Of a stretch of DNA of 42,277 nt, positions 1 through 42,277 are shown in pieces. How positions within the stretch are numbered: position 1 is the stretch's first letter; each line of letters opens with the position of its first letter. The notes below the pieces were generated by a model. It was given only the letters and a program-made list of their open reading frames with translations, searched no databases and was not told the origin of the DNA. The translations under genes were made by a program, and so were the position numbers. The DNA is from Acidobacteriota bacterium. GTDB lineage: Bacteria; Acidobacteriota; Terriglobia; Terriglobales; Acidobacteriaceae. The stretch covers positions 1 through 42,277 of the forward strand of contig JAGWSG010000209.1 of the NCBI GenBank assembly GCA_028876335.1, in the 5' to 3' direction.

Positions 1-1
1 A

Positions 2-115
2 GGAGCGAAGACGGATTACATCGAACCCGGAAGCCAGTGGGAGAACGGCATCTCCACCACCCCCGACTGCGACTATCGATCAACAAAGATAGCCGCGCTA
101 CACTAACAAGGAATC
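2..115 (+). pseudogene. IS3-family transposase (OrfB) remnant, truncated at both ends
   Basis: The frame starting at base 2 is open until a TAA at 113-115 and reads TDYIEPGSQWENG in its first part. This closely resembles the conserved YIEPGSPWENG stretch of the integrase (rve, DDE) core of IS3-family OrfB proteins, just before the catalytic Glu region. After WENG the expected ESF-x-x-x-LRDE continuation is missing in all three frames, so similarity stops abruptly near base 50. Only the motif supports the call. The piece is either a decayed insertion-sequence end or a remnant left by a deletion; the rest of the element may lie left of the window. It borders the damaged exopolysaccharide locus. 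Confidence 0.45.
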
Positions 116-295
116 TGGTGCAAAAGATCGGGCAGACCACATCGTCCTTGCGATATGTTGAATGTTCTCTTGACGCATTCAAGGAAGATCCGCTTTGTTC
201 TCAGCCTTAATGAAGAAGAACTGAGGGCGTGACATCAAAGGCCGTTAAATAGGCCCGGCTATTCCAACCATATTGGTACAGTTAAAGTGAGTTAT
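116..295. other. Non-coding stretch downstream of the chain-length/kinase gene
   Basis: I see no convincing gene here. It lies between the transposase remnant and the stop codon of the minus-strand kinase gene. A short imperfect inverted repeat around 250-265 (AATAG and CTATT arms) could contribute to transcription termination but has no clear T tract. Confidence 0.3.
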
Positions 296-2656
296 CTATT
301 GCTCGCGCTCACCATAGTATTCATAGTATTTCCGGCCGTAGTAGTCTGAATACTCAGGGGCTTTGTAATCGACCGCGTTTACCACCACCCCTAGCAGATT
401 TGTCCCAGCTCTATCGAGCAAATCAATGCATCGCTGCACCACGTGCTTCTTCGCGCCGCCGTATCTCAATATCAGAATCGTCGCGTCCGCAAGCCTGCCA
501 ATCATAGATGAATCCGTGACTGCAAGTACGGGAGGAGTATCAATAACTATGAAGTCGTAGTCCCTTCGGGCCTCTGCGAGAAGTACTTCCATTTCCTTCG
601 ACCCGAGAAGTTCCGAGGGAAGCGGTGGGACAGGGCCGGAAGTGAGGATGTTGAGATTTGGTAGTTCCTGCCACTCGATAATTGCCTCTGCGGCCGAGGC
701 CTTGCCAGACAGCACCGACGATAAGCCAATACCCTTTCCAATTTTGAATCGCAGATGTACGGAAGGTCTGCGCAGATCGGCATCAATCAACAAGACCTTT
801 GCACCATTCAAGGCAAATGTGATTGCCACAAGGGTAGAGATGGAGCTCTTACCTTCAGTCGGCCTCGTACTCGTTATCATGAGAACTTTTGGTGGAGCTC
901 CGGGACTGGAAAGAAGGACAGACGTTCGCATACCCCTCAAAGCCTCCGCGACACGAGACCACGATGTCGACCCGCGTGCAACAGCTGCTTCTTTGAAGGC
1001 TGAGGGCAGAAGTTGTTCTGTGTCGACTGCCGGGATTGCTGCCAGCAATGGCAGCTGCAGTGACTGCTCGATGTCAGACATGGTTTTCAGGTTCGTATCA
1101 ATTGCTTCCAAAAGCAAAGCGAGTCCGAGACCGAGGAATAGGCCAATCCCCACCCCTGCAGCTTCATTCATGCGGGTTCGCGGATGGCTGGGAAAAGACG
1201 GTATATCGGCACTATCCACAATATGAATTGATTTGGAATGCAAGCCGGCCATTATGCCTGCTTCCTGTAGCCTTTCCTGCAACCCGTCGTAAAGCAAACG
1301 ATTGGTTTCGTAGTCGCGGCTGGCCAATTGATATTGCATGGCCTTCTCGCCTTTACCGAATGCATTTTGTTCTCTTGCATCCAGTGCACTCTTTACCATC
1401 TGTGCATTGATCTTTGCCGCTTCATATTCTTTTTCAGCGCGCTCGATCTCTGACCTCTTACTGAACTTGAGGGTGCGTTCCTGCTCATCAATCTGCGCCT
1501 TGAGCGACTTGAGCTGAGGATATGCCGAGCCATATGTTTGCGACATCGCAGCATATTGACGCTTCAGCTGTGCGAGATTCTGCTTCACAGCCTGCAACGC
1601 AGGCGACTGACCCGATAAGGCATCGATCGTGCCGGGAGATGCACTCCTGACGGCACGTAATCTTGATTCCTTCAAGAGCAGATCGACTTCCGCATCGGCA
1701 TACTGCTTATTAAGCTCTTCAAGGTTCGCTAAAGTCACGCTATGTGTCTGATCGATACCATAGATGCCAATGTCTCTTTGCAGTGCCACGATACGCGCCT
1801 GGCTCTTTTCAAGATTCTGCTTAAGACCAACGATCTGTGTATTAAGCCAGCCTGATATCTTCGCTGTAGCGTTATAGCTATCGCGGAAGGAATGCTCAAT
1901 ATAGCGATCAATGAGTGTGTTTACAATAAGGCTCGCCAGGGCTGGGCGACGCGAGGTTGCTGAAATGCTAATAATTGCCGTGTGGCCCAAACGCTGTACG
2001 TACAAACCGCTGAGAAACTTGTCTACCAGTAATTGACGAACTCTAGGCTGGGAAAGGTCCCATGGCTTTCCATCCTGCAATTTGAGAAAATCGGGATTCG
2101 ACTCCAGCCTAAGAGCTTTAATGGTCTCAAGAGCAAGCGTGGAACTTTTTAGGATTTCGCTTTCAGTGTCAAGCTTTTCACTGTCGTCCCCACCGCCAAA
2201 ATCCTGAACCTGTTCAAGACGGAATTGTGCAGACATATCTTCTGAGACTTCAATATTGGCTGTTGCCGTATATAGCTTTGGAAGGACAATATTCACCGCG
2301 ATGCCTACTCCCAACCCTGCCACCGTGAATACGAGAATGATCCATGCACGCTTCTTCAGGAACTGGAGGAATCGTGAAACCGCCTCACCCTCTGAAGATC
2401 CGTCCAAAAGCAGATCTGGCACAAATAAGGCCGGGCACTCCAGTGTGAGGCTGCTTGAATCTGTAAGGTCGCCATAGTGGAGCATGAAATGACGCCCTCT
2501 CTTGTGTGGATCCTCGTAGATGTGATCGATTCGATTGGTATTGAAAAGGGAGGAGCGCCGTTTGATTCCAAGTACTTCATAGCCTTTAGCCAGCAAAAAC
2601 TCCGCCAGGTATGAGCCATCCTGTCCGGTTACACCAGTGACGAATGCGCGCTTCAA
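296..2656 (-). CDS. Chimeric protein: GDP-mannose 4,6-dehydratase N-terminus fused to Wzz/BY-kinase polysaccharide co-polymerase
   Basis: Residues 1-71 are the start of a Gmd protein: the Rossmann motif [12 protein letters not shown], then [13 protein letters not shown] and [10 protein letters not shown]. From about residue 72 the sequence becomes a Wzz-type chain-length regulator with TM1 at about 104-123, a long periplasmic coiled-coil region to about 490 and TM2 at about 497-516. A cytoplasmic BY-kinase follows, with Walker [10 protein letters not shown] near 595-603, Walker A' [10 protein letters not shown] near 621-630, Walker B FIVIDTPP near 701-708, and a C-terminal tyrosine cluster at about 768-781. 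BY-kinases of this type control length and export of exopolysaccharide and autophosphorylate the Tyr cluster. The chimera starts at a TTG preceded by AGGAG 9 bases upstream, the original gmd signal. The Gmd part lacks the catalytic region, and the kinase has lost its own start. A deletion junction near 2443 is inferred. Confidence 0.85.
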
Positions 2657-2753
2657 TCTATCTGACTCCTATACACATTGAACTGCACTTTACTCATTAT
2701 TTTTGGGCATGTATCGCTTCATGCACTTCAATTCGGAATGCCAGGAATCCCGC

Positions 2754-3680
2754 CTAGATACAGGACTTGAAGTAATCTAGACTCAACTTGAGCCCTGTCT
2801 CCAGATCAATCTTCGGCTCCCACTGGAAGAGTCTCTGCGCTTTTGAAATATCTGGTTTTCGCTGCATTGGATCGTCTTGCGGAAGAGGACGATTGACAAT
2901 CTTGCTTGAAGACCCAGTCACCCTTAGGACTGCGCGCGCACATTCCAGGATGGTCCACTCAGTGGGGTTGCCTACATTAACCGGGAAATGCTCGCCAGAA
3001 CGAGAGAGACCAATGATCCCTTCGATCTCATCGGAGACATAACAGAAGCTTCGTGTCTGGCTGCCGTCTCCATAAATAGTCAGATCCTCACCTTTCAGCG
3101 CCTGCATCATGAAATTCGAGATCACTCTTCCATCCGTCTTTTGCAGGCGAGGACCGTACGTGTTGAAGATGCGTACAAGGCGCGTATCCACGCTGTAATA
3201 CCGGTAGTAGGCCATTACCAGTGATTCGGCAAACCTTTTCGCTTCGTCATAAACCGAACGGGGACCTACCGGATTGACATTACCCCAGTAATCCTCATTT
3301 TGCGGATGCACTGATGGGTCGCCGTAGCACTCAGACGTGGAAGCATGGAGAAACTTCGCTTTATACCTGCGCGCAATGTCGAGCATGTTCTTGGTGCCAA
3401 TCGCTCCGGTCATCAAAGTTTCAATTCCAAGCCGTTGGTAATCGACCGGGCTTGCAGGAGAAGCAAAGCTAAAGACATAGTCGACCTTGCCAGCATCCAG
3501 AGGCTCGCAGATATCGTGCTCGATAAATTCGAACCGCGGCTCATTACTCAGGTGGTCAATGTTCCTCATAGACCCCGTGCAGAGATTATCCACACCAACA
3601 ACCTGATCACCTTGCTGAAGAAAATAGTCAGTCAGATGTGAGCCCAGAAATCCGGCTGCACCGGCTACCATTACACGCAT
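2754..3680 (-). CDS. uxs: UDP-glucuronate decarboxylase (UDP-xylose synthase), SDR family
   Basis: It converts UDP-glucuronate to UDP-xylose in the cytoplasm, using bound NAD. The sequence shows an N-terminal Rossmann motif (VAGAAGFLGSHL), the UXS signature ASPVDYQ, TSECYGDP, the catalytic Y-x3-K as YDEAKR, and DGRVISNFM, all characteristic of bacterial UXS rather than of generic epimerases. Length is about 308 residues, normal for the family. An in-frame ATG lies 21 bases upstream, but its bases supply GGGGGAG just before the ATG at 3680, so 3680 is the preferred start. The neighbouring UDP-glucose dehydrogenase makes its substrate. The product would feed xylose-containing exopolysaccharide. 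Confidence 0.88.
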   Translation of the reverse strand: MRVMVAGAAGFLGSHLTDYFLQQGDQVVGVDNLCTGSMRNIDHLSNEPRFEFIEHDICEPLDAGKVDYVFSFASPASPVDYQRLGIETLMTGAIGTKNMLDIARRYKAKFLHASTSECYGDPSVHPQNEDYWGNVNPVGPRSVYDEAKRFAESLVMAYYRYYSVDTRLVRIFNTYGPRLQKTDGRVISNFMMQALKGEDLTIYGDGSQTRSFCYVSDEIEGIIGLSRSGEHFPVNVGNPTEWTILECARAVLRVTGSSSKIVNRPLPQDDPMQRKPDISKAQRLFQWEPKIDLETGLKLSLDYFKSCI

Positions 3681-3805
3681 ACTTGAGCTCTTCTCCCCCA
3701 TCTATGATTCAGAATAGCGATTTGCACAATCTCTAATCTCGATGCTGGTAAATCTATGCCAGTTCGCAATCAAGTGCTGAGTGCATTCAAGAACTGCTGC
3801 GCTCT

Positions 3806-5266
3806 TTAGAATCCGCGCGTAGCACCCGGCTTATAGAGTCCTGCTTGCGGATCCTGCGTGGATATTCCGGAGTGATGGATATTCGCGGGACGGCCGACAC
3901 TGAGATACGTGAATCCCATTTGCGCCATCTTTGCCGGATCGTAGAGGTTACGTCCATCCACCACAATTGGATAGCGTAAAACGGAGCGAAGTCGCTCCAG
4001 GTTGAGTTCAGCAAACTCTGGCCAGTCATTCAAAATGAGAACCGCATCCGCATCGGTCGCAGCCTCATACGGATCGGAGCAATAGCGCATCTGCGCATTG
4101 GGGGGAATCACTTCCCTGGTCCGCTCTTCCGCAGCAGGATCAAATGCGTTGACCTTCGATCCCTCATTCAAAAGTTGCCGCACAATATCAAGCGCCGGAG
4201 ACTCGCGGATATCATCGGTGCCACCCTTGAAGGCGAGACCAAGAACACAAAGTGACTTTCCCCGGAATGTCCACAACGCGGAGCGAATCTTCTGGAAGAA
4301 TCGTTGCTTCTGTTCTTCATTGATTGCCTCTACCTCCCGCAGCAGTGCAAAATCGACGCCGACAAGTTCAGCAACATTGCGGAAGGCAGCTACATCCTTT
4401 GGGAAGCAGGAGCCTCCGTATCCGACGCCGGCGCGCAGAAATTTTGGACCGATTCGTGCATCCATTCCCATACCACGAGCCACATCTTCCACATCTGCGC
4501 CGACGGCTTCGCAAATGTTCGCCACGGCATTAATAAAGGAAATCTTTGTGGCAAGAAACGCATTCGATGCATGCTTGATGATCTCAGCGGCCTTTGTGGA
4601 GGTTTGAAGAATCGGTGGCGTTTTTTGCCGACTGCAGGGCCCGGGTACTGCGTCTGACTGATCGTAATATGCACCAGTTGTCAGCGGCGCGTAGATCTTC
4701 TGCAGCAGACTCGCGGCACGCTCTGTTTGTGCGCCAATCACAATTCTGTCCGGATGAAGAAAGTCCACTACTGCGGTTCCCTCGCGCAGAAACTCGGGAT
4801 TGGAAGTTACATCAAAGTGGTCCGTGGAAATTCCATTCCTCGCAATCACGCGACAAATCCACTCGTTGGTATATACAGGAACCGTGCTTTTTTCCACGAT
4901 GACCTTATATCCGTCGATAGAGCGCGCGATCTCACTTGCCACTGCATCCACATAGGACAGATCCGCACTACCGGTCTCGCTTTGCGGCGTGCCTACCGCG
5001 ATGAAGATTGCCTCGGCTTCCTGCGTGGCGGTGCGCAAATCCGTCGTAAACCGGATGCGGCTGTTGCGATGACGCTCCAGCAACTCCGGCAGGAAGTCTT
5101 CATGAATCGGGATCCCACCCTGCTGCAGACTTTGAATCTTGGATTCGTCGTTGTCCACGCAAACCACTTTATGTCCAATCTCCGCAAAGCAGGCGGCAGC
5201 CACAAGGCCCACATAACCAGACCCAACAACCGCAATCGACACAGGGTGCTTTTCCGTTTCACTCAT
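3806..5266 (-). CDS. ugd: UDP-glucose 6-dehydrogenase
   Basis: It oxidises UDP-glucose to UDP-glucuronate with two NAD. Visible motifs are the N-terminal NAD fold GSGYVG (about 15-20), the VGTP loop, EKSTVPV, NPEFLREG (about 156-163), and the catalytic cysteine in GYGGSCFPKD (Cys about 287), followed by the C-terminal UDP-binding domain with LAFKGGTDDIRES. At 486 residues it is slightly longer than typical bacterial Ugd. A stretch of about 17 residues near 203-220 (SDAVPGPCSRQKTPP) looks like a loop insertion just before the TKAAEIIK helix. It sits directly upstream of the UXS gene in the transcription direction, so the pair gives UDP-glucose to UDP-xylose. Confidence 0.9.
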   Translation of the reverse strand: MSETEKHPVSIAVVGSGYVGLVAAACFAEIGHKVVCVDNDESKIQSLQQGGIPIHEDFLPELLERHRNSRIRFTTDLRTATQEAEAIFIAVGTPQSETGSADLSYVDAVASEIARSIDGYKVIVEKSTVPVYTNEWICRVIARNGISTDHFDVTSNPEFLREGTAVVDFLHPDRIVIGAQTERAASLLQKIYAPLTTGAYYDQSDAVPGPCSRQKTPPILQTSTKAAEIIKHASNAFLATKISFINAVANICEAVGADVEDVARGMGMDARIGPKFLRAGVGYGGSCFPKDVAAFRNVAELVGVDFALLREVEAINEEQKQRFFQKIRSALWTFRGKSLCVLGLAFKGGTDDIRESPALDIVRQLLNEGSKVNAFDPAAEERTREVIPPNAQMRYCSDPYEAATDADAVLILNDWPEFAELNLERLRSVLRYPIVVDGRNLYDPAKMAQMGFTYLSVGRPANIHHSGISTQDPQAGLYKPGATRGF

Positions 5267-5336
5267 AAGTTTCCATCCTTAATAGAGACACGAAGACGGC
5301 AGCGTTTGGATCCTTCAGCATAGACATCAAAGTTAT

Positions 5337-6122
5337 TCATCCTTCCACCGGCAGTCTGCTTCTGAAGCGCCATAACAATGGCAACAGATTGCGCGCAGAA
5401 AGATAACGCGGGACGAAACGGCGAGGAGACGCTAGACACCGCAACAACCAGCCGAGATATAGTCTGTCGACCCACATGGGAACCCTGACCTGATCTCCGC
5501 TCAAAAATGCTATTGCCGCACCAATACAGTGAATTGCGGGCAGATACTTCAAATTTAACTTAAGGTAGTGCCCAAGTCGCTCTTGCGTGCCACCGCCAAC
5601 GGTAACAAGAACATGCCTTACCTTGAGCGTGTTGATCTTTTCCAACAATACTGAATCTTCAATGGGCTCGCTATACATCGGCGCCAGATAAACACAGTCC
5701 TGAGGAACTTCGATCCCCTGTTCACGTAGCCAGGCAAGATTCTTCTCTGCACCCTCAGGCGACGCCATAATCCACAGCGTATTGCCCGGCTTCCGGACCT
5801 CTTCCCTCTTCAACAGTTCACCCAGATACTCAAGGCCAGATAACCTGCGAATTGAATCCCGCTCCATGATGTTCCAGGCAAGTACCATGAGTGCAGAGTC
5901 GGTAATCGCGAGATCCGCATCGAGCAATGCCGCACGATATGCTGCATTGTGGGCTATCTCTTTGAGGGCAGGTGCAGCCGGCACAACAAGCAGGCCACCC
6001 CTGGCGATTCGATCGATTGCGCCATTTGCATCACCAACATAAAAGTTGACGCCCAGGATTTTGCGGCGCTTGGAGTCTCGATACACCATAGGCTTCAGCG
6101 TATTTCCTTCACCGTAATGCAC
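5337..6122 (-). CDS. WecG/TagA/CpsF-family glycosyltransferase
   Basis: This family (GT26) transfers an N-acetylhexosaminuronic acid or related sugar to an undecaprenyl-linked intermediate at the inner membrane during polysaccharide assembly. The sequence shows ILGVNFYVGD at the N-terminus, LLDADLAITDSALMV, where family members normally have a PDG-type catalytic Asp motif (here TDS), then VTVGGGTQERLG and CIGAAIAFLSG. Length (261 aa) fits. The C-terminus is basic and hydrophobic (WLLRCLASPRRFVPRYL), as expected for membrane association. The listed start is a GTG with no clear ribosome site; an ATG at 6089 is an alternative. Its acceptor and donor cannot be told from sequence. Confidence 0.8.
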   Translation of the reverse strand: MHYGEGNTLKPMVYRDSKRRKILGVNFYVGDANGAIDRIARGGLLVVPAAPALKEIAHNAAYRAALLDADLAITDSALMVLAWNIMERDSIRRLSGLEYLGELLKREEVRKPGNTLWIMASPEGAEKNLAWLREQGIEVPQDCVYLAPMYSEPIEDSVLLEKINTLKVRHVLVTVGGGTQERLGHYLKLNLKYLPAIHCIGAAIAFLSGDQVRVPMWVDRLYLGWLLRCLASPRRFVPRYLSARNLLPLLWRFRSRLPVEG

Positions 6123-6140
6123 GCTTGCGACAGTCCAACC

Positions 6141-7127
6141 TCAAGCGCGAAACGTTGCCAGCATTTCCTGTTCGATCCAGTCGTAGGTCTTCTTCATTCC
6201 TTCGCGTAGACGAATCGACGGCTCCCAATTCAGGTATTCCTTGATCTTTGTGTTGTCACTATTACGGCCGTTCACTCCCTTGGGCGCGCTCAGGTTGTAG
6301 CGTCGTCCGAGCTTGATTCCCGCAATCTCTTCCACAATGTCGACAAGCTGATTGATCGTGACCAGTTCATTTGAACCAAGGTTGACGGGTTCGCGAATAT
6401 CGCTTTCCAGAATGGCGCGGGTCCCCTGGTGCAATCGTCAATGTACATGAAGCTGCGTGTCTGCTTGCCCGTTCCCCAAATCTCGATCTCATGCTTCCCG
6501 GAGTGCTTTGCCTCAAGCACCTTGCGACAGATTGCGGCAGGCGCCTTTTCGCGGCCACCATTCCAGGTTCCGAACGGCTCATAAACATTGTGATAACGCG
6601 CAACCCTGCATTGAAGACCGAAATCTTCTTCAAAATGCCGGCACATTCTTTCGCTGAAGAGCTTTTCCCAGCCATACCCGTCTTCGGGCAACGCCGGATA
6701 CGCATCTTCTTCCTTTAAAGGCACAACCTCGGCGTCCTTCGGCTTGTCACCGTTGTAAACGCATGCAGATGAGGAGTAGAAGAATCGCTCTACTCCACTG
6801 TCGCGGGCAGCAAGCAGCATATGAGTAGTCGTTAAAACACTCAACATGCAAAGCGCCTTATTATTCTCAATAAATCCCATCCCGCCCATATCCGCCGCGA
6901 GTTGGAAACAACTTTCGTGCCTTTGGCCGCTTTGTAGCAACTCTCCTTGTCCTTCAAATCAAGAATCAGATTTTCTACCTGGTCGGAAACCTGATACCAC
7001 TCGTCGTGCGGCTTGATATCTACAGCGCGAACGACTTTCACGCCCTCTTCAAGCAGCTTCTTCACCAAATGTCCGCCTATAAAACGCCCGCACCGCATAC
7101 AACAACTTTTTCACCTTGAATGTTCAT
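6141..7127 (-). pseudogene. GDP-mannose 3,5-epimerase-like gene with three one-base frameshifts
   Basis: Joining three frames restores a full SDR protein close to GDP-mannose 3,5-epimerase: MNIQGEKVVVCGAG then FIGGHL, FQLAADMGGMGFIENN, SSSACVYN, YGWEK as the Y-x3-K, the diagnostic GTWNGGREKAPAA, GKQTRSFMYIDDCT and REPVNLGS. Start ATG at 7127 has GAGGAG 11 bases upstream. Each break is one missing base in a short run: near 7085 (CC to C on the plus strand), 6906-6908 (AAAA to AAA) and 6428-6429 (GGG to GG). There are no other stops or decay, so this is either a very recent pseudogene or uncorrected homopolymer sequencing error. The intact enzyme would turn GDP-mannose into GDP-L-galactose or GDP-gulose. 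The gene begins the exopolysaccharide run. Confidence 0.8.
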
Positions 7128-7211
7128 GATTGAAAGAACTCCTCAAAATCGAGGCTGCCTTAAAAAATCGGCAGGCTGGGGGAAGTGGAACCTGGTTCTC
7201 GGCATTAAGCA

Positions 7212-7850
7212 CTAACTTAGTGCCACTTGCCGAACCGCATTGAGATCGGAAAATAAGGCAAGCAGACCAGTAGATTGAACAATATCGACCCCAAAAATGC
7301 GCTTCAGTGGGTCACAACTCAATACGATAGCAACCAAAGTGAGAATCAGGGACCTTGCATCCGGCGATTGCAATTCACCCTTCTCGATCCACGGATTCAG
7401 ATAACGCGCTACAACTTCAACCAATTCAACAAGATGCTTCTTAAACAGAGGATCCAGGTCTTGATTCAGCTCCAGAGTACTAAAGTGCAGCAAACGCAGC
7501 AGATGAGGGCTCTGCTGCAATGTGGAAACGAGGAGATCAAAAGTACAGATAAGAGCGTCGCGACCAGTTGGCGCCTCGGCCAATTTACTCAACAACTCTC
7601 CTCGTAATTGGATGCGCGAAAGTTCCGCCCCGACTACCGCCAGATACAAATCACGCTTGCGTGCGTAGTGACGATAGATGGTGACCTCATTCACCCCCGC
7701 CTCGGCCGCGATCTCTCTTGTACTCGCCCCTTCATACCCAAACTGCGCAAACAAGGACGCAGCAGTCGCCAGAATGCGCTCTTGCGCACTCGCGCGCACT
7801 GAACCATTGCGTGCGGTCATCATTGCATTTCTTGCAGGAAGCGTATTCAC
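7212..7850 (-). CDS. TetR/AcrR-family transcriptional regulator
   Basis: The N-terminal DNA-binding domain is clear: ILATAASLFAQFGYEGAS followed by the helix-turn-helix STREIAAEAGVNEVTIYRHY (about 43-62). The C-terminal ligand domain has no recognisable specificity. Length (212 aa) is normal. The listed start is a GTG without a good ribosome site; an ATG at 7823 is equally possible and would only drop a few unstructured residues. It lies 85 bases before the exopolysaccharide genes on the same strand, so control of that locus is possible but unproven. Confidence 0.85.
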   Translation of the reverse strand: MNTLPARNAMMTARNGSVRASAQERILATAASLFAQFGYEGASTREIAAEAGVNEVTIYRHYARKRDLYLAVVGAELSRIQLRGELLSKLAEAPTGRDALICTFDLLVSTLQQSPHLLRLLHFSTLELNQDLDPLFKKHLVELVEVVARYLNPWIEKGELQSPDARSLILTLVAIVLSCDPLKRIFGVDIVQSTGLLALFSDLNAVRQVALS

Positions 7851-8320
7851 GGGAGTGAAAGAGTTCTTGAAACTGGCTGTGAAATGATCCGACTGCCACG
7901 CTTCACAGCTGAGACACCTGAAGCAGACAAGGCTTCGCCATCCTCACTTGCATGTGAGGTTTCCCACCTCTTGCGTGAGCCATTGATAGCAAAGCTATAA
8001 AACCCATCGATCCAATGAATGAAAGCAAGCGCTTCCATCCATCTTGGACATCAAACCTACCTATCCTTGGGATCGTTTGAAAACAAATATACCAACTTCT
8101 CCTTTGGATTCATGAACTTTTCCTTTCAGCGCTCCTTTTTTCAGAAATTGCTGAGTAAACAAATACATGCAAGTAGATGCTTGCGTTGAATCAAAGAAGA
8201 TGCTGGGAACGGAGAATTGCCATCTGCCTGTGACTTGCCGTCACAGGCATCACAAAGATCCGCAAAAAGGTTGTGGTACTCTCCGAGCATAAGGCGCGGC
8301 TGCGCTTAAGAGATTCCACA
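7851..8320. other. Intergenic region between divergent TetR and cysteine desulfurase genes
   Basis: This 470-base stretch holds no credible gene. It has an imperfect hairpin at 7943-7979 (CTCAC/GTGAG outer arms, GAGGT/ACCTC inner arms) and a perfect inverted repeat at 8226-8248 described separately. The sequence between 8041 and 8220 is relatively A+T-rich and is the likely promoter zone for both directions, but no convincing -35/-10 pair could be assigned. Confidence 0.4.
8226..8248. promoter_or_regulatory. Perfect 9-bp inverted repeat upstream of the cysteine desulfurase gene
   Basis: GCCTGTGAC and GTCACAGGC are perfect inverted arms separated by five bases (TTGCC). The site ends 72 bases before the preferred start codon of the desulfurase gene. 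No T tract follows, so a dimeric regulator operator is more likely than a terminator. The half-sites resemble CRP/FNR-type TGTGA, but the spacing is one base longer than that class uses. Confidence 0.4.
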
Positions 8321-9496
8321 ATGCCAGTACGGATCTACATGGATGCCAATGCCACCACCCCCTTGTTACCCGAGGTAGTGGAGGCGATGTATCCATATTG
8401 GGTGGAGAATTTCGGCAATGCTTCCTCCATCCATCAGGATGGCCAGAAAGCCCGCCAGGCAGTAGACGCCGCGCGCCATACCTTAGCCTCTTTTTTCAAT
8501 TGCAGCGAAGCTGAAGTCGTCTTTAATTCCGGTGGAACAGAGGGGGACAATACTGCCCTCTTTGGCCTGCTCCGCCCAGGCGATCACCTGATCACAACGT
8601 CCATTGAACACTCCGCCGTCTTACAGGCAGCGCAACGGCTAGCGCTGCGCGGAATCGAGGTATCTTATGTCGATCCCGAACCAAGCGGAATCATTACACC
8701 TGAGTCCATTGGAAAAGCCATCCGCCCAGAGACGCGCCTGATCAGCATGATGCTGGCAAATAACGAAACTGGCGTGCTGCAACCCGTGCAAGCAGTAGGC
8801 AGGCTTGCTACTGATCACGGAATCTTCTTCCATATCGATGCCGTTCAAGGTGCAGGTAAAGTGCAGATCGATGTCAAGCAGATCGGCTGCCACCTTCTAT
8901 CCATCAGCGCGCACAAAATGCACGGGCCAAAAGGGGTAGGTGCACTCTATGTGAGGCGAGGGACGCCGATCGAGCCTCTGCTCGTTGGCGGTAGCCATGA
9001 GCGCCGTCGCCGTGCTGGAACAGAAAATGTGCCGGGCATTGTGGGCCTTGGGAAAGCCGCAGAGCTGGCGATGAAATCGCTGGCTGATGGCACCATGGAC
9101 CAGGTCGCCGCGCTTCGTGACCGGCTGGAAAAGGGAATTCTCGCGCTCCCGGATACGGGACTAAACGGACAATTGCCCGATGGAACACCCGTGCTGCGCG
9201 CCGCCAACACCACGAATATCTGGTTCGACAATCTGGAAGGCGAGGCGCTGGTGATTGCGCTTGACCTGAAAGGCTTGGCAGTTTCCGGCGGATCAGCCTG
9301 TCACTCTGGAGCTACCGAACCCAGTCATGTGCTGATGGCTATGGGCATCAATAAGACAAGGGCACGTGCGAGTATTCGCTTTAGCCTGCTCAAGACTGTC
9401 ACCCTCGAAGAGGTTGATCGTGTTTTGCAGATTATTCCAGAAGCGGTCGCAAAGCTGCGCTCCATTTCTCCCGCAATGGCTGGAACTTTGGGCTAA
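8321..9496 (+). CDS. Cysteine desulfurase (NifS/IscS class)
   Basis: This PLP enzyme removes sulfur from cysteine as an enzyme-bound persulfide for thiolation or Fe-S assembly. From the ATG at 8321 it begins MPVRIYMDANATTPL as the family does. It shows GGTEGDN, the His of SIEHSAV, the PLP lysine in SAHKMHGPKG (about Lys199) and the persulfide cysteine in SGGSACHSG (about Cys327). A GTG 48 bases upstream gives an N-terminal extension without family support. The next gene, 57 bases downstream, is the tRNA 2-thiouridylase mnmA. This arrangement resembles the dedicated desulfurase-MnmA pairs of other bacteria (YrvO-MnmA in Bacillus), so sulfur donation to MnmA is the inferred main role. Confidence 0.9.
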   Translation: MPVRIYMDANATTPLLPEVVEAMYPYWVENFGNASSIHQDGQKARQAVDAARHTLASFFNCSEAEVVFNSGGTEGDNTALFGLLRPGDHLITTSIEHSAVLQAAQRLALRGIEVSYVDPEPSGIITPESIGKAIRPETRLISMMLANNETGVLQPVQAVGRLATDHGIFFHIDAVQGAGKVQIDVKQIGCHLLSISAHKMHGPKGVGALYVRRGTPIEPLLVGGSHERRRRAGTENVPGIVGLGKAAELAMKSLADGTMDQVAALRDRLEKGILALPDTGLNGQLPDGTPVLRAANTTNIWFDNLEGEALVIALDLKGLAVSGGSACHSGATEPSHVLMAMGINKTRARASIRFSLLKTVTLEEVDRVLQIIPEAVAKLRSISPAMAGTLG

Positions 9497-9553
9497 CCTC
9501 CCTTCTCCCAGCACCATTCACTTCGATGAGACAATGGACACAGGCGTATTTTC

Positions 9554-10678
9554 ATGTCTCAGACCGACACCATTGCCGTTGCCATGTCCGGAGGAGTGGA
9601 CTCGTCCACCGTTGCGGCCCTGCTCGCCCATGAGGGGAACACCGTTGTTGGTCTTACACTTCAGCTTTGGGACCAGACACGACTTGCCGGCAAGCATGGC
9701 ATTCCGGACGCGCCCAAGGCAGGCCGCTGCTGCTCCCTCGACGACGTGTATGACGCGCGCAAGGTCGCCAGCCACCTAGGCATTCCGTATTACGTCGTGA
9801 ACCAGGAAGAGCGCTTCGAGCAGGACGTTGTCCGCCCCTTCGTAAGCGAGTACCTCGCTGGACGCACGCCGATTCCCTGCTCACTCTGCAATAACCATCT
9901 CAAGTTCGACCAGTTGCTGAACACTGCGCGCTCAATCGGAGCTTCACGCATCGCCACAGGGCATTACGCCATCAACGAGTACGACCCGGCGCGTGGGCGC
10001 TGGATTTTGAAGCGCCCTGCTGATCGCGCGAAGGATCAGACGTACTTCCTTTTCGGCCTCACGCAGGATCAGCTGGCACACACGCTTTTTCCTCTCGGCA
10101 ATCTCACCAAGCCTGAGGTACGCGATGCCGCGCGTGATCGCGGACTGGCGTTGGCAGAGAAGCCTGACTCACAGGAAATCTGCTTTATTCCCGGTGGCGA
10201 CTACAAGCAGTTCCTCACCGCCTATCTGGAAGAGCAGGGCGAAAAGATGCCAGACTCCGCCGGCGAACTCGTCGCATCAGACGGCAACGTAATCGGTCGG
10301 CACGAGGGTATTACGGGCTTCACGGTGGGCCAGCGAAAGGGATTGCGCGTCTCGTCTCCGACTCCGCTCTACGTTCTGCAAATTGCCCCTGCCAGCAATC
10401 GCGTAACCGTCGGTGCAGACGAAGAGCTTGCCACGCGCCACCTGCGCGCATCGCGCCTGAACTGGATCAGCATCCCCGCGCTGGCGGGCCCCATGCGCGT
10501 GCAGATCAAGATTCGCCACCGGCATGAGCCTGCGTGGGCTACGCTTGAGCCCGATCCGGCTGACCCTGAAAACTCCGTAGTCGCAACCTTCGACGAGCCA
10601 CAGCGTGCTGTCACGCCCGGGCAGTCAGCCGTCTTCTACAACGGCGACGAGGTCGTTGGCGGTGGCTGGATTCGCTAA
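9554..10678 (+). CDS. mnmA: tRNA-specific 2-thiouridylase MnmA
   Basis: It forms 2-thiouridine at wobble U34 of tRNA Lys, Glu and Gln, using ATP to adenylate the base and a persulfide sulfur. The PP-loop AMSGGVDSS lies at about 10-18. The catalytic pair is Cys112 in CSLCNNHLKFD and Cys210 in SQEICFIPGGDY, matching Cys102 and Cys199 of the E. coli enzyme. GHYA, KDQTYFL and the C-terminal beta domain with GFTVGQRKGL are present. The length of 374 residues is normal. It follows the cysteine desulfurase in the same direction and is probably co-transcribed. Confidence 0.95.
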   Translation: MSQTDTIAVAMSGGVDSSTVAALLAHEGNTVVGLTLQLWDQTRLAGKHGIPDAPKAGRCCSLDDVYDARKVASHLGIPYYVVNQEERFEQDVVRPFVSEYLAGRTPIPCSLCNNHLKFDQLLNTARSIGASRIATGHYAINEYDPARGRWILKRPADRAKDQTYFLFGLTQDQLAHTLFPLGNLTKPEVRDAARDRGLALAEKPDSQEICFIPGGDYKQFLTAYLEEQGEKMPDSAGELVASDGNVIGRHEGITGFTVGQRKGLRVSSPTPLYVLQIAPASNRVTVGADEELATRHLRASRLNWISIPALAGPMRVQIKIRHRHEPAWATLEPDPADPENSVVATFDEPQRAVTPGQSAVFYNGDEVVGGGWIR

Positions 10679-10741
10679 AGCAATTACCGCAAAGTTCCCT
10701 GCGATATACTGACCCCGCATCTTGATTCAGGAGTGATATCG

Positions 10742-12646
10742 ATGTTTGGGAAAACGTTTGCCGGAGGCGCGCTCGCTGCCATCCTTCTTTCATCTGTCGC
10801 CGCTACCGCGCAGCTGCCTGCTGTCCTCACCATTCATGCAGACAAGCCTGCGCATGCTGTGAGTCCTACTCTCTACGGCCTTATGACAGAGGAAATCAAC
10901 TACTCCTATGATGGCGGCCTCTATGCCGAAATGGTGCGTAACCGCACCTTTGAGACCACCTGGGAAGGACAGAAGTATTGGTACCTGGTTGAGCACGGCG
11001 ACGCCTCCGCCAAAATGGAAGCCGACAAGACGACCGGCCCTAGCACCGCGCTTCCGCACAGCCTGCGGCTTGACGTTGCAAAGGCAGGCCTGCACAGCAC
11101 TGCTGGCGTGCTGAATACCGGCTGGTGGGGTATGGCGCTACGGCCGCATACCGAGTACACGGGTTCGCTGTACGCAAAGGCAAGTGCAGATGACCTCGGA
11201 CCGGTCACAATCAGCTTGGTCAATGACAATACGGGAAATGATGTTGCGACGGCCACCACTCCTGCCCTCACCAAGGAATGGAAGAGGTACACCTTCACCC
11301 TGAACACGGGAGACATCGAACCATCGTCCACCAATCATCTGCTCCTTACCGTGGGCCATTCCGGAACGCTGTGGCTACAACTGGTCTCTCTCTTTCCACC
11401 CACCTACCATGACCGCCTCAACGGCAATCGCATCGACCTGATGGAGAAGATGGCTGCGATGCATCCACAGTTCCTGCGCTTTCCTGGCGGCAACTATCTG
11501 GAAGGCAACCATATCGATGAGCGGTTTGAATGGAAGAAGACAATCGGACAGCTCGTCGACCGTCCCACACATCCCAGCCCCTGGGGATACCGCTCCTCCG
11601 ACGGCATGGGTCTGCTGGAGTTCCTGGAGTGGTGCGAAGACCTGCATATGGAGCCAGTACTCGCCGTTTACGCCGGCTACTCCATGCAGCAGGAGCATGT
11701 CGATCCGGGCCCAAAGCTTGAGCCATATGTACAGGACGCGCTCGATGAAATCGAGTACGTTACCGGTTCAACGAACACAAAATGGGGAGCGGTACGCGCT
11801 AAAAACGGCCACCCCAAACCGTTCAAGTTGACTTATGTTGAAATCGGCAATGAAGACTTCTTTGACAAGTCCGGTAGTTACGATGGCCGGTATGCGCAGT
11901 TCTACAAGGCCATCAAGGCAAAGTATCCAGACCTTCAGCTGATTGCAACCGCGCCGATAAAGAACATGAAGCCCGACGTGATCGATGATCACTTCTACGT
12001 GCGTGCGACCAAAAACTTCCAGGACGCGGACCATTACGACAAAACTGACCGCAATGGCCCGAAGATCTTTGTCGGGGAGTGGGCAACACGCGAAGGTGCA
12101 CCAACACCGAACTTCGGCGCCGCTCTCGGAGATGCGGCGTGGATGACAGGCCTGGAACGCAACAGCGACATTGTCGTCATGTCCTGCTACGCGCCGTTGC
12201 TCGTCAATGTCGATCCCGGAGGCATGCAGTGGGAGACTGATCTGATCGGCTACAACGCGATGAAGAGCTATGGCTCTCCGGCCTATTATGCGCAGGTGAT
12301 GTTTGCCTCACATCTAGGTGATCACGTACTTACCTCGAATGTGGACAACGCCGGAGCCAAGTTCTTCTATTCGGTAACCGCCAGTAAGGCAAAGAAGACT
12401 ATTTACTTGAAACTGGTAAATGCTTCATCGGATCCCAAGACGGTTGATCTAAATCTCGATGGAATATCGCTCTCATCGACCGCCAATTTGGTGACGCTGA
12501 GTGCTCACAATCCCGAGGAGACAAATTCCATCAGCGATTCAAGCAATCTGGTACCGGTGAACACCGCCATCGATGGCGTTAGTTCTCACTTCGCGCATAC
12601 ACTTCCGCCCTACACGATTCAGGTGATGGAGTTGCACGAGGAATAA
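10742..12646 (+). CDS. Secreted alpha-L-arabinofuranosidase, GH51
   Basis: It is predicted to release arabinofuranose from arabinoxylan or arabinan side chains outside the cytoplasm. The start at 10742 has AGGAG 8 bases upstream; a GTG nine bases earlier overlaps that site. A signal peptide (MFGKTFAGGALAAILLSSVA, cleavage near ATAQ) is followed by the LYGLMTEEINYSYDGGLYAE segment, a carbohydrate-binding-like beta domain (about 140-230) and the GH51 barrel. The barrel has RFPGGNYLEG, acid/base Glu in EIGNEDFF and nucleophile Glu in FVGEWATREG. A C-terminal beta domain closes the protein. Length, order and motifs are those of family GH51. A strong hairpin terminator follows. Confidence 0.9.
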   Translation: MFGKTFAGGALAAILLSSVAATAQLPAVLTIHADKPAHAVSPTLYGLMTEEINYSYDGGLYAEMVRNRTFETTWEGQKYWYLVEHGDASAKMEADKTTGPSTALPHSLRLDVAKAGLHSTAGVLNTGWWGMALRPHTEYTGSLYAKASADDLGPVTISLVNDNTGNDVATATTPALTKEWKRYTFTLNTGDIEPSSTNHLLLTVGHSGTLWLQLVSLFPPTYHDRLNGNRIDLMEKMAAMHPQFLRFPGGNYLEGNHIDERFEWKKTIGQLVDRPTHPSPWGYRSSDGMGLLEFLEWCEDLHMEPVLAVYAGYSMQQEHVDPGPKLEPYVQDALDEIEYVTGSTNTKWGAVRAKNGHPKPFKLTYVEIGNEDFFDKSGSYDGRYAQFYKAIKAKYPDLQLIATAPIKNMKPDVIDDHFYVRATKNFQDADHYDKTDRNGPKIFVGEWATREGAPTPNFGAALGDAAWMTGLERNSDIVVMSCYAPLLVNVDPGGMQWETDLIGYNAMKSYGSPAYYAQVMFASHLGDHVLTSNVDNAGAKFFYSVTASKAKKTIYLKLVNASSDPKTVDLNLDGISLSSTANLVTLSAHNPEETNSISDSSNLVPVNTAIDGVSSHFAHTLPPYTIQVMELHEE

Positions 12647-12659
12647 TCAAACCAAGTCT

Positions 12660-12705
12660 GCAACAGTAAGGGCCGGGAGGAAACTCTCCCGGCCCTTACT
12701 GTTGC
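12660..12705. terminator. Bidirectional intrinsic terminator between convergent genes
   Basis: A perfect 20-bp stem (12660-12679 with 12686-12705) has a six-base loop GAAACT and a G+C-rich core (GGGCCGGGAG). It lies 13 bases after the arabinofuranosidase stop and 13 bases beyond the stop of the convergent propeller gene, so it can serve both. T-rich tracts are weak on both sides. Confidence 0.8.
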
Positions 12706-12718
12706 AAGTGCGATTTTC

Positions 12719-13792
12719 TTACTTACGATCAGCCCATGCCAATCCATCCGGACCGGCAATTGCCACCTTGCCCACCATCTTCCAGGTTTTCAAATCTACA
12801 GCGGCAACATAGCCATCATGCCCACAGGCAACATATGCTCTGCTTCCGTCAGGCCGCATGAGAATTCCGCCTGATGCATGAATATCGCTGAGGCGATGCA
12901 CCACCTTGCGCGTTGCGGCATCGAGTACCACAAGCGCCTTACCTGGTGAAACCAACACATACTTTCCGTCCGGCGTGAACTTCAGCCGGTTCGCTCCGGG
13001 GACATCCACATGCAGCGTCGTCACAACCTTCTTCGCCGCCAGATCAATCACTGAGATTGTCCCGTCCTGCGCGTTGGCAATCCAGGCTTCCTTTCCATCA
13101 GGCGAAACATCAAACCCCTCGGAACCGTGGCCAACTGGAATTACTGTCTCTTCCCAATCGCCCTCTGGAGGCCCGGGTGGCGGGCCCATCCGCATACCAG
13201 GAGGCGGGCCGCCTCCCGGCTGCATTCCCGGTGGAGGCCCTGGTGCCAAACCTGCGGAGTGATCCATCTTATCGAGGATGGTTACAGTCGCTGAATTCAC
13301 ATTCGTGGTAAGAATGCGCTTTGCGCCGGGAAAAACATAGATCATATGCGTGCGGTTCTGACCTGTGCCCATGATCCAGTCAATCTTCTTCGTTGCTGGA
13401 TTGTAGCTTCCAATCGCCTTCGCCACTTCAGCCGTGAACCAAACCTTGCCATCCGCAAAGTCCAGCCCATGCGGTCCTTCCAACGCACCAAGATCGATGA
13501 ATGGCAATTGCTTCTGTTTGACAAGGTCAATCACCGCAAGGGTGTGAAACCGGCCAAAGCCATAATTCGACACATAGGCTGTGCTTCCGTCAGTGGACGC
13601 GGCAACTTCATGAGGGTCGTCTCCGACTGAAACAGTCGCCACAATTCTCATGCTGGTCGGGTCGATGATGGAAAGTGTATGGTCCTGCTTGGAAAGCGCC
13701 AGCACTGCCTGTTTTGGAGTGCTTTGTTCCTGACCACTCACAATGGTACTTGCAGCAAGAAATGCAGCTGCCACAATAGCTGCGATGCGCAT
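12719..13792 (-). CDS. Secreted YVTN-type beta-propeller protein
   Basis: A signal peptide (MRIAAIVAAAFLAASTIVSG) precedes repeated propeller blades of the YVTN/cytochrome-cd1-like class, for example RIVATVSVGDDPHEVAASTDG, TAYVSNYG and WIANAQDGTISVIDL. Such proteins are periplasmic or extracellular with mostly unknown partners. The ATG at 13792 has GGAG six bases upstream, better than the TTG at 13810. Between blades (about 178-215) is a striking Pro/Gly/Met insertion with repeats such as GPPPGMQPGGGPPPGMR. The gene converges on the arabinofuranosidase gene and shares its terminator. No enzymatic residues could be recognised. Confidence 0.8.
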   Translation of the reverse strand: MRIAAIVAAAFLAASTIVSGQEQSTPKQAVLALSKQDHTLSIIDPTSMRIVATVSVGDDPHEVAASTDGSTAYVSNYGFGRFHTLAVIDLVKQKQLPFIDLGALEGPHGLDFADGKVWFTAEVAKAIGSYNPATKKIDWIMGTGQNRTHMIYVFPGAKRILTTNVNSATVTILDKMDHSAGLAPGPPPGMQPGGGPPPGMRMGPPPGPPEGDWEETVIPVGHGSEGFDVSPDGKEAWIANAQDGTISVIDLAAKKVVTTLHVDVPGANRLKFTPDGKYVLVSPGKALVVLDAATRKVVHRLSDIHASGGILMRPDGSRAYVACGHDGYVAAVDLKTWKMVGKVAIAGPDGLAWADRK

Positions 13793-13819
13793 AGATCGCT
13801 CCGGATTCAAACTAGGGAG

Positions 13820-14332
13820 TTAGACGAACATATCTCGATCTGAGGAGACATGCGTTTCCGCCTGCGCGGGGACTCCCGAGCGCATCACTCCAAGGAATGC
13901 CCTGGCAGAGGCCAGTAAACCTTGGGCCTGGCGAACAGGCTTGCCTACGGTTTGCACAACCATGGCTCCAGCCTGATCCACGCCATCCAAAACTCTACCA
14001 AGAATCACATCCACGCGAGCAGAGTGTCTGCGTAGGCGTTCCAGCAAATCCGCCGTTGTTTTTTCCAGGTCTTCCGTCTGTGCGTACAGGCTATCTGTCA
14101 ATTCGGCCAAATCTTTGGCCGCGGCTTCAATCTTTGGCGCAACATTCTTCAGGAACGCTCGCGACTCATTCATGACTGGAACGACGACTGAGCGCAACTC
14201 AGCTACTTCATCCTGAACCGCTTTTGAAGTCTTGCGGATAGTAAGGTAGAGGGCAAAAAGCACCACTGATTGCAGCAGGACCGCAAACCCCGTCAAGCCC
14301 ACAAAAAACATCATTAGAATTTCGTTTTTCAC
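13820..14332 (-). CDS. DUF948-like membrane-anchored coiled-coil protein
   Basis: It has one N-terminal membrane segment (about 6-30, MMFFVGLTGFAVLLQSVVLF) and then a long amphipathic helical region (about 33-120) rich in Ala, Glu, Val and Lys, like DUF948/YtxG proteins. The C-terminus is unstructured. Start is GTG at 14332, with GGACGAG just upstream. The YtxH-type gene lies upstream on the same strand, about 180 bases away. DUF948 and YtxH genes are also neighbours in Bacillus, where they belong to the general stress response. The function here is unknown; envelope or stress involvement is inference from that pairing. Confidence 0.65.
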   Translation of the reverse strand: MKNEILMMFFVGLTGFAVLLQSVVLFALYLTIRKTSKAVQDEVAELRSVVVPVMNESRAFLKNVAPKIEAAAKDLAELTDSLYAQTEDLEKTTADLLERLRRHSARVDVILGRVLDGVDQAGAMVVQTVGKPVRQAQGLLASARAFLGVMRSGVPAQAETHVSSDRDMFV

Positions 14333-14512
14333 GTACTCGTCCAGTTCATTCCGAAGTGAAGAGACTACCTGACCATATTAAAAGCATTTCGGTAACGAAT
14401 AGTCTCTTCGGCCATGGGAGAAGAATCAAGATTTGGCTGCCATATGCTGCGCGCAGGCTCTCCAGTGCGAAGCCGGGAAAGCCCCTGTTGATGTGACGCG
14501 CAGAAAATGAAC

Positions 14513-14908
14513 CTACTCTGCGGGCGCTTCTTCGGTCGCCACGGTTGAGCGGTACGCTTCGCGGCCCGCCTCAACAGCAGATGAGACGCGAGTGGACTGG
14601 TCGCTCACCAGGTTCTTGCCGCGCTCAACAAACTCTTCCCACTGCGCGCGGCCGCGCTCAACTACGTCTTTACCGCGATCTACGTACTCGCCAAATTGTT
14701 CCTTGCCCTTATCCACATACTGGCCCATGCGCTCAGCCGCCTGACGAGACTTCGATCGGAGATACTCACTGCCTTCACGGGCGCCCTGCGCGATGTCTTC
14801 GCGGGTTTCGCGGCCACTCTTCGGAGCATACAGAATTCCCACTAATGCACCTACTCCCAAACCTGCAAGAAACCACGCCAATCCTTGAACTTTGCTGTCT
14901 TCCGCCAT
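14513..14908 (-). CDS. YtxH-domain protein
   Basis: The N-terminus has a single hydrophobic helix with the YtxH signature: GLAWFLAGLGVGALVGILYAPKSGRETRE. A highly charged helical repeat region follows (QYVDKGKEQFGEYVDRGKDV, ERGRAQWEEFVERGKNL) with an 11-residue-like periodicity. This is the pattern of LEA-like or stress-related proteins. The ATG at 14908 has AAGGAG nine bases upstream; the two upstream Met codons are too close to or before that site. Length is 131 residues. Its biochemical role is not established. Confidence 0.75.
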   Translation of the reverse strand: MAEDSKVQGLAWFLAGLGVGALVGILYAPKSGRETREDIAQGAREGSEYLRSKSRQAAERMGQYVDKGKEQFGEYVDRGKDVVERGRAQWEEFVERGKNLVSDQSTRVSSAVEAGREAYRSTVATEEAPAE

Positions 14909-15086
14909 GACGTTCATTCTCCTTTCCATGAGTCCCAAGAAAGCCTGAGCCTACCAGATTCATCCGGACGCCGCAAATAGCAGCCCGAGGAAAAGCAAAG
15001 GCTTGCCGTATTCCAAAATGTTATCGGTGTTGCTCTGGCTAGTCTTCTCTAAGCAGTTGGACGCCTGGAACACCTAATCCGTTGCC

Positions 15087-15116
15087 AAGGGGATATCGGC
15101 TTGCCGATACCCCCTT
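15087..15116. terminator. Hairpin terminator downstream of nusB
   Basis: Arms AAGGGGATATCGG (15087-15099) and CCGATACCCCCTT (15104-15116) pair over 13 positions with one mismatch around a CTTG loop. A short T run follows on the plus strand. On the minus strand it lies about 80 bases after the nusB stop, so it probably ends the ribH-nusB transcript; the plus-strand T tract would also block readthrough. Confidence 0.55.
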
Positions 15117-15197
15117 TTAGGATACGCCTCAGCGGACAGATTGATACGCAGCCCGCGACCTGCACTTGGCATCGGTGGAAACAAATTACAGGATCGG

Positions 15198-15623
15198 TCA
15201 GCCTCGGCTGTCGAGAATTTCCTTTGCCACTGCGTCCAGCATTCCATTCAGGAACTGTGTAGACTCTGGTGCGGAATAACGGCGGGCTATTTCGAGCGCT
15301 TCATTGATTACCACCGGAAACGGGGTGCCGCGATAACCAAGCATCTCGCCCACGGACATCCGAAGCAGGTTTCGGTCCACTGCCGCCATGCGCTCCAACC
15401 GCCAGTGCTTCGAGTGCGCAGTGATCAGATTGTCAATCTTTTCCTGGTTTGCAATCGCAACGCGAAACAAATCGTCCGCAAAGCCGCGCGTTTCTGCATC
15501 CGTCTTATCCGCCGCCTGCCAGAAGGTTTTCAGCACCTCATCCGGTGTCTGCTTGCCCATCTCCATCTGGAAAAGCATCTGCATTGCCAGCTCACGGCCT
15601 TTTCGCCGTGTACCCGCGGTCAA
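15198..15623 (-). CDS. nusB: Transcription antitermination factor NusB
   Basis: NusB binds boxA RNA with NusE (S10) to promote rRNA antitermination. The 141-residue all-helical sequence begins TRRKGRELAMQMLFQMEMG and contains HWRLERMAAVDRNLLRMSVGEML and PVVINEALEIARRYS, the conserved NusB core. It starts at a TTG overlapping the stop of the upstream gene (TTGA), so translation is probably coupled to the lumazine synthase fusion. The ribH-nusB order is common in bacteria. Confidence 0.92.
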   Translation of the reverse strand: MTAGTRRKGRELAMQMLFQMEMGKQTPDEVLKTFWQAADKTDAETRGFADDLFRVAIANQEKIDNLITAHSKHWRLERMAAVDRNLLRMSVGEMLGYRGTPFPVVINEALEIARRYSAPESTQFLNGMLDAVAKEILDSRG

Positions 15624-16534
15624 GCAGCTCCGCCCTTCGTCAATTTCCGATTCAGACTTACCATCTCAATTGCTGCCACGGCCGCCTCAAATCCCTTGTT
15701 TCCTGCCTTAATGCCCGCACGATTCAATGCCTGTTCAAGCGTTTCGCACGTGAGCACTCCAAACGCATGCGGGATTCCTGTCTCCTGCTGGCTCTGTCCG
15801 ATGCCCCGGGAAACCTCGTTGTAGATCGCTTCGTAGTGCGCCGTGTCACCTCGCAACAAACAACCCAGAGTCACAATTGCATCCACCTCGCCTGCGTCGG
15901 CAATCGTACGCGCCGCAGCAGGAATTTCCCACGCCCCGGGTACTCGCGCAACTTCGATCGATTCACGCTTGGCTCCGCTGCGAATTAGAGCATCCAATGC
16001 CCCTTCCAGCAACCGATCCGTAATGACCGCATTCCAGCGCGCCACCACAATCGCAAATTTCATTCCCTCCGCCGACAGATCGCCCTCAACAGCGTGTGGC
16101 TTGCCTTTCAGCGGATCGGTCCAGGCCCAGAAACTAAACCGGAATCCAGGCTCAGGTTCCACTTCAAAAATACGCGATTTCCAATTGGTTTCTCTGATTG
16201 CGAATAAGCGCAGAACTGCTTCGTCACCTGCATTGGATTTAAGCCAGCGTTCGGCAGCCTGATAGACAGCATCCAAATCGGTGACTTCAATCAGCACATC
16301 AGCTGTATCAGGGAAATTTCCGTCAACGAATTCAATTTGAGCAAATGGTGCGGTGAATACCGCACCTCGACTATCAGGCTCATTCCAGCCTTTCCCTGGG
16401 GGAAAGCCCAGCGCAGCAAAGAAGCTTGACAGGCGCGCATACGCATCTGATGTACGCGTTGGGCGAAGGAAGGAAATGCTCTTGATCATCACTTTGATTT
16501 TATCGTGCAGGGTCACTTCCGAACGACAAGACAA
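15620..16534 (-). CDS. ribH: VOC (glyoxalase-like) domain fused to 6,7-dimethyl-8-ribityllumazine synthase
   Basis: The C-terminal half (about residue 148 on) is lumazine synthase, the penultimate riboflavin enzyme: VEGDLSAEG, KFAIVVARWNAVITDRLLEG, VPGAWEIP, GCLLRGDTAHYEA with the catalytic His, and FGVLTCETLEQAL then AGNKGFEAA. The N-terminal ~145 residues resemble a VOC/bleomycin-resistance fold (ISFLRPTRTSDAYARLSSFF, AALGFPPGKGW, IEVTDLDAVYQAAERWL, DPLKGKP). The EGDLSAEG segment normally starts RibH, so nothing of RibH is lost. A Met at 16063 would delete that segment and has an SD (GGAGG) only about two bases away, so separate translation is less likely. The first start is uncertain; Met at 16489 best fits the VOC domain. 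The function of the VOC half is unknown. Confidence 0.85.
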   Translation of the reverse strand: MSCRSEVTLHDKIKVMIKSISFLRPTRTSDAYARLSSFFAALGFPPGKGWNEPDSRGAVFTAPFAQIEFVDGNFPDTADVLIEVTDLDAVYQAAERWLKSNAGDEAVLRLFAIRETNWKSRIFEVEPEPGFRFSFWAWTDPLKGKPHAVEGDLSAEGMKFAIVVARWNAVITDRLLEGALDALIRSGAKRESIEVARVPGAWEIPAAARTIADAGEVDAIVTLGCLLRGDTAHYEAIYNEVSRGIGQSQQETGIPHAFGVLTCETLEQALNRAGIKAGNKGFEAAVAAIEMVSLNRKLTKGGAA

Positions 16535-16557
16535 AGGGCCGGCATTGAGCCGGCCCT
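16535..16557 (-). terminator. Intrinsic terminator of the lipoprotein gene
   Basis: Nine-base perfect arms AGGGCCGGC and GCCGGCCCT flank the loop ATTGA. Read on the minus strand, the stem is followed by TTTGTCTT. It lies 21 bases after the stop of the upstream large lipoprotein gene and before the VOC-RibH gene. Confidence 0.7.
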
Positions 16558-16578
16558 GATATCGCCCTGTCTCTCAAA

Positions 16579-18996
16579 TTACGTTGTCGACCGAGGCTTG
16601 ACCTCAATTACGGTAGCCGGCACCGGCGCGCTCTGAGGAGCGGTCAATGTGCAACCCTGATCCGTAACAGGCGTACAAGCAGGCAGATTCGGACTGATTT
16701 GCTGGGTATCGGTCAGTGTTTTCACGTCGATGTAGTGAATCGCATTGTCACCCGATGTGGACACGAAAAAGATCGTGTCGTCTGGGCTGAACGCTCCTGC
16801 AACTGGAGCCGTAATCTGCGAGCTGCCATTCAACGTTATGTAGTTCAGAGTTCCCGCCGAACCATTGGAACCTGGAACGTAATACGGCAATGTCGCACCC
16901 GGGGTATTCCCCGTGTAGGTCACAAACGCCAGATCGGATGCCGGCGACGCCACCACCTGATCCACTGCCGTAGCATTGACTCCGGCCAGTGGCAACTCGT
17001 TCAATGTGTGGGCCACGGTCAGAGGCTGCAGTGTATTACCGCTGTACGGACATGCCGCGGGAACCTGAATGCTTTGGCCAGCTGACGACGTTGTTGTCGT
17101 CGTTGGAATCGTCACTCCGATATCGCTCAGGGTTATTCCACCGCCGGCAAGCGTCGCACCCAGAATGTGCTGACCATCTGTGGTGGCAGCCAGTACATCC
17201 GTTTGGACAGGCACCGAATCGCCCTGGGGGTAGAACTGCAGTGACGCGTAGTTGCCTGCCGTCCCTGATGGGCACCAGGTATGCGCAACTGTGGGGTTAC
17301 CACTGAGATAAGCCCCAACGCCAGGAACCATCACAGCCAGATTCGTGGCGCCTCCGGAGGAGTTCAGACTGCTCTGCGTCCAGCCCGTATTCAAGTTGTA
17401 CACATAGAGGGTGTTGGTGTGTCCAGCTCCGGCTGACGCACTGTCTACCACATAAAGCGTCTGCGAATCCGGTGTCCATTGGGCTGCGACACCCAGCCCG
17501 CCGAACGTCCCAGCAACCGATCCGGAAGTGTTGTACAGATAGAAAAGACCTCGGGTCTGATCATTGATCAGGATTTGCTTGCCATCCGGCGCAGCCGCCA
17601 GAACGACGCCCGGGACCGATGGATCTTCCTTGGAGAGCGCGTTGCTCGCCGTTGAATAGATCATCAGCTCGTGTTCCGATCCAAAGAAGAGGTTGTTCCC
17701 CGTCAAATCCATAACCATCGAGTTGGGAACGTAGGGCATTCGCACCGTGGATCCGACGGTTCCCGTAATTAGTTGCACTGGCACAAAGTAGCGCGATTTT
17801 CCTGGCGCCGCGTACCACACATAAGAGCTGGCTGTACCAGGAGACGTTATTTGAACTGGATTACTCGAAATGGATAACCCTGTCCCGTTCAGACCCACCT
17901 GATTGATGGGTGCGGGATTGCAGGTACCCGGCTGGCAAATGGCATAAACAGACGCTGCTCCCGGATAGGAAGCGGTAATTCCACCCGAAGCACCTGCAAG
18001 AATCTCCTGTGGGTTCGTTGACTGATATTGAAGATTCAGTCCCGTGATCGTGTTGCCATTTGTATCGGTCACGGTCGTGTTCAGATTTTGCTGCACACCT
18101 TTCGTCACAGTACCCGCGGTAGCGCCATTGAGTGTCACTGAAATAGCCTTGGGCGGACAGGTGGAGAAGAACCCGGCAGACGACCCCGAACCAGCTACGG
18201 ACGCAGTGATAGCGGTAGTACCTGGAAGCTGCGCGGTAATTTGATTTGTCTCACTGTTAATCGTCGCAACCGATCCTGTTGCCACGTTATAGGTCAATGT
18301 GCCAACGGCATCTGTGCAACTTGGGACTGAAGTCACTCCCGGAGCAAGGCCGTTTTTGCACGAGTAATTGGCCGGCAGTAAAGATGACGGAGCACACAAC
18401 TCGTATTGATTGTTGCCGCTCGTGTAGCACGCTTCTGCATCAAGCTGCGCAATCGCTCCCTGGGAATAGCAGCCATTTGCAGTCGTACTGGTTAGTGCCA
18501 ATGCCACTGAACTTACCTGCGCGTGCACGTACACCTCGACCGGGTTCGAAACCACCGATCCAGCCGCAGCGGTGATGTAAGCGGTCGAATAGGGCAGCCC
18601 ACCCGTATTGGGCGTCGGATCCGGCGGGTTACAGATGGTGTAATCAGCAATACCGCCACCGGAGTTCCGGTTCCAGGTTCCCGCACAAATGCTGCCACTC
18701 GGCGAGATGTCTACGAGCTGATTGTTCGTGGTGCCATAGGTGTAAGTGCGCACACTCGCACTCGCACCCTTGCAAGTCTTCGCTGTAGGCGCGGAAATCT
18801 GTTTGGTTTGCCCAAAGGCTATCGAAATACCAGTCGTTTTGGGCTCAAGATCGATCGAGTAAATGTCGGTGATCTTGGCACCATATCCGGAACCATTGCA
18901 ATAGTTCGCTGACGGATTACGTATGCAGCCGGTGATCGATATCCCGGCTGGAACCGCAGTGCATACCAGTAAAACAAGCGTCAAATACCGCCGCAT
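16579..18996 (-). CDS. Large cell-surface lipoprotein with Ig-like and beta-propeller regions
   Basis: From the ATG at 18996 (GGAGG five bases upstream) it has a lipoprotein signal, MRRYLTLVLLVCTAVPAG, ending in the lipobox ITGC, so export and lipid attachment are predicted. The first half is Thr/Ser/Gly-rich with Big2-like beta repeats (VSVALALT-type strands, GTTAITASVAGSGS, AISVTLNGATAGTVTKGVQQ). The second half has YVTN/WD-like blades (MVMDLTGNNLFFGSEHELMIY, LYVVDSASAGAGHTNTLYVYNL, DDTIFFVSTSGDNAIHYIDV). Cysteines are frequent in the first half. Similar architectures are common in acidobacterial outer-surface proteins. Binding or adhesion is plausible but the ligand is unknown. A terminator follows its stop. 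Confidence 0.75.
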   Translation of the reverse strand: MRRYLTLVLLVCTAVPAGISITGCIRNPSANYCNGSGYGAKITDIYSIDLEPKTTGISIAFGQTKQISAPTAKTCKGASASVRTYTYGTTNNQLVDISPSGSICAGTWNRNSGGGIADYTICNPPDPTPNTGGLPYSTAYITAAAGSVVSNPVEVYVHAQVSSVALALTSTTANGCYSQGAIAQLDAEACYTSGNNQYELCAPSSLLPANYSCKNGLAPGVTSVPSCTDAVGTLTYNVATGSVATINSETNQITAQLPGTTAITASVAGSGSSAGFFSTCPPKAISVTLNGATAGTVTKGVQQNLNTTVTDTNGNTITGLNLQYQSTNPQEILAGASGGITASYPGAASVYAICQPGTCNPAPINQVGLNGTGLSISSNPVQITSPGTASSYVWYAAPGKSRYFVPVQLITGTVGSTVRMPYVPNSMVMDLTGNNLFFGSEHELMIYSTASNALSKEDPSVPGVVLAAAPDGKQILINDQTRGLFYLYNTSGSVAGTFGGLGVAAQWTPDSQTLYVVDSASAGAGHTNTLYVYNLNTGWTQSSLNSSGGATNLAVMVPGVGAYLSGNPTVAHTWCPSGTAGNYASLQFYPQGDSVPVQTDVLAATTDGQHILGATLAGGGITLSDIGVTIPTTTTTSSAGQSIQVPAACPYSGNTLQPLTVAHTLNELPLAGVNATAVDQVVASPASDLAFVTYTGNTPGATLPYYVPGSNGSAGTLNYITLNGSSQITAPVAGAFSPDDTIFFVSTSGDNAIHYIDVKTLTDTQQISPNLPACTPVTDQGCTLTAPQSAPVPATVIEVKPRSTT

Positions 18997-19287
18997 GCAT
19001 CCTCCCCGCCCCGCCTTCGCTCCGGCGAAACGGTCCTTCTTCTCCACTTAAACTGTAATGGCTTGATGAACGCCCTGCCGCGCTGCTATTGGCAGCGCGC
19101 AAACACGGTTGTCAGCCCCAGGCGCACCTTCCCGCCTTCCGGCCGGTCAGCGAAACCTCATTGTTGAGTCCAGTAAAAAGTGTAACAGGCAAGGCCGTAC
19201 CGAGCTCCCAAAGTCCCATGACCCAACACCCTGCTACCAATAGACTCCCGGCGCCGTTTTTTGCGAGCATTTCCCGGGCCCTTACAC

Positions 19288-21414
19288 CTATTCTTTCGCC
19301 GGCATGTACTTGGCAAACCACTCCAATGCCCGGACCATCACATCGGTCCGATGGGCCGGATTAACAAATCCATGTCCTTCGTTGGGATAAACCACCAGCC
19401 GGGTCGGGACTCCAAGGTCGCGCAGTGCGTGCCAGAACTCGAAAGACTGCGGGGCCGGACACTCGCCGTCCCGGTCACCTACCACCACGAGTGTAGGCGT
19501 TTTTACCTGTTTGATGAAGTTGATGGCAGAGCTCTTTGCATACACCGCCGGATCATCGTAAACACTTGACCCAAAGTACGGAATCATCCACTGGTCAATG
19601 GAGTTTTCGCCGTAATAGCTCAACCAGTCCGAAAGTCCGGCTCCGGCAACAGACGCATGGAATCGATGCGTCTGTGTCACGGCGAACATCGACATGAAGC
19701 CGCCGTAACTCCAGCCGGTAATTCCAACCCGGTCGGGGTCCACCGGATACTTCTTCTCTACCAGATCAAGCCCGGCGAGAATATCCTTCAGATCGCCATA
19801 GCCAAAGTCTTTCCGGTTCGCCTGAGTAAACGCCTCACCCTGTCCGAAACTTCCTCGCGGGTTTGCCATCAAGACGAAGTATCCAAGGGCGGAAAACGCC
19901 GTTGCCGACAAGCCACCGCCACCGCCCCAGCGCGCCATCACGGCCGCCGCTGGCCCGCCATGCACCTCCACAATCAGAGGATACTTCTTCCCTTCCTCAT
20001 AATCCTTCGGGAGTAGCAGCCAGCCCTGCACTTGGAAGGGTCCATTGTTCCAGGTAAGCGATTCAGCCTTGCCCCACTCCGGTTCCAAACCGTCGTTCAA
20101 GTGGGTCAGTTGATCCACTCCTTTGAAACCCGCCACTAAAGGCCTTCCCGAGTGCGCCGCATAAATCTCCGGTGGATTGGCGAAACTGCTGGCGGAGAAC
20201 ACAAACATGTCGCGATTGGCGGTGGAGGAAAGGCTCATGTGAAACCGTCCGTCGCCAACCGTACCCGGAATTGAAAACACTGGACCGTCAAAGCTCACCC
20301 TGCCGTTGCCGGCCGGGTCACCGTCAATTGTCATCGGCACAAGCTGACTTTCGCCGCCAGCCAACCCGTCCACGAACATCTTGTGATCGCCATCCCACAC
20401 AAGCCACGACGAAGTTGAAGTCCGCCCCTCGGTCAGGTTGCGCGGTGCCCCGCCGTTGGCAGAAATTACCCATACATCGCCGCCCGTCGAACCCTGGTCG
20501 CTCATCAGTCCGCCAATGAACGCGATGTATTTCCCATCAGACGACCAACGCGGCACCGCAATCTGGAGCCCGTGCAGGGCGCCCGTAACATCCGCGGGCG
20601 CCAAAATCGCTTTCGCTGCGCCACCTAGTTCCTCCGTGTAGAGCTTGGCCACCCACCAATTATTTTCTCCCGGAGGAGCCGCGGCTATATACGCAAGTCG
20701 CTTGGAATCCGGAGCCCAGTCAAACTCGTACACGTGCAGATCCGCCGGCGTCACTTGCTCCGGTGCAGCGGGGGTGGTCGCATCTGCCGCAGCCACGGCC
20801 ACTCGCTGAATCTCCACTCCGTCCTCGCCGATAACGCCGGACCACGGCTTCATTGCAGCAAGCGCACCTGCAGGCCGCGTGGCGCCTTCCACGTAAAGGA
20901 AGGCCAATTTGCTCCCATCAGGCGAAAAGGCCAACTCATGCACGTACCCCTTCAGCGCGGTAAGCTGCTTTGCAGCCTTGCCGTCCAAAGTCGAAAGATA
21001 CACATTGTCCTGATCTACCTCGCTGCCGCAATTGGAAAGAAAGGCCAGCTTCTTCGAGTCCGGCGCCCAGGACAGGTCGCCTTCGGTGCAGGACTCGGCG
21101 CCTGCGCCAGCCACCGTCACATGGGAGGCTTTCGACAGATCCATCAACGGGGCTACTTCAACCTCTCCGCCGCGCCGTCCCCCCTGAACCCAGGCCAATT
21201 GCTTTCCATCAGGAGAAACTGCCACCTGACCCAAGCCGTGCGCGCGATTCAGTCCTCGCAAAACCTGCTCGATGTGTGTGGCATCGATCTTGCCAGCAGC
21301 ACCCGTATCCGCTGCCTGCCCTGAACACCACGTGGCACCGCAAACTAACAACACTCCGAACGCCGACAACCCCAACCCGATTCGTTTCTCAAAAGCCATG
21401 CAATGACGCCCCAT
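19288..21414 (-). CDS. Secreted S9-family serine peptidase (prolyl oligopeptidase/acylaminoacyl peptidase type)
   Basis: A signal peptide (IGLGLSAFGVLLVCGATWC) is followed by a beta-propeller of WD40/TolB-like blades (SPDGKQLAWVQGG, SWAPDSKKLAFLSN, FSPDGSKLAFLY) and a C-terminal alpha/beta-hydrolase domain. The nucleophile Ser lies in GWSYGGFM (Ser569 from the listed start). The acidic residue is in VVGDRDGECP and the His in NEGHGF. The propeller normally restricts access to short peptides. The listed start is followed five codons later by another Met (21399), and either would keep the signal peptide. It is monocistronic in appearance. Periplasmic peptide turnover is the expected role. Confidence 0.88.
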   Translation of the reverse strand: MGRHCMAFEKRIGLGLSAFGVLLVCGATWCSGQAADTGAAGKIDATHIEQVLRGLNRAHGLGQVAVSPDGKQLAWVQGGRRGGEVEVAPLMDLSKASHVTVAGAGAESCTEGDLSWAPDSKKLAFLSNCGSEVDQDNVYLSTLDGKAAKQLTALKGYVHELAFSPDGSKLAFLYVEGATRPAGALAAMKPWSGVIGEDGVEIQRVAVAAADATTPAAPEQVTPADLHVYEFDWAPDSKRLAYIAAAPPGENNWWVAKLYTEELGGAAKAILAPADVTGALHGLQIAVPRWSSDGKYIAFIGGLMSDQGSTGGDVWVISANGGAPRNLTEGRTSTSSWLVWDGDHKMFVDGLAGGESQLVPMTIDGDPAGNGRVSFDGPVFSIPGTVGDGRFHMSLSSTANRDMFVFSASSFANPPEIYAAHSGRPLVAGFKGVDQLTHLNDGLEPEWGKAESLTWNNGPFQVQGWLLLPKDYEEGKKYPLIVEVHGGPAAAVMARWGGGGGLSATAFSALGYFVLMANPRGSFGQGEAFTQANRKDFGYGDLKDILAGLDLVEKKYPVDPDRVGITGWSYGGFMSMFAVTQTHRFHASVAGAGLSDWLSYYGENSIDQWMIPYFGSSVYDDPAVYAKSSAINFIKQVKTPTLVVVGDRDGECPAPQSFEFWHALRDLGVPTRLVVYPNEGHGFVNPAHRTDVMVRALEWFAKYMPAKE

Positions 21415-21481
21415 AAGCGCATCCTACCAGCCATTTATAAGGAGTTGCACCACACCAGATTCTCTGACCATGCAACTCGCC

Positions 21482-22147
21482 TCAGTTCCAGTAGGCCGGC
21501 ATTGGTGGATCCTTTTTCACAAAGAGCCTCGCAGAGGCCAGACCGAAAACAAACCCCGCCACATGCGCCAGATAAGCAACACCGCCAGAGTGTCTGGAGG
21601 TCACTGCGCCCAGATTGAAAATCTGAAGCAGAAACCAGAAGCCAATCACGAACACTGCGGGAATATACGTGACTCGAATAAAAATGAGCAGGAAAAGAAC
21701 TGTGCGAATGCGGTCACGCGGAAAGGTAACGATGAACGCGCCCATGACAGCCGCGATTGCCCCGCTCGCCCCAATAACTGGAATCCTCGAAAACGGCGTG
21801 GCCGCCACCTGCGCCATCATCGCCACAAGCCCGCCAAGCAGATAAAAAAGCAGAAATGACGGCGACCCCATAGCATCTTCCATCTCCGGTCCAAATGCCC
21901 ACAGGTAAACCATGTTGCCGATGATGTGCAGCCAGCCGGCATGCAGAAACATCGCGGTCAACAACGTGATAGTGTGGCGGCCGTGCGTAATGAACATCGG
22001 TATCGCCGCCCAGTGCATGAGGAAACGGTCCCCGCCCGTCAGTTCCTCGAAAAACACAACCGCATTGGCAGCAATAAGTAGAAGAGTGACGAATGAAGAC
22101 CGTCGATGCCGCCGCGAAACATCTCCCAGTGGAATAAAACCGCCCAC
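21482..22147 (-). CDS. Rhomboid-family intramembrane serine protease
   Basis: Rhomboids cleave transmembrane substrates within the membrane. The 221-residue sequence has about six hydrophobic segments and the catalytic dyad: Ser129 in GASGAI and His195 in AHVAGFVFG, plus the conserved HIIGN (Asn78) and the L1-loop-like EMEDAMGSP. The start is GTG at 22147 without a clear ribosome site. It lies 25 bases after the stop of the ferritin-VIT1 gene on the same strand, so translation could be coupled. Substrates are unknown. Confidence 0.88.
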   Translation of the reverse strand: MGGFIPLGDVSRRHRRSSFVTLLLIAANAVVFFEELTGGDRFLMHWAAIPMFITHGRHTITLLTAMFLHAGWLHIIGNMVYLWAFGPEMEDAMGSPSFLLFYLLGGLVAMMAQVAATPFSRIPVIGASGAIAAVMGAFIVTFPRDRIRTVLFLLIFIRVTYIPAVFVIGFWFLLQIFNLGAVTSRHSGGVAYLAHVAGFVFGLASARLFVKKDPPMPAYWN

Positions 22148-22172
22148 GCAATCACCGCTTCCGGCTGATGCC

Positions 22173-23378
22173 CTAAATGCCGCCCTTGCCGATCAGTATG
22201 CCAAGCCCATACGTCACAATGCCTTCCACTGCGCCGACAATCGTCATTTCCAGTCCAGACGACCACCAGGACCGTACCGTAATAAGCGACTTGGCCGCGC
22301 CAACCGCAAAGTGCGCTACCAACGAAACAATAGCCGCCGCAATCACCGCTGGAATTCCCTGAAGAAAGAAGAACGGAATAACCGGAATGATGGCGCCTAT
22401 CGCCGTTGATAGCGCTCCGGAAACCGCCGAAACAATTGGTTTTGAAAGTGCCTCTTCGCTCGCGCCGAGACGCTCTGAGGCCAGCGCCTTCAGCAACTGC
22501 TGCGGATCGCGCGCAATGTGATCTACCACGCGCTCGGCATCTTCCTCCGGCAATCCCTTCACCTGGTAGTAGAGAGAAAGCAATTCGCGCGCCTCAGGTT
22601 GATTCAGCTCAATGGCTTCCTTCTCGCGCGCCACTTCCGCGTCGTAAATCTCGCGCTCGCTCTTGGCCGCCAGATATGCGCCTGACCCCATCGACAGCGC
22701 CGAGGCAATCATTCCCGTGATTCCAGCCAGCAATACATACTTTGAATCGCCCGCCGTTGCGCCGGAAACGCCAGATACGATGCCGAAGATCGCACCCAGT
22801 CCATCATTCACGCCGTAAATTGCGTCGCCTATCCAGGAGCCGGCCTGCTTGCGTCCGTTATCCCGCTTGGCCAGCAACTCATCCAAAACCGCCCTGGGGT
22901 CCACTTTGGGAGCACCTGCCGGCGCCTGATAGTGTCCGCGCAGCAATGACCCGAGCTCGCGATGATGCTCCTTTTCGTCCTCGATCACATGCTCGAGAAT
23001 GGCGATGGAGCCTTCGTCGCCCAGTTCCTTCAGTTGCAGGCCATAATTGGCGATATGGCGGCTCTCTTCGATCTCCAGCCGCCGCAGCGCCATGCGTACT
23101 CCGCCCGCCTTGTTAGCCAGTGAATCTGCCTCACCGCCCGGCGACCCCTTGTACTCAGGCTCGGGACCGCCCAGTTCCTTAATTCGGCTCGCCCAAAGAG
23201 CCGCATGCTCCAGCTCTGCCTGAGCCAAATGCCGCAACACGTGTGGGCGCACGGGGTCCGTATCGCGATCTGCAAGCGTCTGGTAGGTGTGGTACCCCTC
23301 CATCTCCGCTTGCCAGTTGCCTTCGAGCGCTGCAAGTATCTTTTTCAGCTTGGCACCGTTCACCACGGCCATGGGCAC
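22173..23378 (-). CDS. MbfA-like protein: ferritin-like (erythrin) domain fused to VIT1 iron/manganese transporter domain
   Basis: Residues about 10-150 form a ferritin-like helix bundle with carboxylate ligands in EGNWQAEMEGYHTY, LAQAELEHAALW, EIEESRHIANY and EDEKEHHRELG. Residues about 175-400 match the VIT1/CCC1 family: DAIYGVNDGLGAIFGIVSG, MGSGAYLAAKSEREIYDAE and several C-terminal membrane segments. This architecture is that of MbfA, an inner-membrane iron exporter protecting against iron and peroxide stress in alpha-proteobacteria. Start GTG at 23378 has AGGAG six bases upstream; ATG at 23372 is an alternative. A rhomboid gene follows closely. The exact metal is not determinable from sequence. 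Confidence 0.85.
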   Translation of the reverse strand: MPMAVVNGAKLKKILAALEGNWQAEMEGYHTYQTLADRDTDPVRPHVLRHLAQAELEHAALWASRIKELGGPEPEYKGSPGGEADSLANKAGGVRMALRRLEIEESRHIANYGLQLKELGDEGSIAILEHVIEDEKEHHRELGSLLRGHYQAPAGAPKVDPRAVLDELLAKRDNGRKQAGSWIGDAIYGVNDGLGAIFGIVSGVSGATAGDSKYVLLAGITGMIASALSMGSGAYLAAKSEREIYDAEVAREKEAIELNQPEARELLSLYYQVKGLPEEDAERVVDHIARDPQQLLKALASERLGASEEALSKPIVSAVSGALSTAIGAIIPVIPFFFLQGIPAVIAAAIVSLVAHFAVGAAKSLITVRSWWSSGLEMTIVGAVEGIVTYGLGILIGKGGI

Positions 23379-23739
23379 ATTTGACTCCTGTTGATTGAAT
23401 GCAGAATAACGTAAAACCTCAGCCGGCCCAATTTCTTACCGCACCGTGACACGAAAGCAACTCCGCAAACATCGGTAATGGATGCGAATCGCTCGTTATT
23501 TCCACCCGAAACTGGCCTGCTCAATCGTTTTGGCCGCAGGACGAAGTATGAACGGCCACTTCCCATACGCACCGTTTTCCGTATAGTGTTGTGTGCAGCC
23601 TTCACCGGGTTTGCCGGTATTCGACACTAGCCGCACACGTCGAGAAACGCCTCAAGATAATTGCGCGTCTTGTTCATGGACGCGCCGAACTGGCCATAAC
23701 CGGGCCGCAGTCTTTAGAGCAGTACGGAGAGTACTTCAA
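23379..23739. other. Intergenic region between divergent MbfA-like and FucP-like genes
   Basis: The 361 bases hold no convincing gene. An open frame from 23593 runs into the permease gene, but the added residues are Arg-rich and unlike the family. A TATAGT near 23585 could be a -10 element for the permease, but no matching -35 was found. Confidence 0.35.
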
Positions 23740-24993
23740 ATGTCCACTCGATCCACACCGCCAGCCGGACAATCCGCGCCGAGCTTCCTCGGACCCTTCA
23801 TCACCGTCGCGATCTTGTTCTTCATCTTCGGATTCATCACCAACCTGAACATGGCATTGGTCCCGCACCTGCGGTCGATCTTTAACCTGCCCTATGCGTG
23901 GGCCATGTTGGCCGAGTCGGCCTTCTTCCTGGCCTATTTCGTGTTCTCCTCACCGTCTTCCAAGCTGATAGAACTCATCGGTTACAAGCAGACGATGGTC
24001 GTCTCGCTCTTTATTCAGGTCGTCGGCTGTCTCCTGTTTGTGCCCGCCGCAAAAATGGTCAGCTTCCCGCTCTTTCTCACCGCGGTGTTCATCGTCGGCG
24101 CGGGCGTCACAGCGCTGCAAACCGCCGCCAATCCCTACGTGGCGATTCTTGGTCCCGAACACAGCGCGCCAGTCCGCCTCACACTTGCTCAGGCGCTCAA
24201 TTCCCTCGGCGGTACCATTGCTCCTCTGATTGCCGGCGCTTACATCCTCACCGACCCGGCATCCACTGAGACCAAGGCCCAGATTGCCAACACGGTGCGC
24301 CTTCCTTATATTGCGATTGCCGGCGGCCTGTTGATTCTCGGAATCATAGTGATGTTTCTGCACCTGCCTCACATCGAGACAACGCAGGACTTCCGCCCCG
24401 CCAAAGAAGGCGACCCTATGCTCAGCCGCAACATCTGGAGCTATCGGCACACAGTCCTTGGCGCATTGGGCATCTTCCTGTATGTCGGTGTTGAAGTCGG
24501 CCTCGCATCCATTGCTGTGAACTACTTCAAAAGCCAGGGAGCCGACAGCCTAAAGACGGCTTCCTACCTCGTCTCTTTCTATTGGGGTGGCGCTCTCATC
24601 GGCCGTTTGCTTGGCTCGTGGATGCTCACCAAGGTGAGAGCCGGCAAGTTGTTGGGTGTCTTTGGCGTAGCGGCAACATTCTTCGTACTACTCTCCATGT
24701 TCACCACCGGCACTGTCGCCATCTGGGCCATCGTGCTTTGCGGATTTTTCAACTCCATCATGTTCCCAAACATCTTCGCGTTGGGTATCGCCGGTCTGGG
24801 CCCGATGACCAGCAAGGGATCCGGTCTAATCATGACTGCTGTTGTGGGTGGAGCGATTGTGCCCTATCTGATTGGGAAGCTGGCGGACTATACCAGCATC
24901 CAGCATGCTTTCATCATCCCTGCAATCTGTTATCTCTTCATCACTTACTACGGCTTTGTCGGTCACAAGCCGACCAAAACCATAACCGCCTGA
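23740..24993 (+). CDS. FucP-type sugar:proton symporter (major facilitator superfamily)
   Basis: About 417 residues with roughly twelve membrane segments. It matches the fucose/glucose/galactose symporter subgroup: FIFGFITNLNMALVPHLR in TM1, LAYFVFSSPSSKLIE, GAGVTALQTAANPYVA in TM4, LAQALNSLGGTIAPL in TM5, and VEVGLASIAVNYF in the second half. ATG 23740 has GGAG ten bases upstream, and the family starts here; 49 extra residues from a distant upstream codon are not supported. The substrate cannot be fixed: fucose, glucose/galactose or another hexose are possible. No catabolic gene is in the same operon. A strong terminator follows. Confidence 0.85.
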   Translation: MSTRSTPPAGQSAPSFLGPFITVAILFFIFGFITNLNMALVPHLRSIFNLPYAWAMLAESAFFLAYFVFSSPSSKLIELIGYKQTMVVSLFIQVVGCLLFVPAAKMVSFPLFLTAVFIVGAGVTALQTAANPYVAILGPEHSAPVRLTLAQALNSLGGTIAPLIAGAYILTDPASTETKAQIANTVRLPYIAIAGGLLILGIIVMFLHLPHIETTQDFRPAKEGDPMLSRNIWSYRHTVLGALGIFLYVGVEVGLASIAVNYFKSQGADSLKTASYLVSFYWGGALIGRLLGSWMLTKVRAGKLLGVFGVAATFFVLLSMFTTGTVAIWAIVLCGFFNSIMFPNIFALGIAGLGPMTSKGSGLIMTAVVGGAIVPYLIGKLADYTSIQHAFIIPAICYLFITYYGFVGHKPTKTITA

Positions 24994-25015
24994 TTCGGCT
25001 TGCTCATTCAACCAG

Positions 25016-25043
25016 CGGCTCCCCGGCCTCAACCGGGGAGCCG
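25016..25043 (+). terminator. Intrinsic terminator of the sugar permease gene
   Basis: Perfect 11-bp arms CGGCTCCCCGG (25016-25026) and CCGGGGAGCCG (25033-25043) flank the loop CCTCAA, 22 bases after the stop codon. The downstream T tract is short (TTCCGCTTT). Confidence 0.75.
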
Positions 25044-25276
25044 TTCCGCTTTGCGGAATAGATCCAATCCCTGACTGCACACAACTCTTAAGTTACCTCC
25101 GCAAAGAATTTATGGTTCCTCAGGCCTCTTTTCGTCGTCCAATGATCACGTACGGCAATTCCCTTATTAGTTTGCCGCACATACGGAAGACGCAGGTCTG
25201 AGCAACTCCTCAGCCGTATCCGCGTTTATCCGATTGCCTGGTTTGTTCACGTCGACTTTAGACAACCGGAGAGTGG

Positions 25277-26350
25277 ATGCAGCTGATTCGAAGAACCTTC
25301 CCCATCGCCCTGGCGTGCGTGTCGGGTTTATTGGCCCTTCCCCAGAATGTCGCCGCACAAGATGCAGGTACGCCTGCGACGACTGTAACGGAAATTGCCC
25401 TGCCGCAAGCCGCGCAGAACCAGCCGTCGCAATCGCCGGCAACCATCAGCGGCACTGTTACCGACAAGAGCGGCGACCTCGTTCCCAATGCAACCGTGGT
25501 TCTCACCGACCTCTATGGCACGCACCAAACTGTCACGGCCGATGCCAACGGCGGCTATTCCTTTCCCTCCCTCAAATCCGGCATCGCCTATCGCATTGCA
25601 ATCAACGCGGACGGTTTCGTGCCCTGGACCTCTGAGCCCATCGTGCTCAACCCCGGCCAGTACTACATCCTCAAGGAAGAGGGACTCGCCATCGCCGGAG
25701 GCGAGACCTCCGTAACTGTCACTTCCGCCACGCCTGCTGAAATCGCCGTGGAACAAGTACAAGTGGAAGAGCAGCAGCGCATCATGGGATTCATCCCCAA
25801 TTTCTATGTTGTCTATGACAAAAACCCCGTGCCGCTCAGCTCAAAACTCAAATTCAAGCTTGCCTTCAGAGCGGCCACCGACCCTATCACCTTCATCGGC
25901 GCGGGTGCGCTTGCTGGCATGAATCAGGCCGGCGACACGCCAAACTATCCTCAGGGATCTATTGGCTATGCAGAGCGCTACGGCGCTGCTTACGGCGACG
26001 GAGTGATCGACCTCTTTATTGGCGGGGCAATCCTGCCTTCACTGCTCCACCAGGACCCACGCTACTACTTCCAGGGCACAGGCACCAAACGTTCGCGCAT
26101 GCTGCACGCCATGACAGCGCCCTTCATCTGCAAGGGAGACAACGGCAAAAGCCAGTTCAACTATTCCAGCCTCGGCGGCGATTTGATCTCCAGCGCGATA
26201 TCGAACGTCTATTACCCGCCCTCCAACCGAGGACTCTCGTTTGTCTTCACTTCGTTCGCCCTGGAAACAGGTGAACGCGTGGTCAGCACCATGGTGCAGG
26301 AGTTCGTTCTGCGCAGGCTCACGCCAAGTGCCAAAAGGCAAGACATGTAA
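25277..26350 (+). CDS. Secreted carboxypeptidase-regulatory-domain protein, first of a tandem paralogous pair
   Basis: A signal peptide (MQLIRRTFPIALACVSGLLA, cleavage after VAA) is followed by a CarboxypepD_reg-like beta-sandwich at about 56-150 (ISGTVTDKSGDLVPNATVVL, NGGYSFPSLKSG). A C-terminal region (about 168-350) starts RIMGFIPNF and contains PSLLHQDPRYYFQGTG, KRSRMLHA and SAISNVYYPPSNRG. That region is shared with the next gene and matches no enzyme family I recognise. Alternating aromatic and Gly residues could suit an outer-membrane beta structure. ATG 25277 has GGAG five bases upstream. Regulatory beta-sandwich domains of this kind are very frequent in acidobacterial surface proteins. 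Function unknown. Confidence 0.75.
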   Translation: MQLIRRTFPIALACVSGLLALPQNVAAQDAGTPATTVTEIALPQAAQNQPSQSPATISGTVTDKSGDLVPNATVVLTDLYGTHQTVTADANGGYSFPSLKSGIAYRIAINADGFVPWTSEPIVLNPGQYYILKEEGLAIAGGETSVTVTSATPAEIAVEQVQVEEQQRIMGFIPNFYVVYDKNPVPLSSKLKFKLAFRAATDPITFIGAGALAGMNQAGDTPNYPQGSIGYAERYGAAYGDGVIDLFIGGAILPSLLHQDPRYYFQGTGTKRSRMLHAMTAPFICKGDNGKSQFNYSSLGGDLISSAISNVYYPPSNRGLSFVFTSFALETGERVVSTMVQEFVLRRLTPSAKRQDM

Positions 26351-26470
26351 CAACGGCAATTCTAAGAATGATTTACTCTCGATGTATGCGTGCCTTTGAG
26401 CGTTCAGGCAAGCTGCCAAGCTCGTCGCAAGTAAATACAGAAGGAACCCCGCACTTTCTTTTCATCACAC

Positions 26471-27262
26471 ATGCAACCCACCTTTCGCTACTTCCTTGCC
26501 CTGGTAGTCTTCGCAGCCCCCTGCGCAGTCAACGCACAAGCGCACGTTAACCCCGGACGCAATGCGGCCATGTTGCTTGCCTCATCGGGAAGCGTCACGC
26601 TATTACCGGATGCTCCCACACCGCAACAGACTTCAGCAGATAGTTCGCAGACCAAATCAAAGCCGCCAAAGGAGCCCAAGCGAATCCTTGGAATCATGCC
26701 CAATTACCGCGCCGTCAGTGCGGGCACCACTCCTCCGCCTCCAACACCGAAGGAAGCCTTCAAGATTGCGACGCAGAACTCCTTCGACTACTCCTCCTAT
26801 GTCTTCGTCGGCATCACGTCCTTAATTGCCGAAGGCAACGACTCTCATCCCTCACTGGGCAAAGGTGTACCCGGCTTCTGGGGATATTCCTGGCGTGGTT
26901 TCGTCGATAAGGCAGACGGAAACTATTGGGTCCTCTTCATTCTCCCCACGGTCTTTCATGAAGACGAGCGCTACTTTGCAAAGGGTGAAGGCAGCATCTT
27001 CAGTCGAGCCGTTTACTCATCCAGCCGGGTCTTCGTCACACCCAATTACCACGGTCGCAATACTTTCAACACATCCGAGGTCCTGGGCAGAGGCATCGCC
27101 GAGGGTATCTCCATCAGCTACTACCCAAGCTCGGATACCTCCGCAAGTGAAGTTGCCGAAAAGTACGGTTACTCAATCTTGCGCGACGCCGCTTCCAATA
27201 CATTCCGCGAATTCTGGCCAGATATTTCCGCCCATCTTTTTCATCGACACTCCAAAAACTAG
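26471..27262 (+). CDS. Secreted protein of unknown function, second of the tandem paralogous pair
   Basis: A signal peptide (MQPTFRYFLALVVFAAPCAV, cleavage near NAQA) and a Pro/Ser/Lys-rich linker to about residue 70 precede a domain beginning RILGIMPNY. It then shows PTVFHEDERYFAKGEG, SRAVYSSSRVF and ISISYYPSSDTS. These line up in order and spacing with the C-terminal region of the preceding protein, so the two are paralogues; this one lacks the carboxypeptidase-regulatory domain. It starts 120 bases after that gene and has no obvious ribosome site. The role is not recognisable. Confidence 0.7.
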   Translation: MQPTFRYFLALVVFAAPCAVNAQAHVNPGRNAAMLLASSGSVTLLPDAPTPQQTSADSSQTKSKPPKEPKRILGIMPNYRAVSAGTTPPPPTPKEAFKIATQNSFDYSSYVFVGITSLIAEGNDSHPSLGKGVPGFWGYSWRGFVDKADGNYWVLFILPTVFHEDERYFAKGEGSIFSRAVYSSSRVFVTPNYHGRNTFNTSEVLGRGIAEGISISYYPSSDTSASEVAEKYGYSILRDAASNTFREFWPDISAHLFHRHSKN

Positions 27263-27375
27263 CCCAGGTGCGGCAATGTCTCACGGCGGATAGTTCTTCT
27301 CGGCATTGCCCAATGCATGCATGCCGCGAGATACTGCTGAGCGCACAGTAAATCGCTTCACTTGAGAGGCTCTTC

Positions 27376-28686
27376 ATGCGCTCACTTCTTTCTCTTGCCA
27401 CCGCAGCCGGACTCCTTGCTCTGGCCTCCATTCCGGCACTTGCCGCTCCTCCCAGGTTCGACAACGGCAACGGCGCATACAAAACCGGCGTTTATCCCAA
27501 TCTGTTTGTCGAAGCCGGGTACAGGCCCGCCGAAGTACACGCGCGCATTGAAGCCACCTTCCAGCAACTCTTCCACGGCGACCCTAAAACCCAGGCCATC
27601 GCATTCAGCGCCGGAAAGAACGAGCGCGGCCCCTTAATGTACATCACTGATTGGGCAAACCACGATGTCCGCACCGAGGGCATGTCCTACGGCATGATGA
27701 TTGCAGTCCAACTCGATAAAAAAGCCGAGTTCGATGCCATTTGGAACTGGGCGAAGACCTACATGTACATCTCAGACCCAAAAGCGCCCAGCTATCAGTA
27801 CTTCGCGTGGTCTTGCAAAACAGACGGCACGCATAACTCCGAAGGCGCCGCGCCCGACGGCGAATCTTACTTCGCCATGGCGCTGCTCTTTGCCGCCCAT
27901 CGCTGGCCCGGCGGCAAAGGCATCTACAACTACCAGGCTGAAGCCGACAAGCTGCTCCACGCCATGGTGCACCGGCAAATTATTTCTGCACCCGGCAAGT
28001 ACGGACCGCACACGGTCGGACCCATGATGCACAAGGATCCACCCATGATCCTCTTCGTGCCGGAGGTCATGCCCGATCCCTTTACCGATCCCTCTTACCA
28101 CCTTCCTGGCTTTTACGAACTCTGGGCGCGCTGGGGACCGAAGGAGGACAGCGAATTCTGGCTGCGCGTAGCGGAAGCCAGCCGGGCCTTCTTTCCCAAA
28201 GCCGCCAATGCAAAAACCGGCCTCACCCCCAGCTACGCCAACTTTGACGGCACGCCGCACAAAAATCGCTTTCCGCAATCCGGCGAGTTCGGTTACGACG
28301 CGTGGCGCACTGCCAGCAACTGGTCCGTGGACTGGGCGTGGTGGCACAAGGCTCCTTCCGAACGCCAACTCAGCGACCGCATCCAGCAGTTCTTTGAGTC
28401 ACAGGGCATCGACAAATACGGCCCCGTCTACTCGCTCGATGGCAAAGACCTCGGGGCAACTCCCGGCCTCACCCACGAAGATCATCCCGCGGGTCTCGCC
28501 GGTACCAACGCCGTTGCCGGCCTCGCTGCAACCGATCACGCGCGTGCCAAGCGCTTCGTTCACGCGCTCTGGAACATGCCCGTCCCTAGTGGAAACAACC
28601 GTTACTACGATGGCATGCTTTACCTCATGAGCTACATGCATCTCGGCGGCGAATTCCGTATATGGGGGCCGCAAGCCGCACACTGA
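27376..28686 (+). CDS. Secreted GH8 glycoside hydrolase, probable reducing-end xylose-releasing exo-oligoxylanase
   Basis: A signal peptide (MRSLLSLATAAGLLALASIP, cleavage near ALA) is followed by the GH8 (alpha/alpha)6 barrel. RTEGMSYGMMIAVQ holds the catalytic acid Glu, and CKTDGTHNSEGAAPDGE then SYFAMALLFAAHRWP holds further conserved residues. The overall layout resembles Rex-type exo-oligoxylanases rather than GH8 cellulases or chitosanases. Such enzymes remove xylose from the reducing end of xylo-oligosaccharides. GAGAGG lies six bases before the ATG. The next gene is a Gfo/Idh/MocA dehydrogenase, some of which oxidise xylose, consistent with xylan use. Confidence 0.85.
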   Translation: MRSLLSLATAAGLLALASIPALAAPPRFDNGNGAYKTGVYPNLFVEAGYRPAEVHARIEATFQQLFHGDPKTQAIAFSAGKNERGPLMYITDWANHDVRTEGMSYGMMIAVQLDKKAEFDAIWNWAKTYMYISDPKAPSYQYFAWSCKTDGTHNSEGAAPDGESYFAMALLFAAHRWPGGKGIYNYQAEADKLLHAMVHRQIISAPGKYGPHTVGPMMHKDPPMILFVPEVMPDPFTDPSYHLPGFYELWARWGPKEDSEFWLRVAEASRAFFPKAANAKTGLTPSYANFDGTPHKNRFPQSGEFGYDAWRTASNWSVDWAWWHKAPSERQLSDRIQQFFESQGIDKYGPVYSLDGKDLGATPGLTHEDHPAGLAGTNAVAGLAATDHARAKRFVHALWNMPVPSGNNRYYDGMLYLMSYMHLGGEFRIWGPQAAH

Positions 28687-28722
28687 GTGCATGACCCGCA
28701 GATCAACGGCTAAGATAGCCGC

Positions 28723-29733
28723 ATGAAAACCAAAGTGCGTTGGGGCGTTCTGAGCACCGCCAACATCGGATTAAAGAAAGTCATTCCAGGCATGATGCGT
28801 GGCGAGTGCACTGCTGTCACGGCCATTGCATCGCGCTCGCTGGAGTCGGCCAGGAAAGCCGCTGGCCAGCTTGGCATCGCAAAAGCATACGGTTCGTATG
28901 AGGAACTTCTCGCTGATCCTGAAATCGACGCAATCTACAACCCTCTGCCCAATCAGCTTCATGTCCCCTGGACCATCAAAGCCGCCGAAGCCGGCAAGCA
29001 TGTTCTCTGCGAAAAGCCAATCAGCATCACGGTAGCAGAAGCAGAAACCCTGCTCTCAGTGCGCGTGCGTACGGGCGTGAAAATCGGCGAAGCCTTCATG
29101 GTGCGCACCCATCCACAGTGGCTGCGCGTACATGAGCTTATCTCCGCCGGCGCCATCGGAGAACTCCGTACCATCGTGGGCGCCTTCAGTTACTTCAACA
29201 ATGACCCCGCCAATATCCGCAATCAGGTCGAGTGCGGCGGAGGCGCGCTGCTCGACATCGGTTGCTACTGCATCCAGGCTGCGCGCTTTTACTTCGGCTG
29301 CCAGCCCGACCGCGTCGTCGGCCTTGTCGATCGCGACCCCGCCATGAGGATCGACCGCCTCACCTCAGCCATGCTCGACTTCGGAAGCGGTCAATGCATC
29401 TTCACCTGCAGCACGCAGATGGTCCCCTATCAGCGTCTGCAATTTTTCGGTACAACGGGCCGCATTGAAATTGAAATTCCCTTCAACGCCCCGCCTGATC
29501 GTCTCACGCGAATCATAGTGGACGCGACCGGCGAACTCTTCGGCAGCGGATGCCGCACGGAAGAGTTCTCTATATGTGATCAATACACCTTGCAGGGTGA
29601 TGCTTTCTCGCGCGCCATTCTGGACGGCACAGAAGTGCCCGTCACAATAGAAGACGCCATCGGAAACATGGCCGTCATTGAAGCCATCTTCAACTCGGCA
29701 AAATCCGGCTCATGGGAAGCGCCGGCGCACTAG
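28723..29733 (+). CDS. Gfo/Idh/MocA-family oxidoreductase, possibly D-xylose 1-dehydrogenase-like
   Basis: The N-terminal Rossmann domain starts VRWGVLSTANIGLKKVIPGM and has YNPLPNQLHVPWTIKAAEAG and the family motif HVLCEKPIS (catalytic Lys). The C-terminal substrate domain includes GGGALLDIGCYCIQAARFYFG, where Asp and Tyr/His-position residues act in catalysis. The pattern is closest to the dihydrodiol dehydrogenase/NADP-xylose dehydrogenase branch. It follows the GH8 gene by 36 bases in the same direction, so xylose is a reasonable substrate guess, but sequence alone does not settle it. Confidence 0.8.
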   Translation: MKTKVRWGVLSTANIGLKKVIPGMMRGECTAVTAIASRSLESARKAAGQLGIAKAYGSYEELLADPEIDAIYNPLPNQLHVPWTIKAAEAGKHVLCEKPISITVAEAETLLSVRVRTGVKIGEAFMVRTHPQWLRVHELISAGAIGELRTIVGAFSYFNNDPANIRNQVECGGGALLDIGCYCIQAARFYFGCQPDRVVGLVDRDPAMRIDRLTSAMLDFGSGQCIFTCSTQMVPYQRLQFFGTTGRIEIEIPFNAPPDRLTRIIVDATGELFGSGCRTEEFSICDQYTLQGDAFSRAILDGTEVPVTIEDAIGNMAVIEAIFNSAKSGSWEAPAH

Positions 29734-29740
29734 GCCATGC

Positions 29741-30652
29741 CTAGCTCGCTGCGGCTCTGTCTGCGGCCAGCATGGATTTCGTCAACTGGTCCGAGATGTC
29801 ACCCACAGCCCCCGGCGAGTGATTCAGGAAGAGTGTATTCGTCTTGTCGCTCTCGCCAATCGACTTCAGCGTGTCGAAGTACTGCGTCACAAGCACCAGT
29901 TGCATCACTTCCTTCGCGGATGCGCCATCGACAACCTTCTGAAACTGCTCAATCGAAGTCTGCAATCCCTCGATAATTGCCTTGCGCTGGTTGGCGATGC
30001 CCTGCCCCTGCAGCGCCTTGCTCTCAGCTTCCGCTTCGGCCTTCTTCACCACAAGGATCTTATCTGCCTCGCCGCGCGCAGTGGCCGCCACCTGCTCGCG
30101 CTGCGCTGCGTTAATGTCATTCATCGCCGACTTCACCTTCGTATCCGGGATGATGTCGGTCACCAGCACGTTCACAATTTCATAGCCAAACGCGGCCATA
30201 TCCACGTCCAGCTCTTTTTTCACCGCGGCCGCTATGCTTGACTGCGAAGCGAACACCTCGTCCAGCGTCATGCCCGGAACATGGCCCAGAATCACCTGCT
30301 CCACATACGACTTGATCTGCGCCACTGGATCGCTCAGCTTGTAGAACGCATCAAACACCCTCTCCGGGCGCACACGGTTCTGCACGGAAATCGGAATCGT
30401 CACAAAGACGTTGTCCTTCGTCTTCGTTTCCATCGTCAGCGTAATCTGGTTCACGCGCAGGCTCACCAAACCTGCCACCGCATCGATATACGGCATCTTC
30501 CAGTTCAGCCCCGCCTCGGCAACACTTAGAAACTTGCCAAAGCGCGTAATAATGGCAACCTCTGCCGTGCGCACAGTAAAAAAACTGCCCAGAATCAGAC
30601 TGAGCGCAAAAATGCCCACAATTGCCACGGGAATGAGTATCAGCAGATCCAT
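29741..30652 (-). CDS. SPFH/band 7 (stomatin-prohibitin) membrane protein
   Basis: One N-terminal membrane segment (about 3-26) precedes the SPFH domain (about 27-200: FFTVRTAEVAIITRFGKFL, VRPERVFDAFYKLSDP, VEQVILGHVPGMTLDEVF). A helical Ala/Glu/Lys-rich region follows (QREQVAATARGEADKILVVKKAEAEAESKAL) for oligomerisation, and then a C-terminal tail. It resembles the plant hypersensitive-induced-reaction/HflC-like subgroup that scaffolds membrane microdomains and modulates proteases. ATG 30652 has GGAGGG five bases upstream. It converges with the dehydrogenase gene and is divergent from the tricorn gene. No NfeD partner is adjacent. Confidence 0.85.
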   Translation of the reverse strand: MDLLILIPVAIVGIFALSLILGSFFTVRTAEVAIITRFGKFLSVAEAGLNWKMPYIDAVAGLVSLRVNQITLTMETKTKDNVFVTIPISVQNRVRPERVFDAFYKLSDPVAQIKSYVEQVILGHVPGMTLDEVFASQSSIAAAVKKELDVDMAAFGYEIVNVLVTDIIPDTKVKSAMNDINAAQREQVAATARGEADKILVVKKAEAEAESKALQGQGIANQRKAIIEGLQTSIEQFQKVVDGASAKEVMQLVLVTQYFDTLKSIGESDKTNTLFLNHSPGAVGDISDQLTKSMLAADRAAAS

Positions 30653-30837
30653 TCGTACCCTCCGTCACACTGTTACGAAATCAGCAGAAGTATAGCGGAA
30701 CAACGTTTCAAAAGGGCTTGAAACTTTGCGCACCGTAGTATTCTGGCTCCACTGTCAGGGAATCCCGCACACTGCAAGACAACCTCCGCTGCTCAACGAG
30801 CGGCTGCCATGCACGTTCACATTTTGGAGACTACCCA

Positions 30838-33800
30838 ATGGCCTTCAGTAGGAAATCTCTCTGCCCGGCGGCTTTCTCGTTCGCTGCCGCGATTTGCCTC
30901 ACGTTCTCGTCGCCTGCACCGGCAACCGCACAAACTCCCGCTCTTCACCGCGGCTATTACTCCACGCCGGATATACACGGCGACACCATTGTCTTCACAT
31001 CGGAAGGCGACCTCTGGACCATCAGTGTCAATGGCGGTACAGCGCACCGCCTCACCTCCGACCCGGGCCGTGAAGCCTTCGCGCGCATCTCGCCCGACGG
31101 CAAAACCGTTGCCTACAGCGGCGACTCCGAAGGCCCCACCGATGTCTACACCATGCCTCTTGACGGCGGAATGCCGCAGCGCCGCACCTGGGATGGTGAC
31201 GCGCAGCCCGTCGGCTGGACGTCGGATGGCGCACTCCTCCTCTCCACTTCGCGCTATTCCACTTTGCCCGGTACGGAAATTGTCGAGCTGGACAACAAGG
31301 GCGATCAAAAGCTCCTGCCCCTCGCGCAGGCCGCGCAGGCCTCTTACTCAGCGGACGGCCACACCCTCTTCTTCACGCGCTGGTACTCGCAGCCCAGCCA
31401 CACCAAGCGTTACAAGGGCGGCACCGCCGAGAGTATCTGGCGCTACAACGGCGCAGGAGAAGCCGAGCCTCTCACCGCCAACTACACCGGTACCTCGAAA
31501 GACCCAATGTTCTGGAAAGGACGCGTCTACTTCATCTCCGATCGTGACGGCGTCATGAATATTTACTCCATGGACACACAGGGCCACGACGTCAAGCAGG
31601 AGAGCCACCAGAAAATCTTTGACGTCGAATCCGCCGCGCTCAGCAACGGGCGCATCGTCTACGCCTCCGCTGGCGATCTTTGGCTCCTAGATCTCAATAC
31701 CGGTCAGGAACAGGTCATTCCGGTCACGCTGCAGTCGGACTTTGACCAGATGCGTCCCCACTGGGTCAAGAAGCCCCTCGACTATCTCACTGCTGCGCAT
31801 ATCTCACCCGATGGCAGCCACGTAGCCTTCACTGCGCGAGGCGCGGTATTTTCCATCCCCGCCGAACCTGGCCGCATTGTTTCCGTCGCATCCGAGTCCG
31901 GCGTTCGTTATCGTGACGCCATCTTCCTGCCCGGCAGCAAACAGGTCGTTGCACTTTCTACAAAAACGGGTGAAACCGAACTCTGGAATTTTCCCGCAAA
32001 CGGCATCGGCGCACCCACGCAACTCACCAGTGACGCGCATGTGCAACGCGGAGATGCGGCCTCTTCTCCCGATGACCAGTGGATCGCCTATACCGACAAA
32101 GACCAGCATCTTTGGCTTTACAACTTCAAGACCAAAGCGAACAAGCAAATTGGCCAATCCATGAACGGCGACTATGAAGACCTCTCCTGGTCGCCGGATA
32201 GCCATTGGCTTGCCTACGTTGAAACAGCCAATAATCAATTCGATCAGGTGAAGATTCTCGACGTCTCCACTGGCAAGAGTGAAACCATCACCTCCGACCG
32301 CTTCAACTGCGAAAACCCCGCCTGGAGCACTGACGGCAAGTGGCTCTACTTCCTCTCCGATCGCATGCTCAAAACCACAATCCAATCCCCGTGGGGTCCG
32401 CGCCAGCCCGATCCGCACTTCGACCACCGCATGAAGCTGTATGAGCTCGCCCTGCAGCCCGGCGAGCGCTCGCCCTTTCTCCCTGCCGACGAGTTGCATC
32501 CCGACACATCTTCAAAATCCGACGACCATAAGGCATCGAAAGACAAAGAGGACTCTGCGGATAAAACGGCGGCAGACAAAAAAGACGAGAAGAAACCCGT
32601 CGAAGTAAAAATCGACTTCACCGGCCTCGCCGAGCGCTTACAGGAAATTCCCGTTCCAGCGGGCAATTACAGTAGCCTCCAAGCTGCAGATAAGCGACTC
32701 TGCTGGCTCAATGCCAGTGATGACTCCGGCCGCGAGCGGTCCTTGCAATGCATCGCAGTCGACAACAAACCAGACGAAAACCCGGACACCGTACTTTCCG
32801 ATGTGCGCGCCTTTGAAATTGCGCTCGACCGCAAGAAGATGCTCGTTCGCCGCAAAGACGATTTTTTCGTCATCGATGCCTCGGCCAAAGGCTCCAGCCT
32901 CAAGGACCCCAAAGCTCTCGAAAAGACGAAGCTCGATCTTTCGCACTGGACCTACTCCACCACACCGCGCGACGAATACCGCGGCATCTTCCTCGACGCC
33001 TGGCGCATGGAGCGCGATTACTTCTACGACCAGCACATGCAGGGCGTCGACTGGGTTGCCATGCGCGAGCGCTACTTGCCGCTCGTCGACCGCGTGGCTG
33101 ACCGCAACGAACTCAATGATGTCATCGCGCAAATGGTCAGCGAGCTCTCCGCGCTGCACACCTTCGTGCGCGGCGGAGATGAGCGCAAGCCTGCCGACGA
33201 TATAGACCTCGCTTCGCTCGGAGCGCATCTCAAGCGTGATGAACAGGCCGGCGGCTTCGTCGTCGAGCACATTTACGCGCATGATCCGGATCTCCCTGAT
33301 CAGGCTCCTCCGCTGGCCCGTCCGCAATCGCTCGTGCAGGAAGGTGAAGTCATCACCTCCATCGATGGCCAGCCCACCCTCAGCGTTCCTGACGTGCGCG
33401 AACTCCTGCGCGGCAAAGCCGGCGTTCAGGTCCTGCTCCAGGTTAAGTCGCAAAAGGACGATATGCGCGATGTACTCGTCACGCCTGTCTCCGCCCGTGA
33501 CGACGCCCGCATGCGCTATGCCGAGTGGGAATACACACGCCGCCTCGACGTGGATAAAGCTTCCAACAACGCGATCGGCTACGTCCACCTACAGGCCATG
33601 GGGCCCAATGACATTGACCAGTGGGCGCGCGATTACTACCCCATCTTCAATCGCCAGGGCCTCATTATCGATGTCCGCCACAATCGCGGCGGCAACATCG
33701 ACTCATGGCTGCTCGGCAAACTCCTGCGCAAGGCCTGGTTCTACTGGCAGCCGCGCGTGGGCCATCCCATGTGGAACATGAACTACGCTTTCCGCGGACA

Positions 33801-34185
33801 CATCGTCGTCCTGTGTGACCAGTGGACGGCATCTGACGGTGAAGCCTTCACCGAAGGTTTTGAGCGCTTCAAGATGGGCAAAGTCATCGGCATGCGCACC
33901 TGGGGCGGTGAAATCTGGCTCTCGGCTGACAACGTCCAGATCGACCACGGACTCGCTTCCGCCGCGGAAACAGGTGTCTACGGCCCGGAAGGCAAATGGC
34001 TCATTGAAGGTCACGGCGTCGAACCCGATATCACTGTCGACGATTTGCCCCATGCCACGTTCGAGGGCAAGGACGCTCAGCTTGACGCCGCAATCAAGCT
34101 ACTGCAAGAGGAAATCAAGGCAGACCCGCGTCCGGTGCCGCAGCACCCGCCCTACCCGGACAAATCATTCAATTACCAGAAGTAG
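30838..34185 (+). CDS. Tricorn protease homologue (S41 family), exported
   Basis: Tricorn degrades peptides of about 6-12 residues released by larger proteases. This 1115-residue protein has a signal peptide (cleavage near ATAQ) and two beta-propellers (about 30-700) with repeated SPDG blades. A Lys/Asp/Glu-rich linker lies near 556-590 (DDHKASKDKEDSADKTAADK). The catalytic part has His774 in SALHTFVRGGD, a PDZ domain (about 800-880) and Ser999 in DQWTASDGEAF. GGAG lies 8 bases before the ATG. The archaeal enzyme is cytoplasmic, whereas the signal peptide here points to the periplasm, as in many bacterial homologues. The propeller-PDZ-S41 order is intact. Confidence 0.9.
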   Translation: MAFSRKSLCPAAFSFAAAICLTFSSPAPATAQTPALHRGYYSTPDIHGDTIVFTSEGDLWTISVNGGTAHRLTSDPGREAFARISPDGKTVAYSGDSEGPTDVYTMPLDGGMPQRRTWDGDAQPVGWTSDGALLLSTSRYSTLPGTEIVELDNKGDQKLLPLAQAAQASYSADGHTLFFTRWYSQPSHTKRYKGGTAESIWRYNGAGEAEPLTANYTGTSKDPMFWKGRVYFISDRDGVMNIYSMDTQGHDVKQESHQKIFDVESAALSNGRIVYASAGDLWLLDLNTGQEQVIPVTLQSDFDQMRPHWVKKPLDYLTAAHISPDGSHVAFTARGAVFSIPAEPGRIVSVASESGVRYRDAIFLPGSKQVVALSTKTGETELWNFPANGIGAPTQLTSDAHVQRGDAASSPDDQWIAYTDKDQHLWLYNFKTKANKQIGQSMNGDYEDLSWSPDSHWLAYVETANNQFDQVKILDVSTGKSETITSDRFNCENPAWSTDGKWLYFLSDRMLKTTIQSPWGPRQPDPHFDHRMKLYELALQPGERSPFLPADELHPDTSSKSDDHKASKDKEDSADKTAADKKDEKKPVEVKIDFTGLAERLQEIPVPAGNYSSLQAADKRLCWLNASDDSGRERSLQCIAVDNKPDENPDTVLSDVRAFEIALDRKKMLVRRKDDFFVIDASAKGSSLKDPKALEKTKLDLSHWTYSTTPRDEYRGIFLDAWRMERDYFYDQHMQGVDWVAMRERYLPLVDRVADRNELNDVIAQMVSELSALHTFVRGGDERKPADDIDLASLGAHLKRDEQAGGFVVEHIYAHDPDLPDQAPPLARPQSLVQEGEVITSIDGQPTLSVPDVRELLRGKAGVQVLLQVKSQKDDMRDVLVTPVSARDDARMRYAEWEYTRRLDVDKASNNAIGYVHLQAMGPNDIDQWARDYYPIFNRQGLIIDVRHNRGGNIDSWLLGKLLRKAWFYWQPRVGHPMWNMNYAFRGHIVVLCDQWTASDGEAFTEGFERFKMGKVIGMRTWGGEIWLSADNVQIDHGLASAAETGVYGPEGKWLIEGHGVEPDITVDDLPHATFEGKDAQLDAAIKLLQEEIKADPRPVPQHPPYPDKSFNYQK

Positions 34186-34207
34186 TTCATGGATCACCCG
34201 CACCAAA

Positions 34208-34250
34208 TCCCCGTGCCTGAAAATCTTCAGATACATTTCAGGCGCGGGGA
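34208..34250 (+). terminator. Long hairpin downstream of the tricorn gene
   Basis: Arms 34208-34222 and 34236-34250 pair over 15 positions (TCCCCGTGCCTGAAA with TTTCAGGCGCGGGGA), all paired if one G-U is allowed, around a 13-base loop. It starts 23 bases after the stop. There is no T tract, so this is either a Rho-assisted end or an RNA stability structure. Confidence 0.5.
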
Positions 34251-34441
34251 ACCCGCCAGACCCTCCCGCCGCACGCACATCCCACCTCGCATGTACCGCT
34301 CAACGTAGCGGAATCCAGGTTCGACACCAAGCCAACACTTCTTATGTCGCCGTCATCGAACCATCAGCTCTCCGCAAGTGTCCTTCTGGATTCTTTGACG
34401 GATAACAGTTCACAAGCGATACTCCCCCTTCAAGGACAGTT

Positions 34442-36181
34442 ATGAGAAATCGACATGTCGTTCTTGCATTTGAAATCTCCTGTGTTCCGCTCTTACCTGC
34501 ACAGCAAGCCACTTCGCCCGTCGCTGAAATGCAGGCGGGCCAAACAGACAGGACCACCAGTGGTATCTACATGGCAGATCAATTCAAAGGCGCGGACTTG
34601 AGTGAAAGAGTCAATGCATGCCTCGCTGCCGCCGCATCCTCCGGAGGTGGAACCTGTGATGCGCGCCGCTTCCCCGCCTGCAATATCGCCTCGCACTCCA
34701 TCACCGTCGGCGATGGCAAACACCGCCTCGTGCTTCTGCTTCCCGTGGGAACCATCGTCTTTGCATCTGGACAGCAGCTTATCTACCGCTCCTACGCATC
34801 CATCGTTGGCTCCGGCTTCGCATACGGCAACTCATCCAGCATCGTCTGCACCAATCCCACCGGCAGTTGCGTGCAGAGCTACAACGAAGGGAACAAGCAG
34901 GTCCTCAGTCCTTCGCTGATGTTCTTCTCCATCAACAGCTCCGGAAGGCGCGGCCCGGAATCCGTCGGTCTCAACCTCGGCGGTGCCGGCAATGCAGACG
35001 TACTTGCTGGCAATTTTTCCAACCTCGCCGTCGGCGGATTCGCCACCGCTGTTCAGATGGGCGGCGCCTGGGGCTGCAGTTGTTACAACCACTTCAACCA
35101 GATCGATGCCATGGGCAGCGAATTCGGAGTCAGTACGCGCAACTTCAGCCATTACGCAGGCGACTTTAATTCGAATATCTGGACAGGCGGCAGAGCCTGG
35201 GGCAAAGTTGGACTGAATGATGTTGGTGGTGGGAAGAATAAGTGGATTGGCATAGACATTGAAGGCGCGCGAACCCACGGAATGATACTCGGTGGCTACG
35301 GCAACATGGTCATCGGCCCCTACTTTGAAGCCAATGGTTGCGACCTCATCAATGGACACGACAACATGGTCATTGGACCCCTCTATTACGGCGGTGGAGC
35401 CTACACTCCGTGCCGAGAATCAACCTCAACCACAGACATGATGCTTGGCCCCGACGCCACGCCAACCACCTTTGGCGTGCGTCGCGGCATTCTCTTCGGC
35501 AGCCCCTTCATGAACCCCAATTCATCCAACGGCGGCATTGACCTGATTTACAACCACAGCAAACTCGAACTCATGTTTGAGCCTGACGGTCAAATGGAGC
35601 GCGTCTATGGCTACTCCGGCGCGGCCCCTTTCGTCGCAGGAAACATAACCGCCGACGGCGGCTTCACTGCATATGGCCGCGCGGCGCTCTCTTCACTTGC
35701 TGACCCGCCTGCCCCCACCATCACTCAGGCTGGGACGCCCGGGACCACAACCTATCAGTATCGCGTCGTGTGCCACGACTGGAATGGTGGCACGTCTCTG
35801 GCTTCGTCCGCGGGAGAAACAAAAACTGGCAACGCCCATCTCGACGCGAGCAACTACAACATCGTCACCTGGGATTGTGGCAGCGGATATCTCTCTGCCG
35901 ACATCTTGAAACTCGAAGGATCGGGTTGGGTCAAACTCTCTCGAGATCGCGCCGCGGCACAGACAAAAAGCTCACTCCAGTTCCCGTTCAAAGACATTGG
36001 CCAGGCCTCGACGCCTTACTCATTCCCCATACGCAACACAACGGCTGACTTCTTCACGGACGGTTTCATCAAAGCAAAGGACGGCTACCAATCTTCTGAC
36101 GGAACACCGGGATTCACCGGCACCTGCCCCGCCTCATCCAAACTCGTCGTCAAAAATGGATTGATTACGGGCTGCTCTTAG
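34442..36181 (+). CDS. Secreted right-handed beta-helix (pectate-lyase-like fold) protein of unknown function
   Basis: The N-terminus (HVVLAFEISCVPLLPAQQAT) looks like a weak signal sequence. Residues near 40-110 resemble the start of pectate-lyase superfamily/GH28-related proteins (DLSERVNACLAAAASSGGGT, HSITVGDGKHRLVLLLPVGT). Then come rungs of a beta helix rich in Gly, Asn and Phe (GNFSNLAVGGFATAVQMGG, NHFNQIDAMGSEFGVS, HGMILGGYGNMVIGPYFEAN). A fibronectin-like segment at about 420-520 (APTITQAGTPGTTTYQYRVV) follows, then a Cys-containing end (FTGTCPASSKLVVKNG). AAGGA lies five bases before the ATG. No catalytic residues were identified. It could be a carbohydrate-binding or tail-spike-like adhesin. 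Confidence 0.6.
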   Translation: MRNRHVVLAFEISCVPLLPAQQATSPVAEMQAGQTDRTTSGIYMADQFKGADLSERVNACLAAAASSGGGTCDARRFPACNIASHSITVGDGKHRLVLLLPVGTIVFASGQQLIYRSYASIVGSGFAYGNSSSIVCTNPTGSCVQSYNEGNKQVLSPSLMFFSINSSGRRGPESVGLNLGGAGNADVLAGNFSNLAVGGFATAVQMGGAWGCSCYNHFNQIDAMGSEFGVSTRNFSHYAGDFNSNIWTGGRAWGKVGLNDVGGGKNKWIGIDIEGARTHGMILGGYGNMVIGPYFEANGCDLINGHDNMVIGPLYYGGGAYTPCRESTSTTDMMLGPDATPTTFGVRRGILFGSPFMNPNSSNGGIDLIYNHSKLELMFEPDGQMERVYGYSGAAPFVAGNITADGGFTAYGRAALSSLADPPAPTITQAGTPGTTTYQYRVVCHDWNGGTSLASSAGETKTGNAHLDASNYNIVTWDCGSGYLSADILKLEGSGWVKLSRDRAAAQTKSSLQFPFKDIGQASTPYSFPIRNTTADFFTDGFIKAKDGYQSSDGTPGFTGTCPASSKLVVKNGLITGCS

Positions 36182-36230
36182 TCCAGTCTCGAAAGCAAAC
36201 CCACGGAAGGCAGGTCTAGCGCAGCCGCCA

Positions 36231-37211
36231 TCAGGCCTCGTTCTCCAGCGGCTCCACTTCAATTTCTGCCGCGGACTTGCCACTCTTGGTCTGCGATGAA
36301 ATCACCAGTGCCACAGCACAGATCACCATCACCATGCCCACATATTCGGACGGCTGCAGTTGTTCTCCAAGAATCAGCGTTCCCAGAATCACCGCCACTA
36401 CCGGATTCACAAACGCATACGTGGCCACCTTGGCCACAGGTACATGATGAATCAGCCAGATGTAACAACTGAAGCCCAGCAACGACCCAAATAGAACCAG
36501 ATAGCCGATCGACGCAATGCTGCGCGCATTCCACACCGCGTGCGGCCATTGCCATGTCGCCGTGGCAATCGTCAGATTGCACACGCCCGCTGCCAACATC
36601 TCCCAGCCCGCAGCAACAAGCGGGTCCACCTCAAGCTGCATCCGCCGAAAGAGCACCGAACCGCTGGCCCAGCTCAATGCGCCCAGCAAAATTGCACCCG
36701 CAGCAAACATCTGCATCGGCAGGCCCTGACGCAGTGAAGGAGCGGACTTGTACAGACTTGGCCATAGCAGCGCGATAAGTGCGCACAATCCAAGAAGTAT
36801 GCCAATCGTTCCGCGTGGTCGAAGGCGTTCTCCGCCCGGCAGCAATCGTTCAATCACAGCCACATAAAGAGGAACCACCGCCACAAGCAGCGCAGACAAG
36901 CCACTTGCCAGGTACTTCTCGCTCCAGACAAGCGCAATATTCCCACCAAAAAGTAGCAGAATGCCCACGAAGATAAGCCGTACCATCACACCGCGGCTGT
37001 AGATCAACCGCTTGCCGCGTATCGCGCAAAACGAAAACATCAGCGCGGCGCCGATCAGCATCCGTGTTCCCGCCAGAATCGTCGCCGGCAACAGATGCAC
37101 ACCTATACTCATCGCCGTATACGTGGCGCCCCAGCAGAAATAAACGCTAAGAAACGCAAGCACAATCGCGATGCGCGGCGGATTCTTTCCGGCAATGGAA
37201 GAAGAGGACAC
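36231..37211 (-). CDS. EamA-family (DMT superfamily) transporter
   Basis: The 326 residues form ten hydrophobic segments in two EamA repeats: the first starts VYFCWGATYTAMSIGVHLLP, the second GALSWASGSVLFRRMQ. SYIWLIHHVPVAKVATYAFVNPVVAVILG is also typical of YedA/RhtA-like metabolite exporters, with GLxALLVAVVPLYVA in the first half. The C-terminus is acidic. The start is GTG at 37211 with AGGA seven bases upstream. It converges on the beta-helix gene. The substrate (amino acid, sugar or other metabolite) cannot be inferred. Confidence 0.85.
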   Translation of the reverse strand: MSSSSIAGKNPPRIAIVLAFLSVYFCWGATYTAMSIGVHLLPATILAGTRMLIGAALMFSFCAIRGKRLIYSRGVMVRLIFVGILLLFGGNIALVWSEKYLASGLSALLVAVVPLYVAVIERLLPGGERLRPRGTIGILLGLCALIALLWPSLYKSAPSLRQGLPMQMFAAGAILLGALSWASGSVLFRRMQLEVDPLVAAGWEMLAAGVCNLTIATATWQWPHAVWNARSIASIGYLVLFGSLLGFSCYIWLIHHVPVAKVATYAFVNPVVAVILGTLILGEQLQPSEYVGMVMVICAVALVISSQTKSGKSAAEIEVEPLENEA

Positions 37212-37833
37212 AGCTCATCCTATCGTCTGAACCAAACAGTTTGAGAATTGTTGGTGCCATGAGGGTCGGGCAGGCCCTCATAAACACAAACTTCGACGAA
37301 TCCTCTGCCAGCTTTTCCGCGATTGCGCAGAGAATTGCAGCGTGCTGCAAGAAGTTGCATGAGACATCGCAATTTAACGGTATGGGGGATACCTGAGTTG
37401 CATTCTGTTGAAAGAAAATCGCTATGGAAGACAATCTCCCGCAAACTCGCGTGATTGCTTTTCCTAGCCGCCAGGTCGCCTCTTTTTGCGACCCTCTCGC
37501 ATTGGGAATCTTGTGATTGTGCATTAATCCGGAGAGTGCAAACGTTACCGGAACGCCATCAGCGCAAAGTTTATTGGAGATATTCACGGTGCGAGCCGTT
37601 CCCCGTTTACACAGCCGGATACGTGGCTTAGACATCCGTTGTCCAGCTTTCTGATAATGCTCTCGGGCTTGGTTTTCACCTCTTTGAAATCTTCCTCGCC
37701 TTCAGGAATGCAGAACAGGAAACCGCGTGCGTAGGGTGATAGGTATCACTTCGAAGTGAACCGGACCTGAGTTCAACTGATTGCGGCAACCGATTTTCCG
37801 CCCACTCGGTGTGAGTGGTGGCTGAGGTGCCCA
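37212..37833. other. 622-base intergenic region between EamA and P-type ATPase genes
   Basis: I find no gene of a known family here. A minus-strand frame over 37147-37635 overlaps the EamA start out of frame and has unconvincing composition. A 30-codon plus-strand frame at 37424-37516 (MEDNLPQTRVIAFPSRQ...) is possible but has only a weak upstream GAAAG. Promoters of both divergent genes must lie in this stretch. Confidence 0.35.
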
Positions 37834-40632
37834 ATGAATGCGGTCCCGCTCGAAAGTCAACCAATTCCGCATGCATGGACCATCGGTGACACGGTTTCCC
37901 GCTTCCAGACCGATCCTCACGCTGGGCTGACCTCGACTGAAGCTCATGACCGCCTTGCGCACTATGGTCATAACCAGTTACCACGGGCGTCGGGTCCTCC
38001 TCTATGGATGCGCTTTTTGCGTCAGTTTCAGAATGCTCAGTCCTACTTGCTTCTTGCCGCAGTCATTGTGTCTTTACTGGTCTGGATGCTGGAGCATGAA
38101 AGCGGCGTACCCTATGAAGCACTGGCAATATTGGCCATTCTTCTGCTAAATGCTTTTTTTGGCTTTTTCCAGGAGGAGAGGGCAGATAAAGCGCTTGCTG
38201 GGTTGCGCAGAATGACTCCCGCAGAGGCTTCGGTTATTCGAGACGGAAACTTGATGCGCATTGAGGCGCGCCTGCTTGTGCCAGGCGACCTGCTAGCGCT
38301 GCACGAAGGAGATCGCATCTCCGCCGACGCTCGTCTGTTGGAAGTTGCCAATTTTCAAACTCAGGAATCCACGCTTACTGGTGAGAGTCTGCCCGTCTCG
38401 AAGAGGACCGACCCTGTTCCTGAAAACGCAAGTCCGGCTGATCGCCTCAATATGGTGTACACGGGAACCAACGTAGTCTCAGGCCATGCGCGAGCCGTGA
38501 TTACGAGTACCGGGTCGCGCACAGAATTTGGACGCATTTCATCGCTACTTCAGCAGACCACCGAAATTGAGACACCACTGCAGAAGGAACTTAACCGGCT
38601 GGGAAAAATGCTGGGCATTGCAGTTGTGATCATTGCGGCTGTGATCATTGGTACGCTGCTGTTGGTGCATGGAGTGGGCAACGGCAGCGCGCTTCTGCGA
38701 ATCTTGCTCTTCGGCGTGGCGCTCGCTGTGGCGGCCACCCCCGAAGGCCTCGCCGCCGTCGTAACCATTGTGCTGGCTCTTGGCGTGGAACGAATGGCCC
38801 GGCGCGGCGCCATCATTCGCCACCTTGCTGCAGTGGAAACGTTGGGTGAAGCCACCGTCATAGCCTCTGATAAGACGGGCACGCTGACCATGAACGAGAT
38901 GACGGTGCGTCAGGTGGTCACAGCCTCAGGTAGAGCAATCAGCTCGGCTAGTGGGTACACGCCCGTGGCAGATTGGACGAGGGCGGATGGCGAAGACCTT
39001 GAACCTCAACTTCGGCATGAAGTCATGGAAACGCTTCTGGCCGCAGCACTGGCTAACAATGCCAGTCTGCAGCAGCGGGAAGGAGTTTGGAAGGTTCATG
39101 GCGACCCAACCGAGGGAGCGCTTTTGGCGGCCGCTGCCACCATGGGCATCGATTCTTCTGAGTTTGATCTGCACTATCCGCGCATCGGGGAGCTTCCGTT
39201 TACCTCTGAGCGAAAGCGGATGAGCACCCTTCACAGCTGCTCTGGTCGACGGATTGCCAGCTTAGAAGACGGAGTGGCAATGATGACCAAGGGGGCCGCA
39301 GACCTGATTCTCGCGCGATGTTCCCATGAGCTTTTTCAGGATGGCATTCGTATTCTCACCGATGAACGCCGGCAGGAAATCATGTGCGCGCATGACGAAA
39401 TGGCTGCGCAATCATTGCGGATACTTGGAATTGCCGCGCGCGCACTTCCTCAAGGCAATCTACCAACCGCTGAAATGGAGGACTCCTTAGAGCGCAACCT
39501 GGCCTTTTTTGGCCTGGTAGGCATGATCGATCCGCCTCGCCCTGAAGCGAAGACCGCCGTGGCAAAGGCCAAAGCTGCAGGCATTCGCCCCATCTTGATT
39601 ACCGGAGATCACGCCAACACGGCTCTCAGTATCGCTCGTGATCTCGGCATTGGCGAAGACTCCGGTGTGATCACAGGCGCAGATCTGGCAACGATGAGCG
39701 ATGAAGATCTGGCTTCAACTCTGCGCACGGTTTCAGTTTTTGCCAGAGTCGATCCTGAGCATAAGCTTCGAATCGTCAGGGCGCTCCAACACAACGGCGA
39801 GATAGTTGCAATGACAGGAGACGGTGTGAATGATGCACCCGCTCTGAAGGCTGCGGACATTGGCGTGGCCATGGGCATCACCGGCACCGACGTGGCAAAA
39901 GAAGCCGCCGACCTCGTGCTCATGGATGACAATTTCGCCACCATCGTTGCCGCTGTCGAAGAAGGGAGGGCCATCTTCGACAATATTCGGAAATTTATGC
40001 GCTATCTGCTGGCCACCAACTTCGGCGAAATTATGACTCTCTTCTTTGGTGTTTTTCTTGCTGCGCTCTTTGAGAAACAGCTCGGTAAGGAGCTCGCGCT
40101 ACCGCTTTTGGCCGTACAAGTGCTCTGGATCAACCTCGTCACAGATGGGGTCCCGGCATTGGCCCTCGGATTGGATCCACCTGCATCCGACATAATGGCT
40201 CGTAAACCCGTTCCCTCCGGTGCGCGGGTTATTGATCTTTCCATGATCGTGGATATTTTCATCGTTGCAGTAGTGATGGCTGCCGGTACACTCGGAATGT
40301 TCTTCGGTCACGACGGAAAAGCCACCTTGGAATTGCTCCAAACCATGGCTTTCACAACATTGACCATTTTCCAACTTGTGAACACCCTCAACGCTCGCTC
40401 CTCCGAACAAAGTGCTTTTGGTGGCATCTTTCTCAACCGCTGGCTATGGATGGCCATTCTGGGATCTCTGACACTCCAATTCCTTGTCCTTAATATTCCC
40501 ATCCTCGCGCATGCACTCAGCGTTGTACCTCTCACCACTGCTCAGTGGCTTCGCTCTATACTGGTGGCCAGCAGTGTGCTGTGGGTCATGGAGAGTGTGA
40601 AGTGGTTTCGCCGCAGACCTGCTTCCACTTAG
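37834..40632 (+). CDS. Type II cation-transporting P-type ATPase, probably Ca2+
   Basis: It pumps cations across the inner membrane using ATP and an aspartyl-phosphate intermediate. An N-terminal cation-ATPase domain (about 14-75) is followed by TM1-2, the actuator TGES (182-185), TM4 with AATPEGLAAVV (PEGL at 303-306) and the phosphorylation site DKTGT (Asp346). The nucleotide domain has KGAAD, the hinge has TGDGVNDAPAL, and TM6 reads LWINLVTDGVPALALGLDPP. The Asn, Thr and Asp of TM6 and the PEGL Glu are the Ca2+ site-II residues of SERCA-like pumps; TM5 has NFGEIM. The 932-residue length is normal. The ATG has GAGG six bases upstream. Mn2+ is an alternative substrate. Confidence 0.88.
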   Translation: MNAVPLESQPIPHAWTIGDTVSRFQTDPHAGLTSTEAHDRLAHYGHNQLPRASGPPLWMRFLRQFQNAQSYLLLAAVIVSLLVWMLEHESGVPYEALAILAILLLNAFFGFFQEERADKALAGLRRMTPAEASVIRDGNLMRIEARLLVPGDLLALHEGDRISADARLLEVANFQTQESTLTGESLPVSKRTDPVPENASPADRLNMVYTGTNVVSGHARAVITSTGSRTEFGRISSLLQQTTEIETPLQKELNRLGKMLGIAVVIIAAVIIGTLLLVHGVGNGSALLRILLFGVALAVAATPEGLAAVVTIVLALGVERMARRGAIIRHLAAVETLGEATVIASDKTGTLTMNEMTVRQVVTASGRAISSASGYTPVADWTRADGEDLEPQLRHEVMETLLAAALANNASLQQREGVWKVHGDPTEGALLAAAATMGIDSSEFDLHYPRIGELPFTSERKRMSTLHSCSGRRIASLEDGVAMMTKGAADLILARCSHELFQDGIRILTDERRQEIMCAHDEMAAQSLRILGIAARALPQGNLPTAEMEDSLERNLAFFGLVGMIDPPRPEAKTAVAKAKAAGIRPILITGDHANTALSIARDLGIGEDSGVITGADLATMSDEDLASTLRTVSVFARVDPEHKLRIVRALQHNGEIVAMTGDGVNDAPALKAADIGVAMGITGTDVAKEAADLVLMDDNFATIVAAVEEGRAIFDNIRKFMRYLLATNFGEIMTLFFGVFLAALFEKQLGKELALPLLAVQVLWINLVTDGVPALALGLDPPASDIMARKPVPSGARVIDLSMIVDIFIVAVVMAAGTLGMFFGHDGKATLELLQTMAFTTLTIFQLVNTLNARSSEQSAFGGIFLNRWLWMAILGSLTLQFLVLNIPILAHALSVVPLTTAQWLRSILVASSVLWVMESVKWFRRRPAST

Positions 40633-40895
40633 CCTCCCTTGCAATTCCCGCACAACGCTCGGTCTCAGGCTTGTGATCCTCCCAGCAAATAGCAGCCAGT
40701 GCCTTCTGCCTGTCTGAAAGCCTCTGTGCTGGGCCTCAAGAATCGACATGGACTGGCTTCCCGCCCAAAGACATGCCAAAGGACTCTGCAGACGGTCCGG
40801 ATGAATCGTGGAAGACCAGAGGAACCAACAGCCGCCAAGCGATTTTGGCCACTCGAAATCCGAGAAGCCAATTCAAACGAAAGTCTTTGATTTGC
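40633..40895. other. Non-coding stretch between ATPase gene and tRNA fragment
   Basis: No family is recognisable on either strand. Frames present are short or Arg/Ser-rich and lack ribosome sites. This is the chromosomal flank next to the 22-base tRNA-Leu 3' fragment. Confidence 0.35.
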
Positions 40896-40917
40896 TTGGT
40901 GCCGGGAGGGGGGGTCG
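40896..40917 (-). repeat. 22-base tRNA-Leu 3' end fragment, left copy of a direct repeat (candidate att site)
   Basis: On the minus strand this reads CGACCCCCCCTCCCGGCACC plus AA: the 3' part of the T-arm, acceptor strand TCCCGGC, discriminator A and CCA of a tRNA. The same 22 bases recur exactly at 42049-42070 inside a longer tRNA-Leu fragment. Similarity ends inside the T loop. Such 3'-end copies are typical remains of integration into a tRNA gene. Confidence 0.7.
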
Positions 40918-40963
40918 GATGGCACCCCGCTATTGAAAACACGTAAGTTATTGAAAATACTGA

Positions 40964-40999
40964 ACGCTCAAAACGCAGGAAACGCCAAAAACGCGGTAT
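40964..40999. repeat. Four tandem 9-base repeats beginning ACGC
   Basis: ACGC starts at 40964, 40973, 40982 and 40991, giving units ACGCTCAAA, ACGCAGGAA, ACGCCAAAA and ACGCGGTAT. The regular spacing is visible directly. It is immediately followed by two ATCCACACAC copies (40998-41007 and 41011-41020, 13-base period). The array sits just inside the left tRNA fragment and resembles iterons or recombinase arm sites. Confidence 0.5.
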
Positions 41000-41021
41000 C
41001 CACACACGTAATCCACACACA
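40999..41021 (+). repeat. Left subterminal repeat of the mobile-element remnant
   Basis: This 23-base stretch, with core ACACACGTA then CCACAC, matches 18 of 23 positions of the stretch at 41979-42001 in the same orientation. Each lies within about 85 bases of a tRNA fragment, on the inner side. The arrangement suggests recombinase binding sites. Confidence 0.4.
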
Positions 41022-41117
41022 AGGTTGTGAATTTTCGAGATCACGAATACGAAACACTCATTTTGAGTTCACGATCTACTTAAGACTCTGGTCGTTCTGG
41101 ATGCTATCCTTCACCGC

Positions 41118-41576
41118 ATGCAAAAATCTAGCAGGTGGATGCATCTCTTTCTTGAAGTTGTCGGCGGCCTATCGATCGTTGCTGGCCTCGCTTGGTTGGC
41201 GCTCTATGTTCTTTCATACCCGCTGCGCCATTTCTCAGACGGAAACTGCGACGATGCCGAGCAGCGAATCATCACCTCTCCAGATGGCAAGCACACGATT
41301 AAGAGTTTTCATCGAGCGTGCGGAGCGGGGAGCGAGCGACCCTATTCGTTCTACCGCGTTTACCTCAGCACCGGAAATCCCAATCCCGGATACGAATATA
41401 CCCAAATCGTGGAAATTAGAAATGTGGCGATTGGCCAGACCTCGGTGGCTTGGGATAGCCCGGACGAAATTTCAGTATCTTATCCAAGCTCAGCAATAGT
41501 CGGCGAGGCATACGCAAAAACATTCGGCGTGAGGGTTGTGTTGAATCCACCACTTTCGGAGAGTAAAAATAAATGA
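41118..41576 (+). CDS. Small membrane-anchored hypothetical protein
   Basis: 152 residues: a short basic N-terminus (MQKSSRW), one membrane helix (about 10-31, FLEVVGGLSIVAGLAWLALY) and an exported domain of about 115 residues. That domain includes DGNCDDAEQRIITSPDGKHT and HRACGAGSERPY, where two cysteines could form a disulfide. The polar, balanced composition and DSPDEISVSYPS-type strands look like a genuine protein. No family is recognised. No clear ribosome site precedes the ATG. It lies inside the tRNA-bounded element, so acquisition by transfer is likely. Confidence 0.6.
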   Translation: MQKSSRWMHLFLEVVGGLSIVAGLAWLALYVLSYPLRHFSDGNCDDAEQRIITSPDGKHTIKSFHRACGAGSERPYSFYRVYLSTGNPNPGYEYTQIVEIRNVAIGQTSVAWDSPDEISVSYPSSAIVGEAYAKTFGVRVVLNPPLSESKNK

Positions 41577-41663
41577 ATTGAATGCAGCTGACCTTGTAAA
41601 TTTCTGCCAGTGTGCTTTTATGAATAAGGTTCGTTCTTTGAAAACTTGGGGCAATCACACTTA

Positions 41664-41915
41664 ATGACACGAGCAAAATTCATTTGTCTTTCGAAGACAG
41701 AGACCTATTCGAATATCTGGGTTAATGGAAACTCAATCCCAGGCACTCTCGTTTCTGTTCGATTCCAAGTTGTCACGGGTGGGAGTGATGAGAACAAGTC
41801 GTTCTTCGCTTCGACGCCTTCTGGGAGCATTGAACTCGGTCAGATGAAGAAGGAAGTTGCAGATCAGTTTGAATTGAACAAAGAATATTACGTCGATTTC
41901 GCAGCAGCTAATTAA
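41664..41915 (+). CDS. Small hypothetical protein, mobile-element-associated type
   Basis: 83 residues from the ATG at 41664 (a TTG at 41646 would add six). It has KFICLSKTET, a central VSVRFQVVTGG, ENKSFFASTPSGSIELG and a closing FELNKEYYVDFAAAN. The FF-x-x-TPSG ... F-x-x-GKEYYVDF layout is one I associate with short uncharacterised proteins found in phages and genomic islands; this is recollection, not a search result. Cytoplasmic, beta-rich, no signal. It is A+T-rich compared with the core genes and sits between the tRNA fragments. Confidence 0.55.
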   Translation: MTRAKFICLSKTETYSNIWVNGNSIPGTLVSVRFQVVTGGSDENKSFFASTPSGSIELGQMKKEVADQFELNKEYYVDFAAAN

Positions 41916-41978
41916 CCTAATCGCCCCAAGTTTTCAGCGAATGAAGTAACCGAACTATTATCTATAAGATAAAGATGG

Positions 41979-42001
41979 TCGACACACGTATCCCACACGC
42001 G
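41979..42001 (+). repeat. Right subterminal repeat of the mobile-element remnant
   Basis: Direct, imperfect copy (18 of 23) of 40999-41021, ending 47 bases before the right tRNA fragment. A small inverted repeat TTATCT-ATA-AGATAA lies just before it at 41958-41972. Confidence 0.4.
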
Positions 42002-42049
42002 GACACTTCGCGGATTTAGATAATTTGTTTGAAATGAAGTACATCGAAT

Positions 42050-42121
42050 TGGTGCCGGGAGGGGGGGTCGAACCCCCATGACCGCAGGGGTCGGCGGATT
42101 TTGAGTCCGCTGCGTCTGCCA
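42050..42121 (-). tRNA. tRNA-Leu(CAA) 3' fragment, 5' end missing (pseudo-tRNA/att site)
   Basis: Read on the minus strand it starts TGGCAGACGC (end of the D arm). It continues with the anticodon arm GCGGA-CTCAAAA-TCCGC (anticodon CAA), the long class II variable arm GACC-CCTGC-GGTC, the T arm GGGGG-TTCGACC-CCCCC, acceptor strand TCCCGGC, A and an encoded CCA. The required 5' acceptor GCCGGGA and first half of the D arm (about 15 bases) are absent upstream; unrelated A+T-rich DNA is there instead. It cannot fold into a functional tRNA and fits an attachment-site remnant. Confidence 0.85.
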
Positions 42122-42125
42122 GTAA

Positions 42126-42148
42126 CTATTGTATAATGAATACAATAG
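42126..42148. repeat. Perfect 9-bp inverted repeat at the truncated tRNA boundary
   Basis: CTATTGTAT and ATACAATAG flank AATGA, starting five bases beyond the point where tRNA similarity stops. The arm and spacer include TATAAT (42132-42137). It could be a recombinase core site or an operator over a promoter. Direct repeats ATGTGTAA at 42166-42173 and 42178-42185 follow. Confidence 0.5.
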
Positions 42149-42277
42149 AAGGAAGAAGTGTGATTATGTGTAACGCAATGTGTAAATGTCGACTTTTTGG
42201 ATCAACCTCAGCTCAGACTGGCCGCTCTGGCGGTGCTATTTGCAGTGCTTTGGAGAGAGACGCCGGATAGTGTCGGG
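42149..42277. other. Right-edge sequence, no assignable gene
   Basis: A plus-strand frame stays open from 42164 to the edge and includes a hydrophobic stretch (LRLAALAVLFAVLW), but it has no good start codon. Another frame opens at an ATG near 42186 (MSTFWINLSSDW). Neither can be supported as a gene from 130 bases. If the tRNA fragment is a distal att site, this is the inner edge of a larger island. Confidence 0.3.

Follow-up and report, generated by a model that had tools for sequence, protein, structure and literature searches.

An in-frame fusion of a gmd fragment to a Wzz/BY-kinase gene in an Acidobacteriaceae genome, probably left by an IS-associated deletion

The defining features of the BY-kinases are the Walker A, A′ and B motifs together with a C-terminal tyrosine cluster, as set out in PMC8394532. 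The Wzc-type BY-kinase/copolymerases (7nhr, 3la6) combine these features with Wzz and GNVR domains and two transmembrane (TM) segments; autophosphorylation and octamer cycling are further traits of the type. The protein described here has the same domains, segments and motifs, including the tyrosine-rich tail, and differs in having about 95 residues ahead of the conserved TM1 segment, where the Wzc-type proteins have only a short tail, and in that its own native start has probably been lost. What stands in front of the kinase is the beginning of a second enzyme, GDP-mannose dehydratase (Gmd; 1db3). The fusion has the first 71 residues in common with Gmd, including the GVTGQDG motif, while about four fifths of the enzyme are missing. 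The active-site part presumably lies within these missing four fifths; judged by what remains, the fusion cannot be an active dehydratase.

Two further described systems are relevant. In the long-term E. coli experiment, deletions adjacent to IS150, an IS3-family element, have been described (PMC11708052), and in M. tuberculosis multigene deletions have been found to create expressed chimeric proteins (PMC7671302). The IS150 case and the present one each have a deletion beside an IS3-type end, and IS3-type elements are present in this genome; the difference is that here 23–29 bp of the element are left, read from sequence alone. The M. tuberculosis chimeric genes resemble the fusion in having breakpoints within two genes of one locus, a frame that is kept, and an upstream start that drives the chimera. 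Some of those chimeras were seen at the protein level, whereas the present one is known only as DNA. By analogy, the fusion, if real, belongs with these cases of IS-associated deletion and chimeric genes.

The window (the whole stretch of DNA analysed, 42,277 nucleotides) is one whole contig of a draft genome (GCA_028876335.1). On its minus strand, positions 296–2656 form a single uninterrupted 786-codon frame, which opens with a TTG (2654–2656) and is made up of 71 Gmd codons followed by a Wzz/GNVR/BY-kinase. Pfam places GDP_Man_Dehyd (PF16363, E-value 3.6e-22) at residues 5–70, which correspond to positions 1–67 of the 332 in the profile, and Wzz (PF02706), GNVR (PF13807) and AAA_31 at residues 96–181, 446–516 and 591–717 respectively. 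Lying together in one open frame, these matches are too strong to be chance similarity, and the in-frame Gmd/Wzz-BY-kinase chimera proposed in the initial annotation is confirmed in the assembled sequence.

The genes upstream of the fusion are also on the minus strand. Directly upstream, as in several relatives (G087, G078 and others), is an open NAD-dependent epimerase/dehydratase gene at 2754–3701, to which we have assigned the name uxs. It is preceded by ugd, an open UDP-glucose/GDP-mannose dehydrogenase gene (3806–5266), an open WecG/TagA-type glycosyltransferase gene (5337–6122), and an NAD-dependent epimerase pseudogene with frameshifts (6141–7127), the homologues of which are open in G087 (locus L187) and G065 (locus L188). 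These assignments come from Pfam and from comparison of loci. The ugd homologue in one congener (G027, L150) is split by about 267 bp, at 8384–8650 and between residues 277 and 278, in what looks like an insertion. Three congeners have a TetR-type gene like the one at window 7212–7850 within their polysaccharide locus or next to it, its position differing from one to another (L147 1941–2480, L065 3535–4104, L150 9807–10004). The G+C content of the polysaccharide locus (window 1–7850) is about 0.49–0.53 by segment, compared with about 0.55–0.60 in most sampled segments of this genome. Elsewhere in the window, a minus-strand frame at 22173–23378 combines ferritin/rubrerythrin-like and VIT1 domains in one chain, and a lumazine synthase frame (15620–16534, minus) has about 156 extra N-terminal residues without a domain and is perhaps overlong.

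The Gmd fragment (codons 1–71, 2444–2656, minus) matches residues 2–71 of E. coli Gmd. The initial annotation was right in giving it about 71 residues, but the similarity runs slightly past the motif at which it was said to end, through fusion residue 71. For comparison, gmd copies were collected from 39 loci and 27 distinct ones were kept, after duplicates, short hits, and copies that ran off the end of a locus or contained a stop had been dropped. The fragment is 71–86% identical to these 27 copies, and 77% identical to the gmd on another contig of the same assembly, C208. TTG stands at the aligned start position in 13 of the 27, and is an ordinary gmd start in these relatives. An AGGAG resembling a ribosome site lies 9 nt before the TTG (2666–2670, minus), apparently inherited from gmd, so that, as had been suggested, the gmd ribosome site and start now lead into the kinase.

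The kinase part (296–2413, minus) matches the solved Wzc, CapAB and Etk kinases. Hydropathy peaks at 102–128 and 497–521 correspond to TM1 (about 104–124) and TM2 (about 498–519), with the Wzz domain between them and the kinase in the same chain; a third peak, at 606–624, falls inside the kinase domain. Walker A (residue 596), Walker A′ (622), Walker B (702) and the tyrosine-rich C-terminus are all intact, the positions being assigned with what we take to be the usual Walker patterns. The part evolves at an ordinary rate, with an end branch of 0.26 compared with 0.20–0.44 in nine relatives.

Where this part would originally have begun is less certain. Similarity to the kinase begins at residues 88, 64, 84, 93 and 85 in the five homologues aligned. 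In nine undeleted homologues, including the one on C208, an in-frame start stands 32–38 residues in front of the conserved segment that precedes TM1; the fusion keeps about 14 wzz-derived residues there. Later in-frame starts are also present in five of the nine (G087, G074, G083, G002 and G005), and for this reason the loss of the native wzz start with some 18–24 codons is probable but not proven. The earlier description of this part as a two-TM chain-length regulator and tyrosine kinase stands, while the description of it as lacking its own start holds only as a probability.

The initial annotation had gmd joined directly to wzz, and this view has to be revised. The residues at the seam, approximately 72–81, are encoded by a spacer (2414–2442, minus) that carries a 23-bp block matching the end of an IS3-type element in this genome. 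We read the order as gmd codons 1–71, an IS3-type end of 23–29 bp, and wzz from about codon 82, where the core of the spacer (2414–2436) is secure and its outer six bases would presumably also come from the element. When 2330–2560 was searched against its own genome, a 23-bp match was found at C206:8663–8685 (E-value 0.0026), plus five weaker ones. Spacer and C206 site are identical at 22 of 23 bases, and the C206 site follows, at a distance of about 50 bp, the stop codon of a transposase C-terminus in which rve_3 scores above cut-off. Transposases with rve_3, or with rve and HTH_21, are assumed here to belong to the IS3 family. With up to two mismatches the 23-mer occurs at two sites in its own genome and at none in 78 other genomes of the genus. 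A third, weaker site, with three mismatches, is on C161, in a locus in which no transposase frame was recognised; with up to three mismatches there are three sites in the whole genome and no second copy in the window.

None of 5000 random segments scored as high against the C206 site as the spacer does. A different IS end, at window 1–139, resembles the C206 site more closely (12 of 5000 random segments reach that score) than it does the spacer, to which its similarity is weak (119 of 5000). No similar end is found in the loci examined for the other two rve_3 elements of the genome, C93 and C144, the best alignments having 11–14 mismatches of 29. The C206 copy of the block has no clear outer terminus and the block itself is short. 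At the seam there are no paired inverted repeats, no target duplication and no remaining IS body; a missing paired repeat is what would be expected if only one IS end survives.

The IS end at window 1–139 (plus strand) belongs to another, apparently shortened, IS3-type element that is cut by the contig end, 156 bp beyond the stop of the kinase. Pfam found no match in the 34-residue IS remnant or in the 60-residue frame at the contig start, and the 1–139 remnant was therefore placed via its copy on C74, of which it is an exact 139-bp repeat (C74:5316–5454); both rve and HTH_21 are recognised in the C74 element. This IS end probably explains why the contig stops here.

The relatives show what the locus would have looked like before the deletion. 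In the congener G087 the order, all on one strand, is epimerase-wecG-ugd-uxs-gmd-fcl-wza-GT2-GT4-wzz/BYK, gmd and wzz being two separate, open genes. The window has epimerase-wecG-ugd-uxs-gmd′::wzz. This agrees with the proposal of an in-frame deletion within one locus, and supplies, at the level of the genus, the separate intact gmd and kinase genes that the initial annotation had recommended looking for in sister strains. The order gmd-fcl-wza-wzz is also found on one strand in G078, G074 and G020, and C208 carries uxs(tail)-gmd-fcl-wza-GT2-GT4-wzz-wzy. Measured against G087, the missing stretch would be about 5.3 kb; against C208 it would be about 5.2 kb, and against G078, G074 and G020 about 3.4 kb. 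The order does vary, gmd being apart from wzz in G009 and G002, and G083 having no gmd between uxs and wza. Next to the window's locus is a class-V aminotransferase gene that also adjoins those of G027 and G063; a tetR-like gene adjoins the G027 locus as well. With these neighbours in common, the window's locus looks like the ancestral site. There is no wza on the window contig and no wzy match in its first 12 kb, and a search of the assembly found no other piece of the window's gmd, and no close wza except on C208.

The fusion was found in one of 60 relatives, one of 80 genomes of the genus, and one of 398 genomes of the family, and each time the genome was its own; the search for the 786-residue architecture that had been suggested at the outset has thus been made, and among the genomes searched the architecture is confined to this one. 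The 398 were drawn evenly from a larger family, and the counts for the 60 and the 398 rest on the matches listed, in which a fusion would be expected among the highest-ranking. Gmd-start and kinase matches occur together in 17 of the 80 loci listed, in no case on the same strand within 600 bases. L078, which matched over residues 1–96 and was considered as a second fusion, proved to be an ordinary gmd of 363 residues. In the literature searched, mostly without subscription papers, no Gmd/BY-kinase fusion is described.

The best explanation, and one that we consider probable, is that the fusion is a real IS-associated deletion scar in an exopolysaccharide locus, the frame being kept by chance and the kinase being left with a cytoplasmic tail that is useless or mildly disruptive. 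In the ancestor, as in relatives, uxs-gmd-fcl-wza-(GT2-GT4)-wzz/BYK would have lain on one strand. An IS3-type element would then have inserted in gmd or near the start of wzz, and a deletion, its extent estimated from the relatives, would have removed the greater part of gmd together with fcl, wza and whatever glycosyltransferases lay there, almost the whole IS, and some 18–24 codons from the beginning of wzz. This would leave gmd codons 1–71, 23–29 bp of IS end and the rest of wzz, in frame by chance. Were translation to begin at the gmd start, the BY-kinase copolymerase would have a cytoplasmic stretch of about 95 residues, not about 36, in front of the conserved membrane segment; the additional residues would form an incomplete Rossmann fragment, which is unlikely to fold.

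Compatible with this explanation, and really a variant of it, is the idea that translation begins within the gmd part and yields an ordinary kinase, with the Gmd codons upstream serving in effect as a leader; we regard this as a tentative possibility. The tail before the FLQFLKKR segment (residue 96) is 95 residues from the TTG start, compared with 32–38 in the nine homologues with their chosen starts. An ATG at codon 58 would give 38 residues, which is near-native, and the kinase could then still work; GTG at codon 79 and TTG at codon 84 are further in-frame starts. A short cytoplasmic N-terminus, which is a BY-kinase trait, is absent if translation begins at the TTG but present if it begins at ATG 58. 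On the other hand, the AGGAG/TTG site of gmd is intact and is the better-looking of the two, the sequence ahead of ATG 58 being, by eye, only loosely like a ribosome site.

An assembly artefact, in which separate gmd and wzz genes were falsely joined in a metagenome-type assembly, had been raised from the beginning as the alternative, and we find it unlikely. The genome is indeed a 3.84-Mb draft in 236 contigs, 91% complete and with 2.6% estimated contamination, the locus contains repeated IS ends, at one of which the contig stops, and a related complete locus is present on C208 in the same bin. However, the longest exact run seen between the seam and the other listed sites in the assembly is 16 bp, too short for the usual k-mer join, and both sides of the seam keep the ancestral order and orientation. 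Nor is there an orphan piece of this gmd allele in the assembly, the gmd of C208 being 23% different over the fragment, and apart from the epimerase no window gene scanned looks broken, although in a set of 19 of the proteins 5 had no Pfam match.

It is worth adding that C208 was considered as the other half of a misjoin, and was rejected on the basis of protein identities of only 77% (gmd start) and 60% (wzz). Its wzz groups with that of G083 and not with the window wzz, and its first 400 bases, searched in the assembly, match only themselves. The tetranucleotide fit of C208 is 0.883, second lowest of 27 segments (others 0.863–0.966, pieces below 8 kb being left out). C208 is either a second polysaccharide locus or a foreign contig, and is not a close paralogue of the window locus.

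That the chimera is a selected new protein, in which the Gmd-derived tail, with its GxxGxxG dinucleotide motif, regulates the kinase or its oligomer, is in our view very improbable. In its favour, the reading frame continues without a break through the seam, the Gmd part has kept its similarity to the other copies and the kinase part is conserved. Against this, the fusion is a singleton among the 398 family genomes, its neighbouring genes are broken or missing, and the Gmd piece covers only 67 of 332 profile positions, the complete SDR domain with its active site and substrate-binding part being absent. Two changes in it, L5F and H29L, are at positions invariant across the 27 other copies. A point against the deletion reading, on the other hand, is that the mean pN of the piece is 0.108, compared with 0.086–0.125 in ten others (synonymous sites are saturated); there is no clear excess of amino-acid change, and decay of this piece is not demonstrated. 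AlphaFold2 gave block mean pLDDT values of 32–64 for residues 1–90, although eight of the 14 rows of the shallow input alignment were Gmd starts, compared with 76–93 for residues 571–760, falling to 67, 52 and 36 toward the end (pTM 0.42). This weak model shows no more than the lack of a confident fold for the Gmd piece. We find no evidence for a selected function, nor for the role in regulation or oligomerisation that the initial annotation had considered. Least credible of all is a working chimeric receptor, in which the half-Rossmann Gmd tail and an IS-encoded linker would give the kinase a dinucleotide- or GDP-sugar-responsive input.

Returning to the IS-associated deletion, the absence of wza and the broken epimerase point most likely to a polysaccharide locus in decay and not to a specialised one. 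Given that the branch of the kinase is ordinary and the mean divergence of the Gmd part is within range, either a recent event or continued use of the kinase is possible. A protein of this kind matches Gmd and tyrosine kinase alike, which is a warning for annotation. The chimera would be of greater importance only if it is expressed and altered. If the junction is real, it would provide a snapshot of IS activity trimming a polysaccharide cluster, in which a frame left open by chance has produced a chimeric membrane kinase.
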